Origin: Peredibacter starrii
GTDB taxonomy: Bacteria; Bdellovibrionota; Bacteriovoracia; Bacteriovoracales; Bacteriovoracaceae
Reading direction: 5' to 3'
Assembly (NCBI RefSeq): GCF_034259205.1
Contig: NZ_CP139487.1
Span: 3,224,001 to 3,288,000, forward strand
DNA: 64,000 nucleotides
Shown: in pieces, positions 1 through 64,000 of the stretch
Layout of the letters: each line of letters begins with the position of its first letter
Numbering within the stretch: the first letter of the stretch is position 1
The notes under the pieces: model-generated
What the model saw: the letters and a program-made list of their open reading frames with translations, nothing else
What the model was told of the DNA's origin: nothing
Databases searched by the model: none
Translations under genes and position numbers: made by a program

Positions 1-717
1 GTTCTTCAAGAGGCCATCAATGCCCGCGATGAATTCTTCTCAATTGCTTCCCATGAACTTAAAACACCTCTGACTTCCCTGAAACTTCAGGCGCAGTTGA
101 TGAAACGTACGTTAGATAAAAATCCTCCAAACTTCAGGGAGAAGATTTTTAATCTTTCAGATCAAAGTGAAAAGCAGACTCAGCGACTAGAGCGTTTAGT
201 AGATGACATGTTGGACATCTCCCGCATTAGGACAGGTCGTTTAACGATTCAAACTGAGCGTTTTAATCTTTGTGATATGGTGACCGATGTTGTGGGCAGG
301 ATGAAAGAACAGTTCAGTGTGATCCCAGGTGGTGCGCCCCAAACAAATTACATTTCATGTGAGAATGCCGTCGGTGAATGGGACAAGATGAGACTCGAGC
401 AAGTGGTCACCAATCTTCTGTCAAACGCCATTAAGTATGGAAGTGAAAAAGAGATCTCCATCGAAGTCCAGGCAACTAGCGACCGCGTCTATATCAAGGT
501 AAAGGACAATGGAATAGGAATTCCTCTGGAATTCCGTAATAAAATTTTCGAACGTTTTGAACGTGCCAGCGGAACCGCCAAAAGCATTACTGGCCTTGGT
601 CTTGGTCTCTACATCAGTGAGCAAATCGTACGCTCACATGGTGGACGTATTTGGGTCGAAAGTGAAGTCGGTAAAGGCTCTACCTTTACTGTTGAGCTTC
701 CGACGATCGCTGGTTAA
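1..717 (+). CDS. Sensor histidine kinase, C-terminal part (5' truncated by window edge)
   Basis: The reading frame is open from base 1, so only the kinase core is seen. The H-box SHELKTPL places the phospho-accepting His at about codon 18. It is followed by a dimerisation helix (LVDDMLDISRI), an N-box (NLLSNAIKYG), a G1 box (DNGIGIP), an F-box (FERF) and a G2 box (GLGLGLYIS), the standard HisKA plus HATPase_c order. It would autophosphorylate and pass phosphate to an unseen response regulator. Its sensor region and partner lie outside the window. Its 3' end overlaps the convergent Rieske oxidoreductase gene by 32 nt. Family certain, signal unknown. Confidence 0.93.
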   Translation, partial: VLQEAINARDEFFSIASHELKTPLTSLKLQAQLMKRTLDKNPPNFREKIFNLSDQSEKQTQRLERLVDDMLDISRIRTGRLTIQTERFNLCDMVTDVVGRMKEQFSVIPGGAPQTNYISCENAVGEWDKMRLEQVVTNLLSNAIKYGSEKEISIEVQATSDRVYIKVKDNGIGIPLEFRNKIFERFERASGTAKSITGLGLGLYISEQIVRSHGGRIWVESEVGKGSTFTVELPTIAG

Positions 718-2218
718 CTTCCCCTATTTTAGGTTCGTGAACAGTTTCCAGCCCCTTCAATGCTGGTCCTTCTATCACATGGCCCAAACGATCGAATCGG
801 CTTCCGTGACAAGGACAATCCCAAGTTCGCTCGCCCTCATTCCAATGCACAATACATCCCAAGTGAGGACAAACTGCAGAGCAGACGTGGAGATGTCCTT
901 CCTCGTCTTTATTGATGGCATATCGTCTACCATCTTCATTAACGACCATGCCTTGATCAACGCCCAGATCTTTAATTTCTTCGCGGTGAAGATAATCTTC
1001 GGCGTATTTCTGAGCAACATTCATGTTCTCTTTAATGAATTTATAGGCCGATTTTAATGGGGTAATACGATTTGAGCGATAAAGCTCAGCATATGAATTT
1101 TGAATCCCAAGGATTTCATCCTTGATAATGAGTGCTGCAAGCGTTCCATAAACCAACCCGTCAGTAGAAAAACCTGTGGCCACAAAAGAGTTAGACCCCA
1201 TTCTTCTACCGATGTAAGGAAGTAGATCCGCAGGTCGGTAGTGTTGTCCGCCCCATTCAAATTGATATTCTTCTAGGGCAAACATTTTCTGTCCAAACTC
1301 CTTCAAGTGTTCGATTCCTTCCAGGCTGCTCCCTTGTCCTACTTTATGAGGTTGTCCAATGATCAAAAGATGGTCCTTGTAGTGGCGAACAGAAAACTTT
1401 TTATCGACATCATATCGTCCCCAGAAGATTCCATCTTCAACAAGGGGTCTGGTCGTTTTACTGGCGACTCCATACTCTCGATAAGGACCAAGAACTGTTT
1501 GAAGAGCGGAAAAACCAATTGGAGTATGTGTGGCCTCAATTAAGTGCTTTGTAATCAAGGTACCTTGATCAGTGGTGAGAGAAAATAGATCTCCGTCCTT
1601 ATCAATTTCAAGAACTCTACTTCCTTCATGGATGGAGCAACCTTGCTGAGAGAGAATTCGTGCCACTCCCAGAACGTAATCATACGGATTAAACTGCGCC
1701 TGATGATCTAATTTAAGACCCACTCTTCCTTTAAGAGGTCTTAAAAGCTCATGTCCTTTATCAAGCCACTCTACTTTGAGACCAAGCTCCATAGCATGGG
1801 CATATTCTTTTTCAATTTTTTTATCTACTTCCTCGGCCCCTGAAAACAAGACCCAAGGCACGCGTTTGAAATCACAATCAATCTTTAAAGTCTGTATGGT
1901 CTTTTCGATGAAATTGATTGCTTCTTCTCTACTTTGAAGAACTTTAAGGATGGTGTTGCTATCGTATTTAGAAAGCAGATCCTGAAATAAAACATCCATC
2001 GTGCAATAAAGGTTACCTGTACTGCGGCCGGTGTTACTTACACCTAGTTTATTGGCCTCAAGGAGCTTCACCTTTAATCCAGTCTGGGACAGAAGATAGG
2101 CGGCGGTGATTCCAGTAATACCTCCACCGATGATCGTCACATCAACTTCTTCATTTCCTTTAAAGGGAGCAAATTCAAATTCATTATTTGGAGAAAACCA
2201 GATTGATTGTGTTTCCAT
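686..2218 (-). CDS. FAD-dependent oxidoreductase with C-terminal Rieske [2Fe-2S] domain (YhfW-like)
   Basis: The 510-aa protein begins with an FAD-binding Rossmann motif (IIGGGITGITAAYLL, about residues 29-43) of the DAO/glycine-oxidase fold. It ends in a Rieske domain: C450-x-H452 and C468-x-x-H471, within CPHLGC and CPCHGS. The layout and length match Bacillus YhfW-type proteins, whose substrate is not established. No signal peptide is seen, so it is probably cytoplasmic. It is monocistronic here and convergent with the histidine kinase, overlapping its 3' end by 32 nt. An oxidase or dehydrogenase of an amine or amino acid that transfers electrons via the Rieske centre is an inference. Confidence 0.9.
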   Translation of the reverse strand: METQSIWFSPNNEFEFAPFKGNEEVDVTIIGGGITGITAAYLLSQTGLKVKLLEANKLGVSNTGRSTGNLYCTMDVLFQDLLSKYDSNTILKVLQSREEAINFIEKTIQTLKIDCDFKRVPWVLFSGAEEVDKKIEKEYAHAMELGLKVEWLDKGHELLRPLKGRVGLKLDHQAQFNPYDYVLGVARILSQQGCSIHEGSRVLEIDKDGDLFSLTTDQGTLITKHLIEATHTPIGFSALQTVLGPYREYGVASKTTRPLVEDGIFWGRYDVDKKFSVRHYKDHLLIIGQPHKVGQGSSLEGIEHLKEFGQKMFALEEYQFEWGGQHYRPADLLPYIGRRMGSNSFVATGFSTDGLVYGTLAALIIKDEILGIQNSYAELYRSNRITPLKSAYKFIKENMNVAQKYAEDYLHREEIKDLGVDQGMVVNEDGRRYAINKDEEGHLHVCSAVCPHLGCIVHWNEGERTWDCPCHGSRFDRLGHVIEGPALKGLETVHEPKIGEVNQRSSEAQQ

Positions 2219-2344
2219 ATAGCACCTCTTCTAAATCAAGAGTTTAGACTTAGTTCGAAACGTTATCCGAATGAATTTTCTCGTAAGCATCTCTGATGGC
2301 ATTGCTCTTGCTAAATCATTGGGACTCTCATCAAAGGACTGAAT

Positions 2345-2599
2345 ATGAAACTGATTATCATGTTTTTATTATTACTCGGTGTCATGGTTTATGCTGCTGC
2401 ACCTTCAGGGTCACAAGACAAATCTCAAATGCAACAGACCGAGCAACAAAAACAAGAAGAACACGACAGAATGGAAAAACTTAAATATCACACCAGAGAA
2501 GATGATCCAAAAGTTGAAGGCAAATATTACGATGACAATCATCCAGAAAGGTTAAAGTACCAGACTGATGAAGATAGTTCTAAAGAAGGTGAAATCTGA
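2345..2599 (+). CDS. Small exported hydrophilic protein
   Basis: This 84-aa protein has a clear signal peptide (hydrophobic stretch about residues 3-18, likely cleavage after AYAAA-type residues). The mature part is very charged and Gln/Glu/Asp-rich, and has two similar segments around KLKYHTREDD and RLKYQTDEDS, apparently an internal repeat. No known domain is recognised. It probably sits in the periplasm or outside the cell. Its stop codon overlaps the next start as TGATG, suggesting translational coupling to the small Cys-rich peptide downstream. Confidence 0.6.
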   Translation: MKLIIMFLLLLGVMVYAAAPSGSQDKSQMQQTEQQKQEEHDRMEKLKYHTREDDPKVEGKYYDDNHPERLKYQTDEDSSKEGEI

Positions 2600-2703
2600 T
2601 GAGCGATCTCCAGAGGAAATCTGCCCATGAGAAACGCGGCATGCACTTAATGGCCCGTTGTTCGTGCAGGCATCCTGATTGCAATTTAGATTTTTGCAGT
2701 TAA
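2599..2703 (+). CDS. Putative 34-aa Cys-rich peptide
   Basis: A short frame starts with the ATG of a TGATG overlap with the preceding gene; a GAAGG Shine-Dalgarno-like stretch lies about 9 nt upstream. The C-terminal third is CSCRHPDCNLDFC, with four Cys and one His, a spacing that could bind a metal ion. No homologous family is recognised. Coding status rests only on the overlap, the ribosome site and the Cys pattern, so it is tentative. Confidence 0.4.
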   Translation: MSDLQRKSAHEKRGMHLMARCSCRHPDCNLDFCS

Positions 2704-2726
2704 CAACCTTAAACAAAGGAAATTGT

Positions 2727-2873
2727 ATGGAAAACTCTAATCAAAACCAAAATCAAAACACTCAAAGACCAGGTCAACAAGGACAACAAGGTCAGAAAGA
2801 TTTTAACAAAAACCAAAATCAATCTGGTCAGGGTCAACAAAATGTAAACCCAAATCAGAATCCTCGTAAGTAG
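2727..2873 (+). CDS. Small Asn/Gln-rich low-complexity protein
   Basis: This is a 48-aa protein made almost entirely of Asn, Gln, Gly, Lys and Pro, with repeated NQNQ and GQQGQQG units and no hydrophobic segment. An AAAGGA ribosome site 6 nt before ATG at 2727 decides the start. A strong hairpin terminator follows directly. Such proteins are intrinsically disordered; some bacterial ones are stress-induced, but no function can be assigned here. It is third in a cluster of small genes from 2345. Confidence 0.6.
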   Translation: MENSNQNQNQNTQRPGQQGQQGQKDFNKNQNQSGQGQQNVNPNQNPRK

Positions 2874-2884
2874 GAACGTCATCT

Positions 2885-2912
2885 GGGCGCTCTTCGGAGC
2901 GCCCTATTTATT
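2885..2912 (+). terminator. Rho-independent terminator after the small-gene cluster
   Basis: There is a perfect 8-bp GC-rich stem (GGGCGCTC / GAGCGCCC) closed by a TTCG tetraloop, followed by TATTTATTT. It lies 11 nt after the Asn/Gln-rich gene. Confidence 0.8.
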
Positions 2913-3021
2913 TGGGGCTATTTGACCAGAACAATTGTCCGCAAAACAAAATTTCAGTTGGTTAAACTCTGGCACCCAATCTGCTTGATAGAACCGAGAA
3001 CCGCAAAATAAAAGGCCAAAT

Positions 3022-3489
3022 GTGAAAACAATATTTCTTTTAATGCTGTTAATCGGTGGTTGCACGCGCATCCGTTACTATCAGGCGTCAGATGTTCGCC
3101 ATGAACTTCGTCAAAATTCTCGCAAGCTTGATCTCATGCAAACGAATATCGAAAAAGATTTTCTTGAAAAGGTCGCTTACTTCCAATTCTATACCAGCAG
3201 ACCAGAACAAAATGAGTTCTTTCGAGATGATCTCGCCTATCGCATACAGGATCTGGAAGTAAAAAAAGATTCACTCATGGCCCACACAACTTATATCAAA
3301 GACAAAAATGACAATCTCCTGGATCAATTGGCCGATAAGAAAAAGATCAAACAATCTGATGCGGCCTTTGAAGATATAGAGGAATTCGCTCATTCGACTC
3401 AGAAAGACGCCAATGCGCTTTTTCGGGATTATGCCAAGTATGTCAATGCATCTGAAGATTTTATGAGATTTGCTTTAATCACCCTGTGA
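3022..3489 (+). CDS. Small predicted lipoprotein
   Basis: The 155-aa protein has a lipoprotein signal: a hydrophobic stretch MLLIGGC ends in Cys14, the likely lipidated residue. The mature part is charged and mostly helical, with heptad-like Leu/Ile spacing (roughly residues 40-125), possibly a coiled coil. No domain is recognised. It is a single gene followed by the HAD-family lipoprotein gene 66 nt downstream. Confidence 0.7.
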   Translation: MKTIFLLMLLIGGCTRIRYYQASDVRHELRQNSRKLDLMQTNIEKDFLEKVAYFQFYTSRPEQNEFFRDDLAYRIQDLEVKKDSLMAHTTYIKDKNDNLLDQLADKKKIKQSDAAFEDIEEFAHSTQKDANALFRDYAKYVNASEDFMRFALITL

Positions 3490-3555
3490 CATTTTGCAGA
3501 CGTCAAAAGTCGTGATTCATTCAGCATTTTCAAATAATACAAATTTCTCCATCTT

Positions 3556-4491
3556 ATGTTGATGAAGAATATTCTTATAACACTATCGTTTTTACTCATT
3601 GCATGTGCCACTCCTAAAAAAGAGAAGGCCCCTCCCGCACCTTTACCATCATGGGCCAATACTCAGGTGAAAGAAAACATTCTGGATTATATAAAAGTCA
3701 TTACCGATCCAAAGAATCCTGACTTTATTCCAGTTGAAGATAGAATTGCTACTTTTGATAACGATGGAACCATCTGGGCGGAAAAGCCGGTGGTACAAGG
3801 TCTTTTTGCCATTGAACGGGCCAAAGAGATGGGGATGAAAGTTAGTCCCCGGCCTTCAGAAAAAGAGTTTCTCAAAATTGTCTTGAAGACCCATACCGGA
3901 ATGACTGACGAGGCCTTTGAAAAAGAAGTAAAAGAGTTTTTTGATACTGCTCTTCATCCTACCTACAAAGTTCCAATAGATCAGACAGTCTATCAACCTC
4001 AATTGGAACTCATGCAACTACTTAAGGACCACGGATTCACGATTTACATCTCTTCCGGTGGAACGATTGAATTCATGAGGACTTTCAGCCAGAGGCTTTA
4101 TCAAATTCCTGGTGAAAGGGTGATCGGTTCAAACTTTGCCTACGCATTTGAACCTAAGACCAATCAGCTTAATCGCCTTCAAAAGTTTGAATTCAACAAT
4201 GATAAAGAAAAAAAGCCCATAGGAATCCAGAGGAACATCGGAAAACGTCCAGTCATCGCCTGCGGAAATGTCGGCAATGAAGGTGACGTACAGATGCTTC
4301 GCTACTCACAAGGAAGTAAATACCGCTCTCTTCAATTACTCGTAAACCATGATGATGGTGCCCGAGAATTTGTTTATGGAGAGCCCAAGAATACTTCTCT
4401 TAACTGGGCCCAGCAATATAAGTGGAACGTCATCAGTATGAAAAAAGACTGGCTCAAAGTATTTCCAGATAAAAAAGAAGCTGTAGAATAG
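3556..4491 (+). CDS. HAD-superfamily phosphatase-like lipoprotein
   Basis: The 311-aa protein has a lipobox ending at Cys17 (FLLIAC) and a HAD hydrolase core. Motif I is FDNDGT (nucleophile Asp68, acid/base Asp70), motif II is ISSGG, and motif IV is the GNVGNEGDVQML segment. The DNDGTIWAEKP form is typical of a haloacid-dehalogenase-like group annotated as phosphoserine-phosphatase-like. Lipidation would place it on a membrane facing the periplasm, suggesting it removes phosphate from periplasmic substrates (inferred). The start could also be the ATG two codons later (3562). No ribosome site is visible at either. Confidence 0.85.
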   Translation: MLMKNILITLSFLLIACATPKKEKAPPAPLPSWANTQVKENILDYIKVITDPKNPDFIPVEDRIATFDNDGTIWAEKPVVQGLFAIERAKEMGMKVSPRPSEKEFLKIVLKTHTGMTDEAFEKEVKEFFDTALHPTYKVPIDQTVYQPQLELMQLLKDHGFTIYISSGGTIEFMRTFSQRLYQIPGERVIGSNFAYAFEPKTNQLNRLQKFEFNNDKEKKPIGIQRNIGKRPVIACGNVGNEGDVQMLRYSQGSKYRSLQLLVNHDDGAREFVYGEPKNTSLNWAQQYKWNVISMKKDWLKVFPDKKEAVE

Positions 4492-4495
4492 GTTA

Positions 4496-4816
4496 ATGAC
4501 CTATCAGTCGATGAAGCCCATCATTTTGAATTTCTTGCACGTCTCAAGAGATGCCATCCATATACATGTGGGATTTATCTGCTTAGTACTGACACTTCTC
4601 TTCACAAAGAAAAAGCTTAATTCCTTTTACTCTATATTACCGGGCTTCATCGTATCAGTATTAATGGAGCTTATGGATTTGAGAGATGACTACGTTGCAA
4701 GAGGTGTTCTGAAATTCGGCGCAAGTCTGCACGATCTGGTGAACACGAACTTCATTCCCTTCATACTTGTGCTCTTAGCGAAACGTTTGAAAACCAAACT
4801 TGTTTCCAACGAGTAG
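4496..4816 (+). CDS. Small membrane protein, function unknown
   Basis: This 106-aa protein has two or three hydrophobic segments (about residues 20-35, 45-60 and 85-97) separated by short charged loops. The overall look resembles small VanZ-like or DUF proteins, but no diagnostic motif is present. It starts 4 nt after the HAD lipoprotein gene, so they are probably co-transcribed. Its last 56 nt overlap the convergent GFA-family gene. A later Met at 4511 is an alternative start. Confidence 0.6.
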   Translation: MTYQSMKPIILNFLHVSRDAIHIHVGFICLVLTLLFTKKKLNSFYSILPGFIVSVLMELMDLRDDYVARGVLKFGASLHDLVNTNFIPFILVLLAKRLKTKLVSNE

Positions 4817-5177
4817 TCTTCTCAATCTTACTTAGTTTTTTGGGTGAGGCCGTGACCTTTTCACCAAACCTTCCATTTATAACTTCACTATTGACCGCTC
4901 CGTAAAGGACGTCATCTTCTTGATAAGTCACTCCAACGACAAAACTGCAGTGCTTACAAAACAGAAACTCAGCACTCTCACTTCCTTGCCGAAAATGCCC
5001 TACTTGGTTTTTGAATTCAAAACTTAGTGTCCCCTTCGGATCAGAGATATAAGAGATGTTCTGCTTTTGACAGAAATCACAATCACAGGCCCTTGGATGA
5101 TAGGCATCAGCTGGTTCAGAGAGTGTCAAAGTCAGATGAATATTACCGCAGTAGCAAGTACCCTTTAATTTCGTCAT
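4761..5177 (-). CDS. GFA / CENP-V family zinc protein
   Basis: The 138-aa protein carries the Cys pattern of the GFA (glutathione-dependent formaldehyde-activating enzyme) fold: CYCG near the N terminus, CDCDFCQ in the middle and FCKHC after it, which bind two structural zinc ions. Many members are only 'GFA-like' and have no proven formaldehyde or glutathione role, so the substrate is open. ATG at 5177 is preferred over an upstream TTG at 5192. It converges on, and overlaps by 56 nt, the small membrane protein gene. Confidence 0.82.
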   Translation of the reverse strand: MTKLKGTCYCGNIHLTLTLSEPADAYHPRACDCDFCQKQNISYISDPKGTLSFEFKNQVGHFRQGSESAEFLFCKHCSFVVGVTYQEDDVLYGAVNSEVINGRFGEKVTASPKKLSKIEKTTRWKQVWFSNVSLRAQV

Positions 5178-5256
5178 GGAATAATCATTCAATAAATTAT
5201 TCGATCATGCAAATCAGTAATTGCAACTCACTTGCAATTACATTATAACCCTGTTT

Positions 5257-6369
5257 ATGAAAAGACAAATCTCCATCGACGCTACTCGGGGACTGGTCAT
5301 GCTACTTATGTTAGTGGATCACGCTCGAGAATTTTTTTATTACCATGCTCAGGTTTCGGATCCGGTCAATATCGCGACCACTCCTGCTGATCTTTTCTTC
5401 ACCAGACTTTCGGCCCATCTCTGTGCTCCGGTGTTTGTGGCCCTGACGGGTTTAGCAGCGTATTTATATCAAAGCAAAAATGGGAAAAGTGCCACTTCGG
5501 AATTTCTCTTAAAGCGCGGATTGTTTCTGATTGTTTTGGAACTAACCGTAATTAGCTTTGGATGGAGCTTCTCTTTCACTCCTTCAATGATGTTCCTCCA
5601 AGTTATCTGGGCGATTGGAGTCTCAATGATTTGCCTCTCTGGAATTCTCTGGCTTCCAAGGAAAGCACTCATTGCTCTAGGTCTTACCATTGTGATTGGA
5701 CATAATATACTCGACCCCATTTCATTTGATTCTGGTATCGCCCACACGCTTTGGGCAATTATTCATGATCGAGGTATAATCGACATTTTTGGTATGAAAG
5801 TCAGAACATCATATCCGGTTTTACCTTGGATTGGTGTTATTACTCTTGGGTTCGGAATCGGGCCATGGTTCTCGACGAATCAAGAAAGCAAAAACAAAAA
5901 TTTAATCAACACCGGACTTATCTTTCTGATCACGTTCCTTCTTTTAAGAATGATCAATATCTACGGAGAACCACTTCCATGGAAAATCGAAAACAACTTC
6001 GTTCAAACAGTCATGTCCTTCTTCAATCTAACGAAGTATCCGCCTTCATTGGATTTCCTCCTGCTTACGTTGGGAACAGGCATGCTTCTACTAAGAGGTC
6101 TCGAGAAAGAAACTCGTTTCACGCGGTTTCTGGCAGTGTTTGGAAGTACCCCACTTTTCTACTATATGGTTCACATCTATTTATTGAACGTGATTCACAC
6201 ATCTCTCAAGGTCTTCTTCGGGCCTAATGTTGGGAATCACTTTAGCGTCCCGAATGTAATGAGTTTATGGTTGATCGCGGCCGCCTTAGTCCCCGTACTT
6301 TGGTACTTATGCAGATGGTACGGAAAAATTAAGAAAGGAAGCTCCAACCCCATTTTCAAGTACATATAA
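5257..6369 (+). CDS. HGSNAT/DUF1624-type multi-pass membrane protein
   Basis: The 370-aa integral membrane protein has about ten hydrophobic segments. Its N terminus (SIDATRGLVMLLMLVDHAREF) matches the DUF1624 / heparan-alpha-glucosaminide N-acetyltransferase catalytic-domain family, in which a membrane-embedded enzyme transfers acyl groups across the membrane. The conserved Arg and the VDHAREFFYYHA block are present. The acceptor is unknown; cell-envelope sugars are likely by analogy. Start at 5257 (MKRQIS) is preferred because the upstream frame holds no signal-like or charged leader. A terminator follows at 6403. Confidence 0.85.
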   Translation: MKRQISIDATRGLVMLLMLVDHAREFFYYHAQVSDPVNIATTPADLFFTRLSAHLCAPVFVALTGLAAYLYQSKNGKSATSEFLLKRGLFLIVLELTVISFGWSFSFTPSMMFLQVIWAIGVSMICLSGILWLPRKALIALGLTIVIGHNILDPISFDSGIAHTLWAIIHDRGIIDIFGMKVRTSYPVLPWIGVITLGFGIGPWFSTNQESKNKNLINTGLIFLITFLLLRMINIYGEPLPWKIENNFVQTVMSFFNLTKYPPSLDFLLLTLGTGMLLLRGLEKETRFTRFLAVFGSTPLFYYMVHIYLLNVIHTSLKVFFGPNVGNHFSVPNVMSLWLIAAALVPVLWYLCRWYGKIKKGSSNPIFKYI

Positions 6370-6402
6370 TTAGGTGAATTCGCAGCTGTCTAACCTTTAA
6401 AC

Positions 6403-6430
6403 ACCCAGGTGATTATTTACCTGGGTTTTC
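6403..6430 (+). terminator. Rho-independent terminator
   Basis: An 8-bp perfect stem (ACCCAGGT / ACCTGGGT) with an 8-nt loop is followed by TTTC. It separates the DUF1624-type gene from the four-gene redox operon. Confidence 0.7.
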
Positions 6431-6465
6431 CTGCCTGGCCTGTATACCTTTTATCATGAAGGGAC

Positions 6466-7404
6466 ATGATACATGCTCAGGGCAACCACTCAATCACTTA
6501 TGATTTTGACAAGGACATTCCTTGGAACCAAGGTTTGACCCTTTCTCAAACTCTTCTGCCAATTCCTGCGAATTGTTCCTTTATTAATGAGCTAACAAAA
6601 AATGAAAAGCACGCCGCTTCTTGGGTTCTCGGACTTCTAGCTGCAAGTGCCATTAAAGAACACGAAAAAGTTCTGAACCAAATGCGGACTATTTGTTTTG
6701 AGCGCGAACCAAAAGCAAAAAACAACCATGCATTCGCCATGGAGGGCAAACAGTTCTTCCTGGAAGAAGCTGTCCATTCTGCGGCCTTCTCTCGTTTTCT
6801 TGATATGACTGCCAAAGAATTAAACCTTTCAAGGGAAGAGCTATCCAGCTTCTTACCGTCTTTCGATAAGAAATCATTAGTGGCAAGACTTTACGCCTTC
6901 GAAGGCCTCTTAGGTGGCAAGGCCATCTGGTGGACAGTTGCTGCAACCGAAGAAGAAAGTATTCGTCTTTTTCAGCAAATGGCCCCTCATAAAAATCACA
7001 CAGACTCAGTCTTTTTTAGTCTCAATCGCCTTCATTTCCTTGAAGAATCAAGACACTCGTCATTTTCATATGAAATGCTCTCAATGCCTGAACAGTCTTG
7101 GCGTAGACCAATCACAAGACTAAGTTTCGCAGTTTCACGTATCCTGCAAACAATTTGGCTCATCGGAGAACTCAAGAGATTTCGTAAGGTCTCTCAATTT
7201 CAGGACCGTCACCCGATTTTAAAATCAATGAATCAGGTCGTAGAAAAGATCGATGTCCTTCCATTCAAATCTAAGTTGAAACTTATCTTCAATGAGATTT
7301 CTTATATCAAGATGATGACTCAACCTGAAAAGCATCCTCGTCTTAAAAAGACCCTCGCAAAAATTGGAGCATTTGTTCTTAAAACTCCGGGGATCAAATC
7401 ATGA
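6466..7404 (+). CDS. Ferritin-like di-iron protein (AurF-like / PF10118-like)
   Basis: This 312-aa, mostly helical protein keeps a complete set of carboxylate/His ligands in four-helix order: E65 or E67, E101-x-x-H104, E146, and H190 with E194-x-x-H197. The HFLEESRH block reproduces the His-x3-Glu-x2-His spacing of AurF-type N-oxygenases and resembles the WHxxEExEH block of PF10118 'predicted metal-dependent hydrolases'. It is likely an O2-activating di-iron enzyme; the substrate is unknown. It is first in an operon whose four genes overlap by 4 nt, next to a desaturase, so a lipid-linked substrate is plausible (inference). Confidence 0.78.
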   Translation: MIHAQGNHSITYDFDKDIPWNQGLTLSQTLLPIPANCSFINELTKNEKHAASWVLGLLAASAIKEHEKVLNQMRTICFEREPKAKNNHAFAMEGKQFFLEEAVHSAAFSRFLDMTAKELNLSREELSSFLPSFDKKSLVARLYAFEGLLGGKAIWWTVAATEEESIRLFQQMAPHKNHTDSVFFSLNRLHFLEESRHSSFSYEMLSMPEQSWRRPITRLSFAVSRILQTIWLIGELKRFRKVSQFQDRHPILKSMNQVVEKIDVLPFKSKLKLIFNEISYIKMMTQPEKHPRLKKTLAKIGAFVLKTPGIKS

Positions 7405-8156
7405 AAAAACCACTTTGTGTTTTCCTTCATGGCTATCCAAACAATCCGCTTCTTTGGAAAGAGCAGATTGAGAAGATGCAGGATCAATTTACGATCTTAA
7501 ATCTTGCTCTACCTGGCAGCACCAACGGCCTTGTTTCTCAATCTGAGTTGAAATTAGAAAAAATCGTTAGAAATATTGTGGCCGAGATTACTGCTCAAAA
7601 TAAAGATGAGATCATTCTCATTGGCCATGACGTTGGAAGCTTCATCCTTTCAGAAGTTTCTAAACATCTTTCAAATAAGGTCAAGGCCCAGGTCTTTATG
7701 GCCGGCATGGACTTCAAACTCTTCCGCAAGCGTCTTCTCTCATCAACTCAGTTCTTCAAATCTTGGTATGTATTTCTGCTTCAAATCCCGGGTCTCTCTG
7801 AGGCCTTCGTCGCTAAGTTTCGTCCTCTACTTTCGAAAAATGTCTACGACATGTCTCACATTGCAGAAAATGCATCACTAAGAACTGAAGCTCCTTTTGG
7901 CTTTACGCCGATTGGTCTTTATCGAGAGCTAAGAACGGGAATGTTTCTTTCAACGCCAAAGAAGTCTCAGGTTCCGACACTCCTTCTTTTTGGGAAAGAC
8001 GATAAATTTATCAAAGCACCAAACTCACAAGACATACGTCCCTTTTACTCTGAAGCTGAAGTAAAGGTTTTAGACGGTGGTCACTGGTTTTTAAGAGAAA
8101 ATCCGGAACTCGTAAATCAGACGATTCAGAATTTTCTTCAAAAGGCGGCCCTATGA
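7401..8156 (+). CDS. Alpha/beta hydrolase with Asp nucleophile elbow
   Basis: The 251-aa alpha/beta-hydrolase-fold protein has the oxyanion-hole motif FLHGYPNNPLLW near the N terminus and the nucleophile elbow GHDVGS. There an Asp replaces the usual Ser, as in epoxide hydrolases, haloalkane dehalogenases and OleB. The catalytic His lies in LDGGHWFLRENPE near the C terminus. It would hydrolyse a substrate through an aspartyl-ester intermediate. It starts within the stop of the di-iron gene (ATGA) and ends within the start of the desaturase (ATGA), so it is translationally coupled. Cytoplasmic; substrate unknown. Confidence 0.85.
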   Translation: MKKPLCVFLHGYPNNPLLWKEQIEKMQDQFTILNLALPGSTNGLVSQSELKLEKIVRNIVAEITAQNKDEIILIGHDVGSFILSEVSKHLSNKVKAQVFMAGMDFKLFRKRLLSSTQFFKSWYVFLLQIPGLSEAFVAKFRPLLSKNVYDMSHIAENASLRTEAPFGFTPIGLYRELRTGMFLSTPKKSQVPTLLLFGKDDKFIKAPNSQDIRPFYSEAEVKVLDGGHWFLRENPELVNQTIQNFLQKAAL

Positions 8157-8968
8157 AAATTACTTTCGCAAATTTTCGCAAAGACCCTTTTTTCTTCTTC
8201 AAGTATTTCACAGCTCAGATGCTAATCATGATGGTTCTTGGCTTCCTATGCAAAGACCTGGTTTCATCTGAACTGTCTTTGAACCTCAATCATCTCTTAG
8301 TTCTTCCACTTGCAGTGGTTTTTGGTCTTCAATTACCTGTGGCACTTCATAACGCCGTTCACTTTAATATTAAGCCGAGAATGCTCAATGAAATCGTGGG
8401 CGAAATCTGCGGCTTCTTCGTACTGTTTGGTATGGCCCCATTCAGAATCAGCCACGTCCTTCACCACGCGAATGCTGATGATCACGAGCTTGATCCACAT
8501 CCTCCAATGGGAAAGAACTTCTTGTACTTCCTTGCCACAACTCAACTGAATACAGTTCGCGTAATCAGTAACCAATACTTTAGTATCCACGGTCGCTCTG
8601 CAAAGACTTATTCAATTATGGGCACGCAGATGGCGGCCTACTATGTAGGTCTTGCTTTGCGGGCATTCATTTGGTGGAAGGTCTTGGGACCAACTTACTT
8701 CGTGGCCTTCTACTTACCGGCCTATTTAACAAACTTAGTGGTATTCGCTCACATCAACTGGGCAACACATAAGACAATGGAAGATGGCTCAGTTGAAATT
8801 GTGAACCTTAATCACAATCTTTACTATAAGACGGTAAACTTCCTAGGTGCCGGTGCTTACTATCATCTTAACCATCACTTAAAACCGAATCTTTATGATC
8901 CTTCTAAGTACGAGGCTCCGGTGGCGAAGAAGCCCAAGCTTTGTCTGGTTGAGGAGATCTCTGCCTGA
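8153..8968 (+). CDS. Fatty acid desaturase family membrane protein
   Basis: The 271-aa membrane di-iron protein has the three His boxes of the FA_desaturase family: HNAVH (about residue 66), HVLHHANADDH (about 103) and YHLNHHLKP (about 242), plus an extra HINWATH. There are about four to five hydrophobic segments. Members introduce double bonds or hydroxyl/keto groups into acyl chains or carotenoids using O2. It shares 4-nt overlaps with the hydrolase upstream and the flavin oxidoreductase downstream (CTGA). Carotenoid or lipid oxidation are both possible. Confidence 0.88.
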   Translation: MKITFANFRKDPFFFFKYFTAQMLIMMVLGFLCKDLVSSELSLNLNHLLVLPLAVVFGLQLPVALHNAVHFNIKPRMLNEIVGEICGFFVLFGMAPFRISHVLHHANADDHELDPHPPMGKNFLYFLATTQLNTVRVISNQYFSIHGRSAKTYSIMGTQMAAYYVGLALRAFIWWKVLGPTYFVAFYLPAYLTNLVVFAHINWATHKTMEDGSVEIVNLNHNLYYKTVNFLGAGAYYHLNHHLKPNLYDPSKYEAPVAKKPKLCLVEEISA

Positions 8969-10206
8969 TACCTTCATATGATTTTATCATCGTTGGTGCA
9001 GGACTCGCAGGGCTCACGGCCCATCATCGCCTAGTTCAAAACGGCTTCTCAGTTCTTCAAATTGAAAAAGACACGATCGTTGGTGGTCGAGTAAGAACTC
9101 TTAACCTTCAAGGAGCAAAGGCGGATGTCGGAGCTCAGTTCTTCACTCGTGGCTATCCTCTCATCTCCAATCTAGTAAAAGAACTAAAACTTGAAACCCA
9201 AGATAGCTGTGCGCTCATGGGTTTTATGATGAAAGAGAAGAATCTTGTCGTTAACACCAAGAATCCATTTTCATCGCTAACTCAAGGATTAGTTTCTCCG
9301 AGATCATTCCTGAAGCTCGCTCAGATTCTTGTCTATTTTAAATTAAAGCACCGAAAGCTTGCTCTGGAAGACATCACTGCGCTGGCAAAGTTTGATAACA
9401 TGAGTGCGGAAGACTTTTGTCTTAAATACTTAAATGACGAAATTCTTCGCAACTTCTTTGCTCCCTACTTCTCAGCTTTTAACTACGCCTTTGCTAATGA
9501 ACTATCGGCCTCCATGATGGTGCGAGCTCTCGCTCATATGGCAGAAGGGAAATCACTATTTGGTTTGAGTGAGGGGCTTGCAGGACTCCCTCTTACTTTG
9601 GCCCAAAACAAAAACATCATGACTGATACGGCCGTCCATCAGATAAAGGGTGAAGAAGTCACAACTGATAAAGGTGTGTTTAAAGGAAAGAAGATTATTG
9701 TTGCGACTACGGCCACTGTCGCAGAAAAGCTTCTGAAAGATAAGTTTCCAACGTCACTTAAGACCAAGTACTCTCCTTCGACCCATGAAGCGATACTTTG
9801 CAAAAAGAATATCAAGAAAGGTCCTTACGGTACTCTGGTGCTGCCGGAGAGAAATCCATTCATCAATGTCGTGACGAATGAAGCTCAAAAAAATACAAAG
9901 TTAGTCCCTGAAGGTTTAAAGCTCATCGGAGTACTAAGAAGCCGCGAAGGCCATTCACAAAATGACTTTTCGGATAAATGGCGTTTATTAGGAATTAAAG
10001 AAGCGGATGTTCTCGATTACCGTATCACCAAATGGGATGAAGCAATTCCTGTATGTGCTCCCGGTAGAGCAAAAGAAGTCCTCGCTTATCGAGAGTCGCT
10101 GAAAGCAACTGACCAACTATTTTTAGCAGGTGACTATCTCGGCACTCCCTGTGCAGAAGGTGCGGTGGAGTCTGGAACTTTTATCGCGAGTCTCTTTACG
10201 AGATAA
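8965..10206 (+). CDS. Flavin-dependent amine oxidase / desaturase-like oxidoreductase with CTG start
   Basis: The reading frame is open from 8953 onward, but the first ATG (9217) lies after the FAD motif. Codons from 8965 give a proper N terminus: YDFIIVGAGLAGLTAHHRL (Rossmann GxGxxG), then IVGGRVRT. The likely start is CTG at 8965, overlapping the desaturase stop as CTGA and placed 8 nt after GAGGAG. The resulting 413-aa protein ends with the usual flavin motif FLAGDYLGTPCAEGAVESG. Family: flavin amine oxidase / phytoene-desaturase / protoporphyrinogen-oxidase-like. It is last in the redox operon, and its 3' end overlaps a convergent hydrolase gene by 11 nt. Confidence 0.82.
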   Translation: MIPSYDFIIVGAGLAGLTAHHRLVQNGFSVLQIEKDTIVGGRVRTLNLQGAKADVGAQFFTRGYPLISNLVKELKLETQDSCALMGFMMKEKNLVVNTKNPFSSLTQGLVSPRSFLKLAQILVYFKLKHRKLALEDITALAKFDNMSAEDFCLKYLNDEILRNFFAPYFSAFNYAFANELSASMMVRALAHMAEGKSLFGLSEGLAGLPLTLAQNKNIMTDTAVHQIKGEEVTTDKGVFKGKKIIVATTATVAEKLLKDKFPTSLKTKYSPSTHEAILCKKNIKKGPYGTLVLPERNPFINVVTNEAQKNTKLVPEGLKLIGVLRSREGHSQNDFSDKWRLLGIKEADVLDYRITKWDEAIPVCAPGRAKEVLAYRESLKATDQLFLAGDYLGTPCAEGAVESGTFIASLFTR

Positions 10207-10882
10207 AATCTAATAGAATCATATTAAGAATCCCAGGTTGCTCGAGTGGAACAAAGTGACCGCAGTCATTTAAAGATTCAAATTTGGCGTTCTTTGGATT
10301 CTTAGCGGTCCTCTCAATGGCCGAGGGTAGAACAATCTTATCATCCTCACCTGCTACATAAAGCATCGGTAGAGTGACTTTTTGAAGATCGGCAGAGATG
10401 TTCCTTCTTTCAAGAGTCGCCTTGAGCTGCCGGAGATAAACTTCCTTAGCGTCAGCTCCTGCCATGGCATGAATGGTATTTCTAATTTCAAGGTTCTCGT
10501 ATGAAGCGGGAGCGAGATAATCCTTCAAACGCTTATCGGTGATTCCTGTGAACTTTCCCTTCTCTAAAGCAGGCAATGTGTCCAGAACGAGCTTCTTCTC
10601 CTCTGGAGGATATCCTTCCCCTGAAGCAGCAATCACAACTAGCTTCTCAACTCTCTCAGGGTATTTAATCGCAAATTCCTGGGCAACATGTCCTCCCATG
10701 GAAAAACCTATGAGGGTCATTTTCTTCTGCGGAAGTTTGCGAACTAATTCGAGCATCTCTTCAATTGAATCGGAGTGACGAAGATCAATTACCGCATGAT
10801 TCGGAAACTCTCTCAATTGATATTGGAAGATTCGTTCATCACATAAAGTACCCGGTAGGAAAACACAGAAGCTCGAGATCAT
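10196..10882 (-). CDS. Alpha/beta hydrolase (Ser nucleophile)
   Basis: The 228-aa alpha/beta-hydrolase has FLPGTLCDERIF as the oxyanion-hole region, the elbow GFSMGGH with a Ser nucleophile, and the catalytic His in CGHFVPLEQP. It resembles carboxylesterase/MenH-like hydrolases. No signal peptide is seen. Its start overlaps the stop of the class D beta-lactamase gene by 4 nt, so the two form an operon, though one product is exported and the other cytoplasmic. Substrate unknown. Confidence 0.85.
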   Translation of the reverse strand: MISSFCVFLPGTLCDERIFQYQLREFPNHAVIDLRHSDSIEEMLELVRKLPQKKMTLIGFSMGGHVAQEFAIKYPERVEKLVVIAASGEGYPPEEKKLVLDTLPALEKGKFTGITDKRLKDYLAPASYENLEIRNTIHAMAGADAKEVYLRQLKATLERRNISADLQKVTLPMLYVAGEDDKIVLPSAIERTAKNPKNAKFESLNDCGHFVPLEQPGILNMILLDFIS

Positions 10883-11685
10883 TTCGTGAGACCCATCTCA
10901 GTTAGGATCTCCATCGTTGTGTCTCGCATTCTCGGACCACCCGGAGTTTTCTGATCTTCTAGATCAGTTCCGTTGCCAGCAAAAACATAAGTTTTATCGC
11001 CGTTCTTTAAAACGCCAACAAACCAACCGAACATTTTACCAGGTTTCGCCATACAATCATGCCCTTTTACACATCCCGTCCCAGTCTTACCGTAAAGATC
11101 AGCGTTTCCCAGCTTTTTGATGAACATCACTTTCTTCGTGAGATTTGTAGCACTCTCTGAAGCGAGTTTACCGTTCCAGAAATTTGTCAGGAAGTTTACT
11201 TGTTCGCGAGGAGAGATCCTTAAGCTCGATGTGACCCAGGCCGTTTTCATTCCACCTGAAAAATCTTTATTACCGTAGTTGTATTTTTCTAAGAGATCAT
11301 GAATCGTTTTCTCACCTAACTGAGGCATAATCCATTCAGTTACCCATTTGGCCGAAGTACTCATGAAAGTCATGGGAGTAAGATCTTGGTTGATTTCCGG
11401 GCGATCGCGCTTTACTCCGTCCCATTTAATCACCTGATTCTCATCCTTAAAGACCCCTTTATCAAAGGCCATAAGAGACGCAGCTATCTTGAAAGAAGAA
11501 TTTGGTGGAATCCTTTGATCACAACGAGGCGAATTGTATTCAGCAATGACTTTGCCGTTACTCATATCCGAAATCGTGAAACAGGCCTCACGATCGGTGA
11601 AGTGTTTTTTGAAATCGACAGTGGCGAAGGCCGTATTCACAAGAATTAGTGTAAAAAATAAAATTTTCAAAAGATAAATCTCCAT
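10879..11685 (-). CDS. Class D (OXA-type) beta-lactamase family protein
   Basis: The 268-aa protein has a signal peptide (about residues 1-21). Class D hallmarks are S63-S-F-K66 (SxxK, nucleophile Ser and the Lys that is carboxylated in the family), Y137-G-N139, K200-T-G202 and W221-x-x-G224. AWVTSSLRIS gives the conserved Trp150 that steadies the carboxy-Lys. The second motif, normally S-x-V, reads S111-A-K113, an unusual replacement. It would act in the periplasm on penicillin-like compounds. A peptidoglycan-related or weakly active role is possible given the altered motif. Operon with the downstream hydrolase. Confidence 0.87.
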   Translation of the reverse strand: MEIYLLKILFFTLILVNTAFATVDFKKHFTDREACFTISDMSNGKVIAEYNSPRCDQRIPPNSSFKIAASLMAFDKGVFKDENQVIKWDGVKRDRPEINQDLTPMTFMSTSAKWVTEWIMPQLGEKTIHDLLEKYNYGNKDFSGGMKTAWVTSSLRISPREQVNFLTNFWNGKLASESATNLTKKVMFIKKLGNADLYGKTGTGCVKGHDCMAKPGKMFGWFVGVLKNGDKTYVFAGNGTDLEDQKTPGGPRMRDTTMEILTEMGLTK

Positions 11686-11713
11686 ACTTCAATTGATGGA
11701 CTTCGTTTCTAGA

Positions 11714-12160
11714 CTATTTTTTAGGAACGAGGCGATAAGGTTGAACAATAGAAAGATCTTTAAAACCAATCAATTCTTTTCTGCTCTTCAACTCAGACAA
11801 GCAACTTTTAAACTCATTAGATAATTCAATTTCTCGAGTTGAAAATTCAAAGAAATCCATGACCCCACGTTTTGAATACCCAACAACGAAACATAAATTG
11901 AAAGCATGTTGCTTGCCAGTTCTTTCCATTTCCTCCTCGTAACACTTTCTGATCGCGGGCTCGAGACTCAGCATGCGAGCGTATATGTCTTCCTCTGAAA
12001 ACTTCTTTTTACCTTGAGCAGGTGTAGAATTCTTTTTTAGATATGCTAATGCTTCATTAGAACAGACTTTCTCTTTCGAGTATGGAGGAAGGGTATCTTG
12101 CACTCTATTAGATGAACAGGCCGTTAATACAAATAGAAACACAATCGACAATGCTTTCAT
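11714..12160 (-). CDS. Lipoprotein with AgmX/PglI-like C-terminal domain
   Basis: The 148-aa protein has a lipobox ending at Cys15 (FVLTAC). The C-terminal part (about 65-145) contains paired-Cys, beta-rich features: IRKCYEEEM, FNLCFVVG, GVMDFFEFS and a later FKSCLSEL. These resemble the AgmX/PglI C-terminal (TonB-C-like) domain, often found in gliding or adventurous-motility proteins of Myxococcota and relatives. Function here is unknown. It lies 28 nt upstream of the beta-lactamase gene on the same strand, so it may share its transcript. Confidence 0.65.
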   Translation of the reverse strand: MKALSIVFLFVLTACSSNRVQDTLPPYSKEKVCSNEALAYLKKNSTPAQGKKKFSEEDIYARMLSLEPAIRKCYEEEMERTGKQHAFNLCFVVGYSKRGVMDFFEFSTREIELSNEFKSCLSELKSRKELIGFKDLSIVQPYRLVPKK

Positions 12161-12209
12161 TCGTGGAGATTCCTTGGAAGATCATTTCTTCAAATTATAA
12201 CTGAAAATC

Positions 12210-12338
12210 CCATTTTTCCTCAAAAACGATCAGATTCGCATGAACGCCGAGCGAACATGAGGGAGCGTACATCAGGTACGTGACCGAATGTGAGACGAGA
12301 GCGTGAATGCGAAGATGGAAGTTTTTCAAGAAAAATGG
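12210..12338. repeat. 129-bp imperfect inverted repeat abutting tRNA-Arg
   Basis: The stretch folds on itself almost end to end. The outer arms are CCATTTTTC / GAAAAATGG, followed inward by matched AAAAAC/GTTTTT, TTCGCAT/ATGCGAA and GCGT-type blocks, with a central CGTAC / GTACG pair near 12266-12280. The right arm ends in the CCA-encoding bases of tRNA-Arg. It may act as a REP-like element, a transcript-stabilising or terminating hairpin, or be the trace of an inverted duplication of the tRNA 3' flank. No second copy is seen in the window. Confidence 0.6.
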
Positions 12339-12412
12339 CGCACTGGACAGGAGTCGAACCTGTGACCTACCGATTAGAAATCGGTTGCTCTATCCAACTG
12401 AGCTACCGGTGC
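12336..12412 (-). tRNA. tRNA-Arg (anticodon UCU)
   Basis: Read on the minus strand, the 77-nt sequence folds as a complete cloverleaf. It has acceptor GCACCGG / CCAGTGC, D arm GCTC-GAGC, anticodon arm ACCGA-TTTCTAA-TCGGT with anticodon TCT, a 5-nt variable loop, and T arm ACAGG-TTCGACT-CCTGT. The 3' CCA is encoded. The fifth acceptor pair is a C-A mismatch. It would decode AGA/AGG codons. Confidence 0.93.
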
Positions 12413-12536
12413 GCGATTTACAGACCAAACGTGAGAAAAATCCATTGATTCCAAGGAGTTTAGCCGTTCAGAATATTTAGGAACTCACTTTAACGACCCT
12501 AACTAATTCTGTCAATCGAATAGCAATGCGTCAGTT

Positions 12537-12565
12537 TTGCCGAGTTATATTAAAAAAAATATGGT
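12537..12565 (+). promoter_or_regulatory. Candidate promoter of rsgA
   Basis: TTGCCG and TATGGT are separated by 17 nt. The -10 ends 11 nt before the rsgA ATG and there is no Shine-Dalgarno sequence, implying a 5' leader of only a few bases. Confidence 0.5.
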
Positions 12566-12576
12566 AGCTTCTGCCA

Positions 12577-13542
12577 ATGACCATCAAAGCCCGTATTTTC
12601 CGCTCTTCTAAGAGGCATTTCGAATGCCAACGTGAAGACACCAAAGAAGTTGTTCTCGCCACAGCGTTAGCGGCCCTTTTAAAAGAAGATCATATCGTGG
12701 TTGGCGATTGGGTGGAAATCTCACCTCCTCCTCAGGGTGGAGAAGAATGGAAGATCGAAAGCGTCCAAGAACGCAAAAGTGCCATTTTTCGAAATATTCC
12801 CCGGGAACAAAAAAAGAAAGTTATCGCCGCTAACGTAGACGTAATGTTGGTGGTGGTGAGTGCTGGTAAACCGGCCTATAAAAGAGGCCTGGTCGATCGC
12901 TATCTTGCTCGCTCCGACTACTGGGGCGTTCCTGCCTATGTCGTGTTCAACAAGATGGACCTCTATGAGGAATCAGAGTTCGACATCAAGTTCGAGGCCG
13001 AACGCTTAAAATGGCTGAATGTAAAATGCTTTGAAATTTCTGCGGAAGATAAGAACTATAAACCGCGCTTTCTTGCGAATGGGTTCGACGAACTCTCTCA
13101 TGAACTCCAAAAGAAAACGGCCGTTCTCGTAGGACACTCGGGCGTTGGTAAAAGCCGTCTCATCACTGAATTAAGCCATGGAAAGATTCAACTCTTAAGT
13201 GGCGAACTCGGTAAAGTTGGTAAGGGTGCCCATACTACGACTTGGGCAGAACTTATCGATGGTGAAAATTTCGCTCTCATCGACTCTCCCGGAATTCGTT
13301 CCATGTCTCTTGCCGATCTCACCAAGCAAGACCTTCTCTACTGTTTTTCAGATGTAAACGAATGGACGACAAAATGTCAGTTCAGTTCGAACTGTACTCA
13401 TGAAGCAAATAGTAAGGGGTGTTTTTTTCAGAAGCTTGATGGAGGCAACCGAGAGGACCAATTGATCCTCTCTCGCCTGGATTCTTATAAACGTGTATTG
13501 GAAGAAGTGTCCAACATTCCCGATTGGCTAAAAAAACCTTAG
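12577..13542 (+). CDS. rsgA: Ribosome small-subunit-dependent GTPase A
   Basis: The 321-aa circularly permuted GTPase has an N-terminal OB-fold (about 1-75), then G4 (NKMD), then G1 (GHSGVGKS) and G3 (DSPG), the permuted order typical of RsgA/YjeQ. It ends in a zinc-binding segment with Cys-x5-Cys-x-His and a final Cys (FSSNCTHEANSKGC). It assists late 30S assembly and is activated by the 30S subunit. It is monocistronic, and its start is set by the family's usual N terminus and a promoter just upstream. Full family length. Confidence 0.95.
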   Translation: MTIKARIFRSSKRHFECQREDTKEVVLATALAALLKEDHIVVGDWVEISPPPQGGEEWKIESVQERKSAIFRNIPREQKKKVIAANVDVMLVVVSAGKPAYKRGLVDRYLARSDYWGVPAYVVFNKMDLYEESEFDIKFEAERLKWLNVKCFEISAEDKNYKPRFLANGFDELSHELQKKTAVLVGHSGVGKSRLITELSHGKIQLLSGELGKVGKGAHTTTWAELIDGENFALIDSPGIRSMSLADLTKQDLLYCFSDVNEWTTKCQFSSNCTHEANSKGCFFQKLDGGNREDQLILSRLDSYKRVLEEVSNIPDWLKKP

Positions 13543-13548
13543 GGAATA

Positions 13549-13692
13549 TTAGCGCGGGTACACGCGATCGTAATACTGAGATCTTTGTTCCATCTTTTGC
13601 TCTTCAACAGATGAAATACCACGATCATTATGATGAGAAGCACAGCTAACCATCAAACCAAGTACGAAAAATAGTGCTACTGTTTTTGCCAT
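13549..13692 (-). CDS. 47-aa predicted lipoprotein
   Basis: A short frame has GGAGG about 6 nt before ATG. The product starts MAKTVALFFVLGLMVSC, a full lipoprotein signal with Cys17 as the acylated residue. The 30-residue mature tail (ending YYDRVYPR) is hydrophilic. It ends 6 nt after the convergent rsgA stop. No homologous family is recognised; it resembles the many tiny outer-membrane lipoproteins of Gram-negative bacteria. Coding support comes from the ribosome site and lipobox. Confidence 0.65.
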   Translation of the reverse strand: MAKTVALFFVLGLMVSCASHHNDRGISSVEEQKMEQRSQYYDRVYPR

Positions 13693-13801
13693 TGTGGGCC
13701 TCCAGGATTGGGATTGAACACTCACCAACCTCTTCGGCTTCTTCGACCAAATGCTTAGGAAAATTTTGCCTGGAATAGAGAAGTTAAGTCATTTCATCAG
13801 T

Positions 13802-14410
13802 TTAGATAACGACATCATCTTCAGATTTCGGTAGCGGTTTTCGCTGATCAACCGGCTTTTTCTGAATGGTTTTCGCCGTTCTGAATGGGAAATTCAGAAG
13901 GATCTTCCCTTCTTTCTGATCCATCTTCACTTTCGTTGGATCACAATCTCCAGGAACATTAAAACTATTGTTGAATTCAGAAATGGTACTTCCGTATTGT
14001 GATTTTTGTTCGGCCGATCCCTTGATCGTGATCATGCCATTATTCACATTGATGTCTAATTTCTGCTCGGGAGTTTTCGGAGTAATGGCAAGTGTTCTTC
14101 CACCTGCAGTTTCTGTCCACTCCATTTGAAAGTTACTTGTCGTTGGCGCAAAAGAATCCATACCAGAGAATGATTCATTCATCATTTCCTCTGCCATTTT
14201 TTCCAGGTCCTTAAACATGTCCTCATCCGAACCATTACCGTTCATGAGTTTATCCATCATGCGACGATGTATTTCTTCTCTAAGTTGCAGACGTTTTTGA
14301 ATTTGATCAGCACGAGTGTCTGAAACAGACGGTTTATTTTGTGCCAGACATGAAATGGCCCAAACCACTAAAAGAAACATGACTCCAAGAGTGACGTACA
14401 TTCTTTTCAT
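13802..14410 (-). CDS. Exported small-heat-shock-like (alpha-crystallin fold) protein
   Basis: The 202-aa protein has an N-terminal signal sequence (about residues 1-23) that ends in SCLA, giving either signal peptidase I cleavage or a lipobox with Cys21. A Met/Glu-rich helical stretch (35-85) precedes a beta-rich domain (about 95-175). This domain holds LDINVNNGMITIKGSAE and FNVPGDCDPTKVKMDQKEG, the typical beta-strand pattern of alpha-crystallin/Hsp20 proteins. Hsp20s are normally cytoplasmic, so an exported form would act on envelope proteins. A TTGACG-N18-TATTTA promoter lies only 5 nt before the start codon. Confidence 0.7.
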   Translation of the reverse strand: MKRMYVTLGVMFLLVVWAISCLAQNKPSVSDTRADQIQKRLQLREEIHRRMMDKLMNGNGSDEDMFKDLEKMAEEMMNESFSGMDSFAPTTSNFQMEWTETAGGRTLAITPKTPEQKLDINVNNGMITIKGSAEQKSQYGSTISEFNNSFNVPGDCDPTKVKMDQKEGKILLNFPFRTAKTIQKKPVDQRKPLPKSEDDVVI

Positions 14411-14415
14411 ATAGA

Positions 14416-14445
14416 TAAATATGGGCCTATTTTTTCAGCCGTCAA
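14416..14445 (-). promoter_or_regulatory. Candidate promoter of the exported Hsp20-like gene
   Basis: On the minus strand TTGACG (14445-14440) and TATTTA (14421-14416) are spaced by 18 nt. Only 5 nt separate the -10 from the ATG, and there is no ribosome site, consistent with a leaderless transcript. Confidence 0.45.
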
Positions 14446-15220
14446 GAGTGGCAACTTTCTGAATTTTTTCAAACATTTGATCTAGTCCGTCAACAAACAG
14501 GGCAGGCCCTGGTTGCAGGAAGACGGCCGGATCCAGCTCCCAAATAAATTTATTTTGGACCGCTGAGACCGCTCCAAAACCAGGACGCTTCTCGAACGAA
14601 TCGAGCTTCACTGGTTTTCCACACCAACAACCAAAAATAATCTCGGGATTACGCTTAATGATCTCTTCATGAGTCACCTCACGATCCCTTGCCATTGCTC
14701 CAGATTTGTCTTTAAAGATATTTTCACCACCACAGGCTTCTATCAGCTCAGACACCCACTTAATGCCCGAATAATTGGGATGATCCCACTCTTCAAAGTA
14801 AACTCGGGGGCGACGAGATAATTTCCGCGCTTTGAAGGCGTCTAATTTTTGTTTAAACGAGTCTACTAACTTTTGGGCCTTCTCCCCCTCGCCGATCATG
14901 CGTCCCAAGAGAAGGATATTATTGAGAATCTCCTCTAAAGATCGCTGATTTGTCACAAAAACGTTCAATCCTCGTCCTATCAATTGGGAAGCTATGTCTT
15001 TTTGTAGATCCGAAAAGCCGATAACAAGATCAGGCTTCATCGAGACAATTTGCTCAATGTCAGAGCGAATGAATTGGGTGACGGTTGGATGCTTGGATTT
15101 TGCTTCAGGTGGTCGTTCAACATATTGACTCACACCTGCGATCAAGTCCTCTCTGCCTAGTAGATAGAGAGTCTCGACTGATTCCTCTGTGAGGCATATA
15201 ATTTTGGCTGGAAAAGACAT
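14435..15220 (-). CDS. BtuF-like periplasmic-binding-fold protein without signal peptide
   Basis: The 261-aa protein has the PBP-III fold of cobalamin/iron-siderophore binding proteins: an N-lobe (ICLTEESVETLYLLG, GVSQYVERPPEA), the linking helix (SLEEILNNILLLGRMIG) and a C-lobe with GIKWVSELIEACGG. It resembles 'cobalamin-binding' COG0614 proteins. No signal peptide is visible, so it is probably cytoplasmic; such soluble members occur without a transporter, and none is adjacent. The ligand is unknown. It is divergent from the DsbD-like gene, with 33 nt between their starts. Confidence 0.8.
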   Translation of the reverse strand: MSFPAKIICLTEESVETLYLLGREDLIAGVSQYVERPPEAKSKHPTVTQFIRSDIEQIVSMKPDLVIGFSDLQKDIASQLIGRGLNVFVTNQRSLEEILNNILLLGRMIGEGEKAQKLVDSFKQKLDAFKARKLSRRPRVYFEEWDHPNYSGIKWVSELIEACGGENIFKDKSGAMARDREVTHEEIIKRNPEIIFGCWCGKPVKLDSFEKRPGFGAVSAVQNKFIWELDPAVFLQPGPALFVDGLDQMFEKIQKVATLDG

Positions 15221-15253
15221 AATTGGCCCTCCCGTTCATGATAAAGGATTCAC

Positions 15254-17365
15254 ATGCTGAAAGCTATTGTTCTTCTCATCCTCTCCGCCTCATTATGGGC
15301 AGCTGAAGAGCACGCCACGGTTTCTATTCAACGCTTCCAGAAAAAACTCGTTGTAACCATCAACCACGATGAGGGTTGGCACACATATTGGAAAAATCCA
15401 GGTGACGCAGGTATTGCTTCAACTTTCAAATTTACTCAAAACACCAAACCAGTAGATGTAAAGTCCTACGAGTGGCCTACACCGAAGCGCTATATTGAAG
15501 CAGGAGATATTCTCACGATTGGTTACTCGGGCAAAAAACATTTCTTCTTCGATGACGTACCGGGTGCCTTTGATCTTCAAGTCGGAATGCTGATCTGTAA
15601 GGACATTTGTATTCCGGGTGAGGCCAAGCTAAAACTTGGACCTAACGAAGAGTTCATGGCCAACCGAATGGCAAAACCATTCCCGGCCGATGAACTAGAA
15701 AAAGCTTTCAAAGATCTTCCAGAAGAGGCCAAGACTCCAGCGAATCTTGAGTACTATCTTACGCGCACAAAGGATCAGCCGAACCTGACTCTTCACTACT
15801 CACTAAAGAATTTTAAATCATCAAAACTTCCAGAAACTCTGAATCTTTTAACTGGTTTTCCTCAAGCACCATGGGGCTTTAAGCGCGAAACACTTTATCT
15901 AAAAGATGGAGTGATTTACGGTAAGACCGAGATTGAATGGGATGGAGAATATCAGGATCCAGTGGTGCCTCTTCCGGCCAATGGTCAATTTCCAAAACCA
16001 TACGAACTTAAATTCTTAATCAATGCTCCAGATTCAGCGAAAGTAAACGTTGTGACGTTGAAGCTTCAGGATTTTGCGAACGCTACTCCAGCATTGAATG
16101 ATTTCTATAAAAACCTTCCTCCATACGATGGTAAGGGCACAGGTGTCATCGCCGGCACGACTGCTTCGCAAGGTAATATCTTCGAGTACTTTTTATTCGC
16201 CTTTTTAGGCGGTCTGATTTTGAACCTTATGCCATGTGTGCTTCCGGTTATCTCTCTGAAGCTCTTTGGTCTTATTAAGCACAAGAACCTTCCGAAGAAA
16301 AAAATCCTGGGACACAATCTAAGTTATACCGCAGGTGTACTTTCAACTTTCATGGCCCTGGGTGGTGTGATCGCGGCACTTAAAGCAACCGGTGAAGAAA
16401 TTGGCTGGGGCTTCCAGCTTCAGTCTCCGGCCTTCATTCTGGTGATGATGCTGATTCTGTTTATCCTGAGCTTAAACCTCTTTGGACTTTTTGAATTCGT
16501 GACTCCAGGTGGATCCAAACTTGGTTCTGCTGAAATTAAAGAAAGTGTCGCGGGAGACTTCTTTTCAGGAATTCTCACGACCATTCTTTCAACTCCTTGT
16601 TCAGCACCATTTCTTGGTACGGCCCTTACGTTCGCCTTCACCACAAGTACTCTGAACATCTTTTTGATGTTCTTCTTTATTGGTCTAGGACTTGCCTTCC
16701 CATTTCTAATGACGGCCTTCTTCCCTGCTGCCTTGGCGATTTTTCCTCGCCCGGGTGCCTGGATGGAAAAGCTAAAATACTTCCTGGGTCTATCACTAGT
16801 AGCTACTGTGATCTGGCTTTATGATGTGTTCGTGACTCTGGTTGATTTTGATAAAATCAGCTGGCGCCTGAACCTTCTTTTTGCTTTCTGGTTCTTTGCT
16901 TTCTTCTTCGCGCAAAAAATTTCTAAGTCTCGCGTGCTTCAAACCATTGCCTTCGCTTTTCCATTAATTATGACTGTTATGGCGATTCAGAACCTGGAGA
17001 TGCGTCCCACCACTACTGATGCAGTTGTAAAAACAGACTCTCAGTGGAAGCCTTGGTCAGAAGAGAAATTGAATAATGAAAAAGGTAAATTGGTCTTCAT
17101 GGATTTCACTGCTGAGTGGTGTTTAACTTGTAAGGTTAATAAGCGCCTTGTGATGGAAACTGATGGCTTTAATGAACTGGCAAAAAAATATGATCTGGTT
17201 CTTCTTCGTGCGGACTGGACCAAGCGTGACGATAACATCACACAATTTTTAAAACGTTATAATGTGGTGGGAGTTCCTGCCTATTTCGTGCAAAAAGCTG
17301 ACGGCCAGATTGTTCACCTGGGTGAGACGATTAGCCTATCTAAAATCGAATCGAACTTAAACTAA
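15254..17365 (+). CDS. DsbD/ScsB-type transmembrane thiol-disulfide reductase
   Basis: The 703-aa protein has a signal peptide and a periplasmic N-terminal domain with a CKDIC Cys pair (about residues 116-120). An eight-helix membrane core follows with the DsbD cysteines in LMPCVLPVISLK and LSTPCSAPFLGT. The C-terminal thioredoxin domain has WCLTC (about residues 620-624). It carries electrons from cytoplasmic thioredoxin across the inner membrane to periplasmic disulfide isomerases, cytochrome-maturation proteins or peroxiredoxins. The N-domain fits the ScsB/DsbD family more than short CcdA. No dsb partner is adjacent. Confidence 0.92.
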   Translation: MLKAIVLLILSASLWAAEEHATVSIQRFQKKLVVTINHDEGWHTYWKNPGDAGIASTFKFTQNTKPVDVKSYEWPTPKRYIEAGDILTIGYSGKKHFFFDDVPGAFDLQVGMLICKDICIPGEAKLKLGPNEEFMANRMAKPFPADELEKAFKDLPEEAKTPANLEYYLTRTKDQPNLTLHYSLKNFKSSKLPETLNLLTGFPQAPWGFKRETLYLKDGVIYGKTEIEWDGEYQDPVVPLPANGQFPKPYELKFLINAPDSAKVNVVTLKLQDFANATPALNDFYKNLPPYDGKGTGVIAGTTASQGNIFEYFLFAFLGGLILNLMPCVLPVISLKLFGLIKHKNLPKKKILGHNLSYTAGVLSTFMALGGVIAALKATGEEIGWGFQLQSPAFILVMMLILFILSLNLFGLFEFVTPGGSKLGSAEIKESVAGDFFSGILTTILSTPCSAPFLGTALTFAFTTSTLNIFLMFFFIGLGLAFPFLMTAFFPAALAIFPRPGAWMEKLKYFLGLSLVATVIWLYDVFVTLVDFDKISWRLNLLFAFWFFAFFFAQKISKSRVLQTIAFAFPLIMTVMAIQNLEMRPTTTDAVVKTDSQWKPWSEEKLNNEKGKLVFMDFTAEWCLTCKVNKRLVMETDGFNELAKKYDLVLLRADWTKRDDNITQFLKRYNVVGVPAYFVQKADGQIVHLGETISLSKIESNLN

Positions 17366-17471
17366 TGCAAATTTCACTAACGGTGCCGTAGTAAACCTTA
17401 AGATTCGAAGATTCAAATATTTATGCACATATATTTATTTCAGGGTCTATACCAATTGATGGGCCCTGAAT

Positions 17472-17477
17472 TAAAAT
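17472..17477 (+). promoter_or_regulatory. -10-like hexamer upstream of 17484 gene
   Basis: TAAAAT lies 6 nt before the ATG at 17484, with no ribosome site between. There is no clear -35. It is part of a recurring leaderless-type arrangement in this window. Confidence 0.3.
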
Positions 17478-17483
17478 TCACGC

Positions 17484-17900
17484 ATGAAAACTTTAATCCT
17501 CATTCTCGTTGCCCTCTTTTCTTTCTCTGCCTTTTCGCAAGACTGCGCCACCAATCTGGCACAGCTTAAGTCTTTGGTCGCCAACAATGGCTTCCCTACT
17601 AAATGGGCCGAGAAGGGCGACCAAAATCCGTTCCTTCTTCATATCAGTGAACGCAATAATCTTTTAAATCTTCGCCTCACGACTAAAGATGGTGAATGGG
17701 CCATGATGGACACTCGAGTTTGTAAAAAGAACTCTGAACGTTATGCGGCTGAAGTGAAGAAGATTGTCTGGGGTCCTGCCGCACCAGAAATTGCCAAAGG
17801 CCGTAATGTGAAAGAAGTGGGCATTCGCCTGCCTTACCATTCGACACTTGAGGTTTCGATTTCTATTTTCTGGAGTGGCGAATTCGAGCCGGTGAGATAA
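17484..17900 (+). CDS. Small exported protein, function unknown
   Basis: The 138-aa protein has a clear signal peptide (about residues 1-18, FSFSAFS cleavage). The mature domain is about 120 aa, with two Cys (CATN near its start, RVCKKN later) that could form a disulfide. No family is recognised. Its stop codon directly abuts the stop of the convergent gpsA gene, with no spacer at all. Confidence 0.7.
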   Translation: MKTLILILVALFSFSAFSQDCATNLAQLKSLVANNGFPTKWAEKGDQNPFLLHISERNNLLNLRLTTKDGEWAMMDTRVCKKNSERYAAEVKKIVWGPAAPEIAKGRNVKEVGIRLPYHSTLEVSISIFWSGEFEPVR

Positions 17901-18929
17901 TCACGCCTCGTCAAACTTCGGTGGAAGTACCATCATTTCACGGGCCACTTCTTTCGGATCGTGATTGTTGTAAAGTACTTCATAAAGTCCCGTGAAAATG
18001 CGCGCGCGAATTCCCATCTTCTCAGCTAAAAAGTAAGCGGCCTTTGTGGTCTTATAACCTTCTACCACTGACTTCGTGGCTTTGATGATCTCTTCTGCCT
18101 TGCGCCCCTTCGCAATCTCAATCCCGAAACTCTTATTACGAGAAAGCTCACCCGTGGTAGTGAGAATAAGATCTCCCATCCCAGACGGACCATAGAACGT
18201 TTCAGGCTTTGCCCCAAAAACCGTTCCAAAGCGAAGCATTTCGACGATCCCACGAGTGATAAGAGCGGCACGAGTGTTGTGGTTATAACCAAGCCCTTCC
18301 ATGATACCACCAGCGATGGCGATCACGTTTTTAAGGGCCCCACCTAAGAGCACACCCTTCACATCTGTAGTCGGTAGTGCCTTGAAGAATTCAGTTCCTA
18401 ACATCTCACAGGCAAGAAGAAGCTTATCTTTGTCTTCCCCAGCAAGTGACACGATGGTGATTTGTTTATCAACGATTTCTTTCGCAAACGATGGCCCAGA
18501 AAGATACATGAGCTGTGAGCGATAATTTTCAAAGTGAGCTTTGAACATTTCATCTGGAAGTTTAAGGGTCTCGTGATCAATCCCCTTCGCTAAACTCACC
18601 AGTGGAATGCCTTGATCAAGATAGCGCTTAAGATCTTGTTCATTACGTGAACAGAAGTCTTCAATCGCAGACATTGGTAGACCTGAAACAATCAAATCAA
18701 CATGACCATGAGTCTGAGCTTTCACTTCATCCCAAGTCATGGCCGCTTTAATCGTATCCGGAAGTTTTTGTCCTGGAAGATATGTCGTGTTCTCGCCACG
18801 ATTGATCTCATCAAAGATGTCCTGAGATCTCACCATGATGATGACCTTCTCAAAATTTTGAGAAAGCACAAATGCGATTGAGGTACCGAAAGCTCCCCCG
18901 GCCAGAACCAGGGCGGTTTTGAATTTCAT
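17901..18929 (-). CDS. gpsA: NAD(P)-dependent glycerol-3-phosphate dehydrogenase
   Basis: The 342-aa cytoplasmic enzyme converts dihydroxyacetone phosphate to sn-glycerol-3-phosphate for phospholipid synthesis. Visible features are the Rossmann motif VLAGGAFGTSIAF (the usual GxGxxG is seen here as GGAFGT), the catalytic Lys region LAKGID, the GPSFAKE motif and LGGALKNVIAIAGGI. A GGACCTCC ribosome site precedes ATG. It follows the DUF493 gene by 11 nt and is probably co-transcribed with it. Full family length. Confidence 0.95.
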   Translation of the reverse strand: MKFKTALVLAGGAFGTSIAFVLSQNFEKVIIMVRSQDIFDEINRGENTTYLPGQKLPDTIKAAMTWDEVKAQTHGHVDLIVSGLPMSAIEDFCSRNEQDLKRYLDQGIPLVSLAKGIDHETLKLPDEMFKAHFENYRSQLMYLSGPSFAKEIVDKQITIVSLAGEDKDKLLLACEMLGTEFFKALPTTDVKGVLLGGALKNVIAIAGGIMEGLGYNHNTRAALITRGIVEMLRFGTVFGAKPETFYGPSGMGDLILTTTGELSRNKSFGIEIAKGRKAEEIIKATKSVVEGYKTTKAAYFLAEKMGIRARIFTGLYEVLYNNHDPKEVAREMMVLPPKFDEA

Positions 18930-18940
18930 GGAGGTCCTTT

Positions 18941-19195
18941 TTAAAGACTGATCACACCTTTAATAGTACTCATCAATGCGTAAATCTCGAGTACTTCATC
19001 AGTGCTTTTCATGAGTTTTCTGGCGTTAACCGAAACATAGTTGCCTTTTTTAGACAGAGTTTCGGTGATCTGATAGCCCGGGAGCTTATCTATGATCAAT
19101 AACTTATCATCGATTTTGACGATAAATTTGAACTCGTAATAATCCGGCCAATTGTAACTCTCATCTAATAGCGCTCTAAACTTTTGAATATCCAT
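18941..19195 (-). CDS. DUF493 (YbeD-like) protein
   Basis: This 84-aa protein has the DUF493 pattern: FKFIVKIDDK near the middle and a C-terminal VLEIYALMSTIKGV segment with the small alpha/beta fold of YbeD. It has no catalytic residues; the family is thought to regulate or interact with other enzymes (YbeD neighbours lipB in E. coli). Here it precedes gpsA by 11 nt, a different context. No lipB or lipA is in view. Confidence 0.82.
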   Translation of the reverse strand: MDIQKFRALLDESYNWPDYYEFKFIVKIDDKLLIIDKLPGYQITETLSKKGNYVSVNARKLMKSTDEVLEIYALMSTIKGVISL

Positions 19196-19237
19196 AGTTT
19201 TCGTTCTTTTTTAAAAAACCTGCTCTCAGTAACCTCG

Positions 19238-19266
19238 TGATTTCGCTCTCGGAAAAAGCGAAATCA
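19238..19266. promoter_or_regulatory. 10-bp perfect inverted repeat in divergent promoter region
   Basis: TGATTTCGCT and AGCGAAATCA flank a 9-nt spacer between the divergent DUF493/gpsA genes and the 699-aa exported protein gene. There is no U-tract, so a terminator is unlikely. A regulator operator is the more natural reading. Confidence 0.45.
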
Positions 19267-19361
19267 GGAACTTAAGTCAGAGGCAGTTGATTAAGTTTTC
19301 CCTCTAGAATAACCGATCCAAGCTCTAATCACAAAGGCGATTGATTGCCTGGGAGTTCCCG

Positions 19362-21461
19362 ATGAAAGTATGGATGCTTGTCCTTCTGACGATGTCGTAT
19401 TCTGCGTTCGCCAGCGAATTCACCCATATCAAATTGATTCCAGAGTTTGAGCACTATCTTACTCATGGAGAGACGAAAAGTCCCCAGAAATTGAAATCTG
19501 CCAAGGCGATGTCTGCCAATGATAATAGCTTTGTAGCGACCTTTGAGTCCAGAATGATGGGCGCCCTTTTAGGCGTTTCAAAAGGCACAATCAGTAATCC
19601 GATTCCAGTAGACGGAGAAGAGTCTCCTCTTTACGAAGAAATTCGTCGTCATCTTGAAAGTGCTCACCAGCAATTGGGAGCGGATCAAGTGGCAAATATC
19701 AATCGCCTGAATCAACAATTTAATCTTGGTTCATCAAACTTTTCTGGCTTTAGTTGGCAGAAACCATTTGGCGTGGTCCATGTCTATGTTGATCGCCAGG
19801 TGACTCCAAATCTTTTTGGAACAAACTGGCTTATTCAGGACACTTTCAATTTCTACATTGAGGCCACAACTCTGCTTGAAAGACTCAATGAAGAAGGTCT
19901 CTCGAACATGAGTGCGACTGAAATCGCCGCCTTCGCGGGGATCACGTTCTCTCGCGTTTATACTTACTATCACTATGCCAATTCTTATCAAGAGGGACTT
20001 CAGGCCGATTACGGAAAGCTCTTTTTGTCTTTCGCCAAGTTCAATCAAAGTGGTCTAGAGAGCATGGCCCACGAGGAAATTTTAAAACGCGAAGATAACT
20101 GGACCGCAAGTGCCGGTGGTATCATCAGCACTCCTCCCCTTTATAACATTTCTTTCTCGGGTGGGGTCCTTGCCCAGTTCGATCTTCAGCAGATGACCTC
20201 GGTTTCAAATACAAATACTCAGGATCAGCGATTTAAAATTGGAATATCATCTAAGAAAACCACTTCTGCTGGAGCGACAGCGGAATTGCAATTAGACTTT
20301 TTCAAACTTCTAAAATTCTCACTTCTGCGTTTTGATCTGAACTATGAATACGCTTCTGGTAAAGAAATCACACTTGGTCTTAACAACGACCAATGGCAAC
20401 ACGTGAAAAACGATTCTGCAGAGTACGCTGAATTCAAACAAGTCCTCCGTGGCCATAGTACGGTTAAAGAACTTGAACCATATGTGGTTCGCCTAGATGA
20501 ATCGAGTTCCTCTTCCCTTGAATCTCGCGGAAGCATTCTTCTGTGGGGGAAAATGCAGAAGAGTAAAACGGAACAGATCCGCGTGATCAAAGATGATACC
20601 GTTCGTGTGTTCTTTAAGAATTACTCTCAGAACGTGAAAGTGGTTCAAAACTTTTTGAGTCGCATTTTCTCCGCCATCATTTATAAATTATTGAAGCTTC
20701 CAGTGGGTGCCACTAACGCCGCCATCTATAGCCGTCAGTTAACCATGGAGTATGAGGCGACTCATGCCCAAGCAACGGATCCCAAGATCAATCGCATTGA
20801 TGGAACAGAACAGTTCTCATTTGTCCTGACTCAATACTATGATGCCAACCGCACTGATCGCTGGATCGATCGTGGCTTTAAGAACGATATGATTTGGTTC
20901 GTGGATAATTTCACGACTCTCCCAAAAGACTATAAGACCTCGATCCGATCGGAGCAGCTAAAAGGTCCGATGCGTGCAGAATCAAATCTTCGTGTTGAAA
21001 AAGCGGGATTCGATTACCTACTCGCTTCTTCTGAAAACTCAGTTTTCTATCAGCTCGCCGTCGTATGCGAATCAAAAAAGAAAGATGATTGGGCCCGCGA
21101 AGATCGTCGAAGCTCAATGCTTAACCGTTCTCAGACCGGTAATGAAGACTGTGTAAAAGACATGGGTCTTAAGTATCTTTCATTCCGTAGTGACTATCTT
21201 TCAAACCATTTGAAACCGTCTCTGGCGAAGTTTAAAAGCTTTATTACCCAGTACTATAAAGAGGCCGGAAATATCGCGAGCCTTCAGGCCCTTTTTGGCG
21301 TGGACAATACCTTCATTAACGGAACTCTTCAGGCCAGAACCTCAATGGGAACAAGCTTCACAACGTCCTTTTCCGCTGGACAATTCCGCGGTCTGGGGGT
21401 TATTGATAACGTCAAAAGAACCACCGGCTCAAGAGCTGTTGCCAGTATCGTAAGCGAGTAA
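19362..21461 (+). CDS. Large exported protein of unknown function
   Basis: The 699-aa protein has a signal peptide (MKVWMLVLLTMSYSAFA, residues 1-17) and a GGGAG ribosome site just before ATG 19362, which is preferred over 19341. It has no transmembrane segments after the signal and no recognised domain. It is rich in aromatic and polar residues (for example YTYYHYANSYQEG), and the C-terminal region is helical. Three or four Cys appear in a cluster late in the protein (VVCESKKK, EDCVKDM). It probably acts in the periplasm, the outer membrane or outside the cell. It lies 2 nt before the Sua5 gene. Confidence 0.75.
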   Translation: MKVWMLVLLTMSYSAFASEFTHIKLIPEFEHYLTHGETKSPQKLKSAKAMSANDNSFVATFESRMMGALLGVSKGTISNPIPVDGEESPLYEEIRRHLESAHQQLGADQVANINRLNQQFNLGSSNFSGFSWQKPFGVVHVYVDRQVTPNLFGTNWLIQDTFNFYIEATTLLERLNEEGLSNMSATEIAAFAGITFSRVYTYYHYANSYQEGLQADYGKLFLSFAKFNQSGLESMAHEEILKREDNWTASAGGIISTPPLYNISFSGGVLAQFDLQQMTSVSNTNTQDQRFKIGISSKKTTSAGATAELQLDFFKLLKFSLLRFDLNYEYASGKEITLGLNNDQWQHVKNDSAEYAEFKQVLRGHSTVKELEPYVVRLDESSSSSLESRGSILLWGKMQKSKTEQIRVIKDDTVRVFFKNYSQNVKVVQNFLSRIFSAIIYKLLKLPVGATNAAIYSRQLTMEYEATHAQATDPKINRIDGTEQFSFVLTQYYDANRTDRWIDRGFKNDMIWFVDNFTTLPKDYKTSIRSEQLKGPMRAESNLRVEKAGFDYLLASSENSVFYQLAVVCESKKKDDWAREDRRSSMLNRSQTGNEDCVKDMGLKYLSFRSDYLSNHLKPSLAKFKSFITQYYKEAGNIASLQALFGVDNTFINGTLQARTSMGTSFTTSFSAGQFRGLGVIDNVKRTTGSRAVASIVSE

Positions 21462-21463
21462 TT

Positions 21464-22417
21464 TTGAAAATCGTTGATCTAGATAAAGCACGCGACCTAC
21501 TCCTTTCTGGAGAGGTGGTCGCTATTCCTACTGAGACTGTTTACGGTCTTGGAGGTTGGATTAATTCGGAGGAAGGTCTTCAGAAGATCTTCTCAACTAA
21601 AGAGCGTCCTTTCTTTGATCCTCTCATTGTTCATATTGATGGAATTGAAAGTGCCAAAAAACTCACAAGTGACTGGACCAAGATCCATGATGTCCTGGCC
21701 CGTGCTTGCTGGCCCGGTCCTCTTACCCTGATTGCTAAAAAACACGATTCAGTCAGCTCTCTCATAACTTCTGGTCTTGATTCCGTGGGACTTCGTTGCC
21801 CACGTCACGAGAAGACACTAGAGCTTCTTAGATCAATTCCCGGCGGTGTAGCAGCACCTAGTGCTAACAAGTTCGGAAAAACCTCACCTACGCAAAGCCA
21901 GCACGTTTACCAAGAGTTTGGTGATGCAGTCGCTATCATTGAAGGTGGCGCGTCTGATATCGGAATTGAATCTACTGTTGCGGGTGTAGTAAATGGCCGT
22001 GTGGAAGTCTTCCGCCCGGGTTTCTATACCGCTCAAAAGCTAAAAAATATTTTGAAAGATGCTGGGATGGACGTTGAAGTGGTTTATGCTCAAAGCCCAG
22101 TTGCTCCTGGACAGCTTAAGCATCACTACATGCCTCGCATTCCGCTAATCATTACTGGACCAGAATTCAGCTGGGCCCATAATCAAGCGGCCATCGAAAC
22201 AGAACTTCAAAAGACATTTAAGAGGCCTGCAATCTGGCTTCAGCCTGAAAATCCAAGTCTAGCTAGTCGAGAACTTTATCAGAAGATGAGAGAGTTTGAT
22301 GAGCAAGGCTTTGATATCATCCTCACTCCGTACTTACCAAACCACTCCGGCGAGGAATGGCTTGGTATCTGGAATCGCCTTGAGAAGGCGAAGACGCTTT
22401 CTTTAGCGAGGAAGTAA
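21464..22417 (+). CDS. L-threonylcarbamoyladenylate synthase (Sua5-type)
   Basis: The 317-aa protein has the YrdC/TsaC domain (about residues 1-200): PTETVYGLGGW, KERPFFDPLIVHI and SAPSANKFGKTSPT, which bind ATP, bicarbonate and threonine. A C-terminal Sua5 domain follows with the linker PGQLKHHYMPR. It makes threonylcarbamoyl-AMP for t6A at position 37 of ANN-decoding tRNAs. The start codon is TTG at 21464. It overlaps the convergent membrane-protein gene by 15 nt. Confidence 0.93.
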   Translation: MKIVDLDKARDLLLSGEVVAIPTETVYGLGGWINSEEGLQKIFSTKERPFFDPLIVHIDGIESAKKLTSDWTKIHDVLARACWPGPLTLIAKKHDSVSSLITSGLDSVGLRCPRHEKTLELLRSIPGGVAAPSANKFGKTSPTQSQHVYQEFGDAVAIIEGGASDIGIESTVAGVVNGRVEVFRPGFYTAQKLKNILKDAGMDVEVVYAQSPVAPGQLKHHYMPRIPLIITGPEFSWAHNQAAIETELQKTFKRPAIWLQPENPSLASRELYQKMREFDEQGFDIILTPYLPNHSGEEWLGIWNRLEKAKTLSLARK

Positions 22418-22972
22418 TCCGAATTTTTTCAGTAAGAACACAACCAGAGTGAAAGTCAGCACCACGATGAGGAACTTCTTCGCGTTCATAAGAAGACGAG
22501 AGTAATCATCTCGGGCGAGGTCACCTTTGATATTGTGCTGATCAAGAATCGCGATAACACGTTCAATGTTATTGTCTGCAATTACAAACACATCCCCTTT
22601 CTGCGTATGAATCGTGATTACGTGATTAGGTTGAAGAAGCTTATAGTCTTTAACATCTGTATAAAGGACCGCCTTATTCATGAAAGGCAGACCACGGTTA
22701 TACACGAAACCTTTCTCACAAAAGCGCACTCCACGAATGAAAGCGTAATAGATCGCTGGCACAATCACGATCAAAAAGAACGTGATGAATTCATTTGGGT
22801 AACGGTAGTGATAGTTGATGACGTCTAAGATTTTAAAGCGGCCGATTGCTTGGAACTTCTCGTAAGTATAGGTGTCGAGAATGAAGTCGTTGGTGAAAAA
22901 CACCACAACTGCCAGGATCACCAACTTAAAAACATTCAGCATCGATGTTTTATAGAGCTTCTTCCCCAACAT
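22403..22972 (-). CDS. Membrane protein with PH-like domain, last gene of kds operon
   Basis: The 189-aa protein has two N-terminal hydrophobic segments (about 12-30 and 60-78), a cytoplasmic beta-rich stretch (about 80-145) that looks like a bacterial PH domain, and one C-terminal hydrophobic segment (about 168-183). Family and function are not certain. Its ATG overlaps the kdsC stop by one base (TAATG), so it is translationally coupled to KDO synthesis. A link to envelope assembly is inferred from position only. Confidence 0.65.
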   Translation of the reverse strand: MLGKKLYKTSMLNVFKLVILAVVVFFTNDFILDTYTYEKFQAIGRFKILDVINYHYRYPNEFITFFLIVIVPAIYYAFIRGVRFCEKGFVYNRGLPFMNKAVLYTDVKDYKLLQPNHVITIHTQKGDVFVIADNNIERVIAILDQHNIKGDLARDDYSRLLMNAKKFLIVVLTFTLVVFLLKKFGLLPR

Positions 22973-23508
22973 TAGAAATCTCCAATATTCGGGTGAATAT
23001 TCTGAGCGTAACGAACGAGATCAATCACTTCACGAGCGCAGCCCTTTCCGCTCTCCTTGATCGTAACGTAATCAACCTGCTCCTTCACCTCATCGCTGCA
23101 GTTAGGAACAGTCGCTGAGAAGCCTGACTTTCTAAGAAGCGGGATATCGAATAATTCGTCACCCATATAAAGTACTTCTTCCGGAGTAACATTATACTTC
23201 TTCATCATGTCCATATAAGCTTCGCGCTTATCTTCGTTTCCGGCGTAGCAGAAATCGAGTCCAAGCTGCTCAGTTCTTTTTGTAACTGAAATACTATTAC
23301 CACCAGTAATCACACCTACTTTGATTCCGGCCTTCATCAGAAGTTTCATGCCGTAACCATCGTAAATGCAGAACGTGCGGTTAAATCCCACTTCTTCAGA
23401 GGCCCACCACACATGAGAATCAGTGAGGATGCCATCAAGATCGAAGCATACAACTTTAATCTTCTTCAGCTTTGCTTCAAACTTTTTTGAAGTGTCCTTT
23501 AAGCTCAT
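22972..23508 (-). CDS. kdsC: 3-deoxy-D-manno-octulosonate 8-phosphate phosphatase
   Basis: The 178-aa HAD-family enzyme removes phosphate from KDO-8-phosphate to give KDO. The N-terminal motif is FDLDGILTDSH (nucleophile Asp and Asp+2), VITGGNS is the second motif, and YMGDELFDIPLL is motif IV. Length and tetramer-type architecture fit KdsC. It overlaps kdsA by 4 nt and the downstream membrane gene by 1 nt. It is fourth in the kdsB-pyrG-kdsA-kdsC run. Confidence 0.92.
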   Translation of the reverse strand: MSLKDTSKKFEAKLKKIKVVCFDLDGILTDSHVWWASEEVGFNRTFCIYDGYGMKLLMKAGIKVGVITGGNSISVTKRTEQLGLDFCYAGNEDKREAYMDMMKKYNVTPEEVLYMGDELFDIPLLRKSGFSATVPNCSDEVKEQVDYVTIKESGKGCAREVIDLVRYAQNIHPNIGDF

Positions 23509-24305
23509 TCTTCCACCGCGCGACGAATTTTAAGAAGTTTCTCAACGATACCTTTTACAGAAGCAAGAGGTAGAGCTGTTGCTGCGTCTGAAAGCGCCTT
23601 ATCTGGGTTCGGGTGACATTCCATGAAGATACCGTCAGCGCCGGCCGCGACCGCAGCTTTTGCTAGAACCTGAATCTGCTCACGCTTACCACCAGTCGCT
23701 GTACCAAGACCGCCTGGACGCTGAACACAGTGAGTAGCATCGTGAACTGTACGTACACCGAATGATTTCATGATCTGGAACGAGGCCATATCAACCACAA
23801 GGTTATTGTAACCGAATGATGAACCACGCTCAGTCAGGATGATTTTTTCTTTTGGAAGAAAGTGCGAAGCTTTATCAACGATGTTCTTCGTTTCTTCTGG
23901 AGAAAGGAACTGGCCCTTCTTCACTTTAAGTTCGCGGCCGTATTTAGCACAAGCTTCAGCACCAGCGAAGATCATATCTGTCTGACGACATAGGAACGCT
24001 GGAACTTGAAGAACACTTACGTGCTTCGCCACGATTTCTGCCTGATCCGGAAGGTGGAAATCAGTCAGAGTCGGAAGACCGTACTCTTTATTGATCATAG
24101 AAAGAATGCGCATCCCTTCTTCGATTCCTGGCCCACGGTAAGACGTGAACGACGAACGGTTCGCCTTATCGAAGCTTCCTTTGAAATGAAGATTAATTTC
24201 ATTCTTAAATGGCTCAAGATCTTTAAGAAGTGTTTCAGCAATTTGACGGGCAAGAGCTTCGCTCTCAATTACACATGGCCCGATATAAAAATCCATCTTT
24301 TTCAT
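23505..24305 (-). CDS. kdsA: 3-deoxy-8-phosphooctulonate synthase (KDO-8-P synthase)
   Basis: The 266-aa TIM-barrel enzyme condenses phosphoenolpyruvate and arabinose-5-phosphate. Motifs are YIGPCVIESE, FKGSFDKANRSS, TDFH, ERGSSFGYNNLVVDM, HDATHCVQRPGG and MECHPNPD. AGAGGAACTT directly before ATG 24305 decides the start over the upstream Met at 24329. It sits 10 nt after pyrG and overlaps kdsC by 4 nt. Metal-binding Cys (PGPC-like) and His/Glu ligands are visible, but whether it needs a metal is not certain from sequence alone. Confidence 0.95.
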   Translation of the reverse strand: MKKMDFYIGPCVIESEALARQIAETLLKDLEPFKNEINLHFKGSFDKANRSSFTSYRGPGIEEGMRILSMINKEYGLPTLTDFHLPDQAEIVAKHVSVLQVPAFLCRQTDMIFAGAEACAKYGRELKVKKGQFLSPEETKNIVDKASHFLPKEKIILTERGSSFGYNNLVVDMASFQIMKSFGVRTVHDATHCVQRPGGLGTATGGKREQIQVLAKAAVAAGADGIFMECHPNPDKALSDAATALPLASVKGIVEKLLKIRRAVEE

Positions 24306-24315
24306 AAGTTCCTCT

Positions 24316-25911
24316 TTATAGTTTGCCACTTGCCTTCACGAATGAAGCAAACAGCGGATGTGGGTTAAATGGTCTTGATTTGAACTCTGGGTGATACTGA
24401 CACGCAATGAAGTGTGGGTGATCTTTGAGTTCAATGACTTCAACTAGGTTAAGGGCCGGGTTTCTACCAGAAACAACCAGTCCTTTATCTGTAAGTTTAT
24501 TGATGTATTCGTTATTCACTTCTAAGCGGTGACGGTGTCTTTCAGAAATCTTAGTTGAGCCGTAAATCTTCTCACCCAAGCTTCCCTTAGTGAATTCACA
24601 ATCGTAAGCACCAAGGCGCATGCTTCCGCCCTTCGCTCCGTCTTTGGTCTGACCGGCCATATAGTGAACCACGAAGTCACCTTTATCAGTGAACTCCATT
24701 GAAGTCGCGTCTTTGATTCCAACTACGTTACGAGCGAACTCGATAACTGAAAGTTGAAGACCCAGGCAGATTCCGAAGAAAGGTTTCTTCTTTTCACGAG
24801 CGTATTGAATGGCCTTAATTTTTCCTTCCGTTCCACGTGAACCGAATCCACCCGGAACAAGAATGCCATCTACCGTTTCAAGTAGATCGGTCTTAATGCC
24901 CTTTTCTAAATCTTCAGCATCAATATAGATGCGGTTTAGTTTTACCTGATTTGTGATCGCTGCGTGTCTTAGGGCCTCATCAAGAGACTTATAAGACTCA
25001 ATCAGCTCAGTGTATTTCCCAACAATCCCGATGTTCACTTCTTTCAGTGGGTTTTCAGAGTTGTAGATTACCTTGTTGATCTCATCCATCTTCGGCTCTG
25101 TTGTCCACATGCCAAGAAGTTCAGTGATTCGTTTATCGAGTCCCTGCTCCTGGAATGACTTCGGAGCTTTATAGATCAGATCCATATCAATTGATTTGAA
25201 TACGTTCTGCTTAGGTACGTTACAGAAAAGAGAAATTTTATCGATGATTGAGTTATCGATCTCACGGTCCGCGCGACACATAATGATTTGCGGGAATAGA
25301 CCAATTGATCTCATTTCTTTCACTGAGTGCTGAGCTGGTTTTGATTTAAGCTCGCCGGCAGCGGCCACATAAGGGATAAGTACTAAGTGAACAAAAAGTA
25401 CGTTCTCAGTTCCTACATCCAAAGCGAACTGACGAATCGACTCCATAAACGGAAGAGACTCAATGTCACCCACTGTTCCACCGATCTCACCGATCAATAG
25501 ATCACAGTTTTCAGCGGCCATATGAATACGACGCTTAATCTCGTCAGTAATATGCGGAACAACCTGAACGGTTTTTCCAAGGTACTTACCTTCACGCTCG
25601 TTTTCGATCACTTGAAGATAGACCTTACCAGTTGTGAAGTTATTGTTCTTAGTCAAAGTCAGGCTGGTGAAACGCTCATAGTGACCTAAATCCAGATCGG
25701 TCTCTGCTCCGTCATCAGTCACGAACACTTCTCCGTGCTGAGTTGGGCTCATGGTTCCCGGATCAACGTTAATATAAGGGTCCATCTTAAGCATGTTGAT
25801 TTTGATTCCACGACGCTCAAGAAGACAGCCGATACTTGCGGCGGCCAGACCTTTTCCTAGAGAACTCGTTACACCACCGGTAATGAAAATATATTTTTTA
25901 GAATGCTTCAC
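24316..25911 (-). CDS. pyrG: CTP synthase
   Basis: The 531-aa enzyme makes CTP from UTP, ATP and glutamine. The N-terminal synthase domain has ITGGVTSSLGKG and the Walker-like region through about residue 270. The C-terminal glutaminase domain has PGGFGSRG and the nucleophile Cys in GICLGLQLSV, with QYHPEF as the His-Glu pair. It starts inside the kdsB stop (4-nt overlap) and is 10 nt before kdsA. Its CTP supplies CMP-KDO formation by KdsB, which makes this order sensible. Confidence 0.97.
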   Translation of the reverse strand: MKHSKKYIFITGGVTSSLGKGLAAASIGCLLERRGIKINMLKMDPYINVDPGTMSPTQHGEVFVTDDGAETDLDLGHYERFTSLTLTKNNNFTTGKVYLQVIENEREGKYLGKTVQVVPHITDEIKRRIHMAAENCDLLIGEIGGTVGDIESLPFMESIRQFALDVGTENVLFVHLVLIPYVAAAGELKSKPAQHSVKEMRSIGLFPQIIMCRADREIDNSIIDKISLFCNVPKQNVFKSIDMDLIYKAPKSFQEQGLDKRITELLGMWTTEPKMDEINKVIYNSENPLKEVNIGIVGKYTELIESYKSLDEALRHAAITNQVKLNRIYIDAEDLEKGIKTDLLETVDGILVPGGFGSRGTEGKIKAIQYAREKKKPFFGICLGLQLSVIEFARNVVGIKDATSMEFTDKGDFVVHYMAGQTKDGAKGGSMRLGAYDCEFTKGSLGEKIYGSTKISERHRHRLEVNNEYINKLTDKGLVVSGRNPALNLVEVIELKDHPHFIACQYHPEFKSRPFNPHPLFASFVKASGKL

Positions 25912-26642
25912 GACAGAGCTCCTTCTACTTTTTTGACATCTTCAGGGACATCCACTCCGATTAATTTCTGAGTGGTCAATACCGCTCCAATACGCATGCC
26001 ATTTTCAAGACCACGAAGTTGTTCCAACTTCTCAAGGTCTTCAAGTCGTGACATTGGCAATTTCACAAAACTCGTGAGCGCTTTTGGACGGTAACTATAA
26101 ACACCAATATGCTGGTACCAAGGATATTCTCTTCCGCCATCACGATCATAAGGAAGTGACTGACGTGAGAAATAAAAACATTGATTTGAAATTGAACTCC
26201 AGACCGCTTTCACGACATTTGGATTTTTAAAGTCCTCATCCTTCACACTTCTCTCTCTAATAAGAGTGGTGATTTCATAATCAGACTTCATATGGAACTC
26301 GGCGAGTTCTTTTAGAACATCACCTTTAAGAAGAGGTTCATCACCCTGAACATTGATCACAAGATCAGGATTTTTTTCTTTCAAAAATCTCTCGTAAGCA
26401 AGAGCGATACGCTCTGACCCAGATGGAACATCATCATCAATTCGCAGAACTTTTCCACCAAACTCTTTCACATGTTTTTCAATGCCATCGTGATCAGTCA
26501 CGACCGCAGTTTCAAAACCTGAAGCGTGACAGTTTTCATAAACTCTTTGGATCATGGACTTACCAGCGATGAGCGCCAGTGGCTTTCCCGGAAATCGTGA
26601 AGATGCAAAACGTGCTGGAATTAGGATCACAACGGATGCCAT
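25908..26642 (-). CDS. kdsB: 3-deoxy-manno-octulosonate cytidylyltransferase
   Basis: The 244-aa enzyme activates KDO as CMP-KDO using CTP. Visible features are IPARFASSRFPGKPL (nucleotide-binding loop), AVVTDHD, NVQGDEPLL and QHIGVYSYRP, all hallmarks of KdsB. It is first in an operon that also supplies CTP (pyrG) and KDO (kdsA, kdsC). A minus-strand TTGTCT-N17-TAAGAT lies upstream as a possible promoter. Full length. Confidence 0.95.
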   Translation of the reverse strand: MASVVILIPARFASSRFPGKPLALIAGKSMIQRVYENCHASGFETAVVTDHDGIEKHVKEFGGKVLRIDDDVPSGSERIALAYERFLKEKNPDLVINVQGDEPLLKGDVLKELAEFHMKSDYEITTLIRERSVKDEDFKNPNVVKAVWSSISNQCFYFSRQSLPYDRDGGREYPWYQHIGVYSYRPKALTSFVKLPMSRLEDLEKLEQLRGLENGMRIGAVLTTQKLIGVDVPEDVKKVEGALS

Positions 26643-26728
26643 AGAGACTTACCTGCCTAAAAAAATATGACCCCTCATCTTACTCAATGCTCTACACATA
26701 GACAACAAGATGAGAGTGAAATTCGTCT

Positions 26729-26756
26729 TTGCCAGAATTCTGTCGCATGTTATTCT
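26729..26756 (+). promoter_or_regulatory. Candidate promoter of the 26764 gene
   Basis: TTGCCA and TATTCT are spaced 16 nt apart. The -10 ends 7 nt before the start at 26764 and there is no ribosome site, again a leaderless-type layout. Confidence 0.4.
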
Positions 26757-26763
26757 TATTACT

Positions 26764-27108
26764 ATGAAACCGATTTTAACCGTCATTGTTTTGGCACTTT
26801 CAATGCCCCTCTTTGCTCAAGAAGAGGCCCTGCTGCAAGATGCCATCACTAAGCCCGTGTTAAGTCTAAGATGCAAAGAACTTTTCAAAGAACGTGCTCA
26901 CAAGATTAAGATGCAACAGCGGCTGAACGCCCTTCTTCAGAGGAACCAAGACTTGATCAAAAAGAGTCCTAAGGCCAAGGAAACTTTGCACGCTCGTCTG
27001 AAATCCTCAGAAGTAAAAGTTAAAAACGAGCTTTATCTCACGAATCTTCAAATTGAGACCATGGAAGAGAACATTGTTCGCTCTGGTTGCCCTGGCCTCT
27101 CCTTATAA
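26764..27108 (+). CDS. Small exported helical protein
   Basis: The 114-aa protein has a signal peptide (MKPILTVIVLALSMPLFAQ, residues 1-19); this decides the start at 26764 over an upstream Met at 26710. The mature part is mainly charged alpha helix (about 30-100) with two Cys (LRCKELF and SGCPGL). No family is recognised. A periplasmic coiled-coil adaptor is possible but not shown. The tolC-like gene follows 77 nt later. Confidence 0.65.
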   Translation: MKPILTVIVLALSMPLFAQEEALLQDAITKPVLSLRCKELFKERAHKIKMQQRLNALLQRNQDLIKKSPKAKETLHARLKSSEVKVKNELYLTNLQIETMEENIVRSGCPGLSL

Positions 27109-27185
27109 TATCTGATTTTACTTCTCAGTTTTCTTGATGTTACACTCTTTAGCGCACACACACATTATTCGCGGGAGAATGAGCT

Positions 27186-28688
27186 TTGAAAAAAGCCCTT
27201 TTCATCTTCCTTTTATTGGGAAGCTTGAATCTTCTGGCGCAGGACGAGGACCTGAATGCGCTGGAAACTTCGATTCAAGAAGACGTAACGACATCCACTA
27301 CTGTTGACGAAGGTTCCACTGGTTCAAGAAACCGCTGGGCCAGCAAACGCTCTAACTACGACGTTAAAGATCGCGAAGGTCGCGTTCTGGATCTTCGTTC
27401 AGTTTTAGAAGAAGGCTTTCGTCGAAACCCTTTCCAACAAATTCGTAACCAACAAAAAGAACAGATCGAATTACTAAAGACCGATCTTTATCAAAAGTTC
27501 TGGTTACCGACTGTTTCGTTGGAACTTCAATCTTCTAATCACAAGATTGACCGCTTTCGTGAATCTTCACAAAGCACTCCGGGCATGGGCGCTCAACAAG
27601 CTCCTACAGGAAGTCTTGGACTAGTGATTGATGAGTACACCCTCTTTAACTGGGGTCGTGATTACCTTCAATACCAAAACGATAAACAAACTCTTAACCG
27701 TTCTAACCAACAGTTACTAGAAGCTCGTCGTCGTTTAAAGTTCTCTCTTATTTCTCAGTACTTCAACATGATCCGAGTAAAGGCCATTAAAAGCATTTAT
27801 CAGGAACAGCTTCGTCAGACTTCGTTTATTCATCGTTTGGCCCGTGAAAAACTGCAGTTAAGAAAGATTCGCGCTCAAGAGTACTATCAAACTCGTTCGG
27901 AATATCTTCGTGCGCAGACTGAGTATCAACAAGTTCTTTATGATGTGGGTATTCAAGAAGAAGAACTTGCAAATCTTTTAGGTGACGAATACCGTGGTGC
28001 CTATCGATCAGTAGAACAATTGAAATACGTTTCAATTAATACTTCTATGGATGAGGCGATGAAGTTCTCACAAGAACAAAGTGTGGAGTATCGAAACGCA
28101 AAACTTGCTTACGATAATGCCAGCCGAACCTATGAGAAGACACTAAAAGACAACCTTCCTCTTCCAAAGTTCTCATTCAACCTTGGAACATACCGTACTG
28201 GTTTTGACCCGGAAGGCTCTTCTTGGAACTATCAAACTAGTCCAGGCAACCGAAACATTGAACTCGTTGCTGCGATCGATATGAAATGGACCCTTCTTGG
28301 TGAAGGCGGTTTCTTCAACTCCCGTGATAACCAACAATCTTTCTTGAACAAGCGTATTGCGGAAATTAACTTCTTCAACACTCGTCGTGCTTTGGAAGTT
28401 AAGATCAAAACCATCTACAGAACAGTTCGCTACCTCGAGCAAAAAGTTGAGATCGCTCAGGATCAACACAAAAACGCTCAGAAGAACTATGACTCCGTGT
28501 TAGATAACTACATCGGCGGTCGCGCGACTTATTCTGACATCAAACTAGCGATTGATAACCTGGTGAACTCTTTCACGAACTCTGAAAACGTGAAATACAA
28601 TCACCTTCAAAAGAAACTAGAGCTGGCCGATTTCATGGGTCTTGAAGATTTCCCAGGGGAAAACTTCGAGTCACTGGCACAGAGGTAA
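27186..28688 (+). CDS. TolC-family outer membrane protein
   Basis: The 500-aa protein has a signal peptide and two repeated helical halves of the OEP/TolC fold (about 75-280 and 285-480), ending with IKTIYRTVRYLEQKVEIAQDQ-like coiled helices. An unusual acidic, Thr-rich N-terminal extension precedes it. TolC-type proteins form outer-membrane channels for efflux pumps or type I secretion. No inner-membrane pump gene is next to it. The start is TTG at 27186 with GGGAG upstream. A small outer-membrane protein gene follows by 3 nt. Confidence 0.88.
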   Translation: MKKALFIFLLLGSLNLLAQDEDLNALETSIQEDVTTSTTVDEGSTGSRNRWASKRSNYDVKDREGRVLDLRSVLEEGFRRNPFQQIRNQQKEQIELLKTDLYQKFWLPTVSLELQSSNHKIDRFRESSQSTPGMGAQQAPTGSLGLVIDEYTLFNWGRDYLQYQNDKQTLNRSNQQLLEARRRLKFSLISQYFNMIRVKAIKSIYQEQLRQTSFIHRLAREKLQLRKIRAQEYYQTRSEYLRAQTEYQQVLYDVGIQEEELANLLGDEYRGAYRSVEQLKYVSINTSMDEAMKFSQEQSVEYRNAKLAYDNASRTYEKTLKDNLPLPKFSFNLGTYRTGFDPEGSSWNYQTSPGNRNIELVAAIDMKWTLLGEGGFFNSRDNQQSFLNKRIAEINFFNTRRALEVKIKTIYRTVRYLEQKVEIAQDQHKNAQKNYDSVLDNYIGGRATYSDIKLAIDNLVNSFTNSENVKYNHLQKKLELADFMGLEDFPGENFESLAQR

Positions 28689-28691
28689 TTT

Positions 28692-29453
28692 ATGAAATAT
28701 CTACTTTTACTTCTTATTCCGGCCCACGTTTTTGCAGCTAGCTTCTTTGATCTGACTGAAGAAGAGCTTAATCCTAGTTCAGAAGAAGTTCTGATCAAAA
28801 AGCCTGAAAAGTATCAGCGCGATGAATCGATGATCTATAACTTCAATTCAAGTTTAGGAATCAAAGACCAGCGTCGTTATACTGGGGAAGACAGAAACCG
28901 CTTCTCTCTTGCGGGCCACATTTCTGGTGACTACGAGCACTTCAATAACCTTCTTGGTGCGGAGGTCGCTTACATGAGACGAAGCACACGCTATAACCAG
29001 TTCTGGTATGGCGCTCAGTTCTTCGCTCATAATACGTACTTTGATGCTATTACTCAGAACCATAACTTAGGAACAAATCCTAATTCTGAAGCTCAGTTTC
29101 AGCGTCCGGGTGATTCAAAGGCCAAAGTCATGGCCGGTGGTCTTGGGATCGGTTACCGCTTCAAACTTCTTTTGGAATTCCTTCCAACTGAAGACTGGTT
29201 TGAAAACATTGATGTGTTTGTGAACTATGTTCAGATGGATGATTCATTCATTGATCGCAAGTATGCCGGTTATGGTCTTACGACTAACTACGGTTTACAT
29301 AAACGTGCTGGTACCTCTTTCTTTTACGGAGGGAAATTGTCCTACAACATCGCAAGTGTGACCCGCGAAGCAATCGGGGACGAAAGTAAGAGTGATCGTA
29401 CTTTTGCTCTAGGTTGGTTATCACTTGGCGTGGAAATGGGCTTTTTCTATTAA
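28692..29453 (+). CDS. Predicted outer-membrane beta-barrel protein
   Basis: The 253-aa protein has a signal peptide (about residues 1-16) and long stretches of alternating residues with many Tyr/Phe. It ends in a C-terminal aromatic (VEMGFFY), the usual signature for BAM-assembled barrels. No named family is recognised. It sits 3 nt after the tolC-like gene and 3 nt before purB, so it is co-transcribed. It may be a partner of the TolC-like channel (inferred from position). Confidence 0.72.
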   Translation: MKYLLLLLIPAHVFAASFFDLTEEELNPSSEEVLIKKPEKYQRDESMIYNFNSSLGIKDQRRYTGEDRNRFSLAGHISGDYEHFNNLLGAEVAYMRRSTRYNQFWYGAQFFAHNTYFDAITQNHNLGTNPNSEAQFQRPGDSKAKVMAGGLGIGYRFKLLLEFLPTEDWFENIDVFVNYVQMDDSFIDRKYAGYGLTTNYGLHKRAGTSFFYGGKLSYNIASVTREAIGDESKSDRTFALGWLSLGVEMGFFY

Positions 29454-29456
29454 ACT

Positions 29457-30740
29457 ATGATTCCTCGTTACGAAGTTTCAGAAATTAGTTCGATTTGGAC
29501 TGAAGACAAAAAGTTCTCTTACTTCATGCAAGTGGAGATGGCCCTTTTAGCTGCGCTGGAAGACTCAAAAGTTATTCCTAAAGTCAGCGATAAGTTTCAG
29601 AAGGCCGGAATTAATCTTCCTCGCATTCATGAAATTGAGGCCACTGTTCATCACGATGTGATTGCTTTTTGTAGCTCTATCACTGAACAAGTCGAAGCTT
29701 CTGCTGGGAAGTTCTTCCACTACGGATGTACCTCATCTGATGTGATCGATACTGCTCTTTCACTTCAAATTCGTGACTCCCTTGAAATTGAAATCAAGGC
29801 CCTGCGTGAATTACAAGATGCGCTTTGGAGCAAAGCAGAGAGTGCAAAACACCTTTATACATTAGGCCGCTCACACGGCATGTTCGCCGAGCCCATGAGT
29901 TTCGGTTTCAAGTTCCTCTCTTATGTGAGTGAGTTTTCTCGCCGCTTAGAAGACCTTGAGAATTTCAAAAACAACTTAACCGGACAAATGTCGGGTGCAG
30001 TTGGTAACTACACGATCCTCACTCCAGAAGTTGAGGCGAAAGTTCTTAAAGCACTTAATCTTAAAGTAGAACCTCTTTCAACTCAGGTCATTCCTCGTGA
30101 TCGACATGCCACTCTCGCTGCACTTCAAGCAGGTGTCGCTGATGCGCTTGAGCGTCTCGCGATCGAGATTCGTCACCTCCACCGCTCAGATGTAAATGAA
30201 GTGATTGAAGGCTTTAAGCCTGGCCAGAAAGGCTCTTCAACGATGCCTCATAAGAAGAATCCAATTGCCTCTGAAAATATCTCAGGTCTGGCCCGTGTGA
30301 TTCGTTCTCATGAAGTTATTGCCCGCGAAAATACTCTCCTTTGGCACGAACGTGATATTTCGCACTCATCTGCTGAAAGAATGTGGCTACCAGATAGTTT
30401 TGGACTGACAGTGTATGCACTTAGACGTGCGGCCAAAATGATTCGTGATCTTCATTTAAATGAAGAGAAGATCAGTCTCAAAGTTCAAAATGAATTCGCC
30501 ACTGCTTCAAGCTACATCCTTCATAAACTTCTTCCGACTTACAACGGAACACGCGAAGAGCTTTACGCTCATATTCAAGCAGCATCCTTTGAGGCGAAGT
30601 CTCGTGATGAATTTATTAAGGGCCTTGAGTCTCGCGGACTTGCGATTAAATCTCTGCCACTACATTCTGTGAAAGACATGTATGAGGCACAGACCGAAGC
30701 GGTCTTTAAACGCGTGAAAGAGACGTATAAACTTACTTAA
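29457..30740 (+). CDS. purB: Adenylosuccinate lyase
   Basis: The 427-aa enzyme cleaves SAICAR and adenylosuccinate in purine synthesis. The signature SSTMPHKKNPIASEN (about residues 260-274) carries the catalytic Ser loop. TSSDVIDTALS and GRSHGMFAEPMSF supply the other substrate contacts. It is of the shorter, Bacillus/Thermotoga-like PurB type. It overlaps the convergent SPOR-domain gene by 8 nt. It is last in the run starting with the tolC-like gene. Confidence 0.95.
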   Translation: MIPRYEVSEISSIWTEDKKFSYFMQVEMALLAALEDSKVIPKVSDKFQKAGINLPRIHEIEATVHHDVIAFCSSITEQVEASAGKFFHYGCTSSDVIDTALSLQIRDSLEIEIKALRELQDALWSKAESAKHLYTLGRSHGMFAEPMSFGFKFLSYVSEFSRRLEDLENFKNNLTGQMSGAVGNYTILTPEVEAKVLKALNLKVEPLSTQVIPRDRHATLAALQAGVADALERLAIEIRHLHRSDVNEVIEGFKPGQKGSSTMPHKKNPIASENISGLARVIRSHEVIARENTLLWHERDISHSSAERMWLPDSFGLTVYALRRAAKMIRDLHLNEEKISLKVQNEFATASSYILHKLLPTYNGTREELYAHIQAASFEAKSRDEFIKGLESRGLAIKSLPLHSVKDMYEAQTEAVFKRVKETYKLT

Positions 30741-31323
30741 TCTCAGTAATGATGTGATCCTGGCCAGCAAAGAGGCTCTGCTCAGACTTGATGTAAGTCT
30801 TGGCCTCTTCTACTGAATCGAATAGACCAAGGCTTACTCTATACCAGTTGCCTTTCCCTTCGATTTTCACTTCATTGATGATCGGGCTGTAACCACGAAC
30901 AGTGAAGCCTTCAGCAAATTGCTTGGCTTCTTCCATCGTGTTGTATGAACCCAATTGAATGGTGAATTTGCCGGCCATCGTAGATTGAGGCGCAGCAGTT
31001 GTAGTCGGTGGATTTTGTGGAGTAGAGAATTTTTCTAACTCATCTGACAGACGGTTCTTAGACTCATCCATTAACTTTTTAAGTTTTTCTTCGTCAGTAA
31101 GTTTTGCATCTTCAGAAACAACAGCTTCAGCATCTTCTTCAACAGTTGATTTTAACTCAACTGCTTTCACATCTTCTGATTTAACACCTGAAGCATCCAA
31201 AGCAAGTTTTTTACCCAGACGAATTCCCAGTGTGAAACTAGTAATGATTAAAACCACCACAAACGTTAAAACGATGATGATTTCTTTCTTTTCAAAAATG
31301 ATGACTTTGTTATTTTCTTCCAT
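30733..31323 (-). CDS. SPOR-domain membrane protein
   Basis: The 196-aa protein has a single transmembrane helix (about residues 14-35), an acidic linker (40-110) and a C-terminal SPOR domain (about 115-196) with FTIQLGSYNTMEEA and WYRVSLGLFDSVEEA. SPOR domains bind denuded glycan strands at division septa. It would be anchored in the inner membrane and act in cell division or envelope remodelling. TAAAAT lies 6 nt before ATG with no ribosome site. It overlaps purB by 8 nt. Confidence 0.88.
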   Translation of the reverse strand: MEENNKVIIFEKKEIIIVLTFVVVLIITSFTLGIRLGKKLALDASGVKSEDVKAVELKSTVEEDAEAVVSEDAKLTDEEKLKKLMDESKNRLSDELEKFSTPQNPPTTTAAPQSTMAGKFTIQLGSYNTMEEAKQFAEGFTVRGYSPIINEVKIEGKGNWYRVSLGLFDSVEEAKTYIKSEQSLFAGQDHIITEIK

Positions 31324-31329
31324 GTCATT

Positions 31330-31335
31330 ATTTTA
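31330..31335 (-). promoter_or_regulatory. -10-like hexamer of the SPOR gene
   Basis: Minus-strand TAAAAT is followed by 6 nt and the ATG, with no ribosome-binding sequence. No convincing -35 is seen. Confidence 0.3.
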
Positions 31336-31456
31336 GGGGCTTACCCTATTTTTCGCTACACATTTTCAAATCCGAACAAATCCATCAACTATGCCGCTCT
31401 TCTATCGCAGGATCTGGCCCTTTGATTTAAAACCTCCAAGCCAATAAGGAGGCATT

Positions 31457-31636
31457 ATGAAAAAGCTCGTTAAGAATGAAAAAGGCCAGGGGATCATGGA
31501 ATACGTCATCATCTCCAGCCTGGTAGGTATTTGTTGTCTGGTCGCCGTTCGACAGTTCGGGGACGTGGTTCAAAAGCGCATTAACAATATGAAAAGCCAG
31601 ATTTCTCAGGAAATCCAACTTAAAGATACCAAGTGA
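31457..31636 (+). CDS. Flp-type (type IVb) pilin
   Basis: This 59-aa protein has a short basic leader ending NEKG, then QGIMEYVIISSLVGICC, the Flp signature (Gly before the cleavage site, Glu-Tyr at +5/+6, then a hydrophobic helix). Total size and the charged C-terminal helix fit Flp pilins. A strong AAGGAGG lies 4 nt before ATG. It would be processed by a prepilin peptidase and polymerised by the Tad machinery encoded just downstream. It overlaps the next gene's GTG start (GTGA). Confidence 0.8.
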   Translation: MKKLVKNEKGQGIMEYVIISSLVGICCLVAVRQFGDVVQKRINNMKSQISQEIQLKDTK

Positions 31637-31911
31637 ACCTCCTCGCTTGGCTCTTAAGTCTTTCTCTTTTGGTTGTCCTTCTGGTCCAGGCAGTGGAGTT
31701 TCAGCGCTCTACTGTCTGCCGGCAGGAGGCCTGGCGAAAAAGCTTCGAGCTCTTAACCAAGGCAACTCTTTCCAATCCCTCTCCTTACCAAAGAGATTGG
31801 CACCTAGGGTGCCGCCTCCATATTTCCCGAAACCAAGACCACATTAAATGGCAAAGACTTCCAAAACTAAAAAGCCACGACTTCTTACTCCCCATCGAGG
31901 GAAACCTATGA
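31633..31911 (+). CDS. Small membrane-anchored protein of the Tad-like locus
   Basis: The 92-aa protein starts with GTG inside the pilin stop codon. It has one N-terminal hydrophobic helix (about residues 4-20) followed by a soluble region with two Cys (STVCRQEAW, HLGCRLH) that could pair. It may be a minor pilin or pseudopilin (TadE-like), but lacks a clear class III leader peptide. It overlaps the next gene by 4 nt (ATGA). Role assigned from context. Confidence 0.6.
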   Translation: MNLLAWLLSLSLLVVLLVQAVEFQRSTVCRQEAWRKSFELLTKATLSNPSPYQRDWHLGCRLHISRNQDHIKWQRLPKLKSHDFLLPIEGNL

Positions 31912-32492
31912 ATCAAAGAGGCGAAATAACTCTCTTCTCTTGCTTCCTCCTCTTAAGCCTCATGGCCCTGGTTTTGGCTTGTGGGCTGGAACTTCGAAAA
32001 TCATTCAAACTTTTGGAGCAAAGGTCTCACTTGTTTCTTTGTGTGAAAGAAACCAAAGGTGAGTTCAATGAGTTCATGATTTTTATGGGGAGAACCAACT
32101 GGGGCATTAAGAACATCAACCGCGCAAGCCTTATCATGATGTTCATACCAGGACTTCAAGGTGCGGCGATGGACGCCCAGAAGCTCAAAAAATATCTCGT
32201 GTATGCCCAAAATGTTCGCCTCATTTCTTATCTGAAAACCTTGAAGGATTTGAAAGGAAAAAATTGTCCCTTGGATCCCAGGATGTTTATAACGCCATTT
32301 AAGACAAAACGAGACTCTGAAGAGGCCCTCGTTTTGAGAGAGGAAAAATGGACCTATTACTTTTTACGAAGGCCCTATGTTTTAAGTCTCACGACTTCAA
32401 GTCAGGGATTCGAGAGCGTGAACCCGAAATTGAAATTTCTCATGGAAGAGAAAGGGGCGATGTTGTCCTCCCACTTACTCTCACGCTTTTAA
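31908..32492 (+). CDS. TadG/TadE-like pseudopilin protein
   Basis: The 194-aa protein has a short leader MNQRG, then EITLFSCFLLLSLMALVLACG, resembling TadE/TadG pseudopilins, and a soluble C-terminal domain of about 160 aa. Start at 31908 is set by GAGG upstream and the ATGA overlap with the previous gene; a longer frame from 31848 is unlikely. Tad pseudopilins prime pilus assembly. Its last 145 nt overlap the next same-strand gene. Confidence 0.65.
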   Translation: MNQRGEITLFSCFLLLSLMALVLACGLELRKSFKLLEQRSHLFLCVKETKGEFNEFMIFMGRTNWGIKNINRASLIMMFIPGLQGAAMDAQKLKKYLVYAQNVRLISYLKTLKDLKGKNCPLDPRMFITPFKTKRDSEEALVLREEKWTYYFLRRPYVLSLTTSSQGFESVNPKLKFLMEEKGAMLSSHLLSRF

Positions 32493-32614
32493 CCGCGAGT
32501 TTTTTATTCGCAAGCTTGTTTTGGCTTAACCGCCATTTTGAAATGAAAACCAAGGAGCATCTAAGTGACTTCCGAAGCCGCTGGAATCAACTGGAAAAAA
32601 AGTACCAAGATTAA
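32348..32614 (+). CDS. Small pseudopilin-like protein, long overlap with upstream gene
   Basis: The 88-aa frame starts at ATG 32348, just after a GAGAGAGG purine stretch, within the preceding gene and in another frame (145-nt overlap). Residues about 38-60 (GDVVLPLTLTLLTASFLFASLFWL) form a single hydrophobic helix after a charged leader ending ERG, as in TadE-like proteins. There is no ATG, GTG or TTG between 32348 and the hydrophobic segment, so if the helix is translated, the overlap is real. No family is recognised. Confidence 0.5.
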   Translation: MDLLLFTKALCFKSHDFKSGIREREPEIEISHGRERGDVVLPLTLTLLTASFLFASLFWLNRHFEMKTKEHLSDFRSRWNQLEKKYQD

Positions 32615-32972
32615 ACTAGGCATCGCCTTGGTTATATCGAACGTCTTTTTCTTTCTCTTGTTTGGAAATAATTCAGAAGTGAAACCGGAGTCATCTGGAG
32701 TTCCCGCAGGTTGGGTAGAAATTCAATTAAGCGCTGAACTTTTCACTCCATTTCATTCGGGAAAAAAAGTGCTTCTCGTGAATCGAATTGGAAGAAAGAA
32801 ACTCGAGGGAGTGTTACAAACACCGGCAACAGAAGGAAGGATGACAGTCCTTGTGAAAGAAACTGAGGCCCATGCCCTTTTTCAACACGAGACCTGGGAA
32901 GTTCTCCCCTTCCTTAAAAACTTAAACTTTGCCTCGGTTAAAAAAGGTGAATCCCATGAAATTCGTTATTAG
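32565..32972 (+). CDS. Membrane-anchored protein of Tad-like locus (possible CpaB-like)
   Basis: The 135-aa protein starts with GTG at 32565, overlapping the previous gene by 50 nt. It has one N-terminal hydrophobic segment (about 17-35), then a beta-rich domain with GWVEIQLSAELFTPFHSGKKVLLVN, which loosely resembles the SAF/RcpC region of CpaB. This is a context-led guess. It overlaps the next gene by 17 nt. Confidence 0.5.
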   Translation: MTSEAAGINWKKSTKIKLGIALVISNVFFFLLFGNNSEVKPESSGVPAGWVEIQLSAELFTPFHSGKKVLLVNRIGRKKLEGVLQTPATEGRMTVLVKETEAHALFQHETWEVLPFLKNLNFASVKKGESHEIRY

Positions 32973-33240
32973 TTTTCTTTTCTGTCTGAGCGCCTATGCC
33001 TCACCAATTCAGCTGTACTTCGAATCAGATTCAATCGAAGCAAAAATGCTTAAGGACATTCTCATAACGGATTATCAAATTCCCGAGGAACTCATTGGTA
33101 TGAAGAAGATCAAAGAATGTGAGGGAATTAAAACAAACGGAAAGTTAGAACTGTGCCTAAAAAACAACGGAGACCTTTTAGTGGTCTCCGTTGATCGTCA
33201 TTTCATTAATGAATCACTGAAAGTATTTCAGGCCCCATAG
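32956..33240 (+). CDS. Small exported protein of Tad-like locus
   Basis: The 94-aa protein has a signal peptide (MKFVISFLFCLSAYAS, residues 1-15), which makes 32956 the likely start, with AAGGTG upstream. The short mature domain has two Cys (KECEGI, LELCLKN). No family is recognised. It overlaps its neighbour by 17 nt and probably works with the pilus secretin in the periplasm (inference). Confidence 0.6.
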   Translation: MKFVISFLFCLSAYASPIQLYFESDSIEAKMLKDILITDYQIPEELIGMKKIKECEGIKTNGKLELCLKNNGDLLVVSVDRHFINESLKVFQAP

Positions 33241-33254
33241 GAGCGATGAATGAA

Positions 33255-33485
33255 TTACTTAGCAGCAGCTTTTTTTGTAGCAGCTTTCTTAGCAGGTGCT
33301 TTTTTAGCAGCTGGAGCTTTAGCAGCTTTTGGAGCAGCAGCTTTAGTTGCTTTTGGAGCGCCGTCTTCGTGGATAGCGAACTTAGGAGTTGTACCCTTGT
33401 TACGGTTAGCAGCTTTTCTTTTAGCACCCATTGCTCTGTGCTTAGCTTTACGACGGTTTTCAGTTACTGCGGTTCTTGATGCCAT
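33255..33485 (-). CDS. Histone-H1-like Lys/Ala-rich basic protein
   Basis: The 76-aa protein has a very basic N-terminal half (residues 1-40: Arg/Lys-rich with GTTPKFAIHEDG) and a C-terminal tail (45-76) of alternating Ala, Lys and Pro in AAKKAPAKKAATKKAAAK form, as in histone H1 tails and bacterial AlgP or Hc1. It is likely a DNA-binding nucleoid protein or RNA chaperone. GGGAG lies before ATG. It sits antisense inside the Tad-like locus, 14 nt from the previous gene's end. The plus-strand frame across it is an artefact of its Ala-rich codons. Confidence 0.75.
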   Translation of the reverse strand: MASRTAVTENRRKAKHRAMGAKRKAANRNKGTTPKFAIHEDGAPKATKAAAPKAAKAPAAKKAPAKKAATKKAAAK

Positions 33486-33522
33486 AGGTATCTCCCAAAT
33501 AAAAACTTATAATCTATTAAAT

Positions 33523-34803
33523 TTGAAGCTCCTCAATTTAACGACAAGCCTCCTATTTGTCAAAGTCTTACTCGTTTTACCATCCGCATCATTTGCCCAG
33601 GTCTCCCCGAGTGACGTCATTCTGGCCAAGGGCGAGCAGAAAGAACTCCCATTTGAGGGTTTGAAGAACTTCTCAGTCGGTAATCCCGAGGTCATTTCCT
33701 ATAAATGGATGCCCAAAACCGGGAAACTTTTGGTGAAAGGAAAGAAAGTTGGCTTCACGGACCTGGTGGTCTGGGGAAAATCAGGGAAAGAAATCGTGAG
33801 CATTTATGTGCTCTCAAAGCAAAAATTCCTCAAAACCTTCCAACTGGCCGATGCTCTGAAGAACCTGAATCTCACAATTGATATTAAGGGACCGGTCATG
33901 ACTGCGGCCGGAACCCTATCCGATTTTGCGGACTATCTCTACCTTCAAAAGATCAAAGGACAATTCCAAGAGCAGGTTTTCTTTAAAATCAATCTTGAAC
34001 CAAAACTCAGAAACCATATTGTGGGACAGATCTACAAGCGCCTTTATGCCAATGGCTTCTCATCTGTAAGTTGCCAGGCCGACTGGCTGGATATTATGTG
34101 TTTTTATGAAGGTCAGAATAACGAGGCCCTTTTAAAACAACTCGCGAGTTTTTATCGCGTTTCCTTCGTTCAACAAGATTCAAGATTAAAGCATCAAAAC
34201 TATCGCTTAAAACTTAAGCTCATTCAGCTTGAGCAAATGGATGGTCGAGAAATTCATATGGGTCTGGATAAACTTCAGGCCACAGTTCAAGAGCTTTTTG
34301 AAAATGGAATCAGAAGTCTTATCGACCGAAATATTGTCCTTCTTACTCAGATGAAAATGGATTTGTCTTCGCTCGCCGAACCAGAACTGGTGGTGAATCT
34401 CAATACTCCGCAGATCATTGAAATCGGTTCACAAATCCCCTATCAGAACATCGCCACTCAAGGAGCAACTGTCATCGCTCCTATTGATTGGAGGTTTGCG
34501 GGTCTAAGAATCAAGACCAAGATCACTGAATCATACGGCAAACTCTTAGTAAATTATGAGACAGAATTTAGCCGGCCGGTTGACCAGGCCATCAGTGGCA
34601 GTAAAGAAGTTTCCTCAGTTCTATTGGAACTAGGAAAGCCCATAAAGATCTTCCAGATTGGATACCAAACCACCGCCAAGAGCCGCAAAGGAATTCCATT
34701 CATCTCAGACATCCCTATTTTGAAACACCTCTTTGAATCAAAGTCAGATCAGAAGACCTATAAACACATCTACGGTTATATTGTCCTTGAGGCGGTTGAA
34801 TAA
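33523..34803 (+). CDS. Tad-type secretin (RcpA/CpaC-like)
   Basis: The 426-aa outer-membrane protein has a signal peptide (about residues 1-24, ending SASFA) from a TTG start at 33523. An N-terminal pilus-secretin domain follows (PSDVILAKGEQKELPFEG, VKGKKVGFTDLVVWG), then a C-terminal secretin domain (about 270-425) with ETEFSRP and the QTTAKSRKGIPFISDIPILKHLF motif. It forms the outer-membrane pore of the pilus. It is shorter than typical CpaC and lacks long BON repeats. It overlaps cpaF by one base (TAATG). Confidence 0.85.
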   Translation: MKLLNLTTSLLFVKVLLVLPSASFAQVSPSDVILAKGEQKELPFEGLKNFSVGNPEVISYKWMPKTGKLLVKGKKVGFTDLVVWGKSGKEIVSIYVLSKQKFLKTFQLADALKNLNLTIDIKGPVMTAAGTLSDFADYLYLQKIKGQFQEQVFFKINLEPKLRNHIVGQIYKRLYANGFSSVSCQADWLDIMCFYEGQNNEALLKQLASFYRVSFVQQDSRLKHQNYRLKLKLIQLEQMDGREIHMGLDKLQATVQELFENGIRSLIDRNIVLLTQMKMDLSSLAEPELVVNLNTPQIIEIGSQIPYQNIATQGATVIAPIDWRFAGLRIKTKITESYGKLLVNYETEFSRPVDQAISGSKEVSSVLLELGKPIKIFQIGYQTTAKSRKGIPFISDIPILKHLFESKSDQKTYKHIYGYIVLEAVE

Positions 34804-35906
34804 TGCTGAGCTTATTTCGAGAACAAGAAGTTCCAATGGGACGCGAATTTGCTCTCACGAGAGCGAGAGAACTTCTAGTTTCTTCACTCAATAAAGGCAT
34901 CATTCCTCGTTGGGAAGATTTCTTCCAGGAACTTCCAACATTAAATGAGGCGGAAGATTTAGAGGCCATCAAAAATAACTTCATGAAGCTCGTGCACTGG
35001 GAATTTTTACAAGATATTTTGGAACGGCCGGGGACGGAATATTTCTTCCACGGGCCCGAGTGCTCGCAAGTTTTAAACTATTCAGGTAAGAAGCAGAAAA
35101 TTGAAGTCCCGCTTACGATTGAGGACTGGCAATTGTGGCTAGAAATTATCTCGATTCATTTTAAGCAAAACTGGAACGTGGAGCAGCCCTTTGCGAGTTT
35201 TTATGGGGAACTCTTTGGACGGCAATTCCGTCTGACCCTGGTTCACTGGTCAACCTCTCCTAATAAGAGTTCAAAGCTCGTTCTACGCTCCCTAGCGGCC
35301 AAGCCGCATGCTTTGAATTCTTTTGGAGAGACCGAGGCTCTTGAAAAACTTGTTAGTGAAAAGAAGAACATGTTGATCGCGGGATCAACCGGTTCTGGGA
35401 AGACCTCACTTCTCACCTCTCTTTTGAATCTCATTCCCGAGGACGAACACTTAGTTATTCTTGAAGATACATACGAAATACTTTCACCTCATCCTCACCA
35501 GACTCGTTTCCTGGCGGGTAAATCCCAGGAAACAAGCCTTAAGGCCTATTTGTCGTACTCGCTACGACTTAGTCCTGACCGGATCATTCTAGGCGAGATG
35601 AGGTCGCATGAGGTCACTCCTTTTCTTATGGCCATGAACACTGGCCATAAGGGCCTCATGGGAACCATTCACGCTTCAAGTGCTGTAGATGCTCTTCACC
35701 GAGTGGCACTTCTCTTCTCCCTTTATTCTGGTGAAGCGAATTTATCTTTTGAAAAAGTCATGGAACTGATCTGCAGGAACCTAGAAACAGTCGTGTTTAT
35801 GGAGAATAAGAAAGTGAAGGAAGTGATTAAAATTTTGGGATCAGAGAAAGGAGTTCCCTTCTTTGAAGTCATCAAAGAAGGGAACCAGGAAATTAATCTC
35901 TTTTGA
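34803..35906 (+). CDS. cpaF: CpaF/TadA-type secretion ATPase
   Basis: The 367-aa cytoplasmic ATPase powers Tad pilus assembly. It has an N-terminal domain, Walker A GSTGSGKT (194-201), the Asp box VILEDTYEI, Walker B region RIILGEMRSHE and the His box GLMGTIHASS. It lacks the long N-terminal extension of CpaF proteins with FHA domains. It overlaps the secretin start by one base and its 3' end overlaps the convergent ettA by 14 nt. It is the last gene of the plus-strand locus. Confidence 0.88.
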   Translation: MLSLFREQEVPMGREFALTRARELLVSSLNKGIIPRWEDFFQELPTLNEAEDLEAIKNNFMKLVHWEFLQDILERPGTEYFFHGPECSQVLNYSGKKQKIEVPLTIEDWQLWLEIISIHFKQNWNVEQPFASFYGELFGRQFRLTLVHWSTSPNKSSKLVLRSLAAKPHALNSFGETEALEKLVSEKKNMLIAGSTGSGKTSLLTSLLNLIPEDEHLVILEDTYEILSPHPHQTRFLAGKSQETSLKAYLSYSLRLSPDRIILGEMRSHEVTPFLMAMNTGHKGLMGTIHASSAVDALHRVALLFSLYSGEANLSFEKVMELICRNLETVVFMENKKVKEVIKILGSEKGVPFFEVIKEGNQEINLF

Positions 35907-37584
35907 GTTTTTTGTAGGTCACTCGGCTTGGAACGTCCGCTTTATCACCGATACGGCGACGAAGATCTTCGTGATAGTCTTCGAAGTTACCTTCGAACCA
36001 AGTCACTTTAGAGTCCCCTTCAAAGGCCATAATGTGCGTACAAATTCTGTCCAGGAAGTAACGGTCGTGGGAAATAACCACGGCACAACCTGCGAAATCA
36101 AGAAGCGCGCGCTCAAGAGCTTGAAGTGTGTTTACGTCAAGATCGTTGGTCGGCTCATCCAGAAGAAGAACGTTACCTTCTTCACGAAGCATTTTTGCCA
36201 AGTGAACACGGTTCTTTTCACCACCAGAAAGTTCTTTGATGCGTTTCGATTGATCTTCACCAGAAAAGTTAAATTTCGACACATAAGCACGAGCATTAAT
36301 TTCTTTGTTACCAAGTTTAATCAGATCAACATCGCCAACGATTTCTTGAAGGATGGTCTTGTCACCGTCCATCTCACGAGATTGGTCGATGTAAGCAAGC
36401 TTAACAGTCTGGCCAACTTTGAAAGTACCAGCATCTGGCTTCAATTGATCAGTGATCATTTTGAAAAGTGTTGTTTTACCAGCACCGTTCGGACCGATGA
36501 TCCCTACGATCCCACCAGGTGGAAGTTTGAATGATACGTTTTCATAAAGAAGTCTGTCACCAAAGCCTTTCGCAATACCATCAGCTTCGATAACAACGTC
36601 ACCCAGACGAGGTCCTGTAGGAATGAAAAGTTCATTTGTTTCGTTACGAGCTTCTGTTTTAGAATCAGCAAGCATCTTCTCGTAGTTTTGGATACGAGCT
36701 TTAGATTTCGCCTGACGAGCTTTTGCACCCATGCGAATCCACTCAAGCTCTTCTGCCATTTTCTTGGCCTGTTTCGATTGAGATTTTTCTTCAGCTGCAA
36801 GACGGTTAGTTTTTTGTTCAAGCCATGAAGAGTAGTTCCCTTCCCAAGGAATACCGTGTCCACGGTCAAGCTCAAGAATCCAACCAGCAACGTGATCAAG
36901 GAAGTAACGATCGTGGGTGATCGCAATAACTGTACCCTTGTACGCCTGAAGGTGACGCTCAAGCCATAGAACGGTTTCAGCATCAAGATGGTTGGTAGGC
37001 TCATCCAGAAGAAGTACATCTGGCTCAGAAAGAAGAAGACGACAAAGAGCTACACGACGTTTTTCACCACCTGAAAGAACTCCGCAAAGTTGATCAGAAG
37101 GAGGACAGCGAAGAGCTTCCATCGCTAATTCTAGACGTGAATCAAGGTCCCAAAGGTTTTGGGCGTCCATTTTATCTTGTAGAGATGCTTGTTCATCAAG
37201 AAGCTTATTCATCTCAGCATCAGACATTTCTTCGCCGAGTTTCATATTAACTTCTTCATAGCGCTTAACTGTCGCTACTAGGTCAGCCAGACCTTCTTCT
37301 ACTACTTCTTTAACAGTTTTATTTGAATCTAGTTTCGGATCCTGCTCAAGGTAACCGAAAGTGATTCCTTTGTTAGCAGTAACAGTACCTAGAAAATCTT
37401 TATCAACTCCCGCGATGATTCTTAGAAGTGATGATTTACCTGAACCGTTTAGACCTAATACACCGATCTTGGCACCAAGATAGAATGAGAGTGAAATATC
37501 TTTTAGAACTTGTCTTTTTGGCGGATAGATTTTTCCAACCTTATGCATTCCAAAAATAATCTTTTTGTCGTCAACGACTGCCAT
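35893..37584 (-). CDS. ettA: Energy-dependent translational throttle protein (ABC-F)
   Basis: The 563-aa ABC-F protein has two ATPase domains: the first Walker A is GLNGSGKSS with signature LSGGEKRRVALCRLL, and the second is GPNGAGKTT with LSGGEKNRVHLAKML. A P-site tRNA-interaction linker (about 250-310) lies between them. The N terminus matches EttA. It binds the E site of ribosomes and gates translation by ATP/ADP ratio. It has no transmembrane segments. It is inserted between cpaF and the T2SSF gene of the pilus locus. Confidence 0.95.
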   Translation of the reverse strand: MAVVDDKKIIFGMHKVGKIYPPKRQVLKDISLSFYLGAKIGVLGLNGSGKSSLLRIIAGVDKDFLGTVTANKGITFGYLEQDPKLDSNKTVKEVVEEGLADLVATVKRYEEVNMKLGEEMSDAEMNKLLDEQASLQDKMDAQNLWDLDSRLELAMEALRCPPSDQLCGVLSGGEKRRVALCRLLLSEPDVLLLDEPTNHLDAETVLWLERHLQAYKGTVIAITHDRYFLDHVAGWILELDRGHGIPWEGNYSSWLEQKTNRLAAEEKSQSKQAKKMAEELEWIRMGAKARQAKSKARIQNYEKMLADSKTEARNETNELFIPTGPRLGDVVIEADGIAKGFGDRLLYENVSFKLPPGGIVGIIGPNGAGKTTLFKMITDQLKPDAGTFKVGQTVKLAYIDQSREMDGDKTILQEIVGDVDLIKLGNKEINARAYVSKFNFSGEDQSKRIKELSGGEKNRVHLAKMLREEGNVLLLDEPTNDLDVNTLQALERALLDFAGCAVVISHDRYFLDRICTHIMAFEGDSKVTWFEGNFEDYHEDLRRRIGDKADVPSRVTYKKLKRD

Positions 37585-37630
37585 GGGACTTCCTTTTAAT
37601 TTTTAAGAAGCACCAAAAATAGCATAATGG

Positions 37631-38500
37631 CTACATTAAGGCCATGAGATCACCGAGTAAGAGGAAGATAAAGGCGAGATAAGAAGGCAGGAAAAAAATC
37701 GATAAAAGGGCGAGTTTTATCACGATGAGTCTTTTTTCAAATAATTCAAAATGCCATTTCTCCTGAAATCGAAGCTCTTCCATCAAATACTTGACCTCCT
37801 CCTCGTAACTTCCCCCTTGTTTCAAGGCCTTCTGACAGGTTTCCTTAAGTTTATGCACTATACTTTCCAGTGCTTTTTGTTTGATCATCTTGAGTTCTTG
37901 AACTCCTGCGATGGCGAAAACTTCTGTACGCGATAAAGGAACCTTAACCAATGAGCGAAGAACAAAAAGCATCTTCCAGATTTTTCCAATGTCGCCGAAG
38001 TATTTTTTTCGAAGCCATTTCAAAAGAAATGGTAATGAAGAAAGTCCAAAAGACTGCCAGCCAAAAATAAAAAACAGATGCAAGGGAGAGACTTTGACAT
38101 CGACCAAATTCAGGGCACCGAAAATAAACATCCACGTTAGACCCATCATCATCGCCATCTGTAGCCAGGTTCCCATGACGGCTTCTCGAATCTTTTTTTC
38201 AAATTGCCGATCAACTTGCAAACCTTCCCGCAGAAACAACATGGAGTCCTGATAATTTCCTCCCATTCGACGAGCAAGAGAAAGTAAAACCTCTACGACC
38301 TCGGTGTAGAACTTGTACGATGGAAGCGCGCCAAGATCTGACAGATCTTGGCGATTTACCCAATTAAACTTCTTGAGCCAGCCTTCTAATTCCTCGGCTG
38401 GATGTTTTCGGATAATCAACGAGTTAGGCAGGGCCATGTGAGGCCTTTCCACCCAATAAACAAGAACCACAATAATAATGAAGTAAAAGAAATAAGACAT
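37631..38500 (-). CDS. TadB/TadC-like T2SSF-domain membrane protein
   Basis: The 289-aa inner-membrane protein has four hydrophobic segments (about 1-17, 105-128, 135-155, 260-283). The cytoplasmic part has LARRMGGNYQDSMLFL, resembling the T2SSF/TadC platform-protein pattern. It is probably the inner-membrane platform for the pilus. It is in opposite orientation to cpaF and separated from it by ettA. Most Tad loci carry both TadB and TadC; only one candidate is here. Confidence 0.65.
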   Translation of the reverse strand: MSYFFYFIIIVVLVYWVERPHMALPNSLIIRKHPAEELEGWLKKFNWVNRQDLSDLGALPSYKFYTEVVEVLLSLARRMGGNYQDSMLFLREGLQVDRQFEKKIREAVMGTWLQMAMMMGLTWMFIFGALNLVDVKVSPLHLFFIFGWQSFGLSSLPFLLKWLRKKYFGDIGKIWKMLFVLRSLVKVPLSRTEVFAIAGVQELKMIKQKALESIVHKLKETCQKALKQGGSYEEEVKYLMEELRFQEKWHFELFEKRLIVIKLALLSIFFLPSYLAFIFLLLGDLMALM

Positions 38501-38581
38501 GCTTCATTTCCCTCAGTAATTTGTGGCCCACTCTCCTCGTTTTATTGACATCAAGCAAGGCGTTATCATACTTTCAATTGT

Positions 38582-38884
38582 ATGAATTCACTTCAGAAAC
38601 AAACTGCAAAATCGGTCCAAGATTCGCATGAGACATTCCTTGTCACATTCGAAACAAATTTACTGAAAATGCAGGATGCAGTTGAAGTTGAACTTTTAAT
38701 GAAAAAGCTTCAGTACCTGGGGATAAACTTTGATCCCTTCCAAAGCGAGATTGAAAGCGTTTGTAGTCAGATCATGGATCAGTTGGGTCTAACCACTCAC
38801 ATGAAAAATCCTTATCTCGCGACCAACATCCTTCTGCGCCTTCTGGATAAAACTGAAGAGAGATTGAACAACCTTAAGCAGTAG
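38582..38884 (+). CDS. Small helical protein, function unknown
   Basis: The 100-aa soluble protein has mainly charged helical segments (about 3-45 and 55-98) and one Cys. No signal peptide, transmembrane segment or family is recognised. It starts 81 nt after the divergent T2SSF gene and ends 16 nt before the RlmI-like gene, so it may share that operon's promoter. Confidence 0.6.
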   Translation: MNSLQKQTAKSVQDSHETFLVTFETNLLKMQDAVEVELLMKKLQYLGINFDPFQSEIESVCSQIMDQLGLTTHMKNPYLATNILLRLLDKTEERLNNLKQ

Positions 38885-38900
38885 AACTGCGGAACCTTAC

Positions 38901-40112
38901 ATGAATAAAATTCCTGAATGCCTGATCCATCCGGTATCAATTAAACTATTGCGCCAGGGTCACCCATGGATTACTGCAGACAACTTCTCTAATCGCTTTC
39001 CACGCCAATCGGAATTCGTAATCGCAACTGACGATAGAAAACGTCCAATGGCACTTCTCATGCACGATCCTTATCACAAAAACGTGAAGGCACGCGTATG
39101 GAGCACGAAATTTCCGTTCGATCGTGAGGCACAGCATTTCACTGCAAGCATTCAAGGTCGTTTGGATCTTGCCTTTGAAAAACGCATTCAGCAGAATGAA
39201 CTTAAGGAAAGAGAAAACTATTACCTTGTTTTCGGAGAGGCCGATCAGCTTCCGGGTCTTTTCATTCTGAGATTAAAAGATCGCGTATTGATCCAACTTT
39301 ATACTCAGTTTTGGAACCGCTATAAATCGATCATTCAAACCACTCTTCAGGAAGTATTTCCTGAGATCAAAGATGAGAACGTTTGGTTTCAACTTCGTGG
39401 TGAGACGAAGGAACTTCAGAAGCTTCCGCAAAACTCAGTAGATCAAAACCGTAGAGATGAATTTCATATCGCAGAATTTGGTATTCAGTATTTGATTCGC
39501 CTTGGTTCTTCATACGATCACGGTCTTTATACTGACATGAGTTCTATTCGCCATACACTGGCAAAACTCATTCGCCCTGGATGCGCCGTCCTTAACCTTT
39601 ATAGTTATACGGGTGCCTTCTCTTTATGGGCCATGAAACTTGGTGCGACTCAAGTGACTTCAGTGGATCTTTCGCCGAAGTACATTGAATGGCTTCAGCA
39701 AAATCTCGCACTAAACCCTGAACTCAATCACACTCAACACGAAGCGATTGTTTCAAGTGTGGATGAGGCGCTTTCAAATCTTAAAAAAGAAGAAAAGAAA
39801 TTTGATGTGATTATTTGTGACCCTCCTTCATCATCATCAGATGGAGAGAAGAGAACATCGGCCAGCAAGGCCTATAAAGAACTTCTTCAGAAGATGGACC
39901 CGCTTCTCAATCCGAAAGGGAAATTAGTGGTGTTCCTTAACACTCACCAGGTGTCTCAAGAGAAGTTTGACCGCTTGATGAAAGATTATCTCGCAGAACT
40001 AAAACTAAACTACAAAATGTCGACCCGACTACATTTAGGACAAGACTGTCCGACTCTGAAAGGCTTCCCGGAAGGAAGTTACTTAAAGGGTCTGGTGCTT
40101 GAAAAACAATGA
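38901..40112 (+). CDS. RlmI-like SAM-dependent 23S rRNA cytosine-C5 methyltransferase
   Basis: The 403-aa protein starts with a PUA domain (about residues 1-80; HPWITADNFS) followed by a class I methyltransferase. The SAM-binding motif I is VLNLYSYTGAFSLWAMKLGA, acidic loop SVDLSPKYIEWL, and motif IV DVIICDPPSSSSDGEK. The family is COG1092 (RlmI/RlmK C-terminal domain). It methylates 23S rRNA, probably m5C1962 by analogy. Its stop overlaps the ABC ATPase start (ATGA), a coupling not common for rlmI. Confidence 0.87.
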   Translation: MNKIPECLIHPVSIKLLRQGHPWITADNFSNRFPRQSEFVIATDDRKRPMALLMHDPYHKNVKARVWSTKFPFDREAQHFTASIQGRLDLAFEKRIQQNELKERENYYLVFGEADQLPGLFILRLKDRVLIQLYTQFWNRYKSIIQTTLQEVFPEIKDENVWFQLRGETKELQKLPQNSVDQNRRDEFHIAEFGIQYLIRLGSSYDHGLYTDMSSIRHTLAKLIRPGCAVLNLYSYTGAFSLWAMKLGATQVTSVDLSPKYIEWLQQNLALNPELNHTQHEAIVSSVDEALSNLKKEEKKFDVIICDPPSSSSDGEKRTSASKAYKELLQKMDPLLNPKGKLVVFLNTHQVSQEKFDRLMKDYLAELKLNYKMSTRLHLGQDCPTLKGFPEGSYLKGLVLEKQ

Positions 40113-41035
40113 TTAAAGTCCAAGCTCTTCGAAAGACCTTCACCTCTCCCGTTAAAGAACCAGGACTCATGGGATCTTTAAAAGGTCTGGTGAAACGTGA
40201 AACGAAATCTAAGGACGCTCTTAAATCAGTTAATCTGGAAATTCAGCAAGGTGAGATCATCGGTCTTATTGGTGCCAATGGTGCCGGTAAAACAACGCTG
40301 GTGAAAATCCTCGCCGGTATCGTTCATCCCACTTCGGGTGAAGCGACTGTTCTTGGCTTTAAGCCATGGGAGCGCCATAACGAATACCGCAAGCAAATGT
40401 CTCTTATCATGGGACAAAAAGCGCAAGTGTGGTGGGACCTTCCGGCCCTAGATAGCTTTATCCTTCTGAAAGAAATTTATCAGATTGAAGATTCTCTTTA
40501 TAAAAAAAACCTTGAGTTCCTCGCAGACACTCTTCAAATTCATGATCAGCTAAAGGTTCAGGTAAGACGTTTATCTTTAGGTGAACGTATGAAAGTGGAA
40601 CTGATGGCCGCTCTTCTGCATAATCCGCGAGTGATCTTTCTGGATGAGCCAACTATTGGTCTGGATATTTCAGCTCAGAAAGCGGTTCGCGAATTCATGA
40701 AGAATTATCAGCAGGAATTTAGGCCCATCACAATCCTCACCTCTCACTATATGGAAGACATCAAGGAATTGTGTCCGAGAATCGTCATCATTAAAGAAGG
40801 CGAATTCGTCTACGATGGTGCACTTTCAAAGATTCAACGCCTCATGGGTGATGAAAAAGTCCTGAGTGTGACCACTCCGGATAAGAACTTCAAAGTTTCT
40901 GTCCCAAGAACAGATCTTTCAGTTAAAACTGCCGAGATCTTTAAATCAAATGAAGTACTGGATCTTAACATTCATGATCCTTCAATCGAGGACATCATTG
41001 AATCCATCATGAAAAATGGAATGAAGACCACATGA
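40109..41035 (+). CDS. ABC-2-type transporter ATP-binding protein (COG4586-like)
   Basis: The 308-aa ATPase has Walker A GANGAGKT, signature LSLGERMKVELM, Walker B VIFLDEPTIGLD and H-loop LTSHYMED. The slightly unusual Q-loop/signature pattern matches the COG4586 group that works with COG4587/COG3694 permeases. It overlaps both the methyltransferase and the first permease by 4 nt. It energises export of an unknown substrate. Confidence 0.9.
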   Translation: MIKVQALRKTFTSPVKEPGLMGSLKGLVKRETKSKDALKSVNLEIQQGEIIGLIGANGAGKTTLVKILAGIVHPTSGEATVLGFKPWERHNEYRKQMSLIMGQKAQVWWDLPALDSFILLKEIYQIEDSLYKKNLEFLADTLQIHDQLKVQVRRLSLGERMKVELMAALLHNPRVIFLDEPTIGLDISAQKAVREFMKNYQQEFRPITILTSHYMEDIKELCPRIVIIKEGEFVYDGALSKIQRLMGDEKVLSVTTPDKNFKVSVPRTDLSVKTAEIFKSNEVLDLNIHDPSIEDIIESIMKNGMKTT

Positions 41036-41829
41036 ACTGGTGGCGCTATGTAAGCGCGATGGAGCTTAGAAAGATCCTCGCCTACCGCTCAGACTTTTGG
41101 ATCACCTTCATTGGCCAGACCTTAATTCAGGTCCTGATAGCACGCGCGCTTTGGCAGAGTATTTTTGAGGCCAATGGCGCCACGGAGATGAACGGCTTCA
41201 CTCTTCCTATGATGACTCTCTACTTCTTGATTGTGCCGATCGGCTCCAAGATGCTCATGGGAGAGAACGTAGGTTTTATCTCGCGCGAGATTTACGAAGG
41301 GACGTTTAATCGTTACCTCATTTATCCCCTTTCATTCTTCCAATACAAGACCCTCACCTATCTTACTTATAGTGCGTTCTATGGTGTGCAGTTGATTCTC
41401 ATCTATTCACTTTATAACCTCATTCAATCTGGTATTAGCGGCGAGATGTTTTTAAATCTTGTGACCGGCGTGGGTGTGTTTATGATTGCCGCCTTCGCTT
41501 ATTGTATGATGGCGATGGTGATTGAACTCATCTCACTTTGGGCCGATAACATCTGGTCACTCATGGTGATGGCCCGTTTTGGTGCTTCATTCTTAGGTGG
41601 TGGTTTCATTCCCATTAATTTCTTTCCGGAATGGATGCAAAGTATTCTGAAGTTTTTGCCTTTCCAATATTTCATCAGCTTCCCGGTGAGAACTGTGATG
41701 GGTCTGGTGACTCGGGAAGAAATGTATCAAGGCATTTTCTTTCTCGTTCTTTGGGCGGGACTTCTCATGTTGATGGCAAATCTCATCTGGATGAAAGGTC
41801 AGAAAAAATATAATGGAGTCGGCATATGA
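41032..41829 (+). CDS. ABC-2-type permease (PF06182-like)
   Basis: The 265-aa integral membrane protein has six hydrophobic segments. The N-terminal AMELRKILAYRSDFWITFIGQTL and the IPINFFPEWMQSILKFLPFQY region match ABC2_membrane_6 permeases. It pairs with the next gene to form the transport channel. Its start overlaps the ATPase stop and its end overlaps the second permease (each 4 nt). Confidence 0.87.
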   Translation: MNWWRYVSAMELRKILAYRSDFWITFIGQTLIQVLIARALWQSIFEANGATEMNGFTLPMMTLYFLIVPIGSKMLMGENVGFISREIYEGTFNRYLIYPLSFFQYKTLTYLTYSAFYGVQLILIYSLYNLIQSGISGEMFLNLVTGVGVFMIAAFAYCMMAMVIELISLWADNIWSLMVMARFGASFLGGGFIPINFFPEWMQSILKFLPFQYFISFPVRTVMGLVTREEMYQGIFFLVLWAGLLMLMANLIWMKGQKKYNGVGI

Positions 41830-42614
41830 AAAGATATCTGCGTCTCTACTTATATTTTCTGCAATTCTCATTCTCAAAAGCGATGGAATTCCGAATTGAT
41901 TTCACTTTCCGAATTCTGATGGACATCATTTATTACGCTGTAAACATTCTCTTATTTAAAACGCTCTTCCTTCACACCGGTCTTATTGGTGGCTGGAATG
42001 AAGAGCAAATGATGGTCTTCGTTTCTTGTTATCTTCTGGTTGATGCAATCAACATGACAGTCTTCTCGACCAACATGTGGTGGCTTCCGGCCTACATCAA
42101 TAAAGGTGAATTGGATTATTATCTCATTCGTCCGGTGAACCCACTGTTCTTCCTTTCACTCAGGGAATTTTCGGCGAACTCATTCATCAATCTCATCACT
42201 GCGGTTGCCTTCTTCATTTATTCACTCTCAAACTACACGGGTGATTATAATTGGATGCAACTTCTGGGACTCTTGGCCCTACTTGTGAATGGTGCCTTGG
42301 TGTATTACACACTACATATGATGATGATCATTCCAGTTTTCTGGACTCATAGCTCTCGTGGCTTTATTGATCTCTTCTACTCTTTGGGACTTGCGATGGA
42401 GCGTCCGGATAAAATCTTTAAGGGATGGCTACGCGTGGTCTTCACGATGATTGTTCCACTTACTGTACTTGCTTCATTTCCAGCACGAGCATTTTTGGAA
42501 GGATTTACTTCTGACGTACTTCTACACATCACATGTGTGACTGTGGGCGCGTGGGGCCTCATGCTCTTCTGGTGGAGACGAGGTCTAAAAAATTATTCGA
42601 GTGCTAGTTCTTAG
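41826..42614 (+). CDS. ABC-2-type permease (PF06182-like), second subunit
   Basis: The 262-aa membrane protein has six hydrophobic segments and a family-typical N terminus (AMEFRIDFTFRILMDIIYY) plus the RPDKIFKGWLRVVFTMIVPLTVLASFPARAFLEG block. It forms the exporter with the preceding permease and ATPase. Substrate unknown; some relatives export drugs or viologens. Its 3' end overlaps the convergent Mpo1-like gene by 4 nt. Confidence 0.87.
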   Translation: MKRYLRLYLYFLQFSFSKAMEFRIDFTFRILMDIIYYAVNILLFKTLFLHTGLIGGWNEEQMMVFVSCYLLVDAINMTVFSTNMWWLPAYINKGELDYYLIRPVNPLFFLSLREFSANSFINLITAVAFFIYSLSNYTGDYNWMQLLGLLALLVNGALVYYTLHMMMIIPVFWTHSSRGFIDLFYSLGLAMERPDKIFKGWLRVVFTMIVPLTVLASFPARAFLEGFTSDVLLHITCVTVGAWGLMLFWWRRGLKNYSSASS

Positions 42615-42913
42615 AAAGCAGAGACACGTCCAGTAAGGATGTCCCAGAACATTCTAAAATCTCCCAACAGGCTGTACCAAGGATTCTTGAAAGTGGCCGG
42701 ACGGTTCTTTTCAAAACCAAAATGTCCAACCCAAGCGAAGCCGTAACCCACAACCGGCAAAAGTGCCAAGGTCATAAGGTTTCCGGTGAAAAAGAAGAGA
42801 AGCAAAAGAGAAATGACCCCACATGTACCGACGAAATGAAGCTTACGGCAGTGTAAGTTCGAGTGTTCACGTAGGTAGTACGGGTAAAAATCGCTGAAAG
42901 TTTTGAAATCCAT
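42611..42913 (-). CDS. Mpo1-like (DUF962) membrane protein
   Basis: The 100-aa protein matches DUF962/Mpo1: YYLREHSNLHCRKLHFVGT near the N terminus and GYGFAWVGHFGFEKNRPATF in the middle, with two hydrophobic segments (about 30-45 and 48-63). In yeast Mpo1 is an Fe(II)-dependent dioxygenase of phytosphingosine; the conserved His are present. Role in bacteria is not settled; fatty-acid alpha-oxidation is possible. Convergent with the exporter. Confidence 0.85.
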   Translation of the reverse strand: MDFKTFSDFYPYYLREHSNLHCRKLHFVGTCGVISLLLLFFFTGNLMTLALLPVVGYGFAWVGHFGFEKNRPATFKNPWYSLLGDFRMFWDILTGRVSAF

Positions 42914-43023
42914 CTTTTCTCCTCCCTCAATCTTAATGCCTAAGGGGGCGAATTCTCAAGAATTTTTATTTCCGAACTTAAGGTTTATCCGACAAATCCG
43001 ATAAGCTACAAAAGGTGGCTTTT

Positions 43024-43848
43024 TTGAAGAGTTTAATGATTTTAGCACTGCTTAGTTGGACAACCGTTAGTTGGGGATTCTCTACCGACTGTTTCTTCTG
43101 CTTACCTTGGAAACAGGATAATACAAGACCTCTAGTACCTGAGTGGCCAATTGAATATGTGAAGATTGAAAAGGTCGACTACGAGAGAAATTCTCAGACT
43201 GCGAGCTTTTGTAGACGTCCTGAAGACATGGTGGACACCATTGTTATTCACCACTCTGAAACTCCAAGCACTGACTCACCGGAACGAATCAATGACCTCC
43301 ACTTAAATCGAGGAACCCCTGCGGATCCTTGGTATATGATCGCTTATTCTTATGTGGTGAACTCTCCTTATGCAGGAGCACTTTCTCCCCGCGCACGCGT
43401 GACTGAAGGTCGACCTCTGGATCTTGTTGGTGCTCATGCCGGCTCAAATATCTTTGTGCCGATGGATGAGGATCAGAAGAAGATGTGGAAGGACGGTAAG
43501 ATCACTTGCGGTAAAGAAGGCGGAGATTTTACAGTCGACCCAAGTATGGAGAAGAACGGCACGATTAAGGCCAACGTCACAACCATTGGTCTCGTGGTGA
43601 TTGGTAACTACTCTCCTTTCTCTAAAACGAATCCCAACGGTTACTCGAAGAAGAATCCTCGGTATCCGACTCTACAGACCCAGGACATGATTGCCAGAAC
43701 CTCATGTCAGTTGCAGAAAAAATATCCTCGTATGAAATCCATCAAGTGGCACAGCTATTACCACTCGACGAGTTGTCCGGGTACGATCAAAGAATACATT
43801 GGGAAAATTAAGACTCTGGCCAGGAAGTACGGATGCGAATTCAATTAA
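43024..43848 (+). CDS. Exported N-acetylmuramoyl-L-alanine amidase (amidase_2/PGRP-like)
   Basis: The 274-aa protein has a signal peptide (about residues 1-18) and an amidase_2 fold. Zinc-binding His is in IVIHHSETPS, the second in KWHSYYHS, and Cys8 residues later in TSCPG, matching the His-x7-Cys spacing of T7 lysozyme. GAHAGSN is a further substrate segment. It would cut the amide bond between MurNAc and L-Ala in peptidoglycan. AAGGTGG about 6 nt upstream favours the TTG start at 43024 over GTG 43015. It overlaps the next gene by 16 nt. Confidence 0.88.
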   Translation: MKSLMILALLSWTTVSWGFSTDCFFCLPWKQDNTRPLVPEWPIEYVKIEKVDYERNSQTASFCRRPEDMVDTIVIHHSETPSTDSPERINDLHLNRGTPADPWYMIAYSYVVNSPYAGALSPRARVTEGRPLDLVGAHAGSNIFVPMDEDQKKMWKDGKITCGKEGGDFTVDPSMEKNGTIKANVTTIGLVVIGNYSPFSKTNPNGYSKKNPRYPTLQTQDMIARTSCQLQKKYPRMKSIKWHSYYHSTSCPGTIKEYIGKIKTLARKYGCEFN

Positions 43849-44240
43849 TCACCATCATTCTTTTATTCTCATTCACGGCCGTGGTTCACGGTTCGGATGA
43901 TAAATCCATGAAAGAACTGTTCATGAAATATGATCAGGTCATGGACAATAAAAAAATTGAGCTGATCGATGAGGTCTTCTCACAAAAGTTCATCAAGGCC
44001 AGTGGCGGTAAGGAAGAACTGATTTCCAAAATCAAAGAGCTTCCTCATTCGTCTAACAAAAGCAAACCTCTTGCCCCTGATCTCACCTGGAGAAAGGGAC
44101 TTAAAAACGAGATGTATTTTGCGAAGGTGAAAGAACCTTCTGTGAATAAAAGCAAAAAAGACGCTCATGAAACAGAGTTCATGGTGATCAAAGAAGACGG
44201 TAAACTTAAAATCGATGGAACACTTGGTGATGGTAATTAA
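43833..44240 (+). CDS. Small exported protein following amidase
   Basis: The 135-aa protein has a signal peptide (about residues 1-20, ending VVHGS) and a charged mature domain of about 115 aa with a pattern like SnoaL/NTF2-type small proteins (FMVIKEDGKLKIDG) but no certain match. It starts 16 nt inside the amidase gene's end, so the pair is coupled. Its own last bases overlap the next lipoprotein gene. Function unknown. Confidence 0.65.
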   Translation: MRIQLITIILLFSFTAVVHGSDDKSMKELFMKYDQVMDNKKIELIDEVFSQKFIKASGGKEELISKIKELPHSSNKSKPLAPDLTWRKGLKNEMYFAKVKEPSVNKSKKDAHETEFMVIKEDGKLKIDGTLGDGN

Positions 44241-44562
44241 ACTTCTCGCTGTTCTATTACTGGCAGTTGGTTGTGGTTCGGAAGCGAACCTCAGTAACTC
44301 TGCTCTTGAGCAGTCTTCGAAACTTTCGGACAACTCGAGTATTAAGGCCACTTCAATTGGCACACTTGTTCGCCAGAACGGTACTTCAGTAAAATACGAT
44401 CAACTCCAAATCAACGGGCAGCTTTATAAAGTTAGCCTTAGTAGTTCGATTCTCTCTCTCGAATTCATTGCTAAGTATCCACTGGGCGCGCAGGTACCGG
44501 TGAAATATAAGGGTAATGTTCGCAGTCAGGAAGTATTACTAGAAGTAATTCAAGCACAATAA
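44230..44562 (+). CDS. Small predicted lipoprotein
   Basis: The 110-aa protein has a lipobox LLAVGC (Cys15) from a start at 44230. The mature part is hydrophilic, Ser/Asn-rich, then a beta-rich region (about 45-108). The ATG overlaps the preceding gene's end by 11 nt; a longer start at 44215 is less likely. No family is recognised. A strong hairpin follows immediately. Confidence 0.65.
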   Translation: MVIKLLAVLLLAVGCGSEANLSNSALEQSSKLSDNSSIKATSIGTLVRQNGTSVKYDQLQINGQLYKVSLSSSILSLEFIAKYPLGAQVPVKYKGNVRSQEVLLEVIQAQ

Positions 44563-44588
44563 AAAAGGGCCTCTTTCGAGGCCCTTTT
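44563..44588. terminator. Bidirectional Rho-independent terminator
   Basis: A perfect stem GGGCCTC / GAGGCCC with a TTTC loop is flanked by AAAA and TTTT, so it can terminate both the plus-strand lipoprotein and the minus-strand nuo operon. Confidence 0.85.
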
Positions 44589-44596
44589 CATTAGCA

Positions 44597-45106
44597 TTAA
44601 GCTTTAACGATACGATCGCGCCAAGCAACTACATCAGGAGCGAGGTAGTCGTACTTCATGGCATCGATTGTGTATTGAGAGAATTCGTAGTCATGAGAGT
44701 GAGTCAAACATTCAGTTGGACACACAGTCGTACAAAGACCGCAATAACAACATAGAGAAGTATCAATTGTGAACTGAGTAAGTTTCAAACGAATCGGCTG
44801 ACCGTTTGAAGTCTTCTTGATCTCAGCACCTTCAGGAAGTTTTTCTGAAGCAATGTAAATACAATCAACCGGACAGGCCATTGCACACTGAGTACAGCTG
44901 ATACAGTTTTGAGCATCGTTGAAGAGACGCATACGAGCTCTTTCAGGAAGAACTTCGCGTACTTCTGGGTACTCGATTGAAGCAGGCTTAACTGCCCATA
45001 CGTATCTGAAAGTGATCCACATACCTTTAGCGGTTGTGTAGATACCATCATAAAGTGCTTTAAAATATTCCTTAACGGAAGACGATTCGTGAACTGTAGT
45101 GCTCAT
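44597..45106 (-). CDS. nuoI: NADH-quinone oxidoreductase subunit I (NuoI)
   Basis: The 169-aa protein has two 4Fe-4S ferredoxin motifs: CISCTQCAMACPVDCI and CCYCGLCTTVCPTECL. NuoI carries clusters N6a and N6b from the peripheral arm to NuoB. It overlaps nuoD by 4 nt and is last in the operon. A bidirectional terminator follows. NuoH, normally between D and I, is missing here. Confidence 0.95.
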   Translation of the reverse strand: MSTTVHESSSVKEYFKALYDGIYTTAKGMWITFRYVWAVKPASIEYPEVREVLPERARMRLFNDAQNCISCTQCAMACPVDCIYIASEKLPEGAEIKKTSNGQPIRLKLTQFTIDTSLCCYCGLCTTVCPTECLTHSHDYEFSQYTIDAMKYDYLAPDVVAWRDRIVKA

Positions 45107-46281
45107 CGGTCTACCTCTCCTAGTACGATATCAATTGAACCAATAGACGCTACGAAGTCTGCCACCATCTGACCTGGGGCCATGTGTGGAAGCATCGACG
45201 TGTGAGTGAAACATGGAGATTTCACTTTTAAGCGGTATGGAGTTTTAGAGTCATTGCCTTCAGACACAAGGTGGAAACCAATCTCTCCACGAGGTGCTTC
45301 TGAACGAACATATACTTCACCTTTAGGAAGCTTGATGATCTTAGGCACTTTGCCCATTACTGGACCCGGCTCAAGTTTATCAATTACCTGACGGATGATT
45401 TTGATAGATTCAACAACTTCTCTCATACGAACGATGTAACGGTTCCAACAGTCACCTACTACGCCGCGCTCGCCGTCGCCAACTGGTACGTCGAATTCAA
45501 GTTCAGAGTAAAGTGAGTATGGCTTGTTCTTACGAAGGTCCCACTTGTATCCAGAACCGCGAAGTACCGGACCAGTTGCACCGTATGTGAAACAGTCTTC
45601 AACTGTAAGAACACCAACGTTAGAAGTACGCTCAACGAAGATTTTGTTAAGAGATACTAGCTCGTGATATTTCTTCGCTTCTTGTTCCATTACGTCTACG
45701 AAAGAAGAAACGCGAGCGATCTGGTCATCAGTCCAGTCATTCCAAACTCCACCAATCCAGATGTAGTTATAAAGAAGACGAGCACCTGAAACTTCTTCGA
45801 ATAGACGAAGGATTTTTTCACGCTCTTCGAATGCATATAAGAATGGAGTGAAAGCTCCAAGATCTAGTGCATATGTACCGAATGCCATTAAGTGAGAAGC
45901 GATACGCTGAAGCTCGGCCGTAAGAATACGAAGAAGTTCAGCACGACGAGGAACTTCAGTTCCTAGCATCTTCTCAACTGCCATAACGTATCCCCACTCC
46001 ATGCTCATAGAAGCAAGGTAGTCGAGACGATCAACGAAAGGAATAATCCCACGGTAATCAAGGTTCTCAGCATGCTTTTCCATACAACGGTGTAAGTAAC
46101 CAAGGTGTGGAATAGCGTGAGCAACGATTTCCGAATCAGTCCAGATCTCTACACGTAGAACCCCGTGAGTAGCAGGGTGTTGAGGACCCATGTTCAGGGT
46201 AAGTAGCTCTGACTTTAGCTGTTCAGTTTCACTGTTAATGGTTGGTTTTTCTGGTTCACCAATGTCCCATTTAGATTGCAT
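45103..46281 (-). CDS. nuoD: NADH-quinone oxidoreductase subunit D (NuoD)
   Basis: The 392-aa 49-kDa subunit of complex I has GPQHPATHGVLR, GYLHRCMEKHAEN, RIASHLMAFGTYALDLGA and the C-terminal region ending VDFVASIGSIDIVLGEVDR, close to the usual NuoD end. It helps form the quinone-binding pocket with NuoB and NuoH. It is separate from nuoC (11-nt gap), not a C-D fusion. It overlaps nuoI by 4 nt. Confidence 0.96.
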   Translation of the reverse strand: MQSKWDIGEPEKPTINSETEQLKSELLTLNMGPQHPATHGVLRVEIWTDSEIVAHAIPHLGYLHRCMEKHAENLDYRGIIPFVDRLDYLASMSMEWGYVMAVEKMLGTEVPRRAELLRILTAELQRIASHLMAFGTYALDLGAFTPFLYAFEEREKILRLFEEVSGARLLYNYIWIGGVWNDWTDDQIARVSSFVDVMEQEAKKYHELVSLNKIFVERTSNVGVLTVEDCFTYGATGPVLRGSGYKWDLRKNKPYSLYSELEFDVPVGDGERGVVGDCWNRYIVRMREVVESIKIIRQVIDKLEPGPVMGKVPKIIKLPKGEVYVRSEAPRGEIGFHLVSEGNDSKTPYRLKVKSPCFTHTSMLPHMAPGQMVADFVASIGSIDIVLGEVDR

Positions 46282-46292
46282 ATGGATTCCTC

Positions 46293-46877
46293 TTAATTAC
46301 TTGAAGCTGCTAGTTGGGCCTTCTTAATCATGTCCTGACGAACGATGAACTCACGATCTTCGAAGTTCATCTTGTTGTCTGGATATACGGCCATACCGTT
46401 ATAATCTTTCTGAGCAACGTAATCTTTTCTAAGAGGCCAGCCTTGCCAGTCATCCGGGCAAAGAATACGGCGCATATCAGGGTGATTATTAAATTTGATA
46501 CCGAACATGTCGTAAACTTCACGCTCTTGGTAGTTAGCAGCTGCCCATACCTTCACTACTGAATCAACAGTAGGAGCTACACGGTCAGTAACTTTTACTT
46601 TAAGGATGAACTCACGAGGAGCTGTTGTATCGAAGTGAGCAACCATGTAACAAACTTCCATGAACTCTACCCAGTCTACACCGCTGATGCACTGAAGAGA
46701 GTTGAATGGCATTTCTTTGTTTGTTTTTAGGAATTCACAAACTGCGAAGATTTTTGAAGCTTCAACAGTGATGCTTGAATCAAACTTTGCATCTTCAGCA
46801 TTGTTCACAGTTGCGTTTGCACCCTGAACGTTTGCATTGATGAGACTTGCTAGTTTATTGAAATCAACATTAAGCAT
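46293..46877 (-). CDS. nuoC: NADH-quinone oxidoreductase subunit C (NuoC)
   Basis: The 194-aa 30-kDa subunit has the family C-terminal motif [37 protein letters not shown]-terminal residues (about 1-60) are more variable. It supports the peripheral arm next to NuoD. It overlaps nuoB by 8 nt and precedes nuoD by 11 nt. Confidence 0.95.
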
Positions 46878-47352
46878 GCTTTACCCACTTATTACGAAGA
46901 AGACGCTCGTTCGCGATTTTCTTCTGAAGAGTCATTACACCTTCAATAAGAGCTTCCGGACGAGGAGGACAACCAGGAACGTAAACGTCTACAGGAACTA
47001 CCTCATCAACGCCTTTAAGAACGTGATAACCGTGTTGCCAGTATGGTCCACCCTTGTTTGCACAAGACCCCATAGAGATAACGTATTTTGGCTCTGCCAT
47101 TTGTTCATAAAGAACTTTCACACGAGTTGCCATCTTAAGTGTCACTGTACCAGCAACAATCATAAGATCCGCACGACGTGGAGTTGCCATGAAGGCACCA
47201 CAACCAAATCTTTCTAGATCGTATTTTGCCATACCTGTGGCCATCATTTCGATCGCACAACAAGCAAGACCAAAGGTCATTGGCCATAGAGAATTTTTGC
47301 GACCCCAGTTGAGAAAATCATCAACGGTCGACAGTACAACACCATCTTGCAT
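46870..47352 (-). CDS. nuoB: NADH-quinone oxidoreductase subunit B (NuoB)
   Basis: The 160-aa protein holds cluster N2, with the ligands visible as the tandem Cys in [18 protein letters not shown] and [10 protein letters not shown]. It is the last Fe-S carrier before quinone. The operon's first gene is nuoB, not nuoA. GGAG lies about 7 nt before ATG and a TTGACG/TACAAA promoter upstream. Confidence 0.96.
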
Positions 47353-47390
47353 GGAGAACTCCGGTTCATTGAAAAAAATAATTACCCCTA

Positions 47391-47419
47391 TTTGTACCTT
47401 TTGGGGGCGTTTTCGTCAA
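47391..47419 (-). promoter_or_regulatory. Candidate promoter of nuoBCDI
   Basis: On the minus strand TTGACG (47419-47414) and TACAAA (47396-47391) are spaced 17 nt apart, upstream of nuoB and its GGAG ribosome site. It would serve the whole four-gene operon. Confidence 0.55.
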
Positions 47420-47476
47420 TGAAACGGCTAAGGAAATCAGCTATTTCGAATGAATGTCTTTGGGAATAATGTACGC

Positions 47477-48400
47477 CTATTTTTGGCCACAACGAGCGGA
47501 GTAATTCTGGATGAATTTCTCCTGACCGTCAGAGGCAGATGCAGGTCCTCGTTTTGGTCCTTGCTGCATGTAGGCGAGACGCTTTTTATCATTCTCACAT
47601 ACCTTACTAACCACCAAATCGTATTCCATCAGAGCTGCAATCGGATAAGGAACGCCATAAGCGGAAGAAATAAAATTTATTTTTTCCTCTTTTAGGTCTG
47701 AAAATGAGCTAGCGATGTCTCTTTTTACTAATTGTTTATTGAAACCGTCGTAATAAGAACCTACGTGATAAAAAAGTTCGACTGCTTTTTTAAACGAAAG
47801 TTGACCACTCGCGTCTTCGATTTTTTGGCAATTCGAACGAGATTGGATGGTTTTCGAGAAAAGTTCACGAAGAACTCGGCACTCAGTAAGAAAGGCCTGA
47901 ACCTCTCCCCCGTTTCCTTCAATCGTTCCTTTAATAAAGTCTTTGGCATTAAATGAATCAGAATATGGATTGAAGCTCTCTCTATAAACATAGTGAGTAA
48001 GCTCATGGGCAAGATCCAAAAGTGCATCATCCCAGGCAAGACTCTTATTAATGTAAACAATTGAACGTGATTCATAGATCACATGCTCTGGTGAATGCGG
48101 AGAAAACTTACGAACAAGAGTTGTGTCGGTAAGGGAACTCTCACCCACTCTGATCACATCTGAAAGTGTAAGACCTGTACGCGAGGCCTTGTATTGGGCC
48201 TCTTTAATGACCTGCTCACCAGTCGCAGAACGACTTAGAAGCTCTAATAGCTTTTTAAGATTGAGTTCCTGGGATGAGGTGTAATCCATCCACGAGCGAT
48301 TAGCACTCATGTTGCCTTCTACATGGATAGTTTTATCTTCCATGGCGAAGAGAGGAAAAGTCGTCGTTACAAGCAGGATTATAGTATAAAACGTCTTCAT
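47477..48400 (-). CDS. Exported zinc metalloprotease-like protein (HELTH motif)
   Basis: The 307-aa protein has a signal peptide (about residues 1-19, FPLFA) and one zinc motif, LAHELTHYVY, the HExxH pair with the catalytic Glu between. A later Glu in GNGGEVQAFLTEC, about 35 residues on, could be the third ligand, as in gluzincin-like proteins. Several Cys suggest disulfides. It probably acts in the periplasm or outside the cell on proteins. No close family is recognised. It is monocistronic. Confidence 0.65.
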   Translation of the reverse strand: MKTFYTIILLVTTTFPLFAMEDKTIHVEGNMSANRSWMDYTSSQELNLKKLLELLSRSATGEQVIKEAQYKASRTGLTLSDVIRVGESSLTDTTLVRKFSPHSPEHVIYESRSIVYINKSLAWDDALLDLAHELTHYVYRESFNPYSDSFNAKDFIKGTIEGNGGEVQAFLTECRVLRELFSKTIQSRSNCQKIEDASGQLSFKKAVELFYHVGSYYDGFNKQLVKRDIASSFSDLKEEKINFISSAYGVPYPIAALMEYDLVVSKVCENDKKRLAYMQQGPKRGPASASDGQEKFIQNYSARCGQK

Positions 48401-48447
48401 TACCCTGCTTGTCGGCAGGAAATGTGGGAACTCGAGTCAAAAGTTGA

Positions 48448-50112
48448 TTACAAAGATTGAAATCTTAGATGATGGATCGCCTTACCTGACTTTGACACTT
48501 GGATATTCCCGAGAATTTTGGCCGGTGCAGTTGGAACCATCTCCCCTGCATAGGTAGCAATGGCGACCTGGTAATTGCCAGGGGGAAGTTTTACTTCAGT
48601 CATCCGAAGTGCTTGTGGGAGTGTGGTCCAGTGGCGGGTGTCGGCCTTCTCAAGGGCCGCAATTCCTTTGGCCGCACCAACGTAAGTTGCCATGGCCGCA
48701 GTTTTCGCCAAGAAATCTCCATCTCCATTACCCTGTTTAAGGCTTTGGTAAACTTTCATGGCCGCAACGATTGCCACAATATGACGAACGGCCACACGAG
48801 TTCCGGTCTTTACATAACGGGCCACCACATCTTCTTCTAAAACAATGCGTGCGATATCGCCATTTTCAGAAACTACTGGAAGTGGACTATGGTGAACAAC
48901 AACACCTTTTTCGTTCAGGAAGAAGATCTCCTGGCGTTGAACCAGTGGAACGTTATCAATCATCGGAAGTTCGAATTCAACTGCAGCTTCTTGAACCGCT
49001 AGCTTCGTTACATCATGAGCGAAGATAAAACTTCCAGCATTGGCGGTTCTTTCAGGAATCATGCCGAGCTTGTTCATAGCAAACGCAGTCACGAACTCTG
49101 TACCAACAGTGGCGATGAATGTTTTGGCCGCTGGGTTACTTACAGAATTCACGGCACCTTTAATACCAAAGTTAAAAGGCTTTCCAACTTTCTGAGGAAT
49201 CATCCCCTCTTCCAGTACAACAACAACGTTGGCGGGTCCGAGTTCCACTTTGTTTGTCACAATCTTTGAAGGTTTAAGTGCCTTCACTTGATTCTGATAA
49301 TCTCCACCACGAATTTCTTTCGTTAAAGAGAGAATTTTAAATTGAAGGAAATCCTTTAGATCATTATAAGCATGGGTCTTCTCATAAAGTTTTTGATCGG
49401 GACCTTTGCCGCTTTTAAGATTGTCTTCAAATGAGCGAGTGTACTCAATGTTCTTCTTATTAAAGAGAGCAAAAACGCCTCCTTCAGCATCCAGGATCTT
49501 ATACGCGTCCTTATATAACTGAAGGGCAATCTGATCATCATTTTTGATGTCACTGATCTCGTGAATCTGACCACCGAAAACCTTTAACATCAAATCTGTG
49601 TGATAAAGGGTTTTGGAAGTTGCAGAACGCTGAAGCTCAGTAAAGTAAGTGTCCCAAGCAAGAATGGTGGCGCGTGACGCCTGAAGATCAAGCTTCACAC
49701 CCTTCTTTAAGAAGCGGGCGTAATAAGCTTTGGCGAGAAAGTAATGAGCGTAAGAGCGCTCGTAACTTGCTCCATAGAACTGATCAGAGGCATCGTTAAT
49801 TAACAGCGAGGCCGCTTTGCTGGAAAGACGTTTCGTATAAAGTTTGTCGATGAGGTCGAGAGAAGTTTGAAAGTGAATGATAGCGTTATCTTCATCCTGG
49901 CGGGAAAGAGCAACTGTTCCCATTTCCATGTGCCAGAGGAGCGAGCTTTTTTTGTCTTCTTTAAGATCGCTCTTCTCCAGGATCGCCTGGGCCTTTTCAA
50001 AGTCTAGTGACTGATAGGCCTCACGGTAGTCCTTCATTTGATCTTTCATCTTGGAGGCACAGGCCCCCAAGAATAAAAGAACAGCTAATAGTAGGCAGTG
50101 AAATTTTACCAT
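48448..50112 (-). CDS. COG3014-like lipoprotein with helical repeats
   Basis: The 554-aa lipoprotein has a lipobox ending at Cys18 (FLGACA). An N-terminal part (about 25-270) has TPR-like helical repeats (AYQSLDFEKAQAILEKS, DEDNAIIHFQTSLDL). The C-terminal half is beta-rich. The length and set of partners fit the COG3014 family, whose role is not established. Its start overlaps the LpoB-like gene by 7 nt, and it is last of four lipoprotein genes. Confidence 0.75.
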   Translation of the reverse strand: MVKFHCLLLAVLLFLGACASKMKDQMKDYREAYQSLDFEKAQAILEKSDLKEDKKSSLLWHMEMGTVALSRQDEDNAIIHFQTSLDLIDKLYTKRLSSKAASLLINDASDQFYGASYERSYAHYFLAKAYYARFLKKGVKLDLQASRATILAWDTYFTELQRSATSKTLYHTDLMLKVFGGQIHEISDIKNDDQIALQLYKDAYKILDAEGGVFALFNKKNIEYTRSFEDNLKSGKGPDQKLYEKTHAYNDLKDFLQFKILSLTKEIRGGDYQNQVKALKPSKIVTNKVELGPANVVVVLEEGMIPQKVGKPFNFGIKGAVNSVSNPAAKTFIATVGTEFVTAFAMNKLGMIPERTANAGSFIFAHDVTKLAVQEAAVEFELPMIDNVPLVQRQEIFFLNEKGVVVHHSPLPVVSENGDIARIVLEEDVVARYVKTGTRVAVRHIVAIVAAMKVYQSLKQGNGDGDFLAKTAAMATYVGAAKGIAALEKADTRHWTTLPQALRMTEVKLPPGNYQVAIATYAGEMVPTAPAKILGNIQVSKSGKAIHHLRFQSL

Positions 50113-50711
50113 CCGAGAGAAGATTTCTCAGAGTACTTGAAGACTTTCGTACGAGTACGAAGAACCTCAGTCGCCTTCTCGATATCTGTCATACGAATGT
50201 TAACAGAGTATTCCTTGATGGTTTTGCCATCACGTTTTTCAGGCTTCATATACACGTTACCGAAGATCATGATGTCAGCACCTGTTTGCTTACCAATTTT
50301 CTTGGCAGTAGCAGGATCAACCATACCGTCATTTTGGTAAGTGATTTCTTTTAGGATTTTTTCACGAGCTTGGTTATCGACCAGTTCGAATTCACCAGAA
50401 AGAGAAAGCTCGTTTAGTAGCTCATCGTTCAGGTCACCGATTGGGAAGTAAGCTTCAGAAGTTTGGTTTTGAACTTCAGCGATGAACACTTTTGGAGTGC
50501 CGAATTTCGCCTTCATTTTATTGTAACCAGGGTGAGCCTTCATTTGTTTAACAACGTCAGCAACCGCTTGAGTCGTATCAGCGCTCATCCAGTTATCAGT
50601 AATTGAAAGTCCTTTTTCATCAGACTCATTAGCATCAACACGCTTTGCTTTGAAACCACCACAAGAAGTGGCCAGCATAGAAACAGAAAGTAGTACGAAT
50701 AAGAATTTCAT
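50106..50711 (-). CDS. LpoB-like penicillin-binding-protein activator lipoprotein
   Basis: The 201-aa lipoprotein has a lipobox ending at Cys17 (LATSC). The soluble domain (about 65-190) shows VFIAEVQNQTSEAYFPIGDLND, KIGKQTGADIMIFGNV and RMTDIEKATEVLR, the pattern of LpoB (COG3417), which activates PBP1b for peptidoglycan synthesis. An AGGAG ribosome site precedes ATG. It is third in the lipoprotein operon, 13 nt after an LPP20-like gene and coupled to the COG3014-like gene. Confidence 0.82.
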   Translation of the reverse strand: MKFLFVLLSVSMLATSCGGFKAKRVDANESDEKGLSITDNWMSADTTQAVADVVKQMKAHPGYNKMKAKFGTPKVFIAEVQNQTSEAYFPIGDLNDELLNELSLSGEFELVDNQAREKILKEITYQNDGMVDPATAKKIGKQTGADIMIFGNVYMKPEKRDGKTIKEYSVNIRMTDIEKATEVLRTRTKVFKYSEKSSLGW

Positions 50712-50724
50712 TTAAATCTCCTAA

Positions 50725-51405
50725 TTACACTTCACCGTGACGAGCTTTCACGAAGTCTTCATCAAGGTTTTCAAGAGCTTTCTTAACATTGTCTTTTAGT
50801 TCAGGATCGGCTTTTTCAACTAGATCTTCAGAAGCTTTATCAATGGCAGCTTTAAGACGAGCATCTTCCATACGGATAAGAGTCGCGCATGTGAAACCTA
50901 CGTGGTCTTTTTTAGCACCAAGTTTCTGTTGGTAGTTTCTCTTTTCCCAGTAAGTCTTGATCACAGCAGCGCCGTGGATAAGAGATTGAACTCTTTCAGC
51001 AAGAGTATTAGAAACGTACTCTCTCATTGGAGCAGTTTTAGGATTGTTAGCGTCGATAGCGGCCTGGCCTTCAGTAGAAGCAGCTAGTGACTTCTGGATG
51101 AAAGTTGTGATTTCAGAAGCGATATCAGAACGAACATTTGCCTTTGCAAGGTTACAAGCGATTTCACGGTTTACTTTAGGCTCAGTCTCGTAAGAGAAGT
51201 AACGAAACTTCTTAGTGTCCATGTTTTCTTGAGCGACCCATACTTCAGCGTCTTCGATCCAGCCTGGACGAACAGTTGAAGAAGCATCACGAACTTCATA
51301 ATCGCGTGCAATTGTTTCAGAGTTATCAACGTCCTTCACTTTCTTTTTTGAAGAACATGCCACGCCGAGAGAAAGAATCAACAGGACAGACATCAGCTTC
51401 ATCAT
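50725..51405 (-). CDS. LPP20-like lipoprotein
   Basis: The 226-aa lipoprotein has a lipobox LGVAC (Cys17). The mature part has RPGWIEDAEVWVAQ and ANVRSDIASEITTFIQKSL, in the style of LPP20/flagellar-secretion-lipoprotein domains. Function unknown; such proteins often accompany LpoB and COG3014. It lies 15 nt after the first LPP20-like gene and 13 nt before the LpoB-like gene. Confidence 0.72.
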   Translation of the reverse strand: MMKLMSVLLILSLGVACSSKKKVKDVDNSETIARDYEVRDASSTVRPGWIEDAEVWVAQENMDTKKFRYFSYETEPKVNREIACNLAKANVRSDIASEITTFIQKSLAASTEGQAAIDANNPKTAPMREYVSNTLAERVQSLIHGAAVIKTYWEKRNYQQKLGAKKDHVGFTCATLIRMEDARLKAAIDKASEDLVEKADPELKDNVKKALENLDEDFVKARHGEV

Positions 51406-51420
51406 AGGAGCTCCTTTTCC

Positions 51421-52377
51421 TTAGTCTAAGTGTAAATCCGATAGGTGTTGTTCAATGTATTCGTTAAAAAAATGTTTTACTTTAAGAAGCGCGTCCGCTT
51501 GTGATCGACCAGTAACGGTTTCAGAGGCGGCCAGAACTTTAAGCTTCTCGCCTTTCTCAAAACTCGTCATGTTCATGGTGAAAGTGTATTTTTCAAAACC
51601 TTCAACGTTGAGGTATTCCTTAATTGAATCCACGTTAAGAGAAATCATCTTCGCAGCATCACCCTTAACGATTCTGAAACCAGACTCAGTCAAAAGCTCT
51701 TTTAATTTCTCTGTCATCCACTCAGGGGCCTGACCAACTCTAAGCGCAAGATTTTCAACACGAGGTCTCGTCTCTCTCCACGCCATGATCTCCTGATAAG
51801 TCATGCGGGCAGGACGACCTTGACCGGCCACGATTGAGTACTTCTCATTGAGCTTTTCGCGCTCGAGATAGAGACGAACGATCTTTCTAAGGTTGGTGCG
51901 ACTTCTGCGGGCCCAAAGGACATTCAACTCGTCATCAATTTTCTGAATGCGATTACCTAGCAGATCAGATGCTTTGGTACGATCTAGAGAAGCAAGAGCG
52001 TAAGTCAGACCATCTTTTTTAAAATGTTTTTTTACTTCAACACCTTCAAGAATTTGATTCACTGATTCTTGAAGAGATTGCTGCACTTCCTGGCGAACCG
52101 TGTTCTGCCATGGGAATGTTTGAGAAGAAGTGGTGTTCACATTCAAGTCAGACTTAACTTGAACTTCGAAGATGCTCGCGAGATTTGCTTTTGCTTGGGC
52201 ATCGGCTTGTGCCATGGTCTTTGATTCACCAGTTGCACATAATTCAGTGGCCTCTGCACAAGCTTCATAAGGCGCATAAATCCAACCGGGAGTTTCTTGG
52301 GCCGTATCGGAAAGTGTTGGCCGTTTCTCAAAGAGCGAACAGCTACTCAGAAGTAACAAAATCAGGATGTTTTTCAT
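51421..52377 (-). CDS. LPP20-family lipoprotein (first gene of lipoprotein operon)
   Basis: The 318-aa lipoprotein has the lipobox LLLSSC (Cys13) from ATG 52377. The LPP20 domain holds PGWIYAPYEACAE, LCATGESKTMAQADAQAKANLA and LTYALASLDRTKA. A longer frame from 52398 would include promoter bases, so it is rejected. The -10 lies 8 nt before the ATG with no ribosome site. It heads the four-gene operon. Confidence 0.8.
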   Translation of the reverse strand: MKNILILLLLSSCSLFEKRPTLSDTAQETPGWIYAPYEACAEATELCATGESKTMAQADAQAKANLASIFEVQVKSDLNVNTTSSQTFPWQNTVRQEVQQSLQESVNQILEGVEVKKHFKKDGLTYALASLDRTKASDLLGNRIQKIDDELNVLWARRSRTNLRKIVRLYLEREKLNEKYSIVAGQGRPARMTYQEIMAWRETRPRVENLALRVGQAPEWMTEKLKELLTESGFRIVKGDAAKMISLNVDSIKEYLNVEGFEKYTFTMNMTSFEKGEKLKVLAASETVTGRSQADALLKVKHFFNEYIEQHLSDLHLD

Positions 52378-52385
52378 TTGGAAAA

Positions 52386-52414
52386 ATTCTGAACTCACTT
52401 CAGATTAAAGTCAA
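52386..52414 (-). promoter_or_regulatory. Candidate promoter of the lipoprotein operon
   Basis: On the minus strand TTGACT (52414-52409) and CAGAAT (52391-52386) are spaced 17 nt apart. The -10 ends 8 nt before ATG 52377 with no ribosome site, a leaderless-type layout. Confidence 0.5.
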
Positions 52415-52530
52415 CGAGACTCTCAATAAGCTTTTGACGCCAAGCCGTGTTTATTGACGTTCAGACTCGGGAGGAGCAACCTCAAAGGAGCTTTCATTTA
52501 AGTATTTCTGATCAAAAAGGAGGCCTTTTT

Positions 52531-53109
52531 ATGGAACATACCCTGCCCGCATTACCTTACCCAAAAGAAGCTCTACAACCCCACATTTCAAAAGAAACTT
52601 TTGAATACCACTATGGGAAGCACCACCAGGCCTATGTCAATAAATTGAATACCCTGATTAAGGGTACGAAATTTGAGAATATGCAGCTGGATGAAATCAT
52701 TAAAAATTCTGAGGGGCCTATCTTCAACAATGCTGCTCAACACTGGAACCACAGTTTCTTCTGGAACTGTATGGGCCCTAAGGCCGGCGGTTATCCAGGC
52801 GGACGAATTGGCGAAATGATCACTAAGAAATGGGAAAATTTCGATAAATTCAAAGAAACTTTTTCTAAATCAGCGGTGGATAATTTCGGATCTGGCTGGA
52901 CTTGGCTGGTCCAGAACTCGAAAGGTGATTTGGAAATCATGAATACTTCTAATGCCGATACTCCAATGGCCCACGGTATGACGGCCCTTTTGACCCTGGA
53001 TGTGTGGGAACACGCCTATTACATCGATTACCGAAATGCCCGTCCGGACTTCGTAACGGCCTTTTGGAATGTGGTGAACTGGGAGTTTGCCAATAAAAAC
53101 CTGCGCTAA
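52531..53109 (+). CDS. sodB: Iron superoxide dismutase
   Basis: The 192-aa enzyme has YHYGKHHQAYVNKLN (metal His), NAAQHWNHSFFWN (metal His; the Gln-containing NAAQ supports Fe over Mn) and LDVWEHAYYIDYRN (metal Asp and His). AAAAGGAGG about 7 nt before ATG 52531 decides the start; a longer frame from 52447 is not needed. Cytoplasmic; protects against superoxide. Monocistronic with a hairpin after it. Confidence 0.95.
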   Translation: MEHTLPALPYPKEALQPHISKETFEYHYGKHHQAYVNKLNTLIKGTKFENMQLDEIIKNSEGPIFNNAAQHWNHSFFWNCMGPKAGGYPGGRIGEMITKKWENFDKFKETFSKSAVDNFGSGWTWLVQNSKGDLEIMNTSNADTPMAHGMTALLTLDVWEHAYYIDYRNARPDFVTAFWNVVNWEFANKNLR

Positions 53110-53131
53110 ATAGATTTTAAAGCCACTTCTA

Positions 53132-53156
53132 CCCCCTAGGAAATCCGACTAGGGGG
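53132..53156 (+). terminator. Hairpin after sodB
   Basis: A perfect 8-bp stem CCCCCTAG / CTAGGGGG has a 9-nt loop. The following bases are only weakly T-rich, so it may be a poor terminator. Confidence 0.5.
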
Positions 53157-53162
53157 CCCTTC

Positions 53163-53209
53163 TTAACCTAACTTTAACCTTCCTTGAGTCCCGCCTTGTT
53201 ATATATAAT
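53163..53209 (+). promoter_or_regulatory. Candidate Pho box and leaderless promoter of phoB-phoR
   Basis: Two exact copies of TTAACCT lie at 53163-53169 and 53174-53180, an 11-bp period as expected for PhoB/OmpR-family direct repeats. A TATAAT at 53204-53209 is 6 nt before the phoB ATG (53216), and there is no ribosome site. Autoregulation by phospho-PhoB is likely (inference). Confidence 0.5.
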
Positions 53210-53215
53210 CGGTAT

Positions 53216-53911
53216 ATGAAAAACGCCACCATCCTAGTTATCGAAGACGAACAAGACATTCGTGACCTTATTAGCTTCCAACTAAAATCTGAAGGCCATA
53301 ACGTACTCATCGCTGAGAGCGTTGATAAGGCAATCGGGATCGTTGAAAGACCGGACAAGATTGATCTTTTCATCATCGACTGGATGCTACCGGGTGTAAT
53401 GAGTGGACTTGAGTTCACGAAGAAACTTCGTGCTCAGAAAAACTATAAAGACACTCCAATCGTTATGATCACGGCCTTGACTCAGCCTGAGAACATTGTG
53501 GCAGCACTCGATGCGGGGGCCGATGACTACATCACAAAACCATTTGATCTTAAAGTTTTAGAAGCTCGCGTTCGTGTTCAGCTTCGTGAACTTAAAACAG
53601 ATAAAACTGACGATGACACACTTGATTTTGGTCTGATGAAGATTGAAGTTTCCAAGTGTCGCGTGATCGTTGAGAAAGACGAAATTAACCTCACTTCTAC
53701 TGAATTTAAGATCCTAAGCATGCTGGCCCAAAAGCCAGGTCACGTTTTCACTCGTGAGCAATTCATCAATAACATCCAGGGCGAAAACATCTTCGTCACT
53801 GGACGTACAATTGATACCCATATCGCAGGTTTAAGGAAGAAAATCGGTCCAGCTGCCAATATGATTGAAACAATCAGAGGCATTGGATATAGATTCAAAG
53901 ATGTCCTCTAA
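53216..53911 (+). CDS. phoB: PhoB-like response regulator
   Basis: The 231-aa OmpR/PhoB-family regulator has a receiver domain (1-120; acidic EDEQDI, phospho-Asp in FIIDWMLPG, Lys in YITKPF) and a winged-helix domain (about 135-230; TSTEFKILSMLAQKPGHVFTREQ, TIDTHIAGLRKKIG). The neighbour kinase is PhoR-like, so phosphate control is likely, though no pst genes are in view. It overlaps the kinase gene by 11 nt. Confidence 0.85.
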   Translation: MKNATILVIEDEQDIRDLISFQLKSEGHNVLIAESVDKAIGIVERPDKIDLFIIDWMLPGVMSGLEFTKKLRAQKNYKDTPIVMITALTQPENIVAALDAGADDYITKPFDLKVLEARVRVQLRELKTDKTDDDTLDFGLMKIEVSKCRVIVEKDEINLTSTEFKILSMLAQKPGHVFTREQFINNIQGENIFVTGRTIDTHIAGLRKKIGPAANMIETIRGIGYRFKDVL

Positions 53912-55667
53912 TAAAACAGCCTACCCTTGGTTCTTCTTTTACCGTGTTATCCGCCTGGTCTTGGTGGTTTTCCTTCCCACGTTATTCTTAATCCTTTTTC
54001 TTTACCGATCCTCATATAAGCAAGGTCTCGTTACTCAAATGACGATTCAGATCGAAGAAGACCTAAGGCTTCTTCGCTATACCTTGGTTCAATCAGGCAT
54101 TGAATGGGAAAAATGGTGTGAGAGCATACCTCCGCTTAAGGACGTACAGTATACACTGGTTCGTCGGAACGGAACTATCATCTGTGATAGCGCTGATAAA
54201 AAGTTGGTTGGTGAAAAACTCGAAAATATCACAGAGATTGTGCAGTCCCATGAAGCGAGATTTGCTTCTCAGTTAAGAAAGAGTGATCTCTTTGGAACTC
54301 AGGCGGTCTTTGCCAGTCTTCGTCTGGGTGATGATTTGATGATCCGAAAAGTAATCCCGGTGTCGTCTCTTAGAGACAACATGGATCGCTTTGACAGAGT
54401 TCTCTTTTTAAGAATCGTTCCTTTTTCAATCATTAGCTATCTTTTCTTCGTTTATTTCTTCTATCTATCGACTAAACCACTGGGAATCATTCTTTCGAAG
54501 GTTGAAAAATTTAAGGACGATATTCCATTCAACAAGAACCTCGAGCTTCTTTACGAAAGAGATGAATGGGCCTCTATTGAAGAGGCCTTGAACAAAGCAG
54601 ATCAGAAGCTCCAGAGCCAGATGGCGGAATCTCGTCTGGAAAACGAAAAAAACACCGCAATTCTGGAGTCCATTAACGATGATATTCTCGCGATTGATAA
54701 GTATGAGACAGTTTTGTTCTATAACACTAAATTTAAGAACAACTTTTTAAAAACCAATGAAAATACCCAGATCAAACCGAAACTCTGGCATACATTTAGT
54801 GATGAAGAGGTACTCGAGGCATTCCGCTCGGTCCTACAAAATGGTAGACCTTCGTCCCTCAGAACGAAAAACTTCCCTTATAGTCACCGTCCGGAGCGTT
54901 TCTTTGATTTAACAATCACTCCGCTTAAGTCTTCTGATGGAACGATAAATGGTGCTCTGGGTGTTTTTTACGACGTAACGGAATTTAAACTCTCTGAGCA
55001 AATGCGAGTGGACTTCGTCGCCAACGTTTCTCACGAGATCAGAACTCCCCTTACTTCAGTCAAGGGTTATACTCAACTTCTGCAGGCGCAGGCCGGGAAG
55101 ATCGATGAATCTCTTCACGTGTTTCTGGACAAGATCGTGGGGAACACTGAACGCATGATCTCGCTCTTTAATGACCTTTTAAATCTTTCTGTTATTGAAT
55201 CACGTTATCTTCAGACTATGGAGCCCCTTGATTTACCTTCGATGGTTGAAACCGTGGCGAGTAACATCCAGACCAACTATCCAGAGAAGAAAGTAAACGT
55301 AACGTGGGACCTCGCAGTCGATACCATCACAGGCGACAGTCGTTTGATAGAACAGGTTATTTCCAATCTTGTGGATAACGCCTGTAAGTATTCTGAGTCT
55401 GATTCCATTGATATCAAGATCGCGAGCTTCGAGAAGAATGATAAGGCCATTCTCACTATCTCGGATAATGGTCCTGGGATCTCTAAAGACCATATTCAGC
55501 GAATCTTTGAACGGTTCTATCGAGTGGATTCTTCTCGCGAAGTTTCACGTGGTACGGGTCTGGGACTCTCCATCGTGAAACACATTATCTCAAAGCATAA
55601 AGGACGCATCTGGGCCGAATCAGAAGGCAAAGGGACGACTTTTATTATTGAGCTTCCATTAGAATAA
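53901..55667 (+). CDS. phoR: PhoR-like sensor histidine kinase
   Basis: The 588-aa membrane kinase has two hydrophobic segments (about 13-35 and 172-192) flanking a sensor domain of about 135 aa. A linker and PAS domain follow (about 250-365; ILESINDDILAIDKYE). HisKA has SHEIRTPLTSVKGY, and HATPase_c has VISNLVDNACKYS, DNGPGIS and GTGLGLSIV. ATG 53901 lies within the phoB gene end (11-nt overlap). The large sensor domain is typical of PhoR. It overlaps the convergent barrel gene by 9 nt. Confidence 0.85.
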   Translation: MSSNKTAYPWFFFYRVIRLVLVVFLPTLFLILFLYRSSYKQGLVTQMTIQIEEDLRLLRYTLVQSGIEWEKWCESIPPLKDVQYTLVRRNGTIICDSADKKLVGEKLENITEIVQSHEARFASQLRKSDLFGTQAVFASLRLGDDLMIRKVIPVSSLRDNMDRFDRVLFLRIVPFSIISYLFFVYFFYLSTKPLGIILSKVEKFKDDIPFNKNLELLYERDEWASIEEALNKADQKLQSQMAESRLENEKNTAILESINDDILAIDKYETVLFYNTKFKNNFLKTNENTQIKPKLWHTFSDEEVLEAFRSVLQNGRPSSLRTKNFPYSHRPERFFDLTITPLKSSDGTINGALGVFYDVTEFKLSEQMRVDFVANVSHEIRTPLTSVKGYTQLLQAQAGKIDESLHVFLDKIVGNTERMISLFNDLLNLSVIESRYLQTMEPLDLPSMVETVASNIQTNYPEKKVNVTWDLAVDTITGDSRLIEQVISNLVDNACKYSESDSIDIKIASFEKNDKAILTISDNGPGISKDHIQRIFERFYRVDSSREVSRGTGLGLSIVKHIISKHKGRIWAESEGKGTTFIIELPLE

Positions 55668-57271
55668 AAATTCTAACTCCGCCGCATAAATTGACTTCTT
55701 ATAAGCAAAGTTTTGGGTATCTTTGGAGTTGTTTTTCTGATACTCGTAACGAATATTTGCACGCCAGTTCTTCTTGAACGTTCTTGAAAGACGGAAGCTA
55801 GGATTAAATAATAGTTCTCTTCCACGAGCAGCTTGATTATTAATTGGGTCAGTTGATGTAAGCATCAAACTTGCAATTGGTGTAAACCAATCACGAACCT
55901 TGGCCATAATAAGATCTCCACGGACAGTAAAAGAATTCGTATCAAAAGATTCATCCTGAACTCTCATCTGATCATATCCCGCATACAGCAAAAATGTGTT
56001 TTGCTTGAAAACCATTAGCTGCTCATACGAAACACCAATGGACTTAGAATCAGCAGAGTTCAAGTAACTATCCAAGATACGATACCGTAGTCGCACAATC
56101 GACTCTCCTAAAGAGAAGTAATTAAACTTCTCTCCAATCATGAATGTATGAGAACGAGAACTAAACTCCAATTTTTCCTTCGCATTCACATCACGAAGGG
56201 CCTCGTTGAAATCATAATCGACTAAGAAGGCCGCAGGTTTCTTCCAAATGGTGTGCTCATAAGCTGTTCGGAGCGCCGGAGCGAAGAACATATTATCGTT
56301 GCGATAGATTTCGGGCACACGGTTAAAATAGTAGGTTTTACTGAAGCGGAACTCGGGGCAATACTAAAGTAATCGCGATGATAAAAAGTATAACGACCCA
56401 TTAAATCCGTTTTTGAGTACATAGAGGCCTGTTTGGATGATGAAATCGTTGTGTCTGCGGGGGCAAATGTCACGTTTGTATCTTGACCAAATTCCTGTGC
56501 AGCACGAATAAAGTATGGAGGAATCAATGCTGGTCGACCATTTCTTAATGTAAAGAGAATCAGATCGTATTTCCGTTGCAGTGTTGTGATTTTTTCGCGA
56601 ACAGTAGTGCCTAATGCAGATTCAGGACTTATTGCGAGAGCTTTTTCATATTGTGGAATAACAATCGTTTCTACCGACTTAAAAGCGTCAGGATGTTTTT
56701 CAACTTGTTCGAGGTAGATGTCACCAATTTGCATTTCAGAAGCTTGTTTCACTTCAATTGCTTCTTCTGGTGGAAGTTTATCGATGGCCTTGAAAAAAGT
56801 GAAGGCTTTCTTACGTTCACCCATTTCTTTAGAAATATACCCAATATAATAGAGGGAAACTCCTCGTTTGAACTTGCGCTTTACAGATTCACGGAATTGA
56901 AGACGTGCCTCAGGTAACTTTTCGGCCGCAAATAAGGCCTGGCCATATTCATAGTGAAGATCTTGAGGGGCATAACTATAACTCAGGGCCGCTTTGAAAC
57001 TATTGATCGATTCACCGAAATCCTGGAGTCGATTGAAACAAATGCCTTTCCAGTAGTGAATAAATCCAAGTTTGGATTTCGAACTTTCATTTTTTTCAAG
57101 ATTACTAAGTTCTTCAGTCGTTGCCTGATACTTACCTTCCCCAAATAGCTTCGCAGCAGTTTGATAAGTGGAAGTCTTCGTAGCATCTGTAATCTCTTGA
57201 GAAACTTCTTGCGCGTAAACAGACAAGCTCACGCCCAGAATTAGCATCCATGCTAAAAACTTCATCTTCAT
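55659..57271 (-). pseudogene. TPR plus beta-barrel outer-membrane protein, frameshifted
   Basis: The 5' part (57271 to about 56355) encodes a signal peptide and four TPR-like repeats (for example GFIHYWKGICFNRLQDFGES, HYEYGQALFAAEKLPEA). The 3' part (from about 56355 to 55659) encodes beta strands of a barrel ending AAELEFLF. The frames meet at a GGGG run (56355-56358). Adding one base there gives continuous SIAPEFRFSKTYYFNRVPE. The restored protein would be about 537 aa, with a Slam-like layout. The change may be a real mutation, phase variation or a sequencing error. It sits 37 nt after the FecR-domain gene, likely the same operon. Confidence 0.72.
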
Positions 57272-57308
57272 CCTTCAACTTCGGCAATATATTAAAATCT
57301 AGCTTTAA

Positions 57309-58589
57309 TTACGGTTTAATAATAATCGTCGTGTCAGTAAACGGCGACGCTAAACGAGTAGGATCACTGGCCCCACAAATTCCACCTCCTAAACAAGTCC
57401 CACCCATAGGCGGAAGTTGATTTGGTGGCAATGGCAGAGGTTGTGGAGGCTGCGGCCCTGGACCTGGCATTGGCGGTAGATCAGGGTTTGGTTTCTGATC
57501 TCCATCCTCAGGCGGTGCCGGATCATCTGGAGTCGGAGTATTCTCCGGTTTAGGAGAACCAGGAGGATTTCCCCCAACAGGTGGTTTTGGACCATCCGAT
57601 GACGGTGCTCTTTCCTGAGTATTAGGCGCAATGTTTCCACCCTCATCTATAACGACTTGATTCGTATAGGTATTAGTGTTTACGTCCAATGTACTTTTCG
57701 GACCTGGCTGAATAATTTTTCCAGACTCTGGATCAATCACTGAACCGTTGGCCGGTTTAAAAGCATCCCCTTTAACATACCCTTTTGCTTCAGCAGAAGA
57801 AGCTGAACCATGATTTGTATCTGTAGAAGCGATTTTCGAAACCTCAGTTTTCAAAATACCACTCGTGTTACTAACCTGCTGTCCGCTTAGTCCAGCAGGA
57901 ACAACTGTCGCAGTCACACTTTGTTTCACAGGTGATGAAGCAGCATCAAACTCTTTGTTCTTCTCTAATTTTTCATGTTGTTGAATGTTTAATAGTGCCG
58001 GAACAGTTGGAAGGGCCCTCGTTGCATCCATGACTGAGAACTCCCCTGGGAACATGCGTACACCACGATCCACAATCTCTTCCAGACGAGTTGTATTCAT
58101 CTCACGACGGTTTTCTAATTTGTTAAATACAATCTCCCCTTCAAACAGTACTGTCGATGTATTCACGCCGTTCGTAGAAATCATGAAATCCGTACCACGC
58201 ACACCCATTACAGCGTTCTGAGTTTTAATGAAGAGCTTAGATTTATCCTTATTAATCTGAAGATAGTCTTTCGTCACTTGCGAACGAATCTTACCTTTCA
58301 CAAGATCAATTACACCTGAGTCTTTCCCAGAGAACGATTCGATTTTCATTTCAGAGTTTGGACCTACGTTCATCGAAGACTTATCAACGAAAATAAGTTT
58401 CACAAAACTTTTATCGGCCGTTTTAACAACTGCACCGTCTTCCACCCAGTCATCTACTTTTAATGGAGTTGTCTTACCTAGAGTAAGCACACTCGCCTCA
58501 CCCCGCATGAGTTTAACGACTGCAACTTTCGAAGCTGCCAATGCACTCGCACACATAAGAGATAGAGCGATTAAAATCATGACTTTCAT
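57309..58589 (-). CDS. Exported FecR-domain protein with Pro-rich tail
   Basis: The 426-aa protein has a signal peptide (about 1-18) and a FecR domain (about 25-160) with VKLMRGEASVLTLG, PNSEMKIESFSG and the conserved AVMGVRGTDFMIS. The linker is charged and the tail (about 330-415) is very Pro-rich (PPVGGNPPGSP-type repeats), probably an extended arm. FecR domains here act as periplasmic or surface modules; no sigma factor is adjacent. It is followed by the frameshifted barrel gene. Confidence 0.82.
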   Translation of the reverse strand: MKVMILIALSLMCASALAASKVAVVKLMRGEASVLTLGKTTPLKVDDWVEDGAVVKTADKSFVKLIFVDKSSMNVGPNSEMKIESFSGKDSGVIDLVKGKIRSQVTKDYLQINKDKSKLFIKTQNAVMGVRGTDFMISTNGVNTSTVLFEGEIVFNKLENRREMNTTRLEEIVDRGVRMFPGEFSVMDATRALPTVPALLNIQQHEKLEKNKEFDAASSPVKQSVTATVVPAGLSGQQVSNTSGILKTEVSKIASTDTNHGSASSAEAKGYVKGDAFKPANGSVIDPESGKIIQPGPKSTLDVNTNTYTNQVVIDEGGNIAPNTQERAPSSDGPKPPVGGNPPGSPKPENTPTPDDPAPPEDGDQKPNPDLPPMPGPGPQPPQPLPLPPNQLPPMGGTCLGGGICGASDPTRLASPFTDTTIIIKP

Positions 58590-58960
58590 AGATGGCTTCC
58601 CGGTTTCCCCAAATCTCTCTGGGTTAAGTTCCTCTTAATTATACCTTTCACTGGACTGGCCTCAATCAAGGCAAAATCTCTCCAATTATCTTGAAGTTAG
58701 ACCTCCCCTTGACCTTGAAACTGAAGAGGAATTCGAAAATTCCTTTTTACAAAAAACCTCATTATTTCAATAAGATGGACAAGCAAGTGCCAAAAGTAGT
58801 TGTCTTATTTAGTCTGAGCATTTCTAACGGGCCATGGAAAAGCACGGTAATTGCTTGAAAACCCGAGCGAACCTGTTTGCTCGTCAAATTTTCCTTAACA
58901 CAATAGATAATTAATCAAGACCGTTCTTCCGATAGGAAATTAGAGACCTTAAGGAATGTT
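58590..58960. other. 371-bp intergenic region between divergent surface-protein genes
   Basis: It holds the minus-strand promoter at 58638-58665 and a hairpin at 58864-58883 (CGAGCGAA / TTTGCTCG with a CCTG loop, followed by TCAAATTTTCC) that could end a small transcript. TAAGGA about 8 nt before the plus-strand ATG at 58961 is the ribosome site. I see no convincing open reading frame of its own. Confidence 0.5.
58638..58665 (-). promoter_or_regulatory. Candidate promoter of the FecR-domain operon
   Basis: On the minus strand TTGAGG (58665-58660) and TATAAT (58643-58638) are spaced 16 nt apart. It leaves a leader of about 40 nt before the ATG at 58589. Confidence 0.55.
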
Positions 58961-61951
58961 ATGAAAATTCAATCGATGATTAAATTTCTACCTCTGCTTA
59001 CAATCCCTCTTCTTCAGAGTTGTGGAGGACCAGCAACATCAACTGCGCAACTTTCAGTAAGTTCATCTTTTGTGGCAACTGCTGGTTCGCTAGGACTAGG
59101 TGGATACATCGTTGTTGGTGAAAACGAAACAACATCGAAGAAGTTTGTCATCTCTCTTTCTGGTTCAACCCAAACCAAGGTTCAATTAGAAAAAGGACGT
59201 TGGAAATTTGCGGCGGTTGGTTGGGACGGTAACAATCCATTTGAAGGCAACACAGTTTGTGGTTCAGTGCCAACAACTGATTTAAGTGCTGATACATCGA
59301 CGGTTGAAATTCAAGTCACAAGTGCTGCTTGTACGAGTGCTGCACTTTTAACTGAGTTGAATGTGAAATCAATTGCCCCACTCGCTTGTGATATTTTCTA
59401 TAACTATAACCAAGCAACGAATACATTCTCTCCGTTAACGACTGCCTTTTCGGATTCATTTTGCAACTCTCTTCCAAATGATTACCGCAGCGACTTCTCT
59501 CTCTATAGAGTTCAATCATTGAATATAAATAATCTTGGTCAGGAGTCAGCAGGCTTCATTTCAGAATGTAAATCTCTGACAACTGCGACTTCACTAAACC
59601 TTCCGTCTAACAAAGTTCCACTCCTTGTAAAGTATTATAAAAACTCTTCTGACTGTACTAACAATCGTAGGGCCCAGACCTATCTATTTAAAGGTGGTCT
59701 AACTGCCGGAAATCCTAACTTTGATCACATGATCAACTACAGTGGCACAAGACTTCTTCTTTCTTCTGCTAGAACGAAGAAAGGAAGAAGCCCATTCATG
59801 ACAGAAATTCCTCGCATTAACTGTGGGATGAGTGGAACTTATTCGGATTGTTTTACCGAGCCAGTTGTTGACGGTCACATCAACGTTCCATTTCATGGTT
59901 CAAATTACGGAGATCAGATTGTATTAAAAGGTGTAGATCCTTCCATTACAAGCTGTACCCCTGCCATTATGAACTCAAAATTCTATTTCACTGAGAACTG
60001 TTCAGTAGATGAAGGCCGAGTAAGAATTCAACCTCAAAGAAACGAACTCCTTTGTCAGGCCACTCCTTTCTACCAGAGCGGATTTAACATCAAGGACATG
60101 TATTTTCGTAACAACAAACTCTACATTTTAAGAAGAGATACTGGTGTCTATAAAGACTTTGTTGCTGTTTATAACCTGAAAGGTAAGAAGCTGGCAGAGT
60201 ATGATTTAGGCTCCACAGATCATTCTAAATTTGCAGTAAGTGCTGATGGTTCAAAGATGGTTGGTTATAGCACTTCCCAACTTCATACTTATACCGTTAT
60301 AGGAAATACAGTTACTCCGGTTTCTCATGGTTTATCAGGCGTAACGGATATCGAAATTCATCCTGACGGAACCTATATCTATGTGGCCTACGGGGCCCTC
60401 CTGAAATCTTATACATTCGCCGCCAGTTTTGTGAATCAACAAAATCTTACGAACGCAATCTCACAACTTAATATTGGCGGTGGTTATATCTACGCAGTTG
60501 AAAGCGGAAACAATGCTGTCCACTGGACTGCTCTAACGAACAACGGAATGTTGGGTAGTGATTTTGTACCCTCACAAGGGGCAATGCCTTCTGACGTTAC
60601 GGCCATGACAGTAACAGATGCTTCAAAAATTTATTACCACGATGGAAATAACGTTCGGGTTTCAACTTCTCTACCTTCATTTGGTGCTTCAGTTGATGTT
60701 AGTATGTGGTCAACTTCGCCTGTAGGCATGGTAGTTTTTGAAAACAAACTGTACCTGGCCAATAACAATGGTCTTTACGTTTTAGATCCGGCGACTGGTA
60801 ACCCGTTATCGAGCAATACAGGAAACTGTGCTGAATCACTAACCTTCACTCTTGGAACAGCATCTAAAACTCTTTCTGTTGTTGCCCATCAGAACCAACC
60901 GCTAAATCCTCTTTATAACGAGGCCTATAGCCTTATTGGTAGAACGTTTTTTACGGACACTAACTATAACTTTTATTACTTCCAATCTCTCGCTCACAAT
61001 GATGAAGGTGTACGTACAGGTGGAAAGCTTGAGCGAATCCAGGAAATGCTAAGTCCAGAAGCTCTGGGAGGTTTCCTTTCTGAATATGCGACTTGTAATG
61101 ATGTTAAGGCCGCAGCTCCATTCACTAGAGATCTAACTTATTTTGATGAGTCAGTGGGCAAGGTCATGCCTTTTAGTATCTCTGTAACGACTGGATCAGA
61201 ATATCTTTCTCCCTATATTTGTGATGATATTGACTCACAAGGCTCTAGTTGTACTGCAACTTCCGCTTTCGCATATGACTTAGTTTTAAACTTCTCGCAC
61301 ACCGGAATTGATCGTCGTGAAAAGATGAGAATCAAACTTAAGTGTGGTGCTAAAAAAGGTTCATTCGAATCAGCTGATGTAGAATTCTCACCATCTGAAA
61401 TTCGTAAAGAATTACTATTGTGGAACACCAACTCTGATCGTTACGCTCGTTTTGAAAGTTATTCACTAGATCAGGACACTCGTAAACGTGCAGAAGTGGT
61501 TAAGGTTGAAAAATCAGACTATGACCTACTACATGCCAGAAGTGTTCAGGTTGAATTAAATGGTTCAAATAAATCTGGCTCGGTTTCTGAGTTTGAGATC
61601 ACAACGAACGATCTACTCCAAACTCGCATCTATGCCTCAGATACACTCGCTAATTTCACTGCCGGGAATGTCACAAATTTCCCGAACCTCAACTACTCGC
61701 TAAACGATTTAAAAGGTAACTTAAGCCTTTCAGACCTTCCTGCTTTCGCGGAGGCCAAGGCCTTCACTTCGCGCGGGAACACTTCTGTGAACGGTTCTAC
61801 AAGTGTGGGTGGCTATTTTTCAAGTATATCGAATACTTCAATGTCAAAAGGCTTTTTCCAATCTATTTCAGACCTAAACATTGAGAGCAGCTCGCATTAT
61901 ATGTTCTTAGCTCCCGGAAACACTGGAGCTGTGTTTGAGCTCACCCCGTAA
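58961..61951 (+). CDS. Large predicted surface lipoprotein
   Basis: The 996-aa lipoprotein has a lipobox LLQSC (Cys21 or nearby). N-terminal residues (about 40-120) form a beta-rich region. The middle (about 360-640) has repeated short strands with AVSADGSKMVGYS, IEIHPDGTYIYVAYG and MVVFENKLYLANNNGLYVLDPATG, in the style of a YVTN/WD40-like beta-propeller. The C-terminal part is beta-rich, with Cys in several places. It is probably surface exposed. Substrate or partner unknown. A terminator follows. Confidence 0.78.
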   Translation: MKIQSMIKFLPLLTIPLLQSCGGPATSTAQLSVSSSFVATAGSLGLGGYIVVGENETTSKKFVISLSGSTQTKVQLEKGRWKFAAVGWDGNNPFEGNTVCGSVPTTDLSADTSTVEIQVTSAACTSAALLTELNVKSIAPLACDIFYNYNQATNTFSPLTTAFSDSFCNSLPNDYRSDFSLYRVQSLNINNLGQESAGFISECKSLTTATSLNLPSNKVPLLVKYYKNSSDCTNNRRAQTYLFKGGLTAGNPNFDHMINYSGTRLLLSSARTKKGRSPFMTEIPRINCGMSGTYSDCFTEPVVDGHINVPFHGSNYGDQIVLKGVDPSITSCTPAIMNSKFYFTENCSVDEGRVRIQPQRNELLCQATPFYQSGFNIKDMYFRNNKLYILRRDTGVYKDFVAVYNLKGKKLAEYDLGSTDHSKFAVSADGSKMVGYSTSQLHTYTVIGNTVTPVSHGLSGVTDIEIHPDGTYIYVAYGALLKSYTFAASFVNQQNLTNAISQLNIGGGYIYAVESGNNAVHWTALTNNGMLGSDFVPSQGAMPSDVTAMTVTDASKIYYHDGNNVRVSTSLPSFGASVDVSMWSTSPVGMVVFENKLYLANNNGLYVLDPATGNPLSSNTGNCAESLTFTLGTASKTLSVVAHQNQPLNPLYNEAYSLIGRTFFTDTNYNFYYFQSLAHNDEGVRTGGKLERIQEMLSPEALGGFLSEYATCNDVKAAAPFTRDLTYFDESVGKVMPFSISVTTGSEYLSPYICDDIDSQGSSCTATSAFAYDLVLNFSHTGIDRREKMRIKLKCGAKKGSFESADVEFSPSEIRKELLLWNTNSDRYARFESYSLDQDTRKRAEVVKVEKSDYDLLHARSVQVELNGSNKSGSVSEFEITTNDLLQTRIYASDTLANFTAGNVTNFPNLNYSLNDLKGNLSLSDLPAFAEAKAFTSRGNTSVNGSTSVGGYFSSISNTSMSKGFFQSISDLNIESSSHYMFLAPGNTGAVFELTP

Positions 61952-61995
61952 AATTTAGAAAATTATCCTTTAAAAACGCTATGTGCCTCCGCTAA

Positions 61996-62025
61996 AACCC
62001 CCTGTACTTCAGGGGGTTATTTTTT
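61996..62025 (+). terminator. Terminator hairpin adjoining the next start codon
   Basis: A perfect 9-bp stem AACCCCCTG / CAGGGGGTT with a TACTT loop is followed by ATTTTTT and then directly by the ATG at 62026. The AGGGGG of its 3' arm is also the only ribosome-site-like sequence for the next gene. Confidence 0.8.
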
Positions 62026-63102
62026 ATGAAATTCATTTCAATTCTTTCTATTGGAATTCTGTTTAGTTTGAGCGGTTTTGCTCAGGAAGAAAAACTCATT
62101 AACGAGGCCTGGAAAGGTTTCTCTGATCCCCAGATTTTTGGTTCGGGATTTACTCACAAGCTTAACGATTTACCACTTGAAGGTAACGTTGATCTTGGGA
62201 ACCGTGCTTGGTCAGGTGACTACTGGTCAGCAAAGAAAGGCAGTATCAATTATCGTTGGAATGCGCCGACAAAAATTGGTTACAAACTTGTTTCACCAAG
62301 TAAGGCGGAAGCTCAGAAGATGACTGAAGCAGAGTTAGCGACTCTTGCTCCATCTGAAAAACTAGATCTTCTTATGAGCCGGTACGACTACCCTCTTGTT
62401 CGTGAAGTTGATGGTGTTGCCACTCCAACTGCTTCAATTTGGGCCGGTATTTGTCACGGCTGGTCTCCTGCCACTCTTTATCACAACGAACCAGCACCAA
62501 AGCTTTTAACCAATGCTGAAGGGGTTAAAGTTCCATTCGGCTCAGGGGACATCAAGGCCCTTATTAGTTACTACTATGCTTTCCATCACGACGCGGGTTC
62601 TGATCAAATGGGCCTTCGCTGTTTCTTCGGTCCTTGGACCGGAGGTGCGGCCGCTCGCGGTTGTCAGGAAGATCTGAATGCTGGTGCTTTCCATATTGTT
62701 CTCGCGAACAAAGTTGGCCTTCAAAAAGAAGGGTTTGTGATGGATATGGACCGCTATCGTGAGGTTTGGAACCACCCGATTATTGGTTATAAATCCACAG
62801 TGGTTGCCAATAACTTGCAACCTTCAAGAGATGCTGCTACAACAGCCGTCAAAGAGATTCGCGTTAAAACGGTGATTACACATGCCGATGGCTCTGCTCC
62901 AACTTGGGGAACAGTGATTGGTACTGATAATCAAAAAACTGGAACTCAGGAATACACTTACCGCCTTGAACTAAATAACGAAGGCAAGATCGTAGGTGGA
63001 ACTTGGGAATCAGCTAAACGTCCTGATTTCATCTGGAACGTACCTCGTGCAACGGAATTCTCAGGACTATTTACGGCACTTCCAGTGCTTTTAAACGACT
63101 AA
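62026..63102 (+). CDS. Exported transglutaminase-elicitor-like protein
   Basis: The 358-aa protein has a signal peptide (about residues 1-19). The core has WAGICHGWSPA (about 140-150, a likely catalytic Cys), AFHIVLANKVG (a likely His) and MDMDRYREVWNHPI (a likely Asp and the VWN motif). This ordering resembles the transglutaminase-elicitor family (PF16683-like, first known from Phytophthora GP42). It may cross-link or cut proteins or peptides outside the cell. No neighbour substrate is clear; it follows a large surface lipoprotein. Confidence 0.75.
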   Translation: MKFISILSIGILFSLSGFAQEEKLINEAWKGFSDPQIFGSGFTHKLNDLPLEGNVDLGNRAWSGDYWSAKKGSINYRWNAPTKIGYKLVSPSKAEAQKMTEAELATLAPSEKLDLLMSRYDYPLVREVDGVATPTASIWAGICHGWSPATLYHNEPAPKLLTNAEGVKVPFGSGDIKALISYYYAFHHDAGSDQMGLRCFFGPWTGGAAARGCQEDLNAGAFHIVLANKVGLQKEGFVMDMDRYREVWNHPIIGYKSTVVANNLQPSRDAATTAVKEIRVKTVITHADGSAPTWGTVIGTDNQKTGTQEYTYRLELNNEGKIVGGTWESAKRPDFIWNVPRATEFSGLFTALPVLLND

Positions 63103-63109
63103 GGATTTT

Positions 63110-63364
63110 ATGACGTCAGTTCCTCCACAACCAGAAAACTCGTTTCGTATCGCTCTCGAGCTAGAGTATCCGGAATCAAGAATGGATAACGTTCTTCTGA
63201 ATGCTCTTCGTGAACAAAACGAAAATGAGAAGCTAAAGAATATTTCTCGTGGCGCTTTGAAGGATCTTTTTAATTCAAAAAGAATCATGATCAAAGGCCA
63301 GCGTGCGAAATCAAACTCTTCTCTGGCGAAGGGTATTACTTACGTCGATATTTTAGGATTTTAA
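63110..63364 (+). CDS. Small protein with S4-like segment
   Basis: The 84-aa protein has a C-terminal half (about 44-84: SRGALKDLF, IMIKGQRAKSNSSL, YVDILG) whose pattern resembles the S4 RNA-binding fold (Arg-x2-Leu-Lys, then a beta pair and a G-x-x-x-V/I strand). The N-terminal half is charged. It starts 7 nt after the transglutaminase-like gene with AAGGA upstream, so it is probably in the same operon. The S4 match is tentative. Confidence 0.55.
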   Translation: MTSVPPQPENSFRIALELEYPESRMDNVLLNALREQNENEKLKNISRGALKDLFNSKRIMIKGQRAKSNSSLAKGITYVDILGF

Positions 63365-63372
63365 TAAATGGT

Positions 63373-63396
63373 AAGAAGGACCTTCGGGTCCTTCTT
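63373..63396. terminator. Bidirectional terminator between convergent genes
   Basis: A perfect 10-bp stem AAGAAGGACC / GGTCCTTCTT with a TTCG tetraloop lies between the plus-strand S4-like gene and the minus-strand exported gene. It has A-rich and T-rich edges. Confidence 0.8.
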
Positions 63397-63757
63397 AACT
63401 GATTGAACAATTCACTTCTAATTTATAATCATCAAACCAAACAGTTTTCTCAGAGTTTCCACGCAGCTCATACTTCTCGCTGATCGCTTTAGAATTACGA
63501 AACACCTCAATTACCGCCTGCTCTTCACCGGTCCATCCGGCCATAAATGATTTAAGACTGACTTTATCTTCCAGAGATTCTTCCATAATGACGCCTTCAT
63601 TCTTTTGGCGCATTTCCGAAGTTTTTGCCTTGATGATTTTCTCACCTACAACAAGACCAGATTCTTCAGCGTAAGAAAGATTTAAACGACACTCGTAACT
63701 TGCCTTTGCCTTGAAACAGATGAAGAAAGTTGCGAAGATAGCGAGAGCAAAATTCAT
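63395..63757 (-). CDS. Small exported protein
   Basis: The 120-aa protein has a signal peptide (about residues 1-19, KAKAS). The mature part is beta-rich with Cys at its start and end (SYECRLN and EVNCSIS) that could form a disulfide. ATG 63757 overlaps the upstream gene's stop by 4 nt (ATGA), which decides the start. No family is recognised. Convergent with the S4-like gene, with a shared terminator. Confidence 0.65.
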   Translation of the reverse strand: MNFALAIFATFFICFKAKASYECRLNLSYAEESGLVVGEKIIKAKTSEMRQKNEGVIMEESLEDKVSLKSFMAGWTGEEQAVIEVFRNSKAISEKYELRGNSEKTVWFDDYKLEVNCSIS

Positions 63758-64000
63758 GAACAAAACCCTAACTTCTTAAGGCCCTTAACGAAATCCTGAG
63801 CTTCAACTTTACCGCTTAGGCTCCAGGTCTTCCAACGGTCAGTGCCTCTCACCATTGTAATGAAATTTTGATTTTTGATTTTTTCAAATTTTAAGACACA
63901 CTTTTGAGCAAAGATTCTTTCTTCACATACACCCATGTCCTGAAGATTCAACATCTCTTCGTCAATGGCGGTAAGAGTGGCCTCTCTCAGAGGAATTTTG
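63754..64000 (-). CDS. Partial protein of unknown function, 5' end beyond window
   Basis: The frame is open from the window edge: residues KIPLREATLTAIDEEML precede an internal Met at 63954, so the start lies outside. The visible 81 residues hold three Cys (GVCEE, QKCVL, LGFCS) and charged segments. No family is recognised. It overlaps the downstream exported gene by 4 nt, so they form an operon. Confidence 0.6.
   Translation of the reverse strand, partial: KIPLREATLTAIDEEMLNLQDMGVCEERIFAQKCVLKFEKIKNQNFITMVRGTDRWKTWSLSGKVEAQDFVKGLKKLGFCS

Follow-up and report, generated by a model that had tools for sequence, protein, structure and literature searches.

The closest described relatives of the first protein of this locus are the arylamine N-oxygenases AurF, CmlI and AzoC (PF11583), whose metal site of three histidines and four carboxylates is largely unique to N-oxygenases (PMC12101540). 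In AzoC the ligands are E102, E137, H140, E198, H225, E229 and H232 (PMC6783550). The CylC dimetal halogenases are also AurF-like di-iron enzymes and act on fatty acyl chains (PMC8406957, PMC12101540). For the second protein, the nearest described system is EphD of Mycobacterium, a fusion of an epoxide hydrolase with an SDR domain that converts 9,10-epoxystearic acid into its diol (PMC7998700). The other two proteins fall into PF00487, with acyl desaturases and CrtR/GntB-type hydroxylases, and PF01593, with phytoene desaturase, protoporphyrinogen oxidase and amine oxidase flavoproteins. From the sequence of Peredibacter starrii, an operon had been predicted that combines two iron enzymes activating O2, a hydrolase with an Asp nucleophile and a flavoenzyme and that matched no named pathway, and no published description of this gene set was found in the databases and papers searched.

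The operon lies at positions 6466 to 10206 of the window (the whole stretch of 64,000 nucleotides of contig NZ_CP139487.1 that was analyzed), and the coordinates and order of the four co-directional genes on the + strand agree with the original prediction. Gene g1 (6466..7404, 312 aa) codes for a ferritin-like di-iron protein of the AurF/CmlI fold, g2 (7401..8156, 251 aa) for an epoxide-hydrolase-type alpha/beta hydrolase, g3 (8153..8968, 271 aa) for a membrane di-iron fatty acid desaturase/hydroxylase (PF00487), and g4 (8965..10206, 413 aa) for an FAD-dependent oxidoreductase (PF01593) with a probable CTG start. Downstream of the preceding gene, a stem-loop (CCCAGGT/ACCTGGG, then TTTT; 6400..6429, + strand) was read from the sequence, its T count being too low for detection by a pattern scan. 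It probably terminates the preceding transcript, which would place the start of the operon after it. A sigma-70 scan found fewer promoter-like sites than in shuffled sequences.

All genes had been said to be joined by 4-nt overlaps. This is true of the g1/g2 and g2/g3 junctions (ATGA, 4 nt each), and would be true of g3/g4 only with the probable CTG start of g4, which had gone unmentioned. The mechanical ORF call for g4 begins at ATG 9217, within the FAD domain, and the FAD-binding motif FIIVGAGLAGL starts a few codons past 8965. The interval from the preceding in-frame stop at 8950 to this motif lacks ATG, GTG and TTG and offers only the CTG at 8965 or weaker codons; this CTG forms a CTGA overlap with g3 and lies 8 nt downstream of AGGAG.

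The prediction was confirmed for all four proteins, in the metal ligands of g1, the nucleophile of g2, the histidine boxes of g3 and the FAD fold of g4. In g1, the seven AurF-type ligands (E67, E101, H104, E162, H190, E194 and H197; three histidines and four carboxylates) are invariant in an alignment of 24 homologues, and their spacing is nearly that of AzoC. The protein scores above the curated cut-off for PF11583 (E 3.7e-7; 30.0 bits, cut-off 29.6) and below that for PF10118, "metal-dependent hydrolase" (21.5 bits, cut-off 33.2), and 24 of 24 homologues match PF11583 at E <= 0.01. Structure prediction, suggested earlier as a check, gave an AlphaFold2 model (pLDDT 88) with CmlI and AurF as best PDB structural matches. 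The hydrolase g2 can be named more closely: by its residues it is of the epoxide-hydrolase type, nearest to the EphD kind. The alpha/beta epoxide hydrolase set is complete, with the HGxP oxyanion motif (HGYP 10-13, that is H10-G11-x-P13), the Asp nucleophile already predicted (D77 in GHDVG), two cap tyrosines (Y123 and Y174) and an Asp/His relay (acid D201, base H228), and the catalytic residues are invariant or nearly so among 23 homologues. Its best PDB match is the epoxide hydrolase 5ng7 (E 1.9e-15) and its best NCBIfam model PRK05855, of the EH-SDR (EphD) type, although the score is far below the equivalog cut-off (71 bits against 455) and the 251 residues include no fused C-terminal SDR domain.

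The desaturase g3 matches PF00487 (E 2.5e-18; 67.2 bits, cut-off 29.7) and has the three histidine boxes of that family, its histidines (H66/H70, H101/H104/H105, H200/H206 and H238/H241/H242) being invariant among 19 homologues. It has no characterized close relative, as every NCBIfam match is far under its cut-off, including that to the CrtR beta-carotene hydroxylase equivalog (24.2 bits, cut-off 475). The flavoenzyme g4 matches PF01593 (E 9e-26; 91.5 bits, cut-off 19.8), and its model (pLDDT 83) has PPO-type and amine oxidases as best Foldseek matches, over the full length of the fold. Identity to the PF01593 flavoproteins is 15-20%, without an equivalog match.

Adjacency of g1 and g2 is strict: every one of the 30 homologous loci sampled in the phylum has them side by side, at 23-39% identity, as do three Oligoflexales-type loci. 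Together with the overlapping gene ends that relatives also show, this takes the association beyond chance. Downstream of g1-g2, two arrangements were found. In type A (11 loci and the window, hence 12), one or two g3-type desaturases of a single family follow; in type B (16 loci), the desaturases are absent and an M24-like protein and an SDR are present. One genome (G088) has four g3-family desaturases and a P450 around g1-g2. In the tree, the g1 protein of the window pairs with that of its closest relative G004 on a divergent branch. Support for the split between types A and B is weak (80/46), and the type A proteins need not form one clade. Scanning genome contigs with a single peptide pattern from the g1 alignment, which leaves room for a wider presence, yielded 20 loci, all in Bdellovibrionota-, Oligoflexales- or Deltaproteobacteria-type records, and tblastn of plasmids, for which g1, g3 and one type B g1 served as queries, gave no match.

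The g3 desaturase family also adjoins P450s away from g1-g2. Three loci (L170, L173 and L174) combine a g3-family desaturase, a P450 and an epoxide-hydrolase-like protein, a set present in two genera only, and a P450 here seems to take the place of g1. P. starrii itself has a desaturase-P450 pair, and this P450 resembles CYP97 and CYP102.

We consider it probable that the operon encodes an undescribed pathway that oxidizes an unsaturated lipid. More specifically, and with a probability of about 40%, it would be an oxidative lipid-modification module for desaturation, epoxidation and epoxide opening, with g4 as a recent, lineage-specific addition. Gene order, folds, ligand and catalytic sets, the constant g1-g2 adjacency and the P450 replacement are observed, and the substrate, the epoxidation by g1, the order of the steps and the role of g4 are what we infer here. 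The g3 protein would desaturate an acyl or long-chain lipid, and g1 would activate O2 and oxygenate the unsaturated product, most likely to an epoxide. The epoxide would then be opened by g2, via an ester intermediate at Asp77, to a vicinal diol, and g4 would oxidize or isomerize the product. This reading draws support from the g1-g2 adjacency, the epoxide-hydrolase residues, cap tyrosines and PDB and NCBIfam matches of g2, the linkage to desaturases, the P450 replacement and the invariant ligands of g1. Soluble di-iron enzymes, such as BoxB and methane monooxygenase, can epoxidize. Several points count against it: a metal site found mostly in N-oxygenases disfavors epoxidation, the 16 type B loci have no desaturases, the operon contains no electron-transfer partner, and the P450/epoxide-hydrolase/desaturase set has a narrow distribution. 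Moreover, PF00487 includes hydroxylases too, and we know of no AurF-type enzyme that epoxidizes.

The metal site would also suit a true N-oxygenase like AurF or CmlI, in an operon that N-oxidizes an amine (an aminolipid, a sphingoid base or a small amine natural product) and uses g2 and g4 to process the product. Ligand spacing, nearest folds and the membership of g4 in the amine oxidase superfamily are all in line with this proposal. Nevertheless, we regard it as unlikely, as specificity is not transferable at about 10% identity to AurF and CmlI, the constant partner of g1 is an epoxide-hydrolase-type protein, the exchange for a P450 points to carbon oxygenation, and no gene for the making of an amine lies nearby.

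As a unit, the set of four genes is not conserved. The search in other genomes for the same gene order, which the original prediction had proposed, recovered g1-g2 and g1-g2-desaturase and never the full set, because g4 is beside g1-g2 in no other sampled locus, G004 included. The functional unit might thus be only g1-g2, perhaps with g3, and g4 an unrelated enzyme at the end of the transcript with no part in the pathway; the nearest homologue of g4 in the phylum, 29% identical and unlinked, would fit. The CTGA overlap and the good ribosome-binding sequence, however, suggest translational coupling of g4 to g3, and we think such a bystander role rather improbable.

Lipid or pigment modification had been the initial hypothesis, and lipid is the part that remains best supported. 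In favor of an operon that hydroxylates, epoxidizes or isomerizes a carotenoid, P. starrii has a separate crt cluster (crtB, crtE, crtI and two lycopene-cyclase genes), 9 of the 19 desaturases have a weak NCBIfam match to CrtR-type beta-carotene hydroxylase, g4 is similar in fold to phytoene desaturase, and the P450 linked to a desaturase is CYP97-like. But the operon is distant from that cluster, and pigment modification is very unlikely because 9 of the 12 genomes with g1-g2-desaturase lack crtB, among them genomes of 94-100% completeness with neither crtB nor crtY (G004, G043, G044, G046, G047 and G057). A test of the carotenoid link gave a Fisher p of 0.08 for genomes with the module, and of 1.0 for all desaturase genomes.

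That g1 is a CylC-like halogenase and g2 a haloalkane dehalogenase, or an enzyme that displaces the halide after cryptic halogenation, agrees with the fatty acyl substrates of CylC and with the Asp-nucleophile dehalogenases in the family of g2, but is hardly credible and was rejected on residues, as CylC homologues have QExxH (PMC12101540) where g1 has E100 and nearly all relatives E or D, and g2 retains the cap tyrosines and lacks the halide-binding Trp after D77 (GHDVG; GHDLG or GHDIG in relatives).

If the epoxide reading of the lipid module is true, AurF-like enzymes would have a new chemistry, acting on C=C rather than on N, and the lipids of predatory Bdellovibrionota would include an oxygenated one. 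In its widest form, which we find rather doubtful, an AurF-type enzyme with the 3-His/4-carboxylate site would be the alkene epoxidase of a membrane-lipid pathway of predatory bacteria whose other enzymes are a dedicated desaturase and a hydrolase of the EphD type and whose products are epoxy and dihydroxy lipids; a P450 would do the same job in sister lineages, and the wider M24-SDR variant would act on another substrate.

Compared with known systems, the family of every part is known. For the strict pairing of an AurF-type protein with an epoxide hydrolase, and for its link to one desaturase family, we found no description among the databases and papers that we searched. Fold, seven ligands and ligand spacing are common to g1 and the AurF/CmlI/AzoC enzymes, whereas g1 is always beside an epoxide-hydrolase-type gene, and its family mostly has Glu at the second-sphere position where these enzymes have Asp. 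The epoxide-hydrolase half of EphD is closest to g2, but the operon has no SDR gene; type B loci have hydrolase and SDR as separate genes. Like type B, the M24 - EphD-like - PF10118 - PDR/VanB reductase cluster of Dietzia pDK313-58 combines a di-iron-like protein, an EphD-type hydrolase, M24 and SDR. Its di-iron-like protein belongs to PF10118, which g1 matches only under the cut-off, and the operon of the window, unlike this cluster, is without M24, SDR and reductase genes. The present locus offers a lead for the unnamed clusters of PF10118 and EphD-like genes in other phyla.

The four genes form a real, well-formed operon on the plus strand of the host genome, a 4.15-Mb single contig that includes the window. 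The host is of Bdellovibrionota type, with Bacteriovoracaceae and Halobacteriovorax among its relatives. Open reading frames bear out the predicted coordinates, order and strand of gene 1 (6466–7404), gene 2 (7401–8156), gene 3 (8153–8968) and gene 4 (8965–10206), and a stem-loop with four T (6400–6429) divides the operon from the preceding gene. The original prediction that all four are joined by 4-nt overlaps holds for the ATGA junctions of genes 1/2 and 2/3; the CTGA overlap of genes 3/4 depends on CTG 8965 being the start codon of gene 4. The sequence makes this start likely: the FAD-binding motif follows it by a few codons, AGGAG is found 8 nt upstream, and the stretch from the previous in-frame stop to the motif contains no ATG, GTG or TTG. 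The 3' end of gene 4 overlaps that of a convergent alpha/beta hydrolase gene (10196–10882, other strand) by 11 nt (10196–10206).

Gene 1 was found in 31 of 369 genomes of the phylum, including the window itself and one weak, broken match. In all 30 loci taken from the other gene 1 genomes, gene 2 adjoins gene 1, often with overlapping ends. The pair is followed by one or two gene-3-family desaturases (11 loci) or by an M24-like protein and an SDR (16 loci), or ends at a contig edge (3 loci); one genome (G044) holds both the desaturase and the M24–SDR arrangement. Three more loci, of Oligoflexales type, again have gene 1 next to gene 2. A search for the same order elsewhere did not uphold a four-gene system: none of the gene 1–gene 2 loci sampled has a counterpart of gene 4, which is absent from the nearest relative (G004, gene 3 65% identical) and whose best homologue in the phylum is unlinked and 29% identical. 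The conserved units are gene 1–gene 2 and gene 1–gene 2–desaturase, not the four-gene set, and the flavoenzyme is lineage-specific within the module. Against the closest relative locus (L032), gene 3 (8153–8968, against 9630–10463 there) is 65% identical, gene 1 39% and gene 2 34%; the window's gene 1 protein sits on a very long branch.

From gene order, folds, residues and co-occurrence, all shown here, we infer the substrate and each chemical step. Gene 3 would desaturate a lipid, gene 1 would epoxidise the resulting double bond, gene 2 would hydrolyse the epoxide to a diol, and gene 4 could add an oxidation or isomerisation. By profile search, gene 3 belongs to the PF00487 membrane desaturases, and ten histidines are invariant in its family, in agreement with the predicted ligand set; family matches to the NCBIfam models CrtR, DesA and GntB are all far below cut-off. 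Gene 4 is, as anticipated, a flavoprotein, with a PPO/amine oxidase/phytoene desaturase fold over its full length (structure model and structural matches).

In profile searches, gene 1 narrowly exceeds the cut-off of PF11583 (AurF) and matches PF10118 below cut-off; among 24 aligned homologues, all match the former and 11 the latter (E ≤ 0.01). The full di-iron ligand set is confirmed by seven invariant residues (E67, E101, H104, E162, H190, E194, H197), whose spacing (34, 3, 58, 28, 4, 3) is within one residue that of AzoC (35, 3, 58, 27, 4, 3, derived from residues in PMC6783550). The solved structures closest to the AlphaFold2 model (pLDDT 88) are CmlI (Foldseek E 1.3e-3; VIA-align Z 15.8, rmsd 4.4 Å over 266 residues) and AurF. 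The modelled AurF/CmlI fold is clear and its lead modest, as R2-like oxidases rank next (Z 14.5). A 3-His/4-carboxylate site is described as largely unique to N-oxygenases (PMC12101540), and because the gene 1 site is of this type, N-oxygenation by gene 1 is the main rival to epoxidation.

The strongest hint that gene 1 instead oxygenates carbon comes from P450 loci. Of 129 genomes of the family, 31 encode gene-3-type desaturases, and away from gene 1–gene 2 these stand in tandem pairs or beside a P450. The host's second copy adjoins a P450 like CYP97 and CYP102 enzymes. At three loci in two genera, the desaturase-adjacent P450 has a further neighbour, a hydrolase that carries HGFP, GHDWG and a cap tyrosine; the one tested has the epoxide hydrolase 5ng7 as top solved relative. 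It thus seems that either a P450 or gene 1 can occupy the position between desaturase and epoxide hydrolase.

In two genomes (L169, 6491–9117; L176, 6122–8819), a UGT-like glycosyltransferase gene follows the desaturase–P450 pair, which suggests a glycosylated oxygenated lipid. The relative G087 carries a cassette of regulator, gene-3-type desaturase and P450 between nuoI and an ampD-like gene (L171, 4380–7438); the same spot in the window (44240–44597) has no room for these genes, and the host cassette, 55–66% identical, lies at about 2.889 Mb of its contig (L127, 4943–6633 and 6643–8001). The cassette may move as a unit.

Pigment modification by the operon, the other half of the lipid-or-pigment prediction, is disfavoured because just 3 of the 12 module-bearing genomes have crtB, and six genomes (94–100% complete) lack both crtB and crtY. 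The host carotenoid cluster (crtE, crtI, crtB and two lycopene cyclase-like genes) spans the contig ends (1–5022 and 4151000–4153408).

Gene 2 also has 5ng7 as its top solved relative (E 1.9e-15), and among NCBIfam models PRK05855, a hydrolase–SDR fusion of EphD type, matches it best. An alignment of 23 homologues shows HGxP, D77 (the expected Asp nucleophile) and Y123 to be invariant, with Y174, D201 and H228 almost invariant; together these residues make up the entire epoxide-hydrolase set.

The di-iron/epoxide-hydrolase module is conserved and, as far as searches reach, undescribed, in line with the absence of a named pathway noted originally; the window holds its lipid-linked variant. The component families are all known, and the novelty is their combination. 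Gene 1 differs from CylC halogenases, which carry QExxH (PMC12101540), in lacking this motif, and gene 2 from dehalogenases in lacking their halide-binding Trp. Outside the phylum, Dietzia plasmid pDK313-58 (L131, 30–4646) encodes consecutively M24, an EphD-like hydrolase–SDR fusion, a PF10118 protein and a PDR/VanB reductase; this unnamed cluster recurs in Actinomycetota. M24 and EphD-like loci were also found in Burkholderia and Embleya, the latter with a PF10118 gene close by, and gene 4 has no counterpart in the loci of these three genera. Mycobacterium EphD itself cleaves 9,10-cis-epoxystearic acid and also acts on epoxymycolates (PMC7998700).

Follow-up and report, generated by a model that had tools for sequence, protein, structure and literature searches.

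A candidate CTG start codon at a desaturase-flavoenzyme gene junction in Peredibacter starrii

Where does translation of a flavoenzyme gene begin when its reading frame contains no canonical start codon upstream of the flavin-binding motif? The question is raised by a four-gene, same-strand operon at positions 6466-10206 of the window (the whole stretch of 64,000 nucleotides of the Peredibacter starrii genome that was analyzed). The predicted products, recognized from open reading frames and Pfam profiles, are an AurF-like di-iron oxygenase (6466..7404, + strand; Pfam AurF, E 3.7e-7), an alpha/beta hydrolase (7401..8156, + strand; Abhydrolase_1, 4e-12), a fatty-acid-desaturase-like membrane protein (8153..8968, + strand; FA_desaturase, 2.5e-18), with the stop codon TGA at 8966-8968, and a flavin amine-oxidase-like oxidoreductase of 413 codons plus stop (8965..10206, + strand; Amino_oxidase and NAD_binding_8), hereinafter the flavoenzyme. 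Standard gene finders admit only ATG, GTG and TTG as starts, so that the flavoenzyme gene would be annotated from position 9217, without the flavin-binding domain. The first-pass annotation proposed instead that the gene starts at a CTG within the end of the desaturase gene, by translational coupling.

Coding sequence upstream of the first canonical start

An in-frame TGA at 8950-8952 is followed directly by the open flavoenzyme frame, which extends from 8953 to the stop codon at 10204-10206; its codons from 8953 are GGA GAT CTC TGC CTG ATA CCT TCA TAT GAT TTT ATC ATC GTT GGT GCA GGA. The first ATG of this frame (9217..9219, + strand) was claimed to lie past the Rossmann motif, and this is indeed the case; it is also the first canonical codon of any kind, with no GTG or TTG before it, is located 84 codons after the CTG at 8965, and is not preceded by a Shine-Dalgarno (SD) sequence. 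The absence of start-type codons across this span is a ∼1% event under the codon usage. The near-cognate codons 5' of the motif are CTG 8965, ATA 8968, ATC 8986 and ATC 8989.

The N terminus of the flavoenzyme upstream of 9217 is genuinely coding, in agreement with the original claim that a normal FAD-binding N terminus is encoded there. The dinucleotide-binding motif, YDFIIVGAGLAGLT, occupies 8977..9018 (+ strand), and several FAD-domain profiles match the translation from the CTG starting with its residue 5 or 6 (Y5, D6), with DAO, FAD_binding_2, FAD_oxidored and GIDA all aligning from D6, so that the frame is correct back to 8977-8980. In the same translation, Amino_oxidase (PF01593) matches residues 14-405 with 91.5 bits, against a curated cut-off of 19.8 (E 9.3e-26), and NAD_binding_8 aligns with residues 9-74 over the entire profile, whereas the translation from 9217 matches no dinucleotide-binding profile and retains an Amino_oxidase match of 39.3 bits that begins at profile position 116. 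Both ends of the FAD site are present, with GAGLAG (residue 11) near the N terminus and GAVESG (residue 399) as the C-terminal FAD motif, and the codon-usage coding score for 8977-9216 is +9.3 in the flavoenzyme frame compared with -16.7 to -32.6 in the other five frames. Comparison with 18 similar flavoproteins shows that the canonical start closest to the motif is usually located between a few and about ten residues 5' of it; the CTG precedes the motif by 7 residues.

Such a gene is an isolated exception in this genome. The scored set consists of 667 genes in 864 kb, or 21% of the genome (the window and 40 sampled stretches of 20 kb), delineated with a simple and crude codon-usage gene caller that accepts canonical starts only and leaves frames shorter than 60 codons unscored, so that the start counts, 621 ATG, 28 GTG and 18 TTG, are approximate. 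The flavoenzyme is the only one of the 667 genes that loses a long coding-like N terminus to canonical starts: 79 coding-like codons precede its first canonical start, and the next largest loss is just 20 codons. No other CTGA start appeared in the 864 kb with a caller restricted to canonical starts; genes that end in CTGA are, by themselves, not rare (14 of the 133 TGA-ending genes).

The desaturase-flavoenzyme junction

The arrangement of the junction that was initially described is precisely the one found: the CTG at 8965..8967 (+ strand) overlaps the desaturase stop as CTGA (8965-8968), both preceding junctions of the operon are ATGA overlaps (7401-7404 and 8153-8156), and the putative SD sequence GAGGAG is located within the desaturase gene at 8951..8956 (+ strand), 8 nt 5' of the CTG. 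The predicted duplex of this site with the anti-SD sequence ACCUCCUUU has an energy of -8.6 kcal/mol, which is near the strongest tenth of the genes and is the strongest among the four genes of the operon; SD matches of such strength occur at 0.9% of uncoupled gene ends and at <1% of random positions.

The spacing distribution and the overlap counts favor the CTG over both the ATA at 8968 and an out-of-frame ATG at 8978. The usual distance between the SD and the start in this genome is 4-11 nt, so that the CTG, at 8 nt, is inside this range, the ATA, at 11, is at its edge, and ATG 8978, at 21, is outside; of the 42 genes that combine AGGAG with an ATG start, 6 have a spacing of 8, one has 11 and none has 21. 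Overlaps of the -4 type are the commonest in the genome sample, with 47 other cases (43 ATGA, 2 GTGA and 2 TTGA), and outnumber the second commonest, the -1 overlaps (20), by more than 2:1. In related operons, wherever a desaturase gene that ends in TGA is joined to another desaturase gene, the junction is ATGA. The predicted RNA folding around the junction is unremarkable (z -0.9) and accordingly provides no evidence for coupling.

From the open frame, the SD site, the overlap and the homology, we infer both initiation at the CTG and its coupling to the desaturase, and a coupled, low-efficiency CTG start at 8965 is probably the best explanation of this locus. Ribosomes that complete the desaturase at TGA 8966-8968 would restart at the overlapping CTG, positioned there by the strong GAGGAG that precedes the codon by 8 nt, through either termination-reinitiation or coupled initiation, with the initiator fMet-tRNA on the CTG. 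The product would be the full protein of 413 residues, M-IPSYDFIIVGAGLAGLT..., with the N-terminal peptide (M)IPSYDFIIVGAG, with a rate of synthesis that is low relative to that from an ATG start. Judging by its C1/A72 mismatch and the three G-C pairs of its anticodon stem, the initiator tRNA appears to be standard; hence, nothing predisposes the cell to CTG, and expression should be low. The out-of-frame ATG mentioned above opens an ORF of 18 codons (8978..9034, + strand), 9 nt after the desaturase stop; it may divert some of the restarting ribosomes or else be the trace of a missed base, as considered below.

Near-cognate initiation might have a precedent in the genus itself. In the infC genes that were compared (L142, at G000:C1:3032535-3033041, - strand, and L152-L171), the apparent start is an ATA that follows GGAGGTGGG, and nearly all infC genes examined in the genus share the conserved sequence GGAGGTGGGTT-ATA-AGC, with ATT instead in L168; a suitable ATG is lacking in the P. 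starrii infC and in nearly all of the others. The pattern appears consistent with autoregulation of IF3 via a near-cognate start and suggests that this lineage makes use of near-cognate codons combined with a strong SD. It is conceivable, if doubtful, that the CTG of the flavoenzyme is a selected throttle, that is, a desaturase-coupled and deliberately weak start that, under the control of IF3, would keep the flavoenzyme well below the desaturase, in a genus in which infC itself apparently starts with ATA.

Relatives and rival explanations

The flavoenzyme has no orthologue in the 368 genomes of the phylum, where the best matches show about 25-30% identity, and it scores below every NCBIfam cut-off. 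Searches of genome_contigs with the flavoenzyme and with a two-row desaturase alignment yielded no relative, a search of viral_contigs yielded none either, and plasmid records contain only matches of about 25% identity and no DNA match. Across the 368 genomes, genome_contigs and viral_contigs, no relative preserves the CTG junction, and there is no close homologue. Oxygenase-hydrolase-desaturase operons, in contrast, recur in the family. In the closest one, L071, the desaturase is 65-67% identical and both ATGA overlaps are kept, with no flavoenzyme gene after the desaturase.

Three side observations can be added. The AurF-like oxygenase and the alpha/beta hydrolase, often accompanied by one or two desaturases and often joined by ATGA overlaps, form a recurrent operon of the family (window 6466-8968 and L071-L090). 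An AurF-like gene at G058:C21:174826-175727 apparently falls into two parts that occupy different open frames, probably as the result of an assembly error or of a frameshift that made it a pseudogene, and a desaturase homologue at G032:C7:53432-54205 contains one in-frame TAG.

Given that no relative among the 368 genomes has this flavoenzyme gene at this place, both the loss of a start codon and a base-call error have to be considered as rivals of the coupled CTG start. Base 8965 is the third position of a desaturase alanine codon (GCN) in which any base is silent, so that the upstream gene does not explain the C, and a mutation from NTG to CTG would be free there. The flavoenzyme gene could then have lost its start recently and be silent or nearly so, and its absence from relatives, including the nearest operon, implies that it may be dispensable; lineage-specific weak starts have a precedent in the AUA of citZ in Staphylococcus aureus strains derived from NCTC 8325 (PMC13009471). 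Such a loss is unlikely, however, for a frame that is intact over 413 codons, shows ordinary codon usage and carries an FAD motif at each end, and with an unusually strong SD next to the CTG, some product would still be expected. A sequencing error, with ATG, GTG or TTG as the true codon, appears quite improbable: a single substitution would restore the ordinary ATGA overlap seen at the other junctions of the operon, but the genome is a single contig of 4.15 Mb, and an error at exactly base 8965 is improbable a priori. Another kind of error, the omission of one T from the run at 8982-8985, would conceal a start at ATG 8978 (M-IFIIVGAG), which, on inspection, one added T brings into frame; this possibility is judged very improbable considering the SD spacing of 21 and the destruction of the Y-D expected by the FAD profiles; 4 of 18 related flavoproteins have YD just before the motif.

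Another rival of the CTG is the ATA at 8968..8970 (+ strand), which would overlap the stop by one base (TGATA) and give the product M-PSYDFIIVGAG. The apparent ATA start of infC in the genus keeps this codon a live rival, -1 overlaps are the second commonest kind, and the AUA starts of S. aureus infC and ccpN have been seen by ribosome profiling (PMC13009471). Nevertheless, the preference of this genome for a spacing of 8 over 11 and for -4 over -1 overlaps makes initiation at the ATA improbable. Programmed -1 frameshifting in the desaturase gene, yielding a desaturase-flavoenzyme fusion, has in its favor the -1 phase of the flavoenzyme frame with respect to the desaturase and the SD-like site located just upstream; by inspection, there is no slippery heptamer between the in-frame stop at 8950-8952 and the desaturase stop (GAG GAG ATC TCT GCC TGA), and the probability of such a fusion is close to negligible. 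The proposal of a coupled CTG start, as originally formulated, stands as the best reading, a probable rather than proven one, argued from position, SD strength, spacing, overlap type and homology.

Comparison with known systems

CTG starts are very rare in general. Their complexes are unstable in vitro (PMC11497404; PMC5622118), ancestral AUG starts have switched to CUG in 2 of 61,358 cases (PMC5622118), and in the figures quoted in one source, CTG starts account for 0.024% of annotated genes and are about 10-fold weaker than TTG (PMC11983097). A good context is not always sufficient: the CUG of Caulobacter dnaA has an SD and gives a toeprint, yet is unused in vivo (PMC8443254).

Several groups of known genes each share part of the flavoenzyme features. 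As a protein, the flavoenzyme resembles the Amino_oxidase flavoproteins, such as protoporphyrinogen oxidase, HpnE and relatives of amine oxidases, in having both FAD-binding ends and a similar overall domain length, but is only about 25-30% identical to any sequence found. The junction has the features of NTGA termination-reinitiation pairs (PMC6728339, PMC12548453), namely, a same-strand four-base (-4) overlap of stop and start, here CTGA, and an intragenic SD, here GAGGAG; ordinary pairs of this type, however, start with ATG, GTG or TTG, whereas the flavoenzyme has a candidate CTG. Non-canonical starts that lower expression are known in sigR of Streptomyces (GTC, repressed by IF3; PMC5472188) and in infC (AUU/AUC/AUA, with the AUA start documented in S. 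aureus; PMC13009471), which differ from the flavoenzyme in the codons involved and in that their regulatory role has been demonstrated, whereas that of the flavoenzyme start is putative.

If the CTG start is confirmed, a chromosomal metabolic gene with the common -4 overlap would be added to the few natural CTG starts, and the junction makes it possible to test whether the ribosome discriminates less against CTG when it restarts at a stop codon. The closest parallel is the rep gene of RepFIB, in F-like plasmids, where N-terminal analysis together with mutation of the start codon proved a CTG start with a good GGAGG site, and the gene is commonly misannotated from a downstream canonical codon (PMC11983097). 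The flavoenzyme gene likewise has no canonical in-frame start that would give the full protein, a strong SD at a compatible spacing of 8 nt from the CTG, and a frame that would normally be annotated from a later canonical codon; the two differ in that the CTG of rep is proven, with no stop-codon overlap mentioned in the accessible part of that report (PMC11983097), and that of the flavoenzyme is a candidate identified from the sequence. Natural CTG starts are thus already on record, and the flavoenzyme is probably another such case.
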